From: Gammaproteobacteria bacterium
GTDB taxonomy: Bacteria; Pseudomonadota; Gammaproteobacteria; GCA-001735895
Assembly: GCA_024224415.1 (NCBI GenBank)
Contig: JAAENK010000235.1
Location: forward strand, 1-45,229
Reading direction: 5' to 3'
DNA: 45,229 bases
Shown: piece by piece, positions 1-45,229 of the stretch
Layout of the letters: each line of letters opens with the position of its first letter
How positions within the stretch are numbered: the first letter of the stretch is position 1
Made by a program: the position numbers and the translations under genes
The notes under the pieces: model-generated
Database searches by the model: none
Seen by the model: the letters and a program-made list of their open reading frames with translations, nothing else
What the model was told of the DNA's origin: nothing

Positions 1-524
1 ATCAGGCGAAAATTCCTTTCTGATGGTGATTCGGTGGAGACGGGAGTTTTTGATCTGGAACTAAACCATTTCCATGATGAGAAGCGACTTTGCTTTGGAG
101 ATTCGACGGATTTTGCAAATAATGTTTCATCGAGTTCTTTGCTCACCTTGTCGAGCATACTCTGGTAAAGCGTCTGATAGTCACGCTCAATTTCCGCCAA
201 ATGCGGCTGAATATACTGCTTAAAAATATATATCGCAATTTCACGAAAATTGATACCGAGATCTTCTTCCTGCACACCTTCAGCCACCACAATGTTGGCG
301 GTAATCCGCACAATCAACTCGTGCAATGCCAGACGCTTGGGCCGAAATTGTACTAACTCGTCATGGTTAAGGCCGGTTATCCGGGCGAGCTCGTTGATTT
401 GGTGAAAATCGGTGAAGACATTATCGGCACTATAAATCGTTTCCAGCGACTCATATTCGACGGGAATATCCGACTCAATACCTGGATTCCAGGCGGAATA
501 ATTTTTTTCCTGATTTGCAGTCAA
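1..524 (-). CDS. conserved hypothetical protein, partial (runs off left edge)
   Basis: Open frame on minus strand from a candidate TTG start at 524 (MTANQEKNYSAWNPGIESDIPVEYESLETIYSADNVF...HDELVQFRPKRLALHELIVRITANIVVAEGVQEEDLGINFREIA...) with no stop before position 1; absent from ORF track because it is truncated; 18 bp downstream of the ChaC-like gene. Confidence 0.7.
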   Translation of the reverse strand, partial: MTANQEKNYSAWNPGIESDIPVEYESLETIYSADNVFTDFHQINELARITGLNHDELVQFRPKRLALHELIVRITANIVVAEGVQEEDLGINFREIAIYIFKQYIQPHLAEIERDYQTLYQSMLDKVSKELDETLFAKSVESPKQSRFSSWKWFSSRSKTPVSTESPSERNFRL

Positions 525-542
525 ATTAATAATCTGAACAAT

Positions 543-1124
543 TTAGTTAGTATCTATCGTGTGGAGATATTTTTCTATCGTGAAAATATGCTCATCCTCC
601 ACACCCATGTTCCGCAACGAATCTGCCAGTTCTAGCAGGTAATCGCTGTTAGTTCCACTGGGGCCTTTGGCGGTGGCGATTTGATACGCAATATCGTATT
701 CACTGGCCTCACCCAGGTAAGCATCATTGTCGCTGGTGGCAATATAAACCAGGCCCGTTTCTGACGTCTCGTCCTCGAATGCCATAGTGATGCTTAAACG
801 CAGATAACCATTTTTTTCCCGAACATCGAGCCACTCAAAAACTGAAGCTTCGACCTTATAAGCAACACCATGACAGATAGCGCCAGCCTCTTCGATGAGC
901 GTGACCACTCGACCGGGACTGGATTCGGTGCCTCGGTGATCGTGCGAACCCTGCCAGAAACGTCTGCTCCAACCTCTAATACTTGCTGTTTTTGATTCGA
1001 TGTAGGGAAAGTCGACCAGGTAAATCAATGAACCGTAACCGAATAGCCAGACTTCTTCACCCTCGGTGAGTTGGCATTGGCGCTGGTTGTGTTCGAAGGT
1101 ATTGACAGACATGAGCTTAGGCAT
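543..1124 (-). CDS. gamma-glutamylcyclotransferase, ChaC-like
   Basis: Motifs WLFGYGSLIY, RFWQGSHDHRGTESSPGRVVTL, GVAYKV typical of ChaC/GGCT family. Confidence 0.85.
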   Translation of the reverse strand: MPKLMSVNTFEHNQRQCQLTEGEEVWLFGYGSLIYLVDFPYIESKTASIRGWSRRFWQGSHDHRGTESSPGRVVTLIEEAGAICHGVAYKVEASVFEWLDVREKNGYLRLSITMAFEDETSETGLVYIATSDNDAYLGEASEYDIAYQIATAKGPSGTNSDYLLELADSLRNMGVEDEHIFTIEKYLHTIDTN

Positions 1125-2631
1125 TCACCGAAATCTCACGCGAGCGGCGCTCAATATATTCTAGCAAGGCATCATCAAGTGCGTCATCAATCGCCGGTGC
1201 TTCATATTTCTCCAGCCATTTTTTAGCCTTTTGCACGCCAACGGTTTCGCTATCCTGGCGCCCATCAATCTCCCATTGTTCAAAAGGACTATTGTGCTGT
1301 GAATCGAAGACATATAAATTACTATTGAGGGTATGGATTTCACCAAGAAAATGTCCAGCCGGACCGACTTTTTTGGCTAGCTCGAAAACTTCGTCGATAT
1401 CGCTGAAATCAGGGCCCTGTAGGAAATGATAAAATGCGTCGAGTTGTTCGAAGTCGATCATGGTTTTGCCGTAGCCGACGGTGAGGGAACCTTCTAGCAT
1501 TCCACCCGCCATGCTGAGCCAGTTAGCGTCAGATAACATGCTCGGGAACAGTCCCCACATCGAATCGTAGGCGGCTTGCATATCGCCTGTTTTTGACGTT
1601 GCGACGTTTAGAATCGCACGATGCGGTACTTTGTAATAACGCGCCATCGCGCTGGAGAGGAACTGTACCATTGCCGAATCGGGCGAGCCATGCACGGGGG
1701 CACCGCTATTGAGCGCCACAGTCATGGCGGGTACGCCAAATATCATCGGTGAGCCCGGGCGTATTATTTGTGCCAGAGCCATTGCCATCAGGGCTTCGGC
1801 CAAAACCATGCCAACAGTGCCGACATTGCTTGCCGGTGTACTGGCTGCTGTCATGGAAAACGGTGAGCACATCACCGCCTGATTGTTGCTGGCGTAAACC
1901 TTGAGAGCGTCGAGCATGGTTTCATCCCAGACCAGCGGTGAATTGGCATTGATGAGTGATGTGGTTACGGTATTGTTGCTTGCAAACTCGTCACCGAATA
2001 CGATGCCCATCATTGCCATGGTGTCTTCAGCACGACTGCGTGAAGTAACATTTCCGATGACAGGTTTGTCCGAATATTTTAGCCCGCTGTAAGCCATGTG
2101 CATGTGACGGTATGGCACCGGGATATCGACTGGCTCGACGATAGGTCCTCCGGCAATATGTACGGTAGATGCCATGTGGTTGAGTTTTTGCAGGTTATTC
2201 AGATCATCAAACGTAGCGTAACGACGTACGCCCTCCATATCGCGTACGAACGGTGCACCGTAAGACGGCGAAACTACCGCGTGACCATCCCCAACTGTTG
2301 CAGAGCGTTCCGGGTTGCGTGCGTGATGCGTGAATGATGATGGAATTTTGCCGATCAGTTCGAGCAGTTCTTCGCGACCAATTTTGACCCGTTGATCGTC
2401 GATTTCGGCACCAGTTTGTCGCCAGTAGTCGAGAGACTCTTCATCCTGGAAATCACAACCGATCTCCTCGACAACACGCATGGCGAATTCGTGGATACGT
2501 TCTACACCCTCGGCATCGCAGACTTCCATGATCGGAATCTTGCGCTGAATTTCCGAGTGGTGTTTGACGGCAGCACTTGCCAATGCAGCACGACGGTCTT
2601 TGCTGCCGCCGGTTCGGCGTCGTGTCGTCAT
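1117..2631 (-). CDS. trimethylamine methyltransferase (MttB) superfamily protein, non-pyrrolysine type
   Basis: MttB-like sequence (VEEIGCDFQDEESLDYWRQTGAEIDDQRVKIGREELLELI..., PSYGAPFVRDMEGVRRYATFDDL); continuous 504-codon ORF without an in-frame amber. Confidence 0.85.
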   Translation of the reverse strand: MTTRRRTGGSKDRRAALASAAVKHHSEIQRKIPIMEVCDAEGVERIHEFAMRVVEEIGCDFQDEESLDYWRQTGAEIDDQRVKIGREELLELIGKIPSSFTHHARNPERSATVGDGHAVVSPSYGAPFVRDMEGVRRYATFDDLNNLQKLNHMASTVHIAGGPIVEPVDIPVPYRHMHMAYSGLKYSDKPVIGNVTSRSRAEDTMAMMGIVFGDEFASNNTVTTSLINANSPLVWDETMLDALKVYASNNQAVMCSPFSMTAASTPASNVGTVGMVLAEALMAMALAQIIRPGSPMIFGVPAMTVALNSGAPVHGSPDSAMVQFLSSAMARYYKVPHRAILNVATSKTGDMQAAYDSMWGLFPSMLSDANWLSMAGGMLEGSLTVGYGKTMIDFEQLDAFYHFLQGPDFSDIDEVFELAKKVGPAGHFLGEIHTLNSNLYVFDSQHNSPFEQWEIDGRQDSETVGVQKAKKWLEKYEAPAIDDALDDALLEYIERRSREISVNA

Positions 2632-2634
2632 GAT

Positions 2635-3504
2635 TTAGCCCAGCGGTTCTAGGCTGGCAGCGAGAGTTTTTTCTTCGTCTGCGCTAAGCGGTGTTAAAGG
2701 ACGACGTACAGCCCCACCATCGAAACCACGTTGGCGAGAGGCCGACTTCACTTTGGCGATATAGTTGCCAGACCATGCGTAGAGCAAGGATGGGACCATG
2801 CTTTCCCACAAATCCAATGCGCCATTGAAGTCACCCGTTGAAACCAGTTGGTATAGACGTACACATTCCTTTGGCATGTAGTTTGCGGCACCCCAGATAG
2901 CACCGGCGGCTCCAGCCATGAATGCGAATACGGTAGTTGGATCTGCACCGTTGAGCACTTTGTAACCGGTTTGAATATACGCCTGGTGAGTCGCCAGATC
3001 ACCTGCGCTGTCTTTGATGTAATTGAAATTCGGCAACGTGTTTAAGCGTTGAAACAATTCGACGGAAATACCAATACCAGTAGTTTGCGGGATGTTATAA
3101 CCGATAATGTCTGTGTTTACCGCAGCATCGACCGTGCGATAAAACTCGTATAGTCCGTTGTCGTCTTCCGGGCCCTCGAGATAAGGCGGTAAAATCATCA
3201 AGGCGTCTGCACCGAGGCCTTCGGCATGCCTTGAGCGTTCGAGTACTTCATCGACGTTCAGTGCCGATGTCTGGCAAATTAAATTACAACGACCATCGAC
3301 CCGCTTCGCGCCAATCTCATAAAGTTTGTTACATTCGATTTGTGTCAAATATGGATGTTGTCCTGTGCCCGCACCGAGCACCAGCCCCTGAACACCGCTA
3401 TCGATATACAGGTCGATGAGCTCTTGCCAGCGGGTATAGTCGATACTGCCATCCTCGAACATCGGCGTTTGCATCGCCAGATTAATACCTATTAAGTCAC
3501 TCAT
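2635..3504 (-). CDS. dihydrodipicolinate synthase / N-acetylneuraminate lyase family protein
   Basis: DHDPS-like TIM barrel with YNIP tyrosine motif and FNYIKDSAGD Schiff-base lysine. Confidence 0.85.
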   Translation of the reverse strand: MSDLIGINLAMQTPMFEDGSIDYTRWQELIDLYIDSGVQGLVLGAGTGQHPYLTQIECNKLYEIGAKRVDGRCNLICQTSALNVDEVLERSRHAEGLGADALMILPPYLEGPEDDNGLYEFYRTVDAAVNTDIIGYNIPQTTGIGISVELFQRLNTLPNFNYIKDSAGDLATHQAYIQTGYKVLNGADPTTVFAFMAGAAGAIWGAANYMPKECVRLYQLVSTGDFNGALDLWESMVPSLLYAWSGNYIAKVKSASRQRGFDGGAVRRPLTPLSADEEKTLAASLEPLG

Positions 3505-3507
3505 AAG

Positions 3508-5499
3508 TTATATCCTCAGGCCGACTTTACGACCATCGTGAAAAGCGTAGGGCGCTTGCCGCGGTGCGGCCGCATCGCCGACTACATGAAATTTGATATC
3601 ACTCTCAGCAAGTGCGAGCTCGACATCGTTGTTTACGCGATTGGTGGTTGCCGTGACGATGGCCGATGCCTCGATGGTTTCGACCGAGCCGTCAAGCAGG
3701 GAGCGAACCTCTGCTCGATCACCGTGCCAATGGCTAATGACCGACTCCAGCTTAAAGTTGGCGCCCAGTTTCTTCAAAGAGGAGCGGATCTGAGAATCTG
3801 ATGTGGTGCGTGCGAGTTCCCTGCCGATCATCGGATCCGGCGTGATAATGGTGACATCGTGACCCTTATCGGCCAGGTGCCAGGCAGTACCAGCACCGCG
3901 CCAGTTGCCGCCTTCGTCGAGTACTATGACAGATTTACCGAGTTTGGCCTGGTCGCGGAAAACTTCTTCGCAGGCGTACACCTTGCCATTTTCCAGCCCC
4001 GGTAATTGCTCGGCTTCGGGTAACCAGCGTTGCTGCGCGAATTCGTCGGGTAGCGAACCGGTGGCGAGTACTACTTCATCTGCGCCAAATTCGAGAATGT
4101 CAGTTTCATCCATCGGTGTGAAGTACTGCACCTCGACACCGAGTTTTTCGAACTGGCGTAAATACCAACCGATAAGTTCGATAACTTGCCCCCGTCTTGG
4201 CGCCAGCCCGGCAAGACGAAATTGTCCACCGAGGTCACCGAGTGCTTCGACCAATGTGACCCTGTGACCACGTTCGGCGGCGACGCGCGCGGCTTCCATA
4301 CCGGCCGGCCCGCCACCGATTACCAGGACTTTTTTCGGTGTATCGGATTTGGTAAAGCGATCACCACCCCACTCAAATTCACGCCCTGCAGATGGGTTAA
4401 TCAAACAGGAAATCCAGTAATCGCGCGAACGTCTGCCCCAGCACATCTGGTTGCAGGAGATACAGCCACGGATATCGTCTTCGCGACTGGCGCGGGCTTT
4501 GTTGACCCAGTGCGGGTCGGCGATCTGCCCACGCACGATGGAGACCAGGTCGGCATCACCGCTGGTGATTGTGTAACTGGCATTTTCCGGCGTGCGAATA
4601 TGGCATTCGGCGGTAATCTGGATCTGCTTGACTACCGACTTTAATGCTGCGGCGAGTGGTACGCCCTGTTTTTCGCCGTAGACAAAGGTCGCCATGAGGC
4701 GATCATAATCGACATAATTGCCAGCCCCGCAACTGACATAATCAACATTGCCGCCGGCGTCGTGCAGGGCGATGACTTCCTGCAGTTGCTCCAGCGACAT
4801 GATGTAGGGTGTTTCTTCAGAAAAGCTGATCGACATACCGATGATGAAGTCTTCACCGCAGGCCTTTCGAATTGAATTGACAATCGACATCGACAGGCGA
4901 CAACGGTTCTCTAACGAACCACCCCACTGGTCGTCGCGTTTATTCGACCAGGGTGTCCAGAATTGATCGAGCAAGGCGTTATAGGCGGCGAATAGATCGA
5001 CACCGTCAAAACCTGCGGCCTGGCAGCGCTTTGCAGCCAGCGTGAAGCATTCGATAACTTCGAAAATTTCACTCTCACGCATGCTGTGGCTGCCGTCAGA
5101 ATCGTGATACGAGGCCAGCCCAGAAGGCCCCCAGTGCGGCATGAAGGACAGGTCAGAATCACCGTGCTGGCCGACGTGATAAAGCTGTTGCACGATGGTG
5201 CTATCATGCGCGTGAACCGCGTCGGTGATCTTGCGAAAATGAGGAATCACTTCGTCATCACAATGACGGAAATTACCGCGTGTCAACACTGCGGTCGGGT
5301 GTACCGGCATGGGTTCAACCACGATCATCGCCGCACCGCCAATGGCGCGTTCTTCATAGTAGGCGCGATGACGCTCGCCAGGTAAGCCGAGGTCGGACAT
5401 GTTGGCGGTATGCGCGCCGAACACGATCCGATTTTCCAGTGTTCTATGGCGCAGTTGTAAAGCGTCAAACAGGGCGGGATAGTGAGTCATGGTCATCAT
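3508..5499 (-). CDS. FMN/[4Fe-4S]/FAD oxidoreductase of trimethylamine dehydrogenase / dimethylglycine demethylase (DgcA) / 2,4-dienoyl-CoA reductase family
   Basis: N-terminal OYE barrel, C-x2-C-x3-C-x11-C cluster motif (CISCNQMCWGRRSRDYWISC), GGGPAGMEAARVAAERGHRVTLVE FAD/NAD domain. Track ORF extends to 5571, but internal ATGs at 5499/5496/5490 are more plausible starts given the divergent gene at 5583. Confidence 0.85.
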   Translation of the reverse strand: MMTMTHYPALFDALQLRHRTLENRIVFGAHTANMSDLGLPGERHRAYYEERAIGGAAMIVVEPMPVHPTAVLTRGNFRHCDDEVIPHFRKITDAVHAHDSTIVQQLYHVGQHGDSDLSFMPHWGPSGLASYHDSDGSHSMRESEIFEVIECFTLAAKRCQAAGFDGVDLFAAYNALLDQFWTPWSNKRDDQWGGSLENRCRLSMSIVNSIRKACGEDFIIGMSISFSEETPYIMSLEQLQEVIALHDAGGNVDYVSCGAGNYVDYDRLMATFVYGEKQGVPLAAALKSVVKQIQITAECHIRTPENASYTITSGDADLVSIVRGQIADPHWVNKARASREDDIRGCISCNQMCWGRRSRDYWISCLINPSAGREFEWGGDRFTKSDTPKKVLVIGGGPAGMEAARVAAERGHRVTLVEALGDLGGQFRLAGLAPRRGQVIELIGWYLRQFEKLGVEVQYFTPMDETDILEFGADEVVLATGSLPDEFAQQRWLPEAEQLPGLENGKVYACEEVFRDQAKLGKSVIVLDEGGNWRGAGTAWHLADKGHDVTIITPDPMIGRELARTTSDSQIRSSLKKLGANFKLESVISHWHGDRAEVRSLLDGSVETIEASAIVTATTNRVNNDVELALAESDIKFHVVGDAAAPRQAPYAFHDGRKVGLRI

Positions 5500-5582
5500 T
5501 CGTTGCCTTGAAGTGATTAATATACCTATTGTGGCCAGATGAGCAAAACGATATATTTCCAGAAACCTCATAGATATCCGTA

Positions 5583-6806
5583 ATGAAACTAAAAGACATC
5601 AAAACCTGGGTAACCGTACCACCAACAGGTATAGGCGGTTCATTCTGGGTTCTCACCAAGCTCACCACCGATAATGGCATCGAAGGCATTGGTGAGTGTT
5701 ATGGTATTCCGGTGTCGGGTGATATCTCCTGCGCGATGGTGGAGGATACCTTCCAGCGTTTTATCGCCGGGGAAGATCCGCACAATATTGAGACAATGTT
5801 TCGGCGCGTGTATTCAGCCGGTTTCACGCAGCGCCCTGATGTTAGCATGATGGGTGTATTCAGTGGTATCGAAATCGCGATCTGGGATATCCTCGGTAAG
5901 GCCCACGACGTGCCGGTTTATCAACTGCTTGGTGGTAAGTTTCATGATCGGCTCCGTACCTATACTTATTTATATCCCAAAGATCTGACGCCCGGTGCAG
6001 ATGCACCCGATGTCTATCACGATGGCGATGCTGCAGCCGAGCGCGCGCTCGAGTATGTCGAGATGGGTTTTACCGCGATCAAGCAGGATCCGGCCGGGCC
6101 TTACAGTTTTCAGGGCGGGCGTGAATTGTCATTACACGAACTCTCACGGAGCGAATACAATGTCAAACGCATTCGTGAAGCGGTAGGTGATAAAGCCGAT
6201 ATTCTGTTTGGTACGCACGGGCAGATGACCACGTCCTCGGCGATCCGGTTGGCGAAACGTCTGGAGCCATATGACCCCCTGTGGTTTGAAGAACCCTGTC
6301 CACCGGATCAGATGGCGGCTATCAGTAAGGTCGCCGAGGCGACATCGATTCCAGTCGCTACCGGTGAGCGCTTGACCACCAAAGTTGAATTCCACGAGGC
6401 GCTAAAGGCAGGTGTATCGATTTTACAGCCCGATATAGGACGTAGTGGCGGTATTTGGGAAACCAAAAAAATTGCCATTATAGCTGAATTATTTAATGCT
6501 CAGGTAGCACCACATATTTACTGCGGGCCGATTGCACACGCCGCTGCCGTCCAGGTTGCGTTTAGCAGCCCGAGTTTCCTGATACTGGAAACCATCCAAA
6601 CTGATTTTCACGATAATATTTTGCAAAAACCACTGATCTGGGAAGCGGGGTACATGCCCGCGCCAGATAAGCCGGGTCTCGGAATAGAGTTAAACGAAAA
6701 AGTGATCGAGGCGCACCCGTATAGCAGTGGTGGACGTCTGCATCTGGAAATGTGTCAGACGGTGCTCGATTCGAATAATCAGAAGACGATTGATGAGATT
6801 TCGTAG
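5583..6806 (+). CDS. mandelate racemase/enolase superfamily protein, acid-sugar dehydratase-like
   Basis: Enolase-superfamily motifs: WFEEPCPP, VATGERLTTK, QPDIGRSGGIWE, and THGQ and APHIYCGP histidines as in galactonate/mannonate dehydratase-like members. Confidence 0.85.
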   Translation: MKLKDIKTWVTVPPTGIGGSFWVLTKLTTDNGIEGIGECYGIPVSGDISCAMVEDTFQRFIAGEDPHNIETMFRRVYSAGFTQRPDVSMMGVFSGIEIAIWDILGKAHDVPVYQLLGGKFHDRLRTYTYLYPKDLTPGADAPDVYHDGDAAAERALEYVEMGFTAIKQDPAGPYSFQGGRELSLHELSRSEYNVKRIREAVGDKADILFGTHGQMTTSSAIRLAKRLEPYDPLWFEEPCPPDQMAAISKVAEATSIPVATGERLTTKVEFHEALKAGVSILQPDIGRSGGIWETKKIAIIAELFNAQVAPHIYCGPIAHAAAVQVAFSSPSFLILETIQTDFHDNILQKPLIWEAGYMPAPDKPGLGIELNEKVIEAHPYSSGGRLHLEMCQTVLDSNNQKTIDEIS

Positions 6807-6814
6807 AAACCCCG

Positions 6815-8320
6815 TTACTGATGCTGTCTCTGACGTTTGTTAGCAACCCCACAACGTGAAGATGTTTTGGTTTGTCCAAAAGGAGGCTGTCCTTTCAATC
6901 CCGAACGTTGGTAATCAAGCAGCAGCAACGGCAATAGTACCGGCTCCGAATCTGGTTGGTTTTTAACACTTATCGAATAAACAAGTTCAAACAAACGTTT
7001 CAGGGAAATTTTCCAGGTACTCCCTGCAGCCAGGTAAAGCACATCGCTGAGTTGTAAAAACTGATGGAATGCATTATCACCAAGTAACAATGGCAAGGTA
7101 TTTTTAAAACGCCCCGAGTTGGCTATCATGCCCCAGAAGCGGGCGAACCGATTGACACGCTGCATGGTATCGAAATCAATTTTTTCGGTACTTAAAATAT
7201 TATAAGGCGCCTTCGGGTTATAGCGCATAACGCCAGATTGCGTATGCCGGTTGATCGGTGCGCCACGCAAGCGTTTGAGTATACCGAGCTGGATTTCCTG
7301 CGGTTCCAGCGCTACCAGCTGATTGAAACTTTCGGCAAAATTTTCCATGCTGTCACCGGGCAATCCAAAAACCAGATCCGCATGGATATGCGCACCGGTG
7401 TTTTCACGCAGCCACCGCAGATTATTTCTGGTTTTTTCATTGTCCTGCTTACGGCTGATTAAAGCTTGAATTTCGGAATCGAAAGTTTGCACACCGATCT
7501 CTAATTGAAGTGATCCCTGTGGGAATTTAGCAAGGACTTGTTTTAACAGGTCTGGCAACAGGTCTGGAACCACTTCGAAATGCAAATATAAATCATCACT
7601 CATTCGCGCCAGGAAAAACTCAAGGATTGCGACGCTGCTGCTGACTTTTAAGTTAAAGGTGCGGTCGATAAATTTGAAATTCCGAGCGCCCCTCTGGTAT
7701 AACAAATCCATTTCGATTAAAAATTTTTCCAGATCGAAAGGCTTCGCAGTTCTATCCAGCGCTGACAGACAAAATTCGCATTTGAACGGGCAACCACGTG
7801 ATGCCTCGACATATATAAGGCGATTACGAATGTCTTCTTTATTGTAGTAAGCATAGGGCAGGGTTAAGCTATTGAGCGCTATTGGCTCGCCAGTAATTAT
7901 TCGATCCAGGGGTTGCTTGTTTTCGATTATTTGTGAACAGAGCTTGTAGAAGCTGGTTTCGCCCGGCCCTGTAATTACATAGTCGACCACTTTTGTGAGG
8001 GACGGTAGATCCTCAGCAAAACTGACTTCCGGGCCACCGACAATAATTTTTATTTGCGGTGCGACTTGTTTGAGCAGATTGATAACATCAGTAATTTCTT
8101 CGATGTTCCAGATATAAACACTAAAGCCGATAATTTTTGGTTTATAGCTCAACAGTTGCTCGGCAATATCAATGGGCCTTTGTTGAATAGGAAATTCACA
8201 CAACTGAGCACGAGTCTGCAAGTCACCCAGGTTGGCATAGAGATATCGTAAGGCAAACGCCGTATGCATATAGCGAGCATTCAGCGTGCTGAGTAAAATT
8301 TCGACTGGCATTGGTATCAC
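6815..8320 (-). CDS. B12-binding-domain radical SAM protein (DUF4080-type C-terminus likely)
   Basis: EASRGCPFKCEFCLSALD radical SAM CxxxCxxC, N-terminal B12-binding-like region (PKIIGFSVYIWNIEEI, IIVGGPEVSF). Confidence 0.85.
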   Translation of the reverse strand: MIPMPVEILLSTLNARYMHTAFALRYLYANLGDLQTRAQLCEFPIQQRPIDIAEQLLSYKPKIIGFSVYIWNIEEITDVINLLKQVAPQIKIIVGGPEVSFAEDLPSLTKVVDYVITGPGETSFYKLCSQIIENKQPLDRIITGEPIALNSLTLPYAYYNKEDIRNRLIYVEASRGCPFKCEFCLSALDRTAKPFDLEKFLIEMDLLYQRGARNFKFIDRTFNLKVSSSVAILEFFLARMSDDLYLHFEVVPDLLPDLLKQVLAKFPQGSLQLEIGVQTFDSEIQALISRKQDNEKTRNNLRWLRENTGAHIHADLVFGLPGDSMENFAESFNQLVALEPQEIQLGILKRLRGAPINRHTQSGVMRYNPKAPYNILSTEKIDFDTMQRVNRFARFWGMIANSGRFKNTLPLLLGDNAFHQFLQLSDVLYLAAGSTWKISLKRLFELVYSISVKNQPDSEPVLLPLLLLDYQRSGLKGQPPFGQTKTSSRCGVANKRQRQHQ

Positions 8321-8361
8321 ATTAGATGAGCGCTAGATGTTAGCACAATGGATGAATGCAC

Positions 8362-9942
8362 CTAGCCAATAAACTGGCAATTTCGCCCGGAACTCTTTGC
8401 GCGGTAAAGCGCTTTGTCGGCTCGCTCGTAAAGTGATTTGACCACATCATCATCCCGTGGCTCAGTAATGCCCGCTGACAGAGTGAGTGCAACGCGTTCC
8501 TGTTTGCAATGTATGCTGCTGCTAGCGATGGTTTCACGCAGTTTGTTGACCAGGGAATCGGCTTTATCGAGGCTAGTATTGGGTAACAGCAAAACAAACT
8601 CTTCTCCACCGATACGAAAAATCGCATCGGATTTGCGGATCTGACTCATCATCATTTTCACAACAATTTTGAGTGCCTTGTCCCCCGCGCTGTGGCCATA
8701 TTTGTCATTAATTCTCTTGAAATGGTCGATGTCGAGTATGGCATAGCTAAAGCCCTCACCGTAACGTTGCCAGCGTGCCATTTCCTGCTCCAGAGTTTCA
8801 TCGTAGGACAGGCGGCTGCCAGCCCCAGTCAAGGTATCAAAGAGTAGTTTTTCACGGTTTTCGTCGAGTCTTTTCTTGAGCGTACGTGTTTTCTGGTCCA
8901 TTGCCGTTATCTGTGCCACTAGATGACTATTGCGCTCGTCGATCGATTCATGACGCTGATTGGCGCGGGTGACGAAGCCTTCAATGCCGTTCTGAATTTG
9001 CTGAAGGCTTTTTACCACGACATTCTTTAACTGGCCGATTTCGCTGGCATTGTCAAAATCGTCCCCAATAGATTTCATGCTGTCCAGCATCATTTGTTGT
9101 AACGAGTGGCGATCTTCCTGGTCAGATCGCTGGTCCTTCTGATCGGCGGCGATTACGTCAGAAATTTTACCGAGTTGCTGGGTTACCTTGACGATAAAGT
9201 TTTCCAGGTCGTATTTTTCACGGTTTAGTTTGTCTAGGGTTGCGGCGATACAGTCAACGATTTGATTGAGTACTTCCGGCCAGTCGCTATCGTCTATTTT
9301 GTCGAGGGCCTGGTTTTGTAACAGTTTCGCCGAGTCTCCAGCGCCCTGTATGACGGTTAGCTTTTCCAGTAATGTAGTGAGTACTTCGTTGATGGTGACC
9401 TCGGTGGTCGTATATGAAGTATTGTCCTCGTCTTTTGGGTTGCTTGCTCCGTTACCGAAATTGGCGTTGATGAGTGCTGATAATTTATGTATCTGTGATT
9501 TAACTACGCCCTGGCTTTTCCCACTGCCGAGCAACTTGATTAAGTCGCCGCAAATCGATTTCAACTCTGCGCGTTGGTCCTCCTTGAATTGAATTTCCTG
9601 CAGCAAAGCGAGTAATAATGCCGAGGGGTCGGCGGCAGGTTTTTGAATTTCCTGAGTGTTGGATGCAGTAGTCGATACGGCTGAGCTATCTCCAAGTGAG
9701 GCCACCACGCGGCTGAGTTTCTCGAGCGCGTCGGCCAGTGCTGTGTCTTTTTTGTCACGTGACAAGTTTTGTATTTGCTTAAGCTGATCATCTAGCCTGG
9801 CGTCGAAGCCGCGACCAGCGATGCTTACACGGCTGATCGTCTTGCGTAACAGGGAATCTATTTCCTGCCATTCCGCTTCCTTCGTTTCTAATTCGTCGAC
9901 GGTTGCTTTGTATTTGGCTTTCCAGTCTTTGTCCACTGCCAC
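8362..9942 (-). CDS. GGDEF-domain diguanylate cyclase with long coiled-coil N-terminus
   Basis: FDTLTGAGSRLSYDETL, DIDHFKRINDKYGHSAGDKAL, RIGGEEFVLLLP; inhibitory RxxD (RKSD) five residues upstream of GGEEF. Confidence 0.92.
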   Translation of the reverse strand: MAVDKDWKAKYKATVDELETKEAEWQEIDSLLRKTISRVSIAGRGFDARLDDQLKQIQNLSRDKKDTALADALEKLSRVVASLGDSSAVSTTASNTQEIQKPAADPSALLLALLQEIQFKEDQRAELKSICGDLIKLLGSGKSQGVVKSQIHKLSALINANFGNGASNPKDEDNTSYTTTEVTINEVLTTLLEKLTVIQGAGDSAKLLQNQALDKIDDSDWPEVLNQIVDCIAATLDKLNREKYDLENFIVKVTQQLGKISDVIAADQKDQRSDQEDRHSLQQMMLDSMKSIGDDFDNASEIGQLKNVVVKSLQQIQNGIEGFVTRANQRHESIDERNSHLVAQITAMDQKTRTLKKRLDENREKLLFDTLTGAGSRLSYDETLEQEMARWQRYGEGFSYAILDIDHFKRINDKYGHSAGDKALKIVVKMMMSQIRKSDAIFRIGGEEFVLLLPNTSLDKADSLVNKLRETIASSSIHCKQERVALTLSAGITEPRDDDVVKSLYERADKALYRAKSSGRNCQFIG

Positions 9943-10004
9943 AATAGAATGATAATTTGTTTATGAACTATTGAGTTTAGGCGCTATATCCGAGCTTTCC
10001 AGTA

Positions 10005-11327
10005 TCAATGACAAATAAAACCGTAGCAGTCATATTCGTCGGTATCGGATATTTCTACCATAACAAAATCACCCGTGTTGAGTTCCACATCACTATCGAC
10101 ATAAACCAGGCCGTCGATATCGGGAGCGTCGGCATAACAGCGACCGATATAGCCCCGGTTATCCCGTGTTTCGAGCAGAACCTGCATTTGCTGACCAATA
10201 CGTGTTCGCAAGCGGGCTGTACTAATCACCTGTTGATGCTGCATAAAACGATCAAATCTAGCTTGTTTAACTTCATCAGGGATCTGGTCGGGCAAATCGT
10301 TTGCCGCGGCACCCTCAACCGGCGAATACATGAAACAGCCGACGCGGTCGAGCTGGGCGCTTTGCAGAAAGTCGAGCAGCTGGTCAAAGTCTTCATCGGT
10401 CTCGCCCGGAAAGCCAACGATAAAGGTGCTGCGGATCGCTAGTTCGGGACAGATCTCGCGCCAGCTATGAATGCGCTCTATGACCCGTTCCTGGTTGCCC
10501 GGTCGCTTCATAGCTTTAAGAATGCGAGGGCTGGCATGTTGGAAGGGAATGTCCAGATAAGGCAGAATCAAGCCTTCGGCCATGAGCGGAATGACATCAT
10601 CGACGTGTGGATAGGGGTAGACATAATGCATTCGCACCCAGACACCAAGCTGGCCGAGCGCTTTAGCCAGATCGAGAAATCGCGTTTTCATCGGCTGCCC
10701 CTGCCAGAATGTGGCGCGATATTTCAGGTCGGCCCCGTAGGCGCTGGTGTCCTGCGATATCACCAGGATTTCTTTAACCCCCGCCGCTACCAAATGTTCG
10801 GCCTCCTGTATCACCTGATCGATTGGTCGGCTCACCAAATCGCCCCTAAACGATGGAATAATGCAAAAACTACAACGATGGTTGCAACCTTCAGAAATTT
10901 TCAGGTAAGCGTAATGTTTAGGCGTGAGCTTAATGCCCTGCGGCGGAATCAAATCTATAAACGGATCATGTGCGGCGGGTAAATGCCTGTGTACGGCCTG
11001 CATCACTTCATCGGTAGCATGTGGGCCGGTAACAGCGAGCAACTGCGGGAAACGGCTATTGATCATATCAGCTTTAGCGCCGAGGCAACCGGTAACAATC
11101 ACCTTGCCATTTTCATGTAATGCCTCGTCGATGGTGTCGAGTGACTCAACAACTGCGTCATCGATAAACCCACAGGTATTGATGATAACCATGTCAGCTG
11201 AATCGTAATCGGGCACGATGTCGTAACCTTCTGCGCGCAATCGGGTGATCACCTGCTCGGAATCTACCGTCGCTTTGGGGCAACCGAGGCTGATAAAATT
11301 GATTTTGTGGGGTGTTTCGGTGGTCAT
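10005..11327 (-). CDS. rimO: ribosomal protein uS12 methylthiotransferase RimO
   Basis: [37 protein letters not shown]-like C-terminus. Confidence 0.95.
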
Positions 11328-11502
11328 AAATTGTATGCTTCAAATAGTGGCGGCAGAAAAATTGGCTAACCAGCATGAGGATTGTGGGTATTTCAAAGAT
11401 ATGGCTATGGTAATAAAGTGGCGGTATTATCCATTAATGGACTAACGAGCACAAAAAAGTTAGCACTGCATAATTTTTTTGAATACCCCGGGTGAACAAT
11501 CA

Positions 11503-12468
11503 ATGCGAAATAATTATGAAGCTGGTCGTCTAAATTTACCTTTTGTTGGTCATTGTACTTTTGCCAAAGCACCGGCATGTACCGATTGGGACAAAATTGA
11601 TGCCGATGTTGCGATTCTTGGTGTGCCTAACGATATGGGTACGCAATGGCGCTCTGGTGCTCGTTTTGGGCCGCGCGGGGTGCGAGAGGCGTCTACATTA
11701 TTTTCCTTTGGTCACGGTGGAGCTTACGATTTCGAGGATGATAAGCTTTATTTAGCCCCCGATCAGTGTCGAATCGTCGATGTCGGTGATGTCGATATCA
11801 TCCATACAGACATGGAAAAAAGTCATCGTAATACCTGTGCTGCTGTGAGAAAAATTCTTCAGTCTTCTGTGATGCCGATAATTATAGGTGGTGATCACTC
11901 GGTACATGCACCGATTATTGAAGCCTTTGCCGGCCAGGGGCCAATTCACATACTGCATTTCGATGCTCATCTCGATTTTGTCGATGAACGCCACGGCGTA
12001 CGTTATGGTCACGGCAACGCTCTGCGACGTTCATCCGAATGGGACCATGTTGTGGGCATGACACAAATGGGTATCCGCAATGTTTCATCATCGAATCAAG
12101 AGAATTATGACGATGCACGTAAGGCCGGTTCCGATATTCTCTCGGTGCGTGACTTCCGCAAGCTGGGTACACAAGGTGTTCTTGAACGCATTCCAGTGTG
12201 TCAGTCCTACTACGTCACAATCGACATTGATGGCTTTGACCCATCGATTGCTCCAGGGACAGGGACGCCGAGTCATGGCGGTTTCCAGTATTACGAGGTG
12301 CTGGAGATTCTTCAGGCTCTGGCTGTACGTAATGGTGGCAATATTGTCGGCATTGATCTGGTCGAGATTGCCCCGGCTTACGATCCTGCCGGAGTTACAT
12401 CAATTCTCGGGGCGCAATTGCTGATGAATGTGATTGGTTACATTTTCCACGCACGTGCAAATCCTTAA
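11503..12468 (+). CDS. agmatinase/ureohydrolase (arginase) family protein
   Basis: GGDHSV, HFDAHLDF, TIDIDGFDPSIAPGTGTP metal-binding motifs; ATG at 11503 preferred over the track TTG at 11479. Confidence 0.88.
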   Translation: MRNNYEAGRLNLPFVGHCTFAKAPACTDWDKIDADVAILGVPNDMGTQWRSGARFGPRGVREASTLFSFGHGGAYDFEDDKLYLAPDQCRIVDVGDVDIIHTDMEKSHRNTCAAVRKILQSSVMPIIIGGDHSVHAPIIEAFAGQGPIHILHFDAHLDFVDERHGVRYGHGNALRRSSEWDHVVGMTQMGIRNVSSSNQENYDDARKAGSDILSVRDFRKLGTQGVLERIPVCQSYYVTIDIDGFDPSIAPGTGTPSHGGFQYYEVLEILQALAVRNGGNIVGIDLVEIAPAYDPAGVTSILGAQLLMNVIGYIFHARANP

Positions 12469-12530
12469 GGCACTGGATGAATCCCAGCAGACATGATTTA
12501 ATGCCGATACTCAAAACGGATAAAAAGCGC

Positions 12531-13271
12531 ATGCGTCTTAGCAAGTCCACATTGATTATATTTTTCTCGCTTTGTTGCCTTCCATTTTCGGCTTTTGCCG
12601 AATTGAAGGATCAAGGTCTTAATTCGATTATGCTGATTATCGACAAAGCAATCGACGATGTTAACGAGATCAATAAAGCTTCCAGTGAGTTAACCGAAGA
12701 AGAGCTGGCGACGAAGCGAGATAACGCTAATGCAACCATCGTCAATCTGTCTCGTACATTGGGTACGCTTAGCTACTCACGCTTGCAATGTGGTGAAGCC
12801 GGGGTGCTGGCTGAATTTACCCAACGAGTCCAGTTGATGCCGGAAGACCAACGTGACACGATGCGCGATGCTTTTCAGGAGGGTTTCGACAAAAGTAAGT
12901 CGGATACGCAGTTATTGTCGGAAGATGAATGTAAGCGTTTAACCGAGTCAAGAAAGCGTGATGATAAGGATGAGGAAGCAAACGTGGCCTCGGACGATGA
13001 GCCCCAGAAAGACGCTCCTGGCGAGGAAATCGTCGAAGAAGAGCCTGAGGAAGACCCCAAAGAAGCATTATTACGCGTCGCCGAAATCACTGGCCAGCTC
13101 GCCTATAAACGGAAATTTTGTGAAGACGATAAGGTTTTCAATCGCGATTACAACGAATATATCAGCGGTATTCCAGATGAGTTGCAGGAGGAAGCAAAAG
13201 CAGCTTACTGGAAAGGCTTCAAGCACGGTAAGCGACTGAACAAAAACCTCAAAAAGAGTCAGTGCTATTAA
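12531..13271 (+). CDS. hypothetical secreted protein with duplicated Cys-containing domain
   Basis: ATG at 12531 gives a signal peptide (MRLSKSTLIIFFSLCCLPFSAFA); track ORF starts at 12477; internal repeat described in findings. Confidence 0.7.
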   Translation: MRLSKSTLIIFFSLCCLPFSAFAELKDQGLNSIMLIIDKAIDDVNEINKASSELTEEELATKRDNANATIVNLSRTLGTLSYSRLQCGEAGVLAEFTQRVQLMPEDQRDTMRDAFQEGFDKSKSDTQLLSEDECKRLTESRKRDDKDEEANVASDDEPQKDAPGEEIVEEEPEEDPKEALLRVAEITGQLAYKRKFCEDDKVFNRDYNEYISGIPDELQEEAKAAYWKGFKHGKRLNKNLKKSQCY

Positions 13272-14938
13272 TCATCTGGTGGGCTCGTGGTCACCAGCAG
13301 ATAAATACCCGGTATCAAAAGCATTCCAGTCACCAGAGGCATTAAAAACCTTCCGCCACCAATCATAATAGGGGCGAGGCCATCAAGGCCGGCGATAATA
13401 CTCGCGCTGATAATAAAACCACTACCAATAATGGCGCGAATGCTGCGACGGTTTGCTGCGCGGATTTCTCCTTTAATCGTTTCTAGTTGTTTCGATTGCA
13501 TTTCAAACTGCAATTCATCGTTGGCAATCTTTTGCAGTGTTTTAAAGGCCAGTTGTGGCAGGTCAGGAAGGTTTTCTGCCAAATAAGGCAGGTTTTTCTT
13601 CATGCCTTTAACCAGTGCGCGAACGCCGAGTTGCTCACTCAACCAGCGTTCCAGGAAAGGCTTGGCAGTATCCCATAAATCGAGTTGTGGATAGAGTTGC
13701 CGCCCAAGCCCCTCGATGTGTAAAAAGGTTTTCTCAAGCAATAATAACTGTGGCTGAATTTCCATGTTGAAGGTTCTGGCGGTCTGGAACAGGCGTAGCA
13801 GTAAATGACCAAACGAGATCTCTGCTAGTGGTCGCTGAAACATAGGTTCGCACACGGCCCGAATAGCTGCTTCGAACTCGTCGATACGTGTATCGCGGTC
13901 GACCCAGCCCGAATCGACATGTAATTCGGCGACACGGCGATAGTCGCGGTTAAAGAAAGCGACAAGGTTTTCCGCCAGATAACGTTGGTCGGCGGTTGAG
14001 AGCGAACCCATGATGCCGAAATCCACGGCGATGTATCGCGGGTTTTCCGGATTATCCGGCGAGACAAAAATATTACCGGGATGCATGTCGGCATGAAAAT
14101 AATTGTTACGATAAACCTGGGTAAAAAATACTTCTACGCCTTTTCTGGAGAGCACCTCCAGATTAATGTTATGCGCTTTCAGCTGTTCAATATCGGAAAC
14201 GGCAATGCCCTGAATACGTTCTATTACCAGCACTTTTGGTTTGCAGTAATCCCAGTAAACCTGCGGTACGTATAAATCAGCAGAATCCTCGAAGTGGCGG
14301 CGTAGTTCGGCAGCGTTCGCGGCTTCGCGGATCAGGTCGAGCTCATTGAGAATGGTCTTTTCGAATTCCTGTACTACCTGGATCGGTTTGATGCGCCTGG
14401 CTTCCTGCCAGTTACGGTCAAGCAGGCCTGCGAGCATTAGCAATACATCGACATCTCGTCGGATGCGGTGCTCGATGTCAGGACGAACAATTTTAACGAC
14501 AACCTCTTCGCCACCAATCAGTTGCGCGGCATAAACCTGGGCGATAGATGCTGAGGCGAGGAGGTTGTCGTCAAAAGTTAAAAAGGCTTGCTCGATGGGC
14601 ATGCCGAGTTGCTGCTCAAGAATCTCACGCGCCTGCGACAATGGAAAAGGTGGCACCTGATCAAGCAATTTTTCCAGTTCGTTAATGATGTCTTCTGGCA
14701 GTAAGTCGTGTCTGGTGGATAACATTTGACCAAACTTGATAAAAATTGGGCCCAGGGATTCGATGCATAAACGCAAGCGTTCGCCGCGCGAAAGGTCATT
14801 ACCGCGAAACCAGTTGAATGGGTTAATCAGGCCTAACCAGCGTAGTGGTCGAAGAAATGGAAGCGGCGCCAGGATCTCGTCCAGCCCGTAACGCGCCAAA
14901 GTAAAGTTAATAACCAGCAGACGATACAGTGTTTTCAT
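13268..14938 (-). CDS. ubiB: ubiquinone biosynthesis regulatory protein kinase UbiB
   Basis: ABC1/UbiB kinase-like motifs (LGPIFIKFGQMLSTRHDLLP, ASIAQVYAAQL, HADMHPGNIFV); two C-terminal TM segments; neighbours ubiJ and ubiE. Confidence 0.95.
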   Translation of the reverse strand: MKTLYRLLVINFTLARYGLDEILAPLPFLRPLRWLGLINPFNWFRGNDLSRGERLRLCIESLGPIFIKFGQMLSTRHDLLPEDIINELEKLLDQVPPFPLSQAREILEQQLGMPIEQAFLTFDDNLLASASIAQVYAAQLIGGEEVVVKIVRPDIEHRIRRDVDVLLMLAGLLDRNWQEARRIKPIQVVQEFEKTILNELDLIREAANAAELRRHFEDSADLYVPQVYWDYCKPKVLVIERIQGIAVSDIEQLKAHNINLEVLSRKGVEVFFTQVYRNNYFHADMHPGNIFVSPDNPENPRYIAVDFGIMGSLSTADQRYLAENLVAFFNRDYRRVAELHVDSGWVDRDTRIDEFEAAIRAVCEPMFQRPLAEISFGHLLLRLFQTARTFNMEIQPQLLLLEKTFLHIEGLGRQLYPQLDLWDTAKPFLERWLSEQLGVRALVKGMKKNLPYLAENLPDLPQLAFKTLQKIANDELQFEMQSKQLETIKGEIRAANRRSIRAIIGSGFIISASIIAGLDGLAPIMIGGGRFLMPLVTGMLLIPGIYLLVTTSPPDD

Positions 14939-15570
14939 GTTTTGTTATTTTTATCAATAGTTTTGAATAACTGCCGAATGCGCGCTTCGCATTGATCAGC
15001 ATCATTTTCCAACTTTGCGACCTGTTGCTGGAACTGTTCTAACTCTAACGGCGCTGCGGTTAAGTTTGCACCTCTATGCAGAAAGTCACTCTTATTTTGC
15101 ATCAGTGATTGAAAACTTTGTTGCAACCATTTCCCCGACTTGCGAACCCGCTGGGTTATCTGAAAGGCCGCCAGGTCACCGGTATATTGGGATAGTATTT
15201 CCTCCCAGTCGATATCAATTTCGCTAAGTACCTTCTGCATCTGCTGTGCGACGCTGACGTCACCGTTGAAGCTCACGCGTTCACGAACCGAAGAGGGGGC
15301 TTTGTCGTCGTTGGTAACAAGATCGAATAGAGCCAAAAGTCGTCCCGAGATAGTTGCATCGATGGGCTTTTGCGGTGCATGCTGGCTGAGACGGATGCCC
15401 CGGTTTCCGGGGTGACAATAAAGCGTGAATTCAATGTCGGTCAAATCGATGGCAATACAACGACCTTGCAACGCGACACAACGTTCGATTATTGACTCAT
15501 CCCGGGCCAGTAATTGATTGCCGCCAATTTCGGCAACCGCGATAAAACTGTCGGTAAGTGTATTCAGCAT
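14935..15570 (-). CDS. ubiJ: ubiquinone biosynthesis accessory factor UbiJ (SCP2-domain)
   Basis: SCP2-like sequence, position between ubiE and ubiB, 4-nt overlap with ubiB. Confidence 0.88.
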   Translation of the reverse strand: MLNTLTDSFIAVAEIGGNQLLARDESIIERCVALQGRCIAIDLTDIEFTLYCHPGNRGIRLSQHAPQKPIDATISGRLLALFDLVTNDDKAPSSVRERVSFNGDVSVAQQMQKVLSEIDIDWEEILSQYTGDLAAFQITQRVRKSGKWLQQSFQSLMQNKSDFLHRGANLTAAPLELEQFQQQVAKLENDADQCEARIRQLFKTIDKNNKT

Positions 15571-15592
15571 AATAACGTGCTACCCAACCGGA

Positions 15593-16345
15593 CTAATACT
15601 TGAATGCCCGATGCAAAGCAACAATTCCACCGCTGAGGTTATGAACTTCGACTTCATCAAAGCCCCCCGCGTCGAGCATCATTTGTTTGAGACTTTCCTG
15701 GTCTGGATGCATACGGATCGACTCGGCGAGGTATTGATAACTATCGCGATCCTGCGTGATCCACTCGCCAAGTTGCGGCAGGATTTTAAAGGAATAAAAA
15801 TCGTAAGCTTTCTCTAGCGGTTCACAAATTGGTCGAGAAAATTCAAGCACACAAAGCCTGCCGCCAGGCTTTAATACGCGCTGCATCGAAGCCAGCGCCT
15901 TTTCCTTGTCGGTGACGTTGCGCAGGCCGAAGGCAATGGTGATGCAATCCAGCGAATTGTCGGCGAAAGGTAAAATTTCGGCATTGCACTGAATCGCCGT
16001 AATGCGATTTACAAGGCCCTTATCGATGACACGATCCCGCCCATGTTGCAGCATCGCGGCGTTAATATCCGCAAGATAAACCTGACCAGACTCGCCTACT
16101 TTACTGGCTTGTTTTATCGCCAGATCGCCGGTGCCGCCAGCAAGATCCAGGACTTGATGCCCAGGCCGCAAACCGCAGAGCTCCAGCGTGAACCGTTTCC
16201 ACAGATGATGCACGCCGAAAGACAGCACATTGTTCATCAAATCGTATTTACTTGCCACCGAGTCGAAAACATCGGCCACCCGGCCTTGCTTTTCCGAGGC
16301 GGGAATTTCATCAAAACCGAAATGTGTAGAAGATTCTTTTTGCAC
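15593..16345 (-). CDS. ubiE: demethylmenaquinone/ubiquinone methyltransferase UbiE
   Basis: [52 protein letters not shown]. Confidence 0.95.
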
Positions 16346-16404
16346 GGCGAGCTTCGCTGCTAAATTAACAGGCGAACCATAGCAGATGTAGAGGTCAGGT
16401 TGTA

Positions 16405-16426
16405 GGGGCGCAATTTATTGCGCCTG
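16405..16426. repeat. short palindromic element GGCGCAA-TTTA-TTGCGCC
   Basis: Exact 7-bp inverted repeat at 16407-16413 / 16418-16424 with a 4-nt loop, preceded by TGTAGG. Confidence 0.6.
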
Positions 16427-16431
16427 ATAAA

Positions 16432-16794
16432 TTAGTCGGCCTTACGCTCGTATCCAGCCTCGACCAGTCGATCCAGATAACTTTGCCATTTGTCATCGTA
16501 ATTCGCGCCCAACTGGTAGAGATACTCCCAACTAAATATGCCTGTATTGTGGTTATCGTCAAAAACCAGATTTAAAGCATATTGCCCAACCGGTTCGATC
16601 TGTGTGATATTGACGTCTTCCTTGCCGATTTGTAAAGTTTCCTGGCCCGGGCCATGACCTTGTACTTCGGCCGAAGGCGAGTAAATCCGCAGGTATTCAG
16701 AAGGTAATTTGAAATTGGCACCGTCGTTGAAGCTCAGTTCAAGGGTGCGAGACAGCTTGTGAAAATTAATTTCTGTTGGTTTTACCGTCGACAT
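16432..16794 (-). CDS. DUF971 / gamma-butyrobetaine hydroxylase-like N-terminal domain protein
   Basis: SRTLELSFNDGANFKLPSEYLRIYSPSAEVQGHGPGQ...GQYALNLVFDDNHNTGIFSWEYL; next to hslU as commonly seen in proteobacteria. Confidence 0.9.
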   Translation of the reverse strand: MSTVKPTEINFHKLSRTLELSFNDGANFKLPSEYLRIYSPSAEVQGHGPGQETLQIGKEDVNITQIEPVGQYALNLVFDDNHNTGIFSWEYLYQLGANYDDKWQSYLDRLVEAGYERKAD

Positions 16795-16812
16795 AACTTT
16801 TCCGATTCTGTT

Positions 16813-18159
16813 TTACAGGATGTACTGGCTCAGGTCTTCTTCGAGTGACAGTTCGCCGAGGTGCTCGTTGACGTAATCGGCGTCGATACTCACCTGCTGA
16901 CCATTCATATCCGAAGCGTCGAAACTCACGGTTTCGAGCAAGCGTTCCATCACGGTATGCAATCTTCGCGCACCAATATTTTCCTGTTTTTCATTGACCT
17001 GCCAGGCGACTTCGGCGATGCGCACAAGCGCGTCGCTAGAAAACGACAGTGTTACACCTTCGGTTTCCATCAGTGCGATGTATTGCTCGGTTAGCGAAGC
17101 GTCGGGTTCGCTAAGTATGCGAATAAAATCCTCGACCGTGAGCGCTGATAACTCGACACGAATCGGCAGGCGACCCTGTAATTCCGGAATCAAATCGCTA
17201 GGCTTGGATAGATGAAATGCACCGGAGGCAATAAAAAGAATATGATCAGTTTTGATCATGCCTGCCTTGGTCGAAACCGTACAGCCTTCCACCAGTGGTA
17301 ATAAATCGCGTTGCACACCTTCACGCGAGACATCGGTGCCACTGGTTTCCTGACGCTTGGCGACCTTGTCGATTTCGTCGATAAACACGATGCCGTTTTG
17401 CTCGGCGTTTTCCAACGCGGTGAGTTTAAGCTCATCTTCGTTGATCATTTTCGCTGCTTCTTCGTCGGTGAGCAGCTTTAGGGCTTCATCGACGCGTAAT
17501 TTACGGGCCTTGGTTTTCTGGCTGCCAAGGTTCTGGAATAATCCCTGCAACTGATTGGTCATGTCTTCCATGCCCGGGGGCGCCATGATTTCGACGCCTA
17601 CACTGGGGAGTTGTAAATCGATTTCAATTTCCTTGTCATTGAGCTTGCCTTCACGCAGCATTTTACGAAATTTCTGGCGTGTATTAGCGGCTGAATCGTC
17701 GGCCTCCTGCTGAAAGTCGTTTGGTCGGGGCAACAAGGCATCGAGCACTTTTTCCTCGGCTGCGTCTTCGGCGCGATAGCGCACGCGGGCCACTTCGGCT
17801 TCGCGCATGCCTTTTACCGAGACATCGACCAGATCGCGAATAATCGATTCAACATCACGGCCAACGTAACCGACTTCGGTGAACTTGGTGGCTTCGACTT
17901 TAATGAAAGGCGCGTTCGCTAGACGAGCAAGACGTCGGGCTATTTCGGTTTTTCCAACGCCGGTCGGCCCCATCATCAATATATTTTTCGGTGTAATTTC
18001 ATTACGCAGCTCTTCCTTTACCTGCTGACGCCGCCAGCGATTGCGCAAAGCTATTGCGACTGCCCGCTTGGCGTTGTCCTGACCGATAATATGTTTGTCG
18101 AGTTCCTGCGTAATTTCTCGCGGGGTCATTGGAGACTGATTGATTAGAGTGCTGTCCAC
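16813..18159 (-). CDS. hslU: ATP-dependent protease ATPase subunit HslU
   Basis: [51 protein letters not shown]-terminal LSQYIL. Confidence 0.97.
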
Positions 18160-18161
18160 GT

Positions 18162-18710
18162 TCAGGATTCGCCGTAGTTGAGTTCTTCAAAGTTGTGATT
18201 GAGGTTGGTGTAGATACAGATTCCACCAGCAATTTCGAGGCCTTTCTGCACGATATCGTGCGCAGACATTTCGGTGGTGTCGAGCATGGCGCGGGCCGCG
18301 GCCTGCGCGAAAGCGCCGCCGGAACCGATCGCCATCAAGTCGTCCTCGGGTTCGATAACATCGCCATTGCCCGAGATTATCAACGATGCGTCTTTGTTGG
18401 CGACGCAAAGTAGCGCCTCGAGACGACGCAGAATTTTGTCCGAGCGCCAGTCTTTCGCCAACTCTACCGCAGCACGAACCATCTGCCCATTGTGTTTTTC
18501 AAGCTTGGCTTCGAATAATTCGAAAAGCAGGAAAGCGTCGGCTGTACCACCGGCAAATCCGGCAATGACCTGGTCTTTATACAAACGCCGTACCTTGCGG
18601 GCGTTACCTTTCATGATGGTATTGCCCAGGCTGACCTGGCCGTCACCACCGATGACCACCGAATTACCCCGGCGAACCGACAAGATAGTGGTGCCTCTAT
18701 ATTGTTCCAA
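18162..18710 (-). CDS. hslV: ATP-dependent protease peptidase subunit HslV
   Basis: [47 protein letters not shown]. Confidence 0.97.
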
Positions 18711-18786
18711 GATAAAACCTCGAATGATTTATGTTAAGAATTGATTCTAACAGGCAGATATAGGGTTGCTTGAGTGTTTTGCAAGC

Positions 18787-19689
18787 TTAATCACGTTTAC
18801 GCTTCGCCCGCGGATGTGCGGCATCGTAAACTTTTGCCAGGTGCTGGAAATCTAGATGCGTATAAACCTGTGTGGTGCTGATATTTGCGTGGCCGAGCAA
18901 TTCCTGCACCGCGCGTAGGTCGCCACTCGATTCGAGCAGGTGGGTGGCGAATGAATGCCTGAGCGTGTGCGGTGATAAATGTTGATCGAGCTGCTGGCGT
19001 CTAATCAATTGGTTCAGGCGGCTTTGCACGCTCCGCCCTGAGATGCGCTTGCCCTGTTTGCTCAGGAAAAGAGCATTACTGTCGCCTTTTAATAAACCAG
19101 CTCGCTCCTTTAGCCAACGCCTGATGGCTTCGCTGGCTTTGCTACCGACTGGTAAATAGCGGGTTTTATTGCCCTTACCCGTGACTACCAGTTGTCCGTG
19201 GGACAGATCAATGTCGTGCAGATTAATACTTACCAGTTCGGCCAGGCGCAGACCGGATGAATACATTAGCTCAAACATTGCGATGTCGCGGATAAATAAG
19301 GTGTCCTGGCTGTTACCCGATTGTAGAAGTCGGTCGATTTGCTCAGCGTCACAGGTTTTCGGTAGCGGTTGGCCAGATTTTGGTGCGCTAACTTCTTTGG
19401 CGGGATTATTTTTAGCTTGTTTTTCACGGATCAAGTACTGGTAAAAACTTCGAATCGATGATAATTCACGCTGTATCGAGGTGCTTTTGAGGCCATTTCG
19501 ATGGCGAAATGCAGCGTAAGCGCTAACCTGCCGATAGCTCACCGATGGCCAGTCGGTTATTCCCTGCTCGTGCAGAAAGTGCTGGAACTTGAGCAGGTCG
19601 CGTCGGTAACTCTTAGTGGTGTGCTCGGAGTAATACTTTTCACTGCGTAACATCCGGATGAAAGTTTCCAGATATTTATCAGCATTCAT
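18787..19689 (-). CDS. xerC: tyrosine recombinase XerC
   Basis: SSGLRLAEL, SPHTLRHSFATHLL, LLGHANISTTQVYTHLDF; context dapF-DUF484-xerC. Confidence 0.93.
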   Translation of the reverse strand: MNADKYLETFIRMLRSEKYYSEHTTKSYRRDLLKFQHFLHEQGITDWPSVSYRQVSAYAAFRHRNGLKSTSIQRELSSIRSFYQYLIREKQAKNNPAKEVSAPKSGQPLPKTCDAEQIDRLLQSGNSQDTLFIRDIAMFELMYSSGLRLAELVSINLHDIDLSHGQLVVTGKGNKTRYLPVGSKASEAIRRWLKERAGLLKGDSNALFLSKQGKRISGRSVQSRLNQLIRRQQLDQHLSPHTLRHSFATHLLESSGDLRAVQELLGHANISTTQVYTHLDFQHLAKVYDAAHPRAKRKRD

Positions 19690-19690
19690 T

Positions 19691-20404
19691 TCAGAGGCCC
19701 AGTAAACCCTGGACCCGGATGCTGACGAGTTCGCCGAGCTGTTGCAGAAAGATAGTCCCCATGGATTTCTTGAACCGCGTTTCGCTGCTACTGCCCAGAC
19801 AAAGCAAGCCGAGATCGTTGGTGTGAAATAAAGGAATCAGGGCGCTGGAACCGACATTTACATTGTCACCAAATAGTTCGCGATTGATTTTATTATCGAG
19901 ATGGCCGCAAACTGGTTTACGGCTAAGCACCCAGGGTTCGACAGTTTCCAGTATGCCGCTTTCACGACTGAGATAATGTGACTTCAAGCGGTTTTTCCTG
20001 TCCAGAATCGAGGGCAGGAAACGGAAACTCACAAAATCAGTGTAAAAGAATGTCTGTACCTGATTTTGCACCATGGCCAATACATCATCGAGCTGGTCGG
20101 TGCCAATCAGTTCCAGCGCCAGACGGTGGAAACGTAGATTCAAATCTTCGTTTTCACGCGCGATACCCACCAGTTCATCCATGTTTTTTTTCAGCACATA
20201 GTTTTCCTCGCGCAGCATTTTCATCTGCCGTTCGACCAGCGAGGTGACGCCACCCGATTGATGAGGAATAGTCATAGAACCGAAAACATCGGGGTATGAC
20301 ATTAATACATCGGGATTCTTGCGTAAAAATTCGATGGTGGTGCTTTCTTCGTTTTGATCGGTCTGTTCGGTTTTACTGCCAGTATTACTCATATTCGATG
20401 TCAC
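19691..20404 (-). CDS. DUF484 family protein
   Basis: FLRKNPDVLMSYPDVFGSMTIPHQSGGVTSLVERQMKMLREEN; located between dapF and xerC. Confidence 0.92.
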   Translation of the reverse strand: MTSNMSNTGSKTEQTDQNEESTTIEFLRKNPDVLMSYPDVFGSMTIPHQSGGVTSLVERQMKMLREENYVLKKNMDELVGIARENEDLNLRFHRLALELIGTDQLDDVLAMVQNQVQTFFYTDFVSFRFLPSILDRKNRLKSHYLSRESGILETVEPWVLSRKPVCGHLDNKINRELFGDNVNVGSSALIPLFHTNDLGLLCLGSSSETRFKKSMGTIFLQQLGELVSIRVQGLLGL

Positions 20405-21218
20405 CCTGGAACACCATAGCTGTTTCGCCGGTCATCATAACGGGGTTTCCCTCACCTTGCCATTCGAGTTTTAATTCACCGCCGCGTAATTTAGCACTGG
20501 ATTCGCCGTCGAGCAATCCGAGTCGGTAGCCAGCGATGTGTGCAGCGCAAGCGCCGCTACCGCAAGCCCGGGTTTCGCCAACGCCGCGTTCGAATACGCG
20601 TAGTTTGAAATTCCCACGGTCGATAATCTGCAGGAAACCGACGTTGATGCGCTCGGGGAAGAAGTCATGGCTCTCCAGTGCTGGCCCAAGCTTGTTAACC
20701 GTTGCAGTATCGACATCTTCAACTTGAATTACCATATGCGGATTGCCTATTGCCAGCGCGCTAAACTCGATATGTACATCGTTTATATCGAGGCCGTATT
20801 GATTTTGCCGGCTATCTGTTTTGAGTGGAATCTCGGATGGTTCGAACTGAGGCACGCCCATATTCACACAAACCCGGGTTTCACCGACCATTTGCAGCTG
20901 CATTAAGCCAGCGCTGGTTTCCACTGGAATAACATCGAGATCAGTCAACCCCTGTTCACGCACAAAACGCGCAAAACAACGCGCACCGTTGCCGCATTGC
21001 ATCACTTCACCGCCATCGGCGTTAAAGATACGGTAACGAAAGGCCGCCTGGCCGGACTGTGGTTTCTCGACGATGAGCATCTGGTCGAAACCAATGCCAT
21101 GGTATCGGTTGGCCCATTGTCGTATCAGTACCGGGTCGGGTTCGAAGTCCTGGCGAATTGCATCGATCACCATGAAATCGTTGCCGAGGCCGTGCATTTT
21201 GCTGAATTTAAGTTTCAT
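20385..21218 (-). CDS. dapF: diaminopimelate epimerase DapF
   Basis: FSKMHGLGNDFMVID, QCGNGARCFARF, ERGVGETRACGSGACAA. Confidence 0.97.
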   Translation of the reverse strand: MKLKFSKMHGLGNDFMVIDAIRQDFEPDPVLIRQWANRYHGIGFDQMLIVEKPQSGQAAFRYRIFNADGGEVMQCGNGARCFARFVREQGLTDLDVIPVETSAGLMQLQMVGETRVCVNMGVPQFEPSEIPLKTDSRQNQYGLDINDVHIEFSALAIGNPHMVIQVEDVDTATVNKLGPALESHDFFPERINVGFLQIIDRGNFKLRVFERGVGETRACGSGACAAHIAGYRLGLLDGESSAKLRGGELKLEWQGEGNPVMMTGETAMVFQGDIEYE

Positions 21219-22462
21219 GGAAGCAGACTTTCACCGCGAACCAAGTCTTCAAATACCTCGCGCTCACGCACACAATAATGCTGGTCACCATCCACCATGA
21301 CTTCGGCGGCGCGATTACGGCTATTGTAATTAGAAGACATCGCAAAAGCATAAGCACCCGAAGAGCGTATTGCAATCAGGTCGTGCTGCGCGAGTTGCAG
21401 CGAACGCGCCTTGCCGAGAAAATCGCCGGTTTCACAAATTGCGCCGACTACATCGTAGACTCTCTCGCCTTCATCGCTGTGTTGTTCGACACGAATAATG
21501 TCCTGCCAGGCGTCGTATAGCGAGGGGCGGATCAAATCGTTCATGGCGGCATCGATCACGGCAAAATTTTTCTCTTCGGAAAGCTTGATGTAGTTGACGC
21601 GGCTTACCAGTATACCGGCATTGCCAGCAATCGCTCTTCCTGGTTCGACGACGACCTGGCCGTCGAAATTTCGTAATCGCACTTGCAGCGCAGTTGCCCA
21701 TTCAGCTGGTAGGGGTGGGGTTTCCTCGCGATAGCGAATACCGAGGCCTCCGCCAAGATCGAGATGACGAATATTAATGCCCGATTGCTTTAAGCGGTTA
21801 ACCAGGTCGAGCAGCCGATCAAGTGCATCAATATAGGGCGACAACTCGGTTAACTGGGAACCAATATGGCAGTCTATCCCCATAACGTCGATATTATCCA
21901 GCATGTGCGCCCTGGTATAGATACGCTCAGCATCACTAAAGGCAATGCCGAATTTATTTTCCTTCAGGCCGGTGGAAATATACGGGTGTGTTTTTGCATC
22001 GACGTCGGGATTCACCCGAAAGGATATCCGTACAGTCCTGCGGCTACTCGCGGCGATTTGATTGATAAGCTCAAGTTCCTGCTCGGACTCGACGTTGAAA
22101 CAATGGATGTCGTGATCAATAGCGAGCTGTATTTCATTGGCCTGCTTACCAACCCCGGAAAAGACAGTTTTTTCGGGCCTGCCACCAGCGCGTAGTACGC
22201 GTTGTAATTCGCCAGCGGAGACGATGTCAAAACCCGACCCAAGTCGTGCGAGCACATTCAATACTGCCAGGTTGGAGTTAGCTTTCACTGCGTAACAGAC
22301 CAGATGGTCGTGGTCTCCGAGCGCCCTGTCGAACGCATGCCAGTGACGCTCCAGGGTGGCGCGTGAATAAACATAGAGCGGTGTGCCATAGGATTCAGCG
22401 AGCTCGTTAATGGCCACGTTTTCGCAATAAAGCGCTGCGTCTCGGTAATTAAAATGATCCAA
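21215..22462 (-). CDS. lysA: diaminopimelate decarboxylase LysA
   Basis: PLYVYSRATLERHW, YAVKANSNLAVL, GGGLGIRY, VEPGRAI, GAICETGDFLGK. Confidence 0.97.
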   Translation of the reverse strand: MDHFNYRDAALYCENVAINELAESYGTPLYVYSRATLERHWHAFDRALGDHDHLVCYAVKANSNLAVLNVLARLGSGFDIVSAGELQRVLRAGGRPEKTVFSGVGKQANEIQLAIDHDIHCFNVESEQELELINQIAASSRRTVRISFRVNPDVDAKTHPYISTGLKENKFGIAFSDAERIYTRAHMLDNIDVMGIDCHIGSQLTELSPYIDALDRLLDLVNRLKQSGINIRHLDLGGGLGIRYREETPPLPAEWATALQVRLRNFDGQVVVEPGRAIAGNAGILVSRVNYIKLSEEKNFAVIDAAMNDLIRPSLYDAWQDIIRVEQHSDEGERVYDVVGAICETGDFLGKARSLQLAQHDLIAIRSSGAYAFAMSSNYNSRNRAAEVMVDGDQHYCVREREVFEDLVRGESLLP

Positions 22463-22466
22463 AGAA

Positions 22467-22589
22467 CTAGCCCTGCTTTTTGCTTTTTTCGTCTTCTTCG
22501 GGAAGCGTCAATGGACCTTTATTGCCGCAAGCCGACAGGCTCGCGGCCAGTACGATGCAAATTAATAATGGCAGAAGGGTATTGCGCAT
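22467..22589 (-). CDS. lptM: small lipoprotein LptM (YifL)-like
   Basis: 40-aa ORF read directly: MRNTLLPLLICIVLAASLSACGNKGPLTLPEEDEKSKKQG; lipobox LSAC followed by GNKGPL; immediately upstream of lysA; below the ORF-track size cutoff. Confidence 0.88.
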   Translation of the reverse strand: MRNTLLPLLICIVLAASLSACGNKGPLTLPEEDEKSKKQG

Positions 22590-22666
22590 TTAAGAGAACT
22601 CGATGAAAGACTTTATTATGTTGCCGCATAGACGAATAGACAAGCATAATCAACACGACCTGTATC

Positions 22667-23662
22667 TTATTCACCCCAGCATGCCCTCGCTACGCGCTGA
22701 AAATTCTCACCAAAAATTCCTCTAATTTCATCATCGTTAAAGCCATGTTGTTGTAGCTGATTAGATAGGTCGGAAAGTTGTGATGGTGCAACATGTTTGA
22801 TATTGGCGGTGTCATAGCCTTGCCCGGAGGGCCAGTAGTCTGGTCTGCTTTTTAGAATTTCACCAATATCTACATCAACTCCCGGTGAGTAATCGAAGCC
22901 CAGTCCAATGTGCTCCGTACCAACCAGTTCGGCCAGATAGGTGATATGTTGTAGCAGTGTTGCATTGTCGACGACGTTGTCACCGAGGAAGATACCCATG
23001 CCATTAATGCCGATAGCACCGTTGGTTGCTGCACAGGCTTTAATTTGTTCATCACGAATATTGCGCTGATGCCCCCAAACCTGCATGGGGTTGGAATGTG
23101 AGAATACGACAGGCCTTTGTGATGCCGCCATGATATCCATTGTGGTTTTATACGCGGCATGCGAGCAATCTACAATCATGCCTGTACGGTTCATCTCTGC
23201 AATAATTTTCTGGCCAAAATCGGTTAGCCCGGTGTCGATACCATGACAGCCTCCAGCAGCCGCATTATCGAGGTTGTAGGCAAAAACCATTTGCCTGACT
23301 CCAAGCGCATGATAGACACCGATCATATTAATGTCACCATTCAGAGCATTCATACCTTCGATGTCAAATGACACTCCAAACTTGCCTGCATGCTTCGCAG
23401 CAACAATGTCTTTCACCGAGCCAATCAGAGTAAACCGGTTACTGTTTTCAATAATCCAATGGCGATAGGCAGCGAGTGTTTTCATGGTTTGCTGCCAGTC
23501 CATGACATCAAATCCAACATTGATGCTGACATAGTTGACACCGTTATCAGGCCAGGCATCCAGTAGATTTAGATCAACCGCTGGATCAGGGAAAACACCG
23601 GCATGTGCATCCCATACCAGAGAGTTCGCACAGGGCTCGATTACGACCGATTTACTCAACAT
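22667..23662 (-). CDS. membrane dipeptidase (peptidase M19) family protein
   Basis: VSFDIEGMNAL, IVDCSHA, PVVFSHSNPM, HIGLGFDYSPGVD. ATG at 23662 (MLSKSVVIEPCANSLVWDAHAG) preferred over the track start 23767. Confidence 0.8.
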   Translation of the reverse strand: MLSKSVVIEPCANSLVWDAHAGVFPDPAVDLNLLDAWPDNGVNYVSINVGFDVMDWQQTMKTLAAYRHWIIENSNRFTLIGSVKDIVAAKHAGKFGVSFDIEGMNALNGDINMIGVYHALGVRQMVFAYNLDNAAAGGCHGIDTGLTDFGQKIIAEMNRTGMIVDCSHAAYKTTMDIMAASQRPVVFSHSNPMQVWGHQRNIRDEQIKACAATNGAIGINGMGIFLGDNVVDNATLLQHITYLAELVGTEHIGLGFDYSPGVDVDIGEILKSRPDYWPSGQGYDTANIKHVAPSQLSDLSNQLQQHGFNDDEIRGIFGENFQRVARACWGE

Positions 23663-24632
23663 GGAAGTTTCCTTTTGTTGGACTATTATCATCAGGTATA
23701 TGCAGCATGCCATCGATGACTTTCCTGGCTTCACCACCAACCTGCAAACGGGTAATATTTTCACCATCCATCCTGACTGTCGAATAAATGCTACTGGGTC
23801 GGTTTATTTCATGGCCCTGTTCGGCCAGAACATTTACCAAACCATCCTTGCTTACAGGGAGGATACCATGACGGATTAGATAGCTAGTCAACGCACTGTT
23901 GGTGGTGCCAGCTGCGGCCGATTCCGCTACACCAACGCCGGGGCAAAAGTCCCGCACGTGAATAGTGGCATTGGCGCGCTCGGTTTCGCTACAAAAAACG
24001 GCGACAGTTTGAATGCCAAACTCAGGCAGGAGCTGGCTAATCCCTGTAAAATCGGGGGTCAGTCGACGCATCGCATCGAGGCCTTTCAAGGGCACAACCA
24101 GGTGCACAAAATCACCCCTGGCCGTCTCTATCGGCAAACGTGGGTCGTAGTCCTGTGGTCGCAAACCCAGCAAATTGGCTAACTGTGCCGAATCAATACC
24201 ATATTGATGAAATGAGGGAGGCTTGATATCTAGCATAACCAACGGATATCCACTATCACGCTTGAATATTTCAACCGTGGCGATGGTAGTTGGTAAATGA
24301 AGATCGACATTGATTGAGTCGTTACTCCTCCAGTGCAAGACCCCCATCTCAACCAAATGGCTCATCAGGCAAATGGTGCCGTGACCGCACATTGGATACT
24401 CGGTCACGGTCGAGTGGAAGTGGGCATGAACAGCCTTATCATCGCAGGCGGTGATGAAGCCGGTGGCTGGTAAGCCAATTTCAGTGGCCATTTTTTGCCG
24501 GGTTTCTTTACTCAGACCAGCAGCCATTACTACGATCCCAGCCTGACTTCAACTGAAGACAGTATCGGTAAAAGCGTCATAGAGTGCGAATGGGATAGTG
24601 GCCTTTTTTGATCCTGAATCAGCTTTCAACAT
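23652..24632 (-). pseudogene. PhzF-family isomerase-like gene interrupted by an in-frame TGA (codon 28, 24549-24551)
   Basis: ATG at 24632 overlapping the kinase gene reads MLKADSGSKKATIPFALYDAFTDTVFS*SQAGIVVMAAGLSKETRQKMATEIG...; intact downstream ORF 23652-24527 contains PMCGHGTICL. Confidence 0.75.
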
Positions 24633-26163
24633 CCCCTTCCTGATTCTCAAGCCGTGATATCGCGGTGGGGAATTTCACCCGGAAACGCACGCCACGTACA
24701 TCGAGCGGCCTGAATACCAGTTTCGCCGATCGTTTGCGGTTGTTGATTTCGAGTACCCAGCGCGGCAGCAGGGATTCGCTGGTGTCGGGTTGGCTGAAGG
24801 TTTCTTTACCAGGTAAATTGTTAATCACCTGGGGTTCGGCGCTGGCCTGTGAGCTGACTTCGACGCTGGTGATCGGGCTGCTTAGCGACCAGTCCAGTGA
24901 TTTGCTTGCTGGTTTGTCTGACTGTGCGATATGGCATAAAGCTTTGCCGTTTTCTTCGACCATGGCTATGAAATGTGTCTCCACCTCGCCGTTTAACTGT
25001 TCGATGCGTAGTGATAATCCGTTTTCATGGTTTTCTATATTCTCATAATTGACCGAGCCTTCGAAACCCTTGCTGATTTCATTGACGAAATATAATCCCA
25101 GACCTTTGCCATGATGATCGCGAATCCGACGGGATGAATAACCCAGCTGGAAAATTCGACTACGATCTTCTTCCTTGATGGACGGCCCACGGTTGTACAC
25201 TTCGACAAGGATTTCATCCTGCTGACGCGCCAGCAATATTGCTACACGGTTGTAGCGATTTTTTGTCGATTTCTGGTTAGCGTAGTACACGGCGTTGTTA
25301 AGTAAATTCTCCAGCAGCAAGACCATATGGTTCTGATTGCCAAGCATTTCACAGTCATTGTTCAGTTGTATATGAAAGCGGTCATCGAGAAAACTCATCG
25401 GACAGCCTTTACTATCCAGCTGGCGTAGTTTTTCGGGTTCGTCGACGATTGGTAATAAGGCTTTCTGTAAAGCGTCAAACATCGAAAAGGTCGGCGCGTA
25501 GGGGAATGTCGATGGGTCGACTTTGTTTAACATCGACTGAAAATAATATTCTTCGCTATCGTAGATACGGTTGGCGACATGCAGGGTGATATTATCGGTA
25601 GTCGCGATGTCGAGCAGGTCCCATAAATAGGTCAAGCTTTCGGAGGCGACTTCAAATTCGCGTCCCTGATTGCCTTTATCGAGCCGATCCTTGCATAACT
25701 CCGCAGCTTTCCTCAGGGCTGTTTGCGCCTTGTCGTAACTGATAACACCATTGTGTCGAACTTCGGAGGCGATATTCTTAAAATGCAGAAACTTTTCATC
25801 GTATTCAATATATTCCAGTAGACGGTCGCTGATAAATAATTTTAGCTTATCGGCATGGTCGGAGTAGGTGCGTACGCGTGAACCGAGTTCACGCCTGGAG
25901 TCGAACAACTCGGTAATTTGTTCTTCGTGCTGAATTAATTGCGCCTTGTACCCCGCCCATGATTTAAAAAAACGTGTGATATCGAATACCAGCAGCAGTA
26001 TGACGATAGCCGCTGCTGCCACCAGTGTTTCCTGATTAGTCAGCGCCACGGGGAGTTGGTAGGGGAGAATCAACTCGGGTGTTGCGAGTATAAATTGCCA
26101 GCTGATTAGCAGAAGTGCTGCCAATGCGCTCATCCAGGGATAGGGTACTCGGGATCGGCTCAC
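24619..26163 (-). CDS. membrane sensor histidine kinase-like protein with HATPase domain and C-terminal extension
   Basis: Two N-terminal hydrophobic segments, N-box (LLLENLLNNAVYYA), G1 (VEVYNRGPSI), G2 (HHGKGLGLYFV); 4-nt overlap with the upstream regulator gene. Confidence 0.8.
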   Translation of the reverse strand: MSRSRVPYPWMSALAALLLISWQFILATPELILPYQLPVALTNQETLVAAAAIVILLLVFDITRFFKSWAGYKAQLIQHEEQITELFDSRRELGSRVRTYSDHADKLKLFISDRLLEYIEYDEKFLHFKNIASEVRHNGVISYDKAQTALRKAAELCKDRLDKGNQGREFEVASESLTYLWDLLDIATTDNITLHVANRIYDSEEYYFQSMLNKVDPSTFPYAPTFSMFDALQKALLPIVDEPEKLRQLDSKGCPMSFLDDRFHIQLNNDCEMLGNQNHMVLLLENLLNNAVYYANQKSTKNRYNRVAILLARQQDEILVEVYNRGPSIKEEDRSRIFQLGYSSRRIRDHHGKGLGLYFVNEISKGFEGSVNYENIENHENGLSLRIEQLNGEVETHFIAMVEENGKALCHIAQSDKPASKSLDWSLSSPITSVEVSSQASAEPQVINNLPGKETFSQPDTSESLLPRWVLEINNRKRSAKLVFRPLDVRGVRFRVKFPTAISRLENQEGDVES

Positions 26164-26960
26164 GACCGCTTCGCCGTTGGAGGGTTCCAGAAATAAGCGC
26201 CTTCATCACCAAAGGTGACGATGCCATAACCACTGTTGCAGAGCTCGAGAAACCCACCTTCACCTGTCTCTGCCGCATCGAATGCCCGTCGCAGAGCCTT
26301 GATATGCTGGCGATAGGATGCATAGGAAAATTTTTCTGGATCGGCTTCCAGGCGCTCGGCAATTTGCCCGGCGGTTAAAGGTCTCGGCGAACATTCCACC
26401 AGTTCGCGCAGAATCTTTCGCGGCATCGGCGCAAGTGGGCGTTTGCTATTGTTCGGGTTCATCAGGCGTACGTTTTTCCAGTAAACATTCCAGGTATTTA
26501 AATCGATGGTTAAGTCCCCGCTGCGGCTGGTATCGTTGTTATCAGCGGCTTCGAGTGCGTTCTGTCTCAGCACCGCTTTTATGCGCCAACACAGTACATG
26601 CTCGACATTATGCTGGTGTTTGGCGATGAAATCTGTGGCGGAAAATTGTTCCAGCGCATCGCGCTCAATTTCGGTGCCGCTGTGTTCCGAGAGGTATATT
26701 ATCGGAATATTCGGCCATTTTTTTCTTAGCGCACTCGATACCGAAAACCCGGCCTGGTCGTTACCGTTCATACGCGCATCTAGTAACGCAACATCGGGTG
26801 GGAAGTTTTTATCGCTTAACGCTATTTTTTGTTTGGCCGCTTCGGCAAAACTATAAATTGCGAGCTGGTTCGGACTATTGTCAAAATCGCCCTGTTCCAG
26901 TATCGATGAAAATTTGCTAATCCAGTGTGATTGATCTTCGACCCAAAATATCGAGGCCAT
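26160..26960 (-). CDS. response regulator with C-terminal winged-helix-like domain
   Basis: Receiver motifs FWVEDQ, VALLDARMNG (phospho-Asp), YLSEHS, FIAKH; C-terminal PLTAGQIAERLEADPEKFSYASYRQHIKALRRAF...GYGIV. Confidence 0.82.
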   Translation of the reverse strand: MASIFWVEDQSHWISKFSSILEQGDFDNSPNQLAIYSFAEAAKQKIALSDKNFPPDVALLDARMNGNDQAGFSVSSALRKKWPNIPIIYLSEHSGTEIERDALEQFSATDFIAKHQHNVEHVLCWRIKAVLRQNALEAADNNDTSRSGDLTIDLNTWNVYWKNVRLMNPNNSKRPLAPMPRKILRELVECSPRPLTAGQIAERLEADPEKFSYASYRQHIKALRRAFDAAETGEGGFLELCNSGYGIVTFGDEGAYFWNPPTAKRS

Positions 26961-27087
26961 GCCTAAGCCTATGCAAGGTTAACAATAAGTTTCAAGTATA
27001 CGCGGTGATTCGTGCAAAGCAGGCCTGAGAATGTGAATTAATTCTAAATATCGCTCAGAATTGGTAAAACTGGAAATACTGGCACCC

Positions 27088-27107
27088 ATTTTTCACCGAT
27101 TTTTCAC
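27088..27107 (+). promoter_or_regulatory. direct repeat ATTTTTCAC-N2-ATTTTTCAC, candidate response-regulator binding site
   Basis: Exact 9-mer at 27088-27096 and 27099-27107, 11-bp phasing, 53 bp upstream of the ATG at 27161. Confidence 0.5.
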
Positions 27108-27160
27108 ATCGACTACCTAGAGTCCATTCACAAGAAACAACTCTGTAAGAGGTAATTGAG

Positions 27161-28594
27161 ATGGAATATTTATATATAGTACCGGGCATGCCGGGCGTAT
27201 CAATCGCCATACTGGTTTTATTTAGTATGATTTTTCTATTTTTTGCGCGCGAGCCGGTGCACAAAATGATTCAGGCCATGTCGGATGGTTCTGCTGGCGG
27301 CTTGCGCAAACTTGCTGAATGGACAAAGAAATCAGCTGAAGCGATGCGCGAAAAAGATAAAAAAGTCTTGCTTGAATCGGGTGTGGCGAAAATGCAGGGT
27401 GAGATTTTACAGGAATTTTCGCGCATCGATGCGGCGAATACCAAAAGCCTCTCCGGGTATCCAAAAATTCAATTACGACTCGATGAAAGCATTAGTCGGA
27501 TCGAACGTGATTATGAAGACTGTGGTCAGGTCTCGCCGATGGCTCCAGGCTGGAGCGAAGTCGTCGAAAGCATCGCCAAGGCACAGGGTTCTACCACGGA
27601 CCGTATCATTGAAAAGATGCTGGGTGAAATCCACAAATCGGCGGTTGCCGGAGAAAAGAAAGCGTTGTCGGAATTTCGTGACGCAACATCGAAAAGGCAT
27701 AAGATACTGACCGCCATGGCACCTGTCTGGAAGCGCGTCGAGAAGCTCGGCAAGGACGTTGGCAATCAAGTCGATAAGGTGATGGAGAATGGTCGCAATA
27801 TCGAAAAATACATGACCCAGTACGAAAAAATATCAGCTGCAGAGCCAGAGTCGGTAGACTTGCTATCATCAAAAGTTACCAAACTATTCATCATTTCGTT
27901 GATTGTTATTTGCGTGGGCCTGGTCGGAGCGTTTATCAACTTTAACCTGATCGCGTTACCGATGTCCGAACTGGTACCCGCTGGTGTGCGTGTCGCTGGC
28001 ATGGCGGTGTCAGAAGTGTCGGCGCTGGTTATCGTTGCGCTGGAACTGGTGTTGGGTATATTTTTATTCGAAGCTATGGGTGTTACACATACTTTTCCAC
28101 AAATCGCTAATATGACGCGTGGCAAGCGCAAGATTATTCTCTACGGCGCATTATTTGGTTTATTGTTCCTATCTTCGGTTGAAGCGTCACTTGCAGTATT
28201 GCGCGAAAACCTGGCGGAGGCCAAGACTGCTCTCGACATTAGCCTGGCCGGTGGTGTGGCACAAATTACCCAATCGCTAAACTCAAATATCACCGTAATT
28301 GGTCAGGCATTACTGGGATTTGTCTTACCCTGGATACTCGCCGTGATCGCGATTCCACTGGAAATGTTTATCGAAGCCAGCCAGCATGCTTTCGCCAGGA
28401 TTTACAACATAGTCATCACCCTGTTATGCCATTTGGCAAACGGCATAGCCTACTTGATCGAAAGCCTGTTCAAGATTCTGATGCATATTTTCGACATTTA
28501 TATTGTCGTGCCAGCACAGATTGCCAACCTTATCGCTGGTAAGCGTGCCGCTACCCCGCGTGGACATTCCGGCGCGACGGCTGTCGCGAGTTAA
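27161..28594 (+). CDS. polytopic membrane protein with cytoplasmic/coiled-coil-like region, unknown function
   Basis: N-terminal TM (VSIAILVLFSMIFLFFA), about 200-residue charged helical region, then multiple TM segments; no family recognised. Confidence 0.8.
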   Translation: MEYLYIVPGMPGVSIAILVLFSMIFLFFAREPVHKMIQAMSDGSAGGLRKLAEWTKKSAEAMREKDKKVLLESGVAKMQGEILQEFSRIDAANTKSLSGYPKIQLRLDESISRIERDYEDCGQVSPMAPGWSEVVESIAKAQGSTTDRIIEKMLGEIHKSAVAGEKKALSEFRDATSKRHKILTAMAPVWKRVEKLGKDVGNQVDKVMENGRNIEKYMTQYEKISAAEPESVDLLSSKVTKLFIISLIVICVGLVGAFINFNLIALPMSELVPAGVRVAGMAVSEVSALVIVALELVLGIFLFEAMGVTHTFPQIANMTRGKRKIILYGALFGLLFLSSVEASLAVLRENLAEAKTALDISLAGGVAQITQSLNSNITVIGQALLGFVLPWILAVIAIPLEMFIEASQHAFARIYNIVITLLCHLANGIAYLIESLFKILMHIFDIYIVVPAQIANLIAGKRAATPRGHSGATAVAS

Positions 28595-28608
28595 GTGGGA
28601 GAAATACT

Positions 28609-29280
28609 ATGATTAATATATTGAAACGTAGTGTATTGCTAGCGACGTTGGTCTTTGGTGCAGCGGCCTGCACCGATAGCAAGTTATATGAGACTTCCTA
28701 CTGTACGCTGGTTGATGTATCCGGAACCTATGCGAGTGAAAAAGACAATGTTGTGAATATCGTCAAAGCCGGTGTGGTGCCCGAAATGGTGCCGGGTGAC
28801 AGCCTGTTTTTTGTCAAAATCGATAGCAATAGTTACGCTGAAGAAAACCTGGTAACCAAGTTAACACTGGACTATCGACCCACCAAGGCGAATGGACAGA
28901 AATTGGCGTTAGCGAAGACGCTGGACAAGTTTGCCAGTGGTAAGGCACGTTCGAAGTTGACCGATATCAGCGGTGCGTTGATGTTGTGCTCGGATTTTCT
29001 AAAAGCAACGCAATCGGGTACACAAATCATGTTTGTTTTTAGTGACATGAAAGAGGAGTTACCAAAGGGTGTGGTGCGGCGGTTTAAGGACGACGAATTT
29101 GACGGTATTAACATTGCCGCGATGAACATCATTAAACTGAATAAGGACAGTAGCAACCCCGAGGTTTATCGTAATCGTCTGGAAAAGTGGGATGAGCGGC
29201 TGGTGAGTTCCGGTGCGAAAAGCTGGAACACACTGATCGATGCTTCCAAAATCCAGGAATTTATTTCCTCGACTAAATAG
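28609..29280 (+). CDS. lipoprotein with von Willebrand factor A-like fold (candidate)
   Basis: Signal/lipobox MINILKRSVLLATLVFGAAACTDS; VWA-like pattern CTLVDVSGTY...TDISGAL...IMFVFSDMKEEL. Confidence 0.7.
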   Translation: MINILKRSVLLATLVFGAAACTDSKLYETSYCTLVDVSGTYASEKDNVVNIVKAGVVPEMVPGDSLFFVKIDSNSYAEENLVTKLTLDYRPTKANGQKLALAKTLDKFASGKARSKLTDISGALMLCSDFLKATQSGTQIMFVFSDMKEELPKGVVRRFKDDEFDGINIAAMNIIKLNKDSSNPEVYRNRLEKWDERLVSSGAKSWNTLIDASKIQEFISSTK

Positions 29281-29290
29281 CCATAAAACC

Positions 29291-29315
29291 AACTGCCCGA
29301 CTTAGTCGGGCAGTT
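29291..29315 (+). terminator. hairpin terminator downstream of the VWA-like lipoprotein gene
   Basis: CTGCCCGAC-TTA-GTCGGGCAG, perfect 9-bp stem (29293-29301/29305-29313) flanked by AA/TTT. Confidence 0.7.
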
Positions 29316-29330
29316 TAACCGGAATTAGAC

Positions 29331-29359
29331 TTGCCCACTTAAAACCGGTTCGCTAAAAT
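29331..29359 (+). promoter_or_regulatory. candidate sigma70 promoter for the creatinase gene
   Basis: TTGCCC (29331-29336), 17-nt spacer, TAAAAT (29354-29359). Confidence 0.5.
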
Positions 29360-29369
29360 GCCCTACGCT

Positions 29370-29474
29370 GGTAGCGATGGCGTCGCTACCGAAAAGCCTA
29401 ATCGATTGCTGCTGTAGCAGCGTTTGATCCTGCACGCCCGGATAAACCACCGGGTACAATTGAAAGTTATCCGG
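29370..29474 (+). promoter_or_regulatory. structured 5' leader of creatinase mRNA (candidate cis-regulatory RNA)
   Basis: Hairpins GGTAGCGA/TCGCTACC (29370-29390), GCTGC/GCAGC (29408-29421), CCCGG/CCGGG (29437-29454), and an alternative CCGGATAA/TTATCCGG pairing (29438-29445 with 29467-29474). Confidence 0.45.
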
Positions 29475-29494
29475 CCAAAACTTCGGAGTAACTT

Positions 29495-30718
29495 ATGTCA
29501 CAATCGCAAACTATCAGGCCCGAATATTTCCAGTTACAAAACGGGCCAAAAGCCAATTTACCCTTTTCCGATGCAGAATTTGAAGCGCGTCTGGGCAAGC
29601 TACGACAATTGATGGAAAGTGTCTCGGTCGATGCCATGGTGCTGACCTCGATGCATAATATCGCCTACTATTCAGGATTTCTATATTGCTCATTCGGTCG
29701 TCCCTACGCCTGTGTCGTGACAGCGGAGCGCTGCGTTACTGTCTCGGCCAATATCGACGGCGGCCAGCCCTGGCGACGTTGCTATGGTGAAAACCTGATC
29801 TACACCGACTGGAAACGTAACAATTACTGGCGCGCAGTGAAATCCATCATTTCAGATGCAGGTACTATCGGCATAGAAGGCGACCACATGACCCTCGCAT
29901 CGCGCCAAACCATGACCGATCTGTTGGGTGAAGTGCATGCTATCGATATGAATGCCGAGATCATGGCGCTACGTATGATCAAATCAGCAGCAGAAATCGA
30001 ACTCATCAAAGGTGGCGCACGTACTGCCGATATCGGCGGCGAAGCGATACACGATGCAATCAAAGAAGGCACACGTGAAATTGATGTCGCCATGGCGGGC
30101 CGCGATGCGATGGAACTTGAAATCTCCCGTAGCTATCCCGATAGCGAATTACGTGACAGCTGGGTCTGGTTTCAGGCAGGTTTGAACACTGATGGTGCAC
30201 ATAACCCGGTGACCACAGCAAAGTTGAAGATGGGCGATATTCTCAGCCTCAATACCTTTCCAATGATTTCTGGTTACTACACGGCATTGGAACGTACTCT
30301 GTTTCTGGGTGAGCCCGATGCCGCATCGTTACGTGTCTGGGAAGCCAATGTCGGCGCGCACGAACTGGGGCTTTCATTGATAAAACCCGGTGCCACCTGT
30401 TCGGGCATTTGCGCAGAAATTAATCAGTATTTCGAAGAACTGGATTTGTTGCAGTACCGTTCCTTCGGTTACGGTCATTCTTTCGGTTTACTCTCGCACT
30501 ACTATGGTCGTGAAGCCGGGCTGGAACTGCGCGAAGATATCGATACAGAACTCAAACCCGGTATGGTGGTATCCATGGAACCAATGTTGACTCTGCCACT
30601 GGGTACGCCCGGCGCCGGCGGCTATCGCGAGCACGATATTCTGGTGATTGACGACGATGGGGCTGAAAATATTACCAAATTTCCCTACGGACCAGCACAT
30701 AACATCATTGGTGCCTGA
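29495..30718 (+). CDS. creatinase (creatine amidinohydrolase), M24 fold
   Basis: Strong match to remembered Pseudomonas creatinase: SANIDGGQPWRR, FQSG-like FQAGLNTDGAHNPVTT, GYYTALERTLFL, YRSFGYGHSFGLLSHYYGREAGLELREDIDT, VVSMEPM, GGYREHDILV, AENITKFPYGP. Confidence 0.95.
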   Translation: MSQSQTIRPEYFQLQNGPKANLPFSDAEFEARLGKLRQLMESVSVDAMVLTSMHNIAYYSGFLYCSFGRPYACVVTAERCVTVSANIDGGQPWRRCYGENLIYTDWKRNNYWRAVKSIISDAGTIGIEGDHMTLASRQTMTDLLGEVHAIDMNAEIMALRMIKSAAEIELIKGGARTADIGGEAIHDAIKEGTREIDVAMAGRDAMELEISRSYPDSELRDSWVWFQAGLNTDGAHNPVTTAKLKMGDILSLNTFPMISGYYTALERTLFLGEPDAASLRVWEANVGAHELGLSLIKPGATCSGICAEINQYFEELDLLQYRSFGYGHSFGLLSHYYGREAGLELREDIDTELKPGMVVSMEPMLTLPLGTPGAGGYREHDILVIDDDGAENITKFPYGPAHNIIGA

Positions 30719-30733
30719 TCAAAACAACAAAAC

Positions 30734-30760
30734 AGGGCTGGAATTGTTTTCAGCCCTTTT
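30734..30760 (+). terminator. Rho-independent terminator after creatinase
   Basis: AGGGCTG-GAATTGTTTT-CAGCCCT followed by TTT. Confidence 0.8.
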
Positions 30761-30839
30761 GTCTCGCCTCTCATCCATGTAAAATCGCGGTTTATTTTTA
30801 TGCGGCGGCAACCGCCCGCCACTATCCAGGTTTTTATTC

Positions 30840-32588
30840 TTGAAACAGACCATTAACGATCTGATCGAAGCAGCATTGGCCGAATTGCAGCAAGCTGAGC
30901 TATTGCCGTCGGATCTCAACATCAATATTCAGGTCAACGCTACCAAAGATCGTAGCCAGGGTGATTTTGCCAGCAACATCGCAATGATGTTGGCGAAAGC
31001 AGCGCGCAAACCGCCACGCGATCTGGCGTTGTTGATTGTCGATCGCATGCCCGCGTCCAGTTCGATTGAAAAAATCGAGGTAGCCGGTCCCGGGTTTATC
31101 AACTTTTTCCTTGCCGGTGAGGTGAGTCATTCGGTAGTTAGCAAGATCCTGCAACAGGGTGAAAGTTTTGGCCGTAGTGATTACGGCAAAGGGCAGCGAA
31201 TTATGATCGAATTTGTTTCGGCAAATCCAACCGGCCCGTTGCATGTCGGCCATGGGCGCGGTGCAGCTCACGGTGCGACGTTGGCGAATGTACTGCGATA
31301 TGTTGGTTATGATGTGCACAATGAATATTATGTCAATGATGCCGGTCGACAGATGGATATACTGGGCACCTCGACCTGGTTGCGTTATCTGGAACTTTGC
31401 GGGGTCGAACTGACTTTCCCGAGCAACGGATATCAGGGTGATTATGTGTGGGACATTGCTGCGACGCTGCATCGTGAAAACGGTGATGCCTTTCAGCGTA
31501 GTGCGGCGCAGGTTTTTTATAATGTATGTGATGATGCACCGCTCGGTGACAAGGAGAAGCACATCGATGATTTAATCGCCAATGCCCAGACTTTGCTGGC
31601 AGAGGATTATCGTCGGGTATTTGACCTGGCGCTCGACACGCTGGTCGACGTTATCCGCAAAGACTTGCACGCTTTTGGTGTCGATTATGACGAATGGTTT
31701 TCGGAACGTTCGCTGGCCGATGGCGGTTTACTCGAAAACGCCATCAAACGTCTCAACGAAAATGGCCACATTTATGAAAAAGATGGCGCATTGTGGTTTC
31801 GCTCCACCGAGTTAGGTGACGAGAAAGATCGGGTGGTGCAACGCGATAATGGGCACACGACTTATTTCGCCTCAGACGTCGCTTATCACATGAATAAGTT
31901 TGACCGGGGCTTCGATCACTTGATCAATATCTGGGGTGCGGATCACCACGGTTATATTGCTCGTAACAAAGCCGCCTTAACGGCGCTGGGATACGACGCC
32001 GAGTGTCTCGAAATTCAGCTGGTGCAGTTTGCCAATCTTTACGAAAACGGTAACAAAGTCTCGATGTCGACACGCTCAGGTGAGTTTGTCACGCTGAAAC
32101 AGTTGCGCGAAGACGTCGGTAAAGATGCGGCACGGTTTTTTTACGTGATGCGTAAGCCCGACCAGCACATGGACTTCGACCTTGATCTGGCGCGTGAACA
32201 ATCAAGCGATAATCCGGTGTATTACCTGCAATATGCTCACGCACGAATTTGCAGTGTCAAACGTCAATGTACCGAGAAGGGGCTTAAGGTATCGACCCAT
32301 TCGGCCAACCTGTCGCGACTCGATAACGATCATGAACTCGAGTTGATCAAACAACTCGGTCTTTACGCCGAGCGCGTGCACAGCGCGGCAATGCGGCGTG
32401 AACCGCATATCGTAGTGAATTATCTGCGCGATCTCGCCAACCTGTTTCACTCCTGGTACAACGCTCACCAGTTTATTGTCGATGATGTCGAACTACGCGA
32501 TGCTCGGCTAGCGCTGGCGAGCGCAGTTGGCCAGGTGCTTCATAACGGGCTCACAATGATGGGCGTTTCCGCGCCGGAAACAATGTAA
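30840..32588 (+). CDS. argS: arginyl-tRNA synthetase
   Basis: FVSANPTGPLHVGHGRGAAHG, NEYYVNDAGRQMD, GNKVSMSTRSGEFVTL, C-terminal DALR domain; TTG start. Confidence 0.96.
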   Translation: MKQTINDLIEAALAELQQAELLPSDLNINIQVNATKDRSQGDFASNIAMMLAKAARKPPRDLALLIVDRMPASSSIEKIEVAGPGFINFFLAGEVSHSVVSKILQQGESFGRSDYGKGQRIMIEFVSANPTGPLHVGHGRGAAHGATLANVLRYVGYDVHNEYYVNDAGRQMDILGTSTWLRYLELCGVELTFPSNGYQGDYVWDIAATLHRENGDAFQRSAAQVFYNVCDDAPLGDKEKHIDDLIANAQTLLAEDYRRVFDLALDTLVDVIRKDLHAFGVDYDEWFSERSLADGGLLENAIKRLNENGHIYEKDGALWFRSTELGDEKDRVVQRDNGHTTYFASDVAYHMNKFDRGFDHLINIWGADHHGYIARNKAALTALGYDAECLEIQLVQFANLYENGNKVSMSTRSGEFVTLKQLREDVGKDAARFFYVMRKPDQHMDFDLDLAREQSSDNPVYYLQYAHARICSVKRQCTEKGLKVSTHSANLSRLDNDHELELIKQLGLYAERVHSAAMRREPHIVVNYLRDLANLFHSWYNAHQFIVDDVELRDARLALASAVGQVLHNGLTMMGVSAPETM

Positions 32589-33085
32589 TGGCTGCCGAAA
32601 AATCGAGTTCACCCTGGATCTGGATATTTCTTTTTTTGATGCTTGGATCGTTTGCGGCTTTCATCGTGTTCCTGGATCAGCAAATTGTCAGCAACAGTCA
32701 CTCCACGGATAGTTCTGTGGATAGTGATGCAGATAGAACCAAACCTAAAATCGATTTTTATTCGGTGCTGCCAGACCGTAAGGTTGAAATTCCAATCAGC
32801 GAGGAAGAGCAGGAAGGCATCAGGAATCCCTCGATCAATAAAACATCTGGCGACCAGGTATTGTTACAGGTAGGGTCTTTCCAGAGTGCAGGCGAAGCCG
32901 ATAGTTTCAAAGCCGAGCTGGCGTTTCTGGGTCTCGAAGCTTCGGTGAAGTCGGCGATGGTGAATAACGATACCTGGCATCGTGTACAGGTTGGGCCTTT
33001 CGCCAGTAATAGCGCCCTGTCACGCGCGAAGAATTTATTGCTGGAAAATAATATAAAATATATGCAGCGTAGCATGCCGCAATAG
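32588..33085 (+). CDS. SPOR-domain membrane protein
   Basis: N-terminal TM, FYSVLPDRKVEIP, C-terminal SPOR repeat (LLQVGSFQSAGEADSFKAELAFLGLEA...WHRVQVGPF). Confidence 0.9.
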   Translation: MAAEKSSSPWIWIFLFLMLGSFAAFIVFLDQQIVSNSHSTDSSVDSDADRTKPKIDFYSVLPDRKVEIPISEEEQEGIRNPSINKTSGDQVLLQVGSFQSAGEADSFKAELAFLGLEASVKSAMVNNDTWHRVQVGPFASNSALSRAKNLLLENNIKYMQRSMPQ

Positions 33086-33089
33086 TTCT

Positions 33090-33773
33090 TTACCGGTACA
33101 AACTATACTGAAACCAATCCGGGATATTTCGCCGCGCCCGGTTCAACACCAATTCATGATCCCGGTAATCCGGGCAAAATTCACCTACCATACGCCAAAA
33201 TCTGACCGAGTGATTCATATGCCGGGTATGGCATAACTCGTGGATCATTAAATATTCAGCCGTTTGCCTGGGCACAAACAGAAGCTGATCATTAAGACTA
33301 ATTGTGCCACTGGACGAACAGCTACCCCAGCGAGTTTTCTGGCTACGAATACTGATTTTTTGATAATTCAGGCCAAGTCCGGTGGATAGTGATTCGAGTA
33401 TCGGTGGCAATATTTCCCAGGCCCTATTTCGTAACCAGGTTCGCAGCTTACTCAGGTTGTCCTGGTAGGTGTTGCTGCCAAAGTTAAGGCAATCCGTACA
33501 GGTAATACTCTCGTTAATCGCAAGATAAATACGCTCGGGTAATTCAGGAATGGCATATTGCTGCCCGTGTTTTTGTAATTGTCGCCGAATCCAGACAGAA
33601 TGCTGCTTAACGAATTCTGGGATTACCTTTTTGGGGAAACCTCTGGGTACCACCACTTCGAGGCCAGAATAGGGTTTAATCTGCAATTTTGCGTATCTGG
33701 CCCTGGACGATACTCTCAGGGAGTAATCAATTACTGTATTCTCGTTATCATCGATTATAAAATCGCTCGCCAT
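33090..33773 (-). CDS. YgjP-like M48/DUF45 metallopeptidase family protein
   Basis: SQKTRWGSCSSSGTISLN, MIHELCHTRHMNHSVRFW zinc motif. Confidence 0.88.
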   Translation of the reverse strand: MASDFIIDDNENTVIDYSLRVSSRARYAKLQIKPYSGLEVVVPRGFPKKVIPEFVKQHSVWIRRQLQKHGQQYAIPELPERIYLAINESITCTDCLNFGSNTYQDNLSKLRTWLRNRAWEILPPILESLSTGLGLNYQKISIRSQKTRWGSCSSSGTISLNDQLLFVPRQTAEYLMIHELCHTRHMNHSVRFWRMVGEFCPDYRDHELVLNRARRNIPDWFQYSLYR

Positions 33774-36700
33774 GTCCCGCCATCAGTCATCATTGAAGGT
33801 CAAAATCTTTCAGCAGTGCCTCTCTGCCGACCGTGCAGCCCTGCTGCGTCTGCTGAAAAAAACCAGCGGACAGTATAATGAGGCGTTGGAAAAAGCGATA
33901 GAAGAATCTATCCACAAGCGTGAAACACGTGCCTCGAAACGACCTCGTGCGAATTTCAATGCTGACTTACCTTTTGGTAATCACATTGAAGAACTCTCTG
34001 ATGCAATACTGAACAATCAGGTGGTGATTGTATGCGGTGAGACCGGCTCGGGAAAAACCACCCAGCTTCCCCAGCTTTGTATCGATCTGGGATTGGCGGA
34101 TGCCGGTTTAATCGGGCATACCCAGCCACGTCGTATCGCGGCGCAGGCGGTTTGTAGCCGTATTGCCGAAGAGTTAAAAACCGAGGTCGGCACAGCGGTT
34201 GGATACAAAATCCGTTTTCAGGATCGCAGTAGCGACTCGGCCTACATCAAGCTCATGACCGACGGCATTTTACTGGCGGAAACCCAGAGTGATCGTTGGT
34301 TGAATCGATACGCAACCCTGATTATCGACGAAGCCCACGAGCGTAGTCTCAATATCGACCTGCTGCTTGGTTTTATCAAGCAATTGCTACCGCGTCGGCC
34401 TGATCTCAAATTGATCGTAACTTCCGCAACCATCGATCCGCAGTGTTTCGCGACTTACTTCAACGATGCTCCCATTCTCAATATTAGCGGTCGCAGTTAT
34501 GCGGTGGAAATGCGCTATCGGCCGGCAAATGAAGATGACAGGGACAACCTGCAAATACTCTGCGATGCCGTGGAAGAGCTGGATGCTGTCGCGCGCGAAG
34601 ACATGCTGGTGTTCTTTCCCGGTGAGCGACAAATCCGTGAAGCCGAGGAAAAGCTTGGTAAAAAATTCAGTCGTGATTATGACATACTGCCTTTGTATGC
34701 GCGGCTTAATGCGGCCGAACAACGCCGCATTTTTCAAGCCCATAGCAAACGCCGTATCGTGCTCGCAACCAATGTAGCGGAGACTTCGTTAACCGTGCCC
34801 GGCATTCGCTATGTCATCGATACCGGTCTGGCGCGACTGTCGAGATATTCCTGGCGGGCGCGTGTGCAACGCTTACCCATCGAAAAAATTTCGCAGGCTT
34901 CGGCTAATCAGCGTAGTGGGCGTTGCGGTCGGCTTGCGCCGGGTATCTGCATTCGGCTTTATGACGAGGAAGATTTCACTTCACGTGCCAAATTTACCGA
35001 GGCCGAAATTCTGCGTAGCAACCTGGCGTCGGTCATTTTGCAGATGAACGATTTGAAGCTCGGCACGATTCACGAATTCGACTTCATCGAAAGTCCTGAT
35101 AGCCGCCTAATCAACGATGGCTATCGATTGTTGTTTGAACTTGGCGCTACCGATAACGAAGACCGCATTTTAAAACACGGACACCGCATCGCCGGGCTGC
35201 CGCTGGATCCTCGTCTGGCGCATATGTTAATCCGGGCGCAGACGCTGAATTGCCTGAATGAAATGCTCATCATCGTCAGCGCGCTATCGGTACAGGATCC
35301 ACGCAGCGCAGCGGAAGAGAAACGACAGGCGGCGAATGAAAAATATCAACTCTGGCAAAATAATAATTCCGATTTTTTATTCTGGATCGCGTTATGGAAG
35401 TCGTTGGCTGAGCAGCGGGCCGAGCTAAGTCGCAACCAGTTTTCACGATGGTGCAGAAAGCATTACCTGTCATATTCACGGCTCCGCGAATGGCAGGATA
35501 TTTACCAGCAACTCAACCAACAGCTCAAATCGTTGAAATATCGGTTTAACACTACCGAGGCGGAAGCGGACAGCATTCATCGATGCATTTTTAGCGGTAT
35601 CCCCAGCCACATTGCCAGTTTTGATAAGGATACCCAGTTTCAGGCCACCCGTGGCCGACGCTTGCGAATTTTTCCCGCCTCTACGCTGGCGAAACAGACG
35701 CCGAAGTGGATTATGGCATTTTCGTTGATCGAAACCCGTCAGCTATACGCTCATGCGGTAGCACGGTTTAACCCACAGTGGGCGATGCAGGACGCCAGCC
35801 AGTTGCACCAGTACGAATACTATGAACCACATTGGCAATCCCGCCAGGGGCGCGTTGCCGCGTTTCGAAACACGCGCATTTACGGCCTGTTGATCGAAGG
35901 CGGTAAGCGTATCAATTTCGCTGCCATCGAGCCGAAGCAATCACGCCAGATATTTATTCAAAACGCGTTGGTCGAGGGTGACTACGTTACCCGAATCGAA
36001 GTTATTATTGCCAACCGTAAGCTCGTCGAGCATTACCGCCAACAGGAAGACAAATATCGCCGACGCGATATACTTTTGAGTGATCGCCTGCTCTACGAAT
36101 TCTACGATACGAGATTGCCAGCCGAGGCAGTCGACGCGCCGAGTTTCGAAGCCTGGGTAAAGCAGCAATCCTCGGTACAGATCGACAACTTGCGTTTTCT
36201 TGCCAGTGATATTGCCGATGACTCGGTGGATGCCGAGAAAGTGGAAGGATTTCCCGAACTAATAGAGCTGCGAGACCAAACTTTAAAACTCGATTACCTG
36301 TTCGAACCCGGCAATGAATTCGATGGCGTAACTGTTGCTCTGCCACTAGCGCTATTAAATCAGTTTAAGGAAGCAGATTTTGACCGGCTGGTGCCTGGCT
36401 TATTACCGGAAAAAGTCGAAGCTTTAATCCGAAGCCTGCCGCGTAAGTTGCGTAAAAATTTTGTACCGGTCAATGAATTCACCAGCGCCTGTATGCAACG
36501 CATGGATACCGATGCCGATTTACTGGTATCGATACAACAGTCCTTGCGTGCTATGACCGGCGTGACTATAGACCTCGACGAATGGCGTGGCGTCACGCTG
36601 GAAACCCACTTCCAGATGCATTATGCACTGTATGACGGTAAAAGCTGCATTGCACGCTCGCATAATCTGGTTGAATTACAGCAACAATTTGGCGAGCATG

Positions 36701-37602
36701 CACGAACTCAGTTCGAGCACCATCTACAGCATCATGAAAGCCTGGCGCGTAGCGGGCTTGACGACTGGGATTTTGATCGGTTGCCCGAGCATGTCACGCT
36801 ACAACCAAGCGGCCAGTCACTGCGCGCCTACCCGGCGTTGGTAGACTACGAAGACTCGGTGGCTATCGAATTGTTCGAAACTCGCGCCGATGCCGATTTT
36901 TATCATGCCAGCGGTATCGCCCGTCTGTTTTACCTGCAACTGGATGACAGTATTAAATATCTGAATAAAAATCTACCCAGGATCGAGCAGACTGCGCTGA
37001 TGTATAGCGCGATGGGGACACGTACCGAATTGTTGGCAGACCTCATTATGGCAACCGTGTTTAGTTGTTTCCTTGATGGGGAGTTGCCCCAGTCCCGGGA
37101 GGAATTTAACGACAGCTTGCAGGAAAATCACCAGCAATTTGTTAGCACGGCCAATAAATTGGCGGAACTGGTTCATCAGGTTCTGGCTTTGAAACAGGAT
37201 GTGCGTAGCCGGCTTGATAGCCTGGATTTGCCGGAAGTTCACCGTGATGACATAACTGAGCAACTACAGGGCTTGATATACCCAGAGTTTATACGCGATA
37301 TCCCGACGCTCCAGTTATCACGCCTGCCAGCTTATTTGCAGGGCATACTCAGGCGTATGCAAAATTTTAAACCTGGTTCGCAACGGCTCAATAAGCAGCT
37401 CGAAACCATTCAGGTCTATCAACAACAGTATCAGCAGTTTTACCAGCAGGAGTGCTACGATTACCAGAAACTGGATGCGTTACGCTGGATGATCGAAGAA
37501 TTTCGTATCGGTTGTTTCGCGCAACCAATGAAAACCCGCTTTCCGGTATCGGAGAAGAAGATCGAAAAGCACATTTCCACCATAGAGGTTTATTTTGACT
37601 AG
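33772..37602 (+). CDS. hrpA: ATP-dependent RNA helicase HrpA
   Basis: GETGSGKTTQLPQL, IDEAHERSLNIDLLLG, SATID, QRSGRCGR; 1276 aa DEAH helicase with DUF3418-like C-terminus. Confidence 0.95.
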   Translation: MSRHQSSLKVKIFQQCLSADRAALLRLLKKTSGQYNEALEKAIEESIHKRETRASKRPRANFNADLPFGNHIEELSDAILNNQVVIVCGETGSGKTTQLPQLCIDLGLADAGLIGHTQPRRIAAQAVCSRIAEELKTEVGTAVGYKIRFQDRSSDSAYIKLMTDGILLAETQSDRWLNRYATLIIDEAHERSLNIDLLLGFIKQLLPRRPDLKLIVTSATIDPQCFATYFNDAPILNISGRSYAVEMRYRPANEDDRDNLQILCDAVEELDAVAREDMLVFFPGERQIREAEEKLGKKFSRDYDILPLYARLNAAEQRRIFQAHSKRRIVLATNVAETSLTVPGIRYVIDTGLARLSRYSWRARVQRLPIEKISQASANQRSGRCGRLAPGICIRLYDEEDFTSRAKFTEAEILRSNLASVILQMNDLKLGTIHEFDFIESPDSRLINDGYRLLFELGATDNEDRILKHGHRIAGLPLDPRLAHMLIRAQTLNCLNEMLIIVSALSVQDPRSAAEEKRQAANEKYQLWQNNNSDFLFWIALWKSLAEQRAELSRNQFSRWCRKHYLSYSRLREWQDIYQQLNQQLKSLKYRFNTTEAEADSIHRCIFSGIPSHIASFDKDTQFQATRGRRLRIFPASTLAKQTPKWIMAFSLIETRQLYAHAVARFNPQWAMQDASQLHQYEYYEPHWQSRQGRVAAFRNTRIYGLLIEGGKRINFAAIEPKQSRQIFIQNALVEGDYVTRIEVIIANRKLVEHYRQQEDKYRRRDILLSDRLLYEFYDTRLPAEAVDAPSFEAWVKQQSSVQIDNLRFLASDIADDSVDAEKVEGFPELIELRDQTLKLDYLFEPGNEFDGVTVALPLALLNQFKEADFDRLVPGLLPEKVEALIRSLPRKLRKNFVPVNEFTSACMQRMDTDADLLVSIQQSLRAMTGVTIDLDEWRGVTLETHFQMHYALYDGKSCIARSHNLVELQQQFGEHARTQFEHHLQHHESLARSGLDDWDFDRLPEHVTLQPSGQSLRAYPALVDYEDSVAIELFETRADADFYHASGIARLFYLQLDDSIKYLNKNLPRIEQTALMYSAMGTRTELLADLIMATVFSCFLDGELPQSREEFNDSLQENHQQFVSTANKLAELVHQVLALKQDVRSRLDSLDLPEVHRDDITEQLQGLIYPEFIRDIPTLQLSRLPAYLQGILRRMQNFKPGSQRLNKQLETIQVYQQQYQQFYQQECYDYQKLDALRWMIEEFRIGCFAQPMKTRFPVSEKKIEKHISTIEVYFD

Positions 37603-38752
37603 CAGCAAAGTCCAACATTCGAACAGATTAATGCTCACCCCGCAGGGCGAGTTTGAGCTTCAACGTGTGCCTCACAATCCTCAATTACAGGCATGGGATG
37701 CTGCAGATTTGTATTTACTGAAGCACATCGATGAGTCTCGGTTACTATCGCGGCAATGCCGAATCATGCTGGTAAACGATAGTTTTGCCGCACTAAGTGT
37801 GGCCCTGGCAGATTATAGTCCCACCATGGTTAATGATTCATTTCTTGCAGAGCAAGCCTTGTCGAAAAACCTGATATTCAATGGATATGCGCCAGATCTA
37901 GTCGATTTCAATACTGGTATCGACTTGCCCAGACATGAATTTGATCTGATATTAATCAAGATTCCAAAGTCGATTGCTCTGCTGGAACACCAACTTTATT
38001 CACTGCGGAGCTCGATTGGTTTTGAAACCAGAGTTATCGCTGCGGGCATGACGCGATCCATCCACAGTTCTACCTTAGAGCTATTTGAAACAATATTAGG
38101 GCCAACCACGACATCGCTGGCCTGGAAGAAGGCGAGACTGATCCATGTAATGCGAGATCAGTCCCTTAATCAGGGGCAGAGCCCTTTTCCCGATTGCTTT
38201 GTTGTCGAAGCAGGTCGGGAATTCACTATTTGTAATCATGCTAATCTTTTCAGCAGGAAGGGGCTGGATAACGGCAGTCGGCTGTTGATAGAAAATATAC
38301 CGATATCTGAGCACTACCAAAAAATTGTCGATCTGGGCTGCGGCAATGGCATACTCGGCCTCATCGCCGCCTCACTCAATCCACAGGCTGGATTATTGTT
38401 TACCGATGAATCTTACTCGGCGATTGCTTCCGCTCAGTTAAATTTTAAAGCAGCCTACACGGGTAATAGGGAGGCCGATTTCAGGGTCACTGATTGTCTG
38501 CAGGGAGTTGACGAAAACTCCATTGATCTGGTGCTAAACAACCCACCTTTCCATCAACAGCATAGTCTGGGCGATACCATTGCCTGGCAAATGTTTGTCG
38601 AAGCGCGTAGAGTTTTGAAAACCGGTGGTGAGTTATGGCTGGTCGGTAATCGACATCTGGCCTATCACGCCAAACTGAAGAAAATATTCGGCAACTGTAC
38701 GCAGGTTGCAGGCAATCGTAAGTTTGTCGTATTAAAAGCCCTGAAACGTTAG
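37595..38752 (+). CDS. rlmG: 23S rRNA (guanine-N2)-methyltransferase RlmG-like
   Basis: VDLGCGNGILGLIA, LVLNNPPFHQQHSLGDTIAWQMF. Confidence 0.85.
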   Translation: MTSSKVQHSNRLMLTPQGEFELQRVPHNPQLQAWDAADLYLLKHIDESRLLSRQCRIMLVNDSFAALSVALADYSPTMVNDSFLAEQALSKNLIFNGYAPDLVDFNTGIDLPRHEFDLILIKIPKSIALLEHQLYSLRSSIGFETRVIAAGMTRSIHSSTLELFETILGPTTTSLAWKKARLIHVMRDQSLNQGQSPFPDCFVVEAGREFTICNHANLFSRKGLDNGSRLLIENIPISEHYQKIVDLGCGNGILGLIAASLNPQAGLLFTDESYSAIASAQLNFKAAYTGNREADFRVTDCLQGVDENSIDLVLNNPPFHQQHSLGDTIAWQMFVEARRVLKTGGELWLVGNRHLAYHAKLKKIFGNCTQVAGNRKFVVLKALKR

Positions 38753-38757
38753 AACCA

Positions 38758-39963
38758 TTAGTTCTGTACGATGTCGTTGCTGGTTTTTGGAAAAGTCCGC
38801 GAACCCTCGTAAACTATTTGCCAGCGATCCGGGAATTTACGCCAGTAAATCTCTTTGGGGGAGACTAAATCGAGGTTATTGCTGGCATAATTTTGTTCAT
38901 ACTGCATCAGCACCAGATCATCTTCACCGGGGTAGATAAAAATACTGAGGTCACTGTATTCGACTTTTACCTGGGTTTTCTTGCGATTTACCCAGCGCTT
39001 GTGACCATCCCAGTTTTTGAAATTACGCCCGTAGGCGAGAAACTCAGTTTTTGAATAATGCTGTCGATAGCGTTCATGATCGAGGCTTTCCCAGTCACCA
39101 ATCCAGCCACTTAAAGTCTTTAGCCATTGTTTGCGCCTGGTCTGCCATTGGTCGTAGGATAACCAGTTTACCTGTTCGGTGACGACTACAGGAGTATGTA
39201 GCTCGGTACTTACATATTGATCGATGTGCAGAAAGTCTGGATTGCTGACAACAATGCAGCCGTTACTGGCCCAGGGGGAGCGGTTGTAGGTATACGAGGG
39301 TGTGCCATGAATCCAGATACCGCCACCGGTGCGATTTTTTCGTACATCCCAGACATTGGGATAGCTGATCGGGAATGCGCCTTTGCCGTATAAATCGGGG
39401 AGTTCTTTATCCTCTATAAACTTGGTGACATGGTAAATGCCAATCGGTGTTTTCTGGTCGCCACGTTTTTGTTTACCCCAGCCCTTGAGACCGATGGTAA
39501 TAAAATAATCGGTCTCAAGCACCGGTGTACCCTGTTCGTTACTGTAAACATAAATACGTGAACTTTGTTGATCTACCAGTATCACATAAGGCTGATTCTC
39601 GGCAAGGAATAATATGTTCTCAGGATACATGCCGGTGTGGGCATTGCTGGTTTCGTGTTGCCAGCGTTGCTGGATTTCGTAGCGGAAATCGCGTACAGCC
39701 TGATCAACTTCAATACCAGAACCAATATGCTGCAAAGGCCCGGCTTTGGCGAGCAGGAGGTCGGCGTACATCATCTGGCCGAGGCGGCTATGCGGGTATT
39801 GCTTAATCAGGTTGCGGGTGCTGTCGAGGGCCTGGTCGTGATTCAGGCTCTGGATTTCCTTAATCGTGTTGAGGATGGTTTGCTCATAACTATGCTCCGG
39901 GGCTTCGCTGGCCAGCAGGTCAATCGACAATAGCATTAACAGGCAAATCAGGAGATTTCTCAT
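38758..39963 (-). CDS. L,D-transpeptidase (YkuD) family protein
   Basis: GIWIHGTPSYTYNRSPWASNGCIVVSN catalytic His/Cys motif; signal peptide. Confidence 0.9.
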   Translation of the reverse strand: MRNLLICLLMLLSIDLLASEAPEHSYEQTILNTIKEIQSLNHDQALDSTRNLIKQYPHSRLGQMMYADLLLAKAGPLQHIGSGIEVDQAVRDFRYEIQQRWQHETSNAHTGMYPENILFLAENQPYVILVDQQSSRIYVYSNEQGTPVLETDYFITIGLKGWGKQKRGDQKTPIGIYHVTKFIEDKELPDLYGKGAFPISYPNVWDVRKNRTGGGIWIHGTPSYTYNRSPWASNGCIVVSNPDFLHIDQYVSTELHTPVVVTEQVNWLSYDQWQTRRKQWLKTLSGWIGDWESLDHERYRQHYSKTEFLAYGRNFKNWDGHKRWVNRKKTQVKVEYSDLSIFIYPGEDDLVLMQYEQNYASNNLDLVSPKEIYWRKFPDRWQIVYEGSRTFPKTSNDIVQN

Positions 39964-40856
39964 AATACAGACAGGACTCTCTCGTCAGTAATTTTCCATT
40001 GTGAGCCAATACGGCGAAAACTAAGCCGTTTCTTCACGCGATCACTATAACTGGGTGAATCGAACGATTGTTTAAAATCAATAATAGCCCGATTATTATT
40101 TTCTGCTCGAACATTAATATCACTTACCCCGATTTTAATAAAACCGGGTCGCATGATACGCTGCCGCCGATGTTCGACCCAGTCACTATGCGTCTGGAAA
40201 TTAGGGCGGTGCTCGGTCGAGTAAAAACTGGTGTAAGTGGCGAAATCCTTATTGCTCCAGGCCCTGGCCCAAAGCTCGATCTGCTGGCTTAGGATTGAAT
40301 TAGTCGACTGCTCTGGTTCGGTACTGGCCAGAGTGACGGTCGTGTTTTGCTGCTCAGGAGGTTCAAGTTGAGTCAGTGCGGCAAGCTCTATTTTATGCGT
40401 GTATTTAGCAGGCTCAGCCGATTCACTCAGTGCACGCCGGTAAGCCTCGCTGGCGATGCCGGTGTAAATCTGGCTCAGGTTTTGATAAGCCGTGGCGTAG
40501 CTATTATGCGTATTAAGCGCCTCGACCAGTAATTTGCTGGCGGCGTCATAGTCACCATTGGCGAGATAAATCATCGCCAGATTATTGCGCGGCTCGGGTA
40601 ATTCAGGATGTTGTCGTATCAGGTTCTGATAAAGATCAGTAGCTCGAGCGGTTTGCCGGTTCATCTGATAGGAATATGCGGTCAGAAATTGAACATCGGG
40701 CCACTGCGGCTTTTGTTTCAGCAGAGATTCCCCGGCTTCTATGGCCGAGGTAAACTTTTTTCCTGCCACCAGAGCCCGTAAATCATCGATGGCCCCAGCC
40801 GTTACCGGACCGGGAATAGCACAAAAGAGAGCTAAAAGAATTATTAAACGACGCAT
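39960..40856 (-). CDS. secreted TPR protein with C-terminal SnoaL/NTF2-like (Cif-like) domain
   Basis: Signal peptide from ATG at 40856 (MRRLIILLALFCAIPGPVTAG), TPR-type segments, C-terminal WARAWSNKDFATYTSFYSTEHRPNF...WKITDERVLS; track ORF extends to 40913. Confidence 0.8.
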   Translation of the reverse strand: MRRLIILLALFCAIPGPVTAGAIDDLRALVAGKKFTSAIEAGESLLKQKPQWPDVQFLTAYSYQMNRQTARATDLYQNLIRQHPELPEPRNNLAMIYLANGDYDAASKLLVEALNTHNSYATAYQNLSQIYTGIASEAYRRALSESAEPAKYTHKIELAALTQLEPPEQQNTTVTLASTEPEQSTNSILSQQIELWARAWSNKDFATYTSFYSTEHRPNFQTHSDWVEHRRQRIMRPGFIKIGVSDINVRAENNNRAIIDFKQSFDSPSYSDRVKKRLSFRRIGSQWKITDERVLSVL

Positions 40857-40916
40857 TGCCTTGACAATCAACCAAACTGCAAAGGAGTATAACAAATATA
40901 TTCCAGGGCACATCCA

Positions 40917-41810
40917 TTGAAACTATATCTGGTCGACTCCAGCATTTTTATATTCAAAGCCTGGTTTGCGCAAAAAGGTGCACAGAGCAATCTGCGAGGT
41001 GAACCCAACCATGCATTTATCGGCTTTAGTGATTTCACCTATCGTCTGCTCACCGAAGTTGTGCCGAGCAAGCTGGTATTTGCATTTGACGAAAGCCTCA
41101 AACAATCCTCGCGTAAACAGATTTATCCCGCCTATAAAGCCAATCGCACACCAGTGCCGATTGAACTCAAACGTCAATTTGGCTGGTGCCAACAATGGGT
41201 TGAACACCTCGGTTTTAGCAAAGCGGTGAGTCAATACTGGGAAGCAGATGATTTGATCGGCACCCTGGCGATGCAGCATCGATCGGCAGAACTGCCGATA
41301 GTAATTTTAACCGCAGACAAGGATTTGACCCAGCTCATCCACGAGGGCGATTTGTGGTGGTCGTTTTACGATAACAAAAAACTCGATTATCGTGGCATTC
41401 GTAAAAAGTACGGTGTCTACCCTGAACAAATCGCCAATCAACTCGCCTTGATGGGGGATAAGGTCGACAATATTCCGGGTGTTCCCTTCGTCGGACAGAA
41501 GACCGCCGCCAATCTGTTGCGCAAGTTTGGTAATTTACAGGCTTTACGTGAAAACCTCGGTGAAGTCTCCAAAATGAAGTTTCGGTACGCGGCGCGAGTG
41601 CAGCAGTCGCTTATTGAGCATGAATCCATCCTCGATGTTTGCGATCGCCTCACGCAAATTAACTGCGCGGTACAAGATGTTGACCAGCTGTCGATCGACC
41701 GTGGCGAAGTTCATCTCGAAAAACTGCGCGATATGATGGAGACTCATGCCATGGATGAGCCGCGTCGACACAAATGGGAAGCACTACTGAGCAAGTGTGA
41801 GCATGGCTAA
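40917..41810 (+). CDS. 5'-3' exonuclease / flap endonuclease-like (Xni-like)
   Basis: LYLVDSSIFIFKAWFA, EADDLIGTLA, LTADKDLTQL, GDKVDNIPGVPFVGQKTAANLL. Confidence 0.88.
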   Translation: MKLYLVDSSIFIFKAWFAQKGAQSNLRGEPNHAFIGFSDFTYRLLTEVVPSKLVFAFDESLKQSSRKQIYPAYKANRTPVPIELKRQFGWCQQWVEHLGFSKAVSQYWEADDLIGTLAMQHRSAELPIVILTADKDLTQLIHEGDLWWSFYDNKKLDYRGIRKKYGVYPEQIANQLALMGDKVDNIPGVPFVGQKTAANLLRKFGNLQALRENLGEVSKMKFRYAARVQQSLIEHESILDVCDRLTQINCAVQDVDQLSIDRGEVHLEKLRDMMETHAMDEPRRHKWEALLSKCEHG

Positions 41811-42339
41811 AACTATTCTATTCAATAAACCTTTCCAGGTAATCAGCCAGTTTTCACCGATGGATGGCAAGAAAACCCTGGCTGACTATATAGATGTACC
41901 CGGGATTTACCCGGCAGGCAGACTCGATTTCGACAGCGAAGGTTTAATGCTACTAACCGACGATGGTCAGTTGCAGGCGAAAATTTCGCATCCCAAACAC
42001 AAACAGCCGAAATGTTATCTGGCGCAGGTCGAGCAGTTGCCATCGCGCAAAGCACTGGTGGCATTAAGGCGCGGTGTTGAACTTAAAGACGGGGTTACCG
42101 CACCGGCAAAAGTACAACTAGCCGATGAGCCCGAGTGGTTATGGCCGAGAAACCCACCGATACGCGAGCGTCGCGACATCCCCACGCAATGGCTCGAAAT
42201 CGAAATCCACGAGGGTCGTAATCGCCAGGTGCGGCGTATGACAGCTGCAGTTGGTCACCCGACATTACGCCTGATTCGGGTTCGTGTGGCGGACTGGTCA
42301 CTGGACGGGCTCGTACCGGGAGAATGGCGGCAGTTATGA
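41803..42339 (+). CDS. rluE: 23S rRNA pseudouridine synthase RluE-like
   Basis: ILFNKPFQVISQF, YPAGRLDFDSEGLMLLTDDG, IHEGRNRQVRRMTAAVGHPTLRLIR. Confidence 0.87.
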   Translation: MAKTILFNKPFQVISQFSPMDGKKTLADYIDVPGIYPAGRLDFDSEGLMLLTDDGQLQAKISHPKHKQPKCYLAQVEQLPSRKALVALRRGVELKDGVTAPAKVQLADEPEWLWPRNPPIRERRDIPTQWLEIEIHEGRNRQVRRMTAAVGHPTLRLIRVRVADWSLDGLVPGEWRQL

Positions 42340-43205
42340 ACCTCGTAAACTGGCCCAGTCTGTGTGAAATGATGGCACTACACACGAAAGACTTTTCCGC
42401 CACCAGGGTGCATGGCGGTAACATCAATGAAGCCTGGCATTTGAGTGCCGGTCAACATTCATTTTTTGTTAAAACCAATCATCACAGTCGCCTGGCGATG
42501 TTCGAGGCTGAACAAAAAGGCCTGATCGAAATTCAGGCTAGCAGCGCCATCCGTGTGCCAGTAGTTTATGGTTGTGGTATCGATGGTGATCATTCGTTTA
42601 TATTGATGGAATACCTTAACTTGTCGGGCGGTATAAACGAGCGCATATTCGCTCAACAACTGGCGGCGATGCATAATCACACCAACAACCAGTTTGGATT
42701 CGAAATAGACAACACCATCGGCACCAGCCCGCAAACCAATCGATTTACAGCTAGCTGGGTAGATTTCTGGTGTGATCAGCGGTTGGGGTTGCAGTTAAAG
42801 CTGGCGAGGGAGAATGGGCTGGACAATGGCCTGATCGATGCGGGCGAGCGTCTGAATGAACGAATACAGGTTTTCTACAGCGACTATCAACCCGTGGCTT
42901 CGTTGCTACACGGAGATCTGTGGAGCGGTAACCAGGCTGCGGATGACAGGGATAATCCGGTAATATTCGACCCCGCCTGTTACTACGGCGATCACGAAAC
43001 GGACCTGGCGATGATGGAATTATTCGGCAGGCCCAGTCGGCAATTCTTCGATGTATATCATGAAGTCTTTGCTATCGACAGAGGTTATTCCATACGGCGC
43101 GACCTCTACAATCTCTACCATATCCTCAATCACGCCAATTTATTTGGCGGAGACTACGCCGCTTCAGCGCAGCGTATGATCGATACTTTACTGGCTCAGA
43201 CCTGA
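42336..43205 (+). CDS. fructosamine kinase / ketosamine-3-kinase family protein
   Basis: VHGGNINEAWHL, FVKTNHH, SLLHGDLWSGNQ, PVIFDPACYYGDHETDLAMMELFG. Confidence 0.92.
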   Translation: MNLVNWPSLCEMMALHTKDFSATRVHGGNINEAWHLSAGQHSFFVKTNHHSRLAMFEAEQKGLIEIQASSAIRVPVVYGCGIDGDHSFILMEYLNLSGGINERIFAQQLAAMHNHTNNQFGFEIDNTIGTSPQTNRFTASWVDFWCDQRLGLQLKLARENGLDNGLIDAGERLNERIQVFYSDYQPVASLLHGDLWSGNQAADDRDNPVIFDPACYYGDHETDLAMMELFGRPSRQFFDVYHEVFAIDRGYSIRRDLYNLYHILNHANLFGGDYAASAQRMIDTLLAQT

Positions 43206-44233
43206 CGACGACGTGATCTGCGTGATTTGGATCTTGCAGTTACCTGATGCTGACCCTGTGCCTGGGCTTTAGTGCCGTCGCTGACCTCACCGAGTACACG
43301 TTCTACGTCCTCCAACGTCGGTGCATTACCGGGTGGTGTCGAATCCAGAGCATGGCGCATGGCGGCGACGTGTGCTGGCGAGGTGCCACAACAGCCGCCG
43401 ACGATACGCGCCCCTGCATCACGCGCCATGACGGCATAGTTGGCCATAATTTCGGGCGTACCATTGTAAACAATTTTACCATCGACGAACTCGGGGATGC
43501 CGCAATTAGCCTTGGCAATAATAACAGGATCACTGCCTGCCTGGCTGGCAGATTTGATATTCAATACCACGGCAACAACTTCAGAAGCGCCCACACCGCA
43601 GTTGGTGCCGCAGGCGTGCACACCAGGTTCCAGGTTTTCATAAATTTGCATCAGGTTGGCGGCGCTGACTCCCATCATAGAGTGCCCGTTGGTATCGAGG
43701 CTCATGGTGAATACTATTGGCAACCCCGTCTGGCTGGCGCCTTGTACTGCAAATTCAACCTCTTCACGCGCAGACATGGTTTCGATCCAGAGCACATCGG
43801 CGCCACCCTGCTTGAGTGCATTGGCCTGTTCAGCAAACGCGGCCACTGCATCGTCGGGTTCGAGACTGCCCATTGGTGGAAGTAGTTCACCGGTTGGACC
43901 GATTGAACCGGCGAGGACGACTTCACGACCCGATGCCTCGATTTCCGCCTTGAGTAGTTTAGTGGCGGCGATATTTAGCTCGGCTACCCGATCCTGGGCT
44001 TTGTGTAGCTTGAGCCTAAATCTGGTACCGCCAAAAGTATTGGTTAGTACGATATCTGAACCGGCATCTATAAAGCTACGATAGTGGCGAGCAATTTTTT
44101 CCGGCTGGTCTACATTCCATAGCTCTGGTGCATCGCCACTTTGCAAACCCAGCGCAAACAAATTGGTGCCCGTAGCGCCATCGGCCAACAAAGTCTGTTT
44201 CTCGCTAAGTAATTTTTCAAATAAATTGCCCAT
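43196..44233 (-). CDS. betaine-homocysteine S-methyltransferase family protein
   Basis: LLADGATGTNLF, LTNTFGG, GTNCGVGASE, GARIVGGCCGTSPAHV zinc-cysteine motif; ATG at 44233 (MGNLFEKLL) preferred over 44290. Confidence 0.88.
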   Translation of the reverse strand: MGNLFEKLLSEKQTLLADGATGTNLFALGLQSGDAPELWNVDQPEKIARHYRSFIDAGSDIVLTNTFGGTRFRLKLHKAQDRVAELNIAATKLLKAEIEASGREVVLAGSIGPTGELLPPMGSLEPDDAVAAFAEQANALKQGGADVLWIETMSAREEVEFAVQGASQTGLPIVFTMSLDTNGHSMMGVSAANLMQIYENLEPGVHACGTNCGVGASEVVAVVLNIKSASQAGSDPVIIAKANCGIPEFVDGKIVYNGTPEIMANYAVMARDAGARIVGGCCGTSPAHVAAMRHALDSTPPGNAPTLEDVERVLGEVSDGTKAQAQGQHQVTARSKSRRSRRRQV

Positions 44234-44311
44234 ATATTTTGCCCCGTTTTGAAGGTCTGCACTAATAGCATAGTAAAAACTGGTTGACATTGTAGCATCA
44301 AATACTAAGAT

Positions 44312-44327
44312 ATAAAGATATCTTTAT
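44312..44327. promoter_or_regulatory. 16-bp perfect palindrome ATAAAGATATCTTTAT, candidate ArsR-family operator
   Basis: Exact self-complementary 16-mer in the divergent intergenic region, 17 bp upstream of the regulator ATG. Confidence 0.65.
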
Positions 44328-44343
44328 GTATTTATATTAGATT

Positions 44344-45229
44344 ATGCATGATCTCGACACATTACTTGTGGGTTTACGCGCCGCCGGAGAGCATACGCGG
44401 TTACGAATTCTCGCCTTATGCTCCAGGGGAGAGTTGAGTGTTTCCGAGCTGGTACAGATACTGGGCCAGAGTCAGCCACGAGTCTCGCGGCATCTGAAAT
44501 TAATGGTCGAAGCCGGTTTGCTGGAACGACTACCCGAGGGCTCGCAAGTTTACTTCCGTCTTTCAGACTCCGCGATGGCATCAAAAATAGCACATGTCCT
44601 GGCATCGTTGATACCCGAATCCGATGCGGTCCTGAACCGGGATTTATCCCGCTTATATCAGGTACGCGATGCACGAGCACAAAAAGCCCAGAACTATTTT
44701 CAGCAAGTTGCTAAAAACTGGGACAGTATCCGTTCCATGCATGTAGCAGAGCAGCAGCTCGAACAAGCGCTTTGCGAAGTGGTCGGAGATGATTTCAATG
44801 GAGATTTGCTCGATATCGGCACCGGTACCGGGCGTATTCTCGAGCTGTTTGCTGAACGTGTCAGGCGAGGCGTCGGTGTCGATACGAGCAATGGCATGTT
44901 AGCGGTGGCGCGCAGCAATCTGGAATGCGAGAACAGGCAGCATATTCATGTGCGCAAGGGAGATATGTATCAGTTACCCGTCGATGATGACACATTTGAC
45001 CTCGCTATTCTGCATATGGTTTTACACTATAGCGATAACCCTGCCGAAGTCATTCGCGAAGCTGCTCGAGTATTGCGTCCCGGAGGTCGGCTTATTGTGG
45101 TCGACTTCGCCACCCACACAGAAGAATACTTACGCAGCGATTACCAGCATCACCGACTGGGTTTTGCCGATACCGAGATCAGCCAGTGCTTCGAATCAGC
45201 CGGTATCAGGGCTCAGTCGAAAATACGAC
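44344..45229 (+). CDS. ArsR-family regulator fused to SAM-dependent methyltransferase, partial (runs off right edge)
   Basis: N-terminal HTH (RLRILALCSRGELSVSELVQILGQSQPRVSRHLKLMVEAGLLERLPEGSQVYFRL) and C-terminal MT motif (LLDIGTGTGRILELFAERV...FDLAILHMVLHY). Confidence 0.9.
   Translation, partial: MHDLDTLLVGLRAAGEHTRLRILALCSRGELSVSELVQILGQSQPRVSRHLKLMVEAGLLERLPEGSQVYFRLSDSAMASKIAHVLASLIPESDAVLNRDLSRLYQVRDARAQKAQNYFQQVAKNWDSIRSMHVAEQQLEQALCEVVGDDFNGDLLDIGTGTGRILELFAERVRRGVGVDTSNGMLAVARSNLECENRQHIHVRKGDMYQLPVDDDTFDLAILHMVLHYSDNPAEVIREAARVLRPGGRLIVVDFATHTEEYLRSDYQHHRLGFADTEISQCFESAGIRAQSKIR

Follow-up and report, generated by a model that had tools for sequence, protein, structure and literature searches.

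Putative N-demethylation module of an MttB-family methyltransferase and an OYE-type flavoenzyme in a gammaproteobacterium

Gene arrangement and its conservation in the genus

The window, by which we mean the whole stretch of DNA analyzed, is an entire contig of 45,229 bp from a marine gammaproteobacterium. It contains a tight minus-strand operon of three genes, which we call MttB, DHDPS, and OYE. MttB encodes a non-pyrrolysine methyltransferase of the MttB superfamily (1117..2631; 504 aa; Pfam MTTB, 2.7e-158). DHDPS encodes a class I lyase/dehydratase of the DHDPS family (2635..3504; 289 aa; Pfam DHDPS, 9.7e-50). OYE encodes an OYE/FadH-type oxidoreductase with FMN, 4Fe-4S, and NAD(P) domains and is a putative N-demethylase (3508..5571; Pfam Oxidored_FMN and Pyr_redox_2). 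The plus-strand gene ENO is divergent from them and encodes an enolase-superfamily protein of the galactonate dehydratase-like branch (5583..6806; 407 aa; Pfam MR_MLE_N/C). On the minus strand, MttB is followed by a gene for a ChaC-family gamma-glutamylcyclotransferase (543..1124; Pfam ChaC, 2.4e-55). The minus-strand gaps are 3 bp for OYE/DHDPS, 3 bp for DHDPS/MttB, −8 bp for MttB/ChaC (an 8-bp overlap), and 18 bp from ChaC to the next open reading frame (3-524). All reading frames, strands, and spacings, and the divergence of ENO, agreed with the original prediction. Because the window is the whole contig, the operon's downstream end is close to a contig edge.

As called, the OYE reading frame probably has about 25 codons too many, with the true start at ~5490-5499. 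Its relatives align from query residue ~27 onward and have a length of about 660 aa, and AAGG sits 6 nt upstream of an ATG near 5499. With the shortened start, the divergent gap between OYE and ENO (5500..5582) would be ~80-90 bp and not 11 bp. A promoter and terminator scan of the locus found nothing better than in shuffled sequences.

We compared 31 genomes of the genus; these species are related, and the counts are not independent. MttB orthologues of at least 77% identity were present in ~21 of the 31. OYE and MttB were adjacent, with or without DHDPS between them, in 16 of 16 resolvable genomes. OYE and ENO were neighbors in 17 of the 18 genomes that have both on one contig, separated by 12 bp to 4.2 kb. 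In most members, a LysR gene occupies this interval, often with an SDR gene after it. Chance falls far short of explaining the arrangement. DHDPS was sandwiched by OYE and MttB in only about 12 of the 31 genomes, and about half of the genomes with MttB and OYE lack it. When DHDPS is on the same contig, it is always between the other two. In other species, ChaC is elsewhere in the genome, and it is close to the locus only in genome G195. We rejected it as an operon member because this association is not conserved.

The three operon enzymes and their relatives

The MttB match spans the full-length domain (PF06253, positions 1-499/500). The 504-aa frame has no internal stop and no in-frame TAG, the amber codon for pyrrolysine, and the protein scored 193 bits against TIGR02369 (cutoff, 525). 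In a tree, it grouped with MttB proteins of proline-betaine-type loci, and a split with support of 98.5/100 separated it from the MtgB-like side. It does not group with the MtgB-like glycine betaine methyltransferase clade (Sinorhizobium meliloti pSymB cluster). The MttB that matches the mtg-type cluster of pSymB, at 65% identity, is a separate paralogue on another contig (C266) and is about 40% identical to the window protein. Genomes of the genus have up to ten MttB paralogues. The closest relatives of the window MttB outside the genus are 40-45% identical to it, which is too distant for substrate transfer.

OYE has an FMN barrel, a 4Fe-4S cysteine motif, and an NAD(P) domain, and the C-x2-C-x3-C-x12-C motif is intact. 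It shares a DQFW[ST]P motif with HpbA of the hydroxyproline-betaine pathway, and this motif is missing in FadH. Even so, OYE falls in a clade separate from annotated HpbA (support, 100/100) with ~33% identity, and we rejected it as an HpbA. We also rejected trimethylamine dehydrogenase (TMADH). OYE has Thr, in GAHTANM, at the position of TMADH Cys30, the attachment cysteine of 6-S-cysteinyl FMN. The earlier description as DgcA/TMADH-like is therefore approximate; OYE forms its own clade and scores nearer to FadH than to TMADH.

Outside the genus, in a phylum sample of 399 genomes, the OYE subfamily occurred in 7 genomes at 8 loci. Within ~10 kb, MttB was present at 6 of these loci and a gene similar to annotated HpbA (61-72%) at 5. 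Loci without MttB had betaine-type ABC transporters and Pyr2C/P5C reductases, or else DHDPS, DAO, and ALDH genes. Some loci of the subfamily had only a betaine solute-binding protein (SBP), isochorismatases, and fdhA. Relatives with 56-61% identity come from Rhizobiales, where their loci include betaine ABC transporters, MttB, and HpbA. The same loci hold hydroxyproline-branch enolase members (MR), DAO oxidases, and Pyr2C/P5C reductases. Aminobacter pAA02 has a single run of MttB-SBP-corrinoid-MR-OYE-P5CR, and the MR proteins at two loci (L167 and L186) carry the beta-6 Lys. Because HpbA often co-occurs with the OYE subfamily in Rhizobiales, OYE is not simply the N-methylproline demethylase.

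An alignment showed that DHDPS keeps the Schiff-base Lys and the Tyr but is missing DapA Arg138 and Thr44. It scored 150 bits against TIGR00674 (dapA; cutoff, 206). Therefore, we rejected it as a 4-hydroxy-tetrahydrodipicolinate synthase (DapA). The alignment and a tree place it in a PPYLEGP subfamily, and it has an aldolase-like YNIPxxTG motif. Its nearest relatives (62-64%) are in clusters with DAO, ALDH, ProXVW-type ABC genes, and a DMGDH-like enzyme, and one of these clusters includes a proline racemase family gene. A related DHDPS (36-38%) adjoins a hydroxyproline-epimerase-type gene in two genomes (G188 and G209). The DAO/epimerase/ALDH neighborhood, which is the context of the DHDPS-family Pyr4H2C deaminase in the hydroxyproline pathway, is partly present around the 62-64% and 36-44% relatives, whereas the window has none of it. 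The window operon contains no DAO, ALDH, transporter, or epimerase gene.

The divergent enolase-superfamily gene

The best models for ENO are galactonate dehydratase (NF010624, 250 bits; cutoff, 311), and it is under every curated cutoff. Its PDB relatives (4e4u, 3rcy, 3t4w, 4e5t, and 4j3z) have generic names only. Of the three carboxylate metal ligands of an acid-sugar dehydratase, two Glu are retained. As in the galactonate/mannonate dehydratase branch, the beta-3 His is kept, and the Asp-His acid-base pair is kept in the window group, although the Asp is lost in many 55-60% relatives. Unlike DgoD, ENO and the aligned members have Gly in place of the beta-3 Asp metal ligand. We rejected ENO as an HpbD betaine 2-epimerase, which has Lys on beta-2 and beta-6, because its beta-6 strand reads QPDIGR. 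The earlier view, which set ENO apart from betaine epimerases, was right on this point. Just two enolase-superfamily genes were found in the genome, and neither is HpbD-like.

ENO was found in 30 of the 31 genus genomes, including all 8 without OYE, and 25 of these 30 have it coupled with a hydrolase of the beta-lactamase family. Its 55-60% relatives in other taxa are beside GMC oxidoreductases, ALDH, and HIBADH-type dehydrogenases, without MttB or OYE. Most relatives have the order LysR-(SDR)-ENO-hydrolase-EamA. Because ENO is normally coupled to the hydrolase, it looks like a separate functional unit despite the conserved neighborhood. We rejected it as a member of the module on this coupling and on its presence in the OYE-less genomes, and the predicted placement of the enolase gene in the same pathway was not supported.

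A putative demethylation module and its substrate

On balance, we favor the reading that the MttB-(DHDPS)-OYE operon works aerobically to strip a quaternary ammonium carboxylate of both its N-methyl groups, and that this compound is most likely a betaine of the proline type. The reaction class, stepwise N-demethylation with corrinoid and flavin enzymes, is well supported. The exact substrate we infer; the most likely candidates are proline betaine and, where DHDPS is present, 4-hydroxyproline betaine. Because DHDPS is missing from about half of the genomes with MttB and OYE, a hydroxylated substrate is not general. From its family, MttB is proposed to transfer the first N-methyl group to a shared MtgC-like corrinoid protein whose gene lies at another site. 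RamA would keep that protein active, and MtgD would hand the methyl group to tetrahydrofolate. OYE might then oxidatively take the second methyl group off the tertiary amine. A DAO-type oxidase encoded elsewhere may oxidize the demethylated hydroxyproline, and DHDPS may dehydrate and deaminate the imino acid via a Schiff base.

Candidate partners are present in the genome. Contig C73 has a corrinoid-MetF-MtgD-RamA run, with an MtgC-like corrinoid protein (237 aa), MtgD (302 aa), and RamA (676 aa). At the far end of the window is a gene for a betaine-homocysteine S-methyltransferase family protein, a Bmt/MtgE homologue (43199..44290, minus strand; NF005718, 468 bits; cutoff, 338) that is 51% identical to S. 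meliloti Bmt. It likely acts in trans within this corrinoid methyl system. An HcnABC/SoxAB-like trio on contig C283 was considered as a D-hydroxyproline dehydrogenase. In other species, a DAO gene downstream of ENO was considered as the putative missing oxidase, but it is only ~23-30% identical to the DAO genes beside DHDPS. The genome (87% complete) has a trans-3-hydroxyproline dehydratase above cutoff, and the full-length proline-racemase-superfamily gene found in it is of the t3Hyp type, not 4HypE. This last result counts against the favored reading, as do the lack of DAO, ALDH, transporter, and epimerase genes in the operon and of an HpbD-like enolase member among the genes found, the frequent co-occurrence of HpbA with the OYE subfamily, and the distance of MttB from its non-genus relatives.

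The original prediction, breakdown of an N-methylated carboxylate with hydroxyproline-betaine catabolism as the precedent, fits the relatives of OYE, DHDPS, and MttB, all of which are in proline- or hydroxyproline-betaine-like loci. In that pathway, a Rieske enzyme acts as a demethylase. Its enzymes for hydroxyproline betaine and proline betaine are HpbD, a Rieske demethylase, and HpbA (Zhao 2013 and Kumar 2014, as cited in PMC4113996). The pathway draws on the enolase superfamily, an OYE-type demethylase, and a deaminase of the DHDPS family; the locus brings together the same families, and relatives of the window OYE adjoin HpbA. However, MttB stands where the Rieske demethylase would be, and HpbD and HpbA are absent from the locus. 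MtpB of Eubacterium limosum is a proline betaine:corrinoid methyltransferase of the MttB superfamily (cited in PMC8604678). By description, the window MttB is like MtpB, a non-pyrrolysine member that would act on a proline-type betaine with a shared corrinoid protein. However, MtpB is from an anaerobe, whereas the window MttB has an oxidative flavin enzyme as its partner. Sharing of one corrinoid protein among several MttBs has been established for E. limosum (PMC8604678), and the same has been proposed in marine bacteria (PMC12478193). The genome also has homologues of MtgC, MtgD, RamA, MetF, and Bmt/MtgE, as in MtgBCDE glycine betaine demethylation with a split methionine synthase in Ruegeria pomeroyi (PMC12478193), but its mtg-type MttB is the paralogue on C266, not the one in the window.

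More tentatively, Gammaproteobacteria of coastal sediments and sponges, and Rhizobiales as well, could have an aerobic and B12-dependent route for (hydroxy)proline betaine that has not been described before. In this route, MttB would replace the Rieske demethylase, and the second methyl group would be removed by a new OYE subfamily distinct from HpbA, perhaps with the cis-4-hydroxy-D-proline form as its substrate. Literature searches on the gene combination of the locus and on homarine catabolism returned no direct precedent. MttB paralogues with unassigned substrates are common in marine and soil genomes. Linking one MttB clade to one OYE subfamily and to hydroxyproline-type genes yields a specific substrate prediction that can be assayed. 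Such a route would mean that B12-dependent demethylation of osmolytes under oxic conditions reaches past glycine betaine. Both betonicine and proline betaine are present in Antarctic marine microbial communities (PMC10579395).

A somewhat unlikely alternative is the same mechanism with another quaternary ammonium substrate (glycine betaine, carnitine, gamma-butyrobetaine, a homarine-like compound, or a novel osmolyte), in which case the substrate of DHDPS would be some unrelated keto or imino acid. MttB members are known for several quaternary amines (PMC8604678), marine genomes have up to seven paralogues, most without an assigned substrate (PMC12478193), and the OYE loci with only an SBP, isochorismatases, and fdhA would fit. 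However, proline-ring enzymes (HpbA, Pyr2C/P5C reductase, DAO with DHDPS and ALDH, and hydroxyproline-branch MR) recur beside the OYE and MttB relatives, and the pSymB match is a different paralogue. These findings count against this alternative. It is improbable that MttB, OYE, DHDPS, and ENO all process one N-methylated hydroxylated acid, by an Entner-Doudoroff-like dehydratase and aldolase. The divergent ENO/OYE pairing, the SDR gene between them in many genomes, and the YNIPxxTG motif are in its favor, but ENO persists without OYE and is tied to its hydrolase, and DHDPS is never with ENO. It is very improbable that OYE is an ene-reductase or dienoyl-CoA-type reductase that leaves MttB as the sole demethylating enzyme: 2,4-dienoyl-CoA reductase is its best solved relative (236 bits, against 190 bits for TMADH) and its top NCBIfam model, under the cutoff, is the mycofactocin-linked FadH/OYE family, but OYE is recurrently with MttB and betaine genes in two classes and has the DQFW[ST]P motif. 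HpbA-like proteins also match the mycofactocin-linked model best, so this match is no argument against OYE as a demethylase.

MttB and OYE are a conserved pair

The source genome (3.07 Mb, 87% complete, 347 contigs), with gammaproteobacterial MAGs as near relatives, contributes one complete 45,229-bp contig as the window. We re-derived the five ORFs and the gaps of 3, 3, -8, and 18 bp in the original prediction, and all matched. Their Pfam families are ChaC (543-1124, minus strand), MTTB (1117-2631, minus), DHDPS (2635-3504, minus), Oxidored_FMN plus Pyr_redox_2 (OYE; 3508-5571, minus), and MR_MLE (ENO, the enolase-superfamily gene; 5583-6806, plus). MttB, DHDPS, and OYE form a tight operon. 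Translation of OYE probably begins ~25 codons after the first ATG, which would make the divergent gap ~80 to 90 bp.

We surveyed 31 genomes of the genus. OYE was found in 23, an MttB orthologue in about 21, and a DHDPS orthologue in about 12 to 13. ChaC was at unrelated positions elsewhere in the genus and near the locus in G195 only. OYE and MttB were adjacent in all 16 genomes that had both on one contig; DHDPS was between them in seven, and 16 to 220 bp separated them in the nine without it. Their co-occurrence across the genus (Fisher p = 0.006) is indicative only, because the species are non-independent. Most exceptions were at contig ends. A true exception was G192, where the OYE orthologue (77%; locus L205, contig C105) had neither an MttB orthologue nor DHDPS, and a distant MttB (27%) was ~0.9 kb away.

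At the window edge, positions 3-524 encode a truncated genus-conserved protein without a Pfam match. Its full-length homologue at locus L028 has 565 amino acids and a P-loop-like GASAAGKSS motif.

MttB phylogeny and corrinoid partners in trans

In a maximum-likelihood tree, the genus MttB grouped with MttBs of loci containing OYE, a hydroxyproline-branch MR, or DHDPS and DAO, and was split from the MtgB-like side with support of 98.5/100. The OYE-linked MttBs of L182, L183, and L187 (n = 3) fell on the MtgB-like side. Therefore, OYE is not bound to a single MttB clade. Genus genomes showed a large expansion of MttB, with up to ten MttB-superfamily matches each (E<=1e-60).

There is no corrinoid gene within the operon. 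Corrinoid partners are present in trans: a corrinoid protein, a MetF C-terminal protein, MetF, an MtgD-like transferase, and RamA are all encoded on contig C73 of this genome. The comparisons made with the S. meliloti pSymB cluster gave 55 to 74% identity. The window itself has a Bmt/MtgE homologue (betaine--homocysteine S-methyltransferase, 43199-44290, above cut-off). No full-length MetH ORF was among the PF02607 matches of this 87%-complete genome, which is the expectation where methionine synthase is split. One corrinoid/activase set serves several MttBs in E. limosum (PMC8604678), and a single set has been proposed for marine bacteria with up to seven MttB genes (PMC12478193). Divergent from the Bmt/MtgE homologue is an ArsR-type regulator/methyltransferase fusion (44344-45228).

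Relatives in a proline-betaine-like context

The OYE subfamily is its own clade apart from HpbA and FadH (support 100/100). It retains the 4Fe-4S cysteines and has the DQFW[ST]P motif in common with HpbA. By tblastn, plasmids of Rhizobium, Sinorhizobium, Ensifer, and Mesorhizobium encode relatives of up to 60%. By annotation, the neighbors were a glycine-betaine SBP and formaldehyde dehydrogenase at one locus; proline/glycine-betaine ABC, P5CR, and an Ldh-family reductase at another; proline/glycine-betaine ABC, two DHDPS-DAO sets, and ALDH at a third; and MR, LysR, and ProX-type ABC at a fourth, with MttB ~10 kb off. Aminobacter pAA02 has MttB, an ABC SBP, a corrinoid protein (75% to that of the window genome), MR, OYE, and P5CR in a single run. 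Among eight further OYE loci from a 399-genome phylum sample, six had MttB nearby, five an HpbA-like gene (by best match), and two a hydroxyproline-branch MR with the beta-6 Lys in its sequence. The closest model for these two MRs was cis-3-hydroxyproline dehydratase, below cut-off.

DHDPS scored under the DapA cut-off. Of the residues with roles in DapA, it lacks Arg138 and the first Thr and retains the Schiff-base Lys and Tyr. Its nearest relatives (62 to 64%) are on Agrobacterium and Sinorhizobium plasmids downstream of a DAO oxidase. Their companions vary among SDR, ALDH, ProXVW-type transporters, a DMGDH-like enzyme, ETF, folD/purU, and, on S. meliloti pSymA, a proline racemase family gene. 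In two genus genomes, a 36 to 38% relative is beside a proline-racemase-superfamily gene. The one in G188, with DAO between, is a 4-hydroxyproline epimerase (NCBIfam NF010578, 546 bits, cut-off 376). DAO, DHDPS, and ALDH are published companions of this epimerase (PMC4113996). Proline-racemase-superfamily matches above cut-off occurred in 28/31 genus genomes. At L213 and L214, from other gammaproteobacterial families, MttB adjoins DHDPS and DAO, and L213 also has ALDH and a hydroxyproline-branch MR. This second arrangement points to MttB-based hydroxyproline-betaine catabolism.

MttB would pass the first methyl to the corrinoid and then to H4F, OYE would oxidatively remove the second, and DHDPS would act on an oxidized hydroxyproline derivative. 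Quaternary-amine demethylation as such is quite likely, and a proline-type betaine is a slightly favored substrate. Each enzyme family is already known, as are proline-betaine demethylation by an MttB member in an anaerobe and the Hpb pathway in an aerobe. The literature searched, which included few subscription journals, gave no description of the combination, in which Gammaproteobacteria and Rhizobiales pair an aerobic MttB clade with a distinct OYE subfamily.

The divergent enolase-superfamily gene

The original prediction placed ENO in the same pathway, and the gene adjoins OYE in 17/18 resolvable genus cases (12 bp to 4.2 kb; 11 kb in the other). However, ENO looks like a separate unit. 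It is in 30/31 genus genomes (82 to 92% identity in the others), including all eight without OYE, among them G196, G199, and G201 (96 to 99% complete). In 25/30 genomes, a beta-lactamase-family hydrolase is within a few bases downstream, followed by an EamA transporter where seen. The window genome had no match to this hydrolase. Most genus members have a LysR gene upstream, often with an SDR gene. Neighbors of the 55 to 60% family members in other taxa, named by reading their sequences, are GMC oxidoreductases, HIBADH-type dehydrogenases, ALDH, and Zn-alcohol dehydrogenases.

Five structures solved for the family (4e4u, 3rcy, 3t4w, 4e5t, and 4j3z) have only generic names. In aligned members of the family (L019-L098), Gly (GTHGQ) occupies the position of the DgoD beta-3 Asp metal ligand, and many 55 to 60% members have Asn or Ala in place of the beta-6 Asp. 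Therefore, an acid-sugar dehydratase identity for ENO is unproven. Directly after ENO is a B12-binding/radical SAM DUF4080 protein (6815-8320), with homologous genes close by in G195 and G192.
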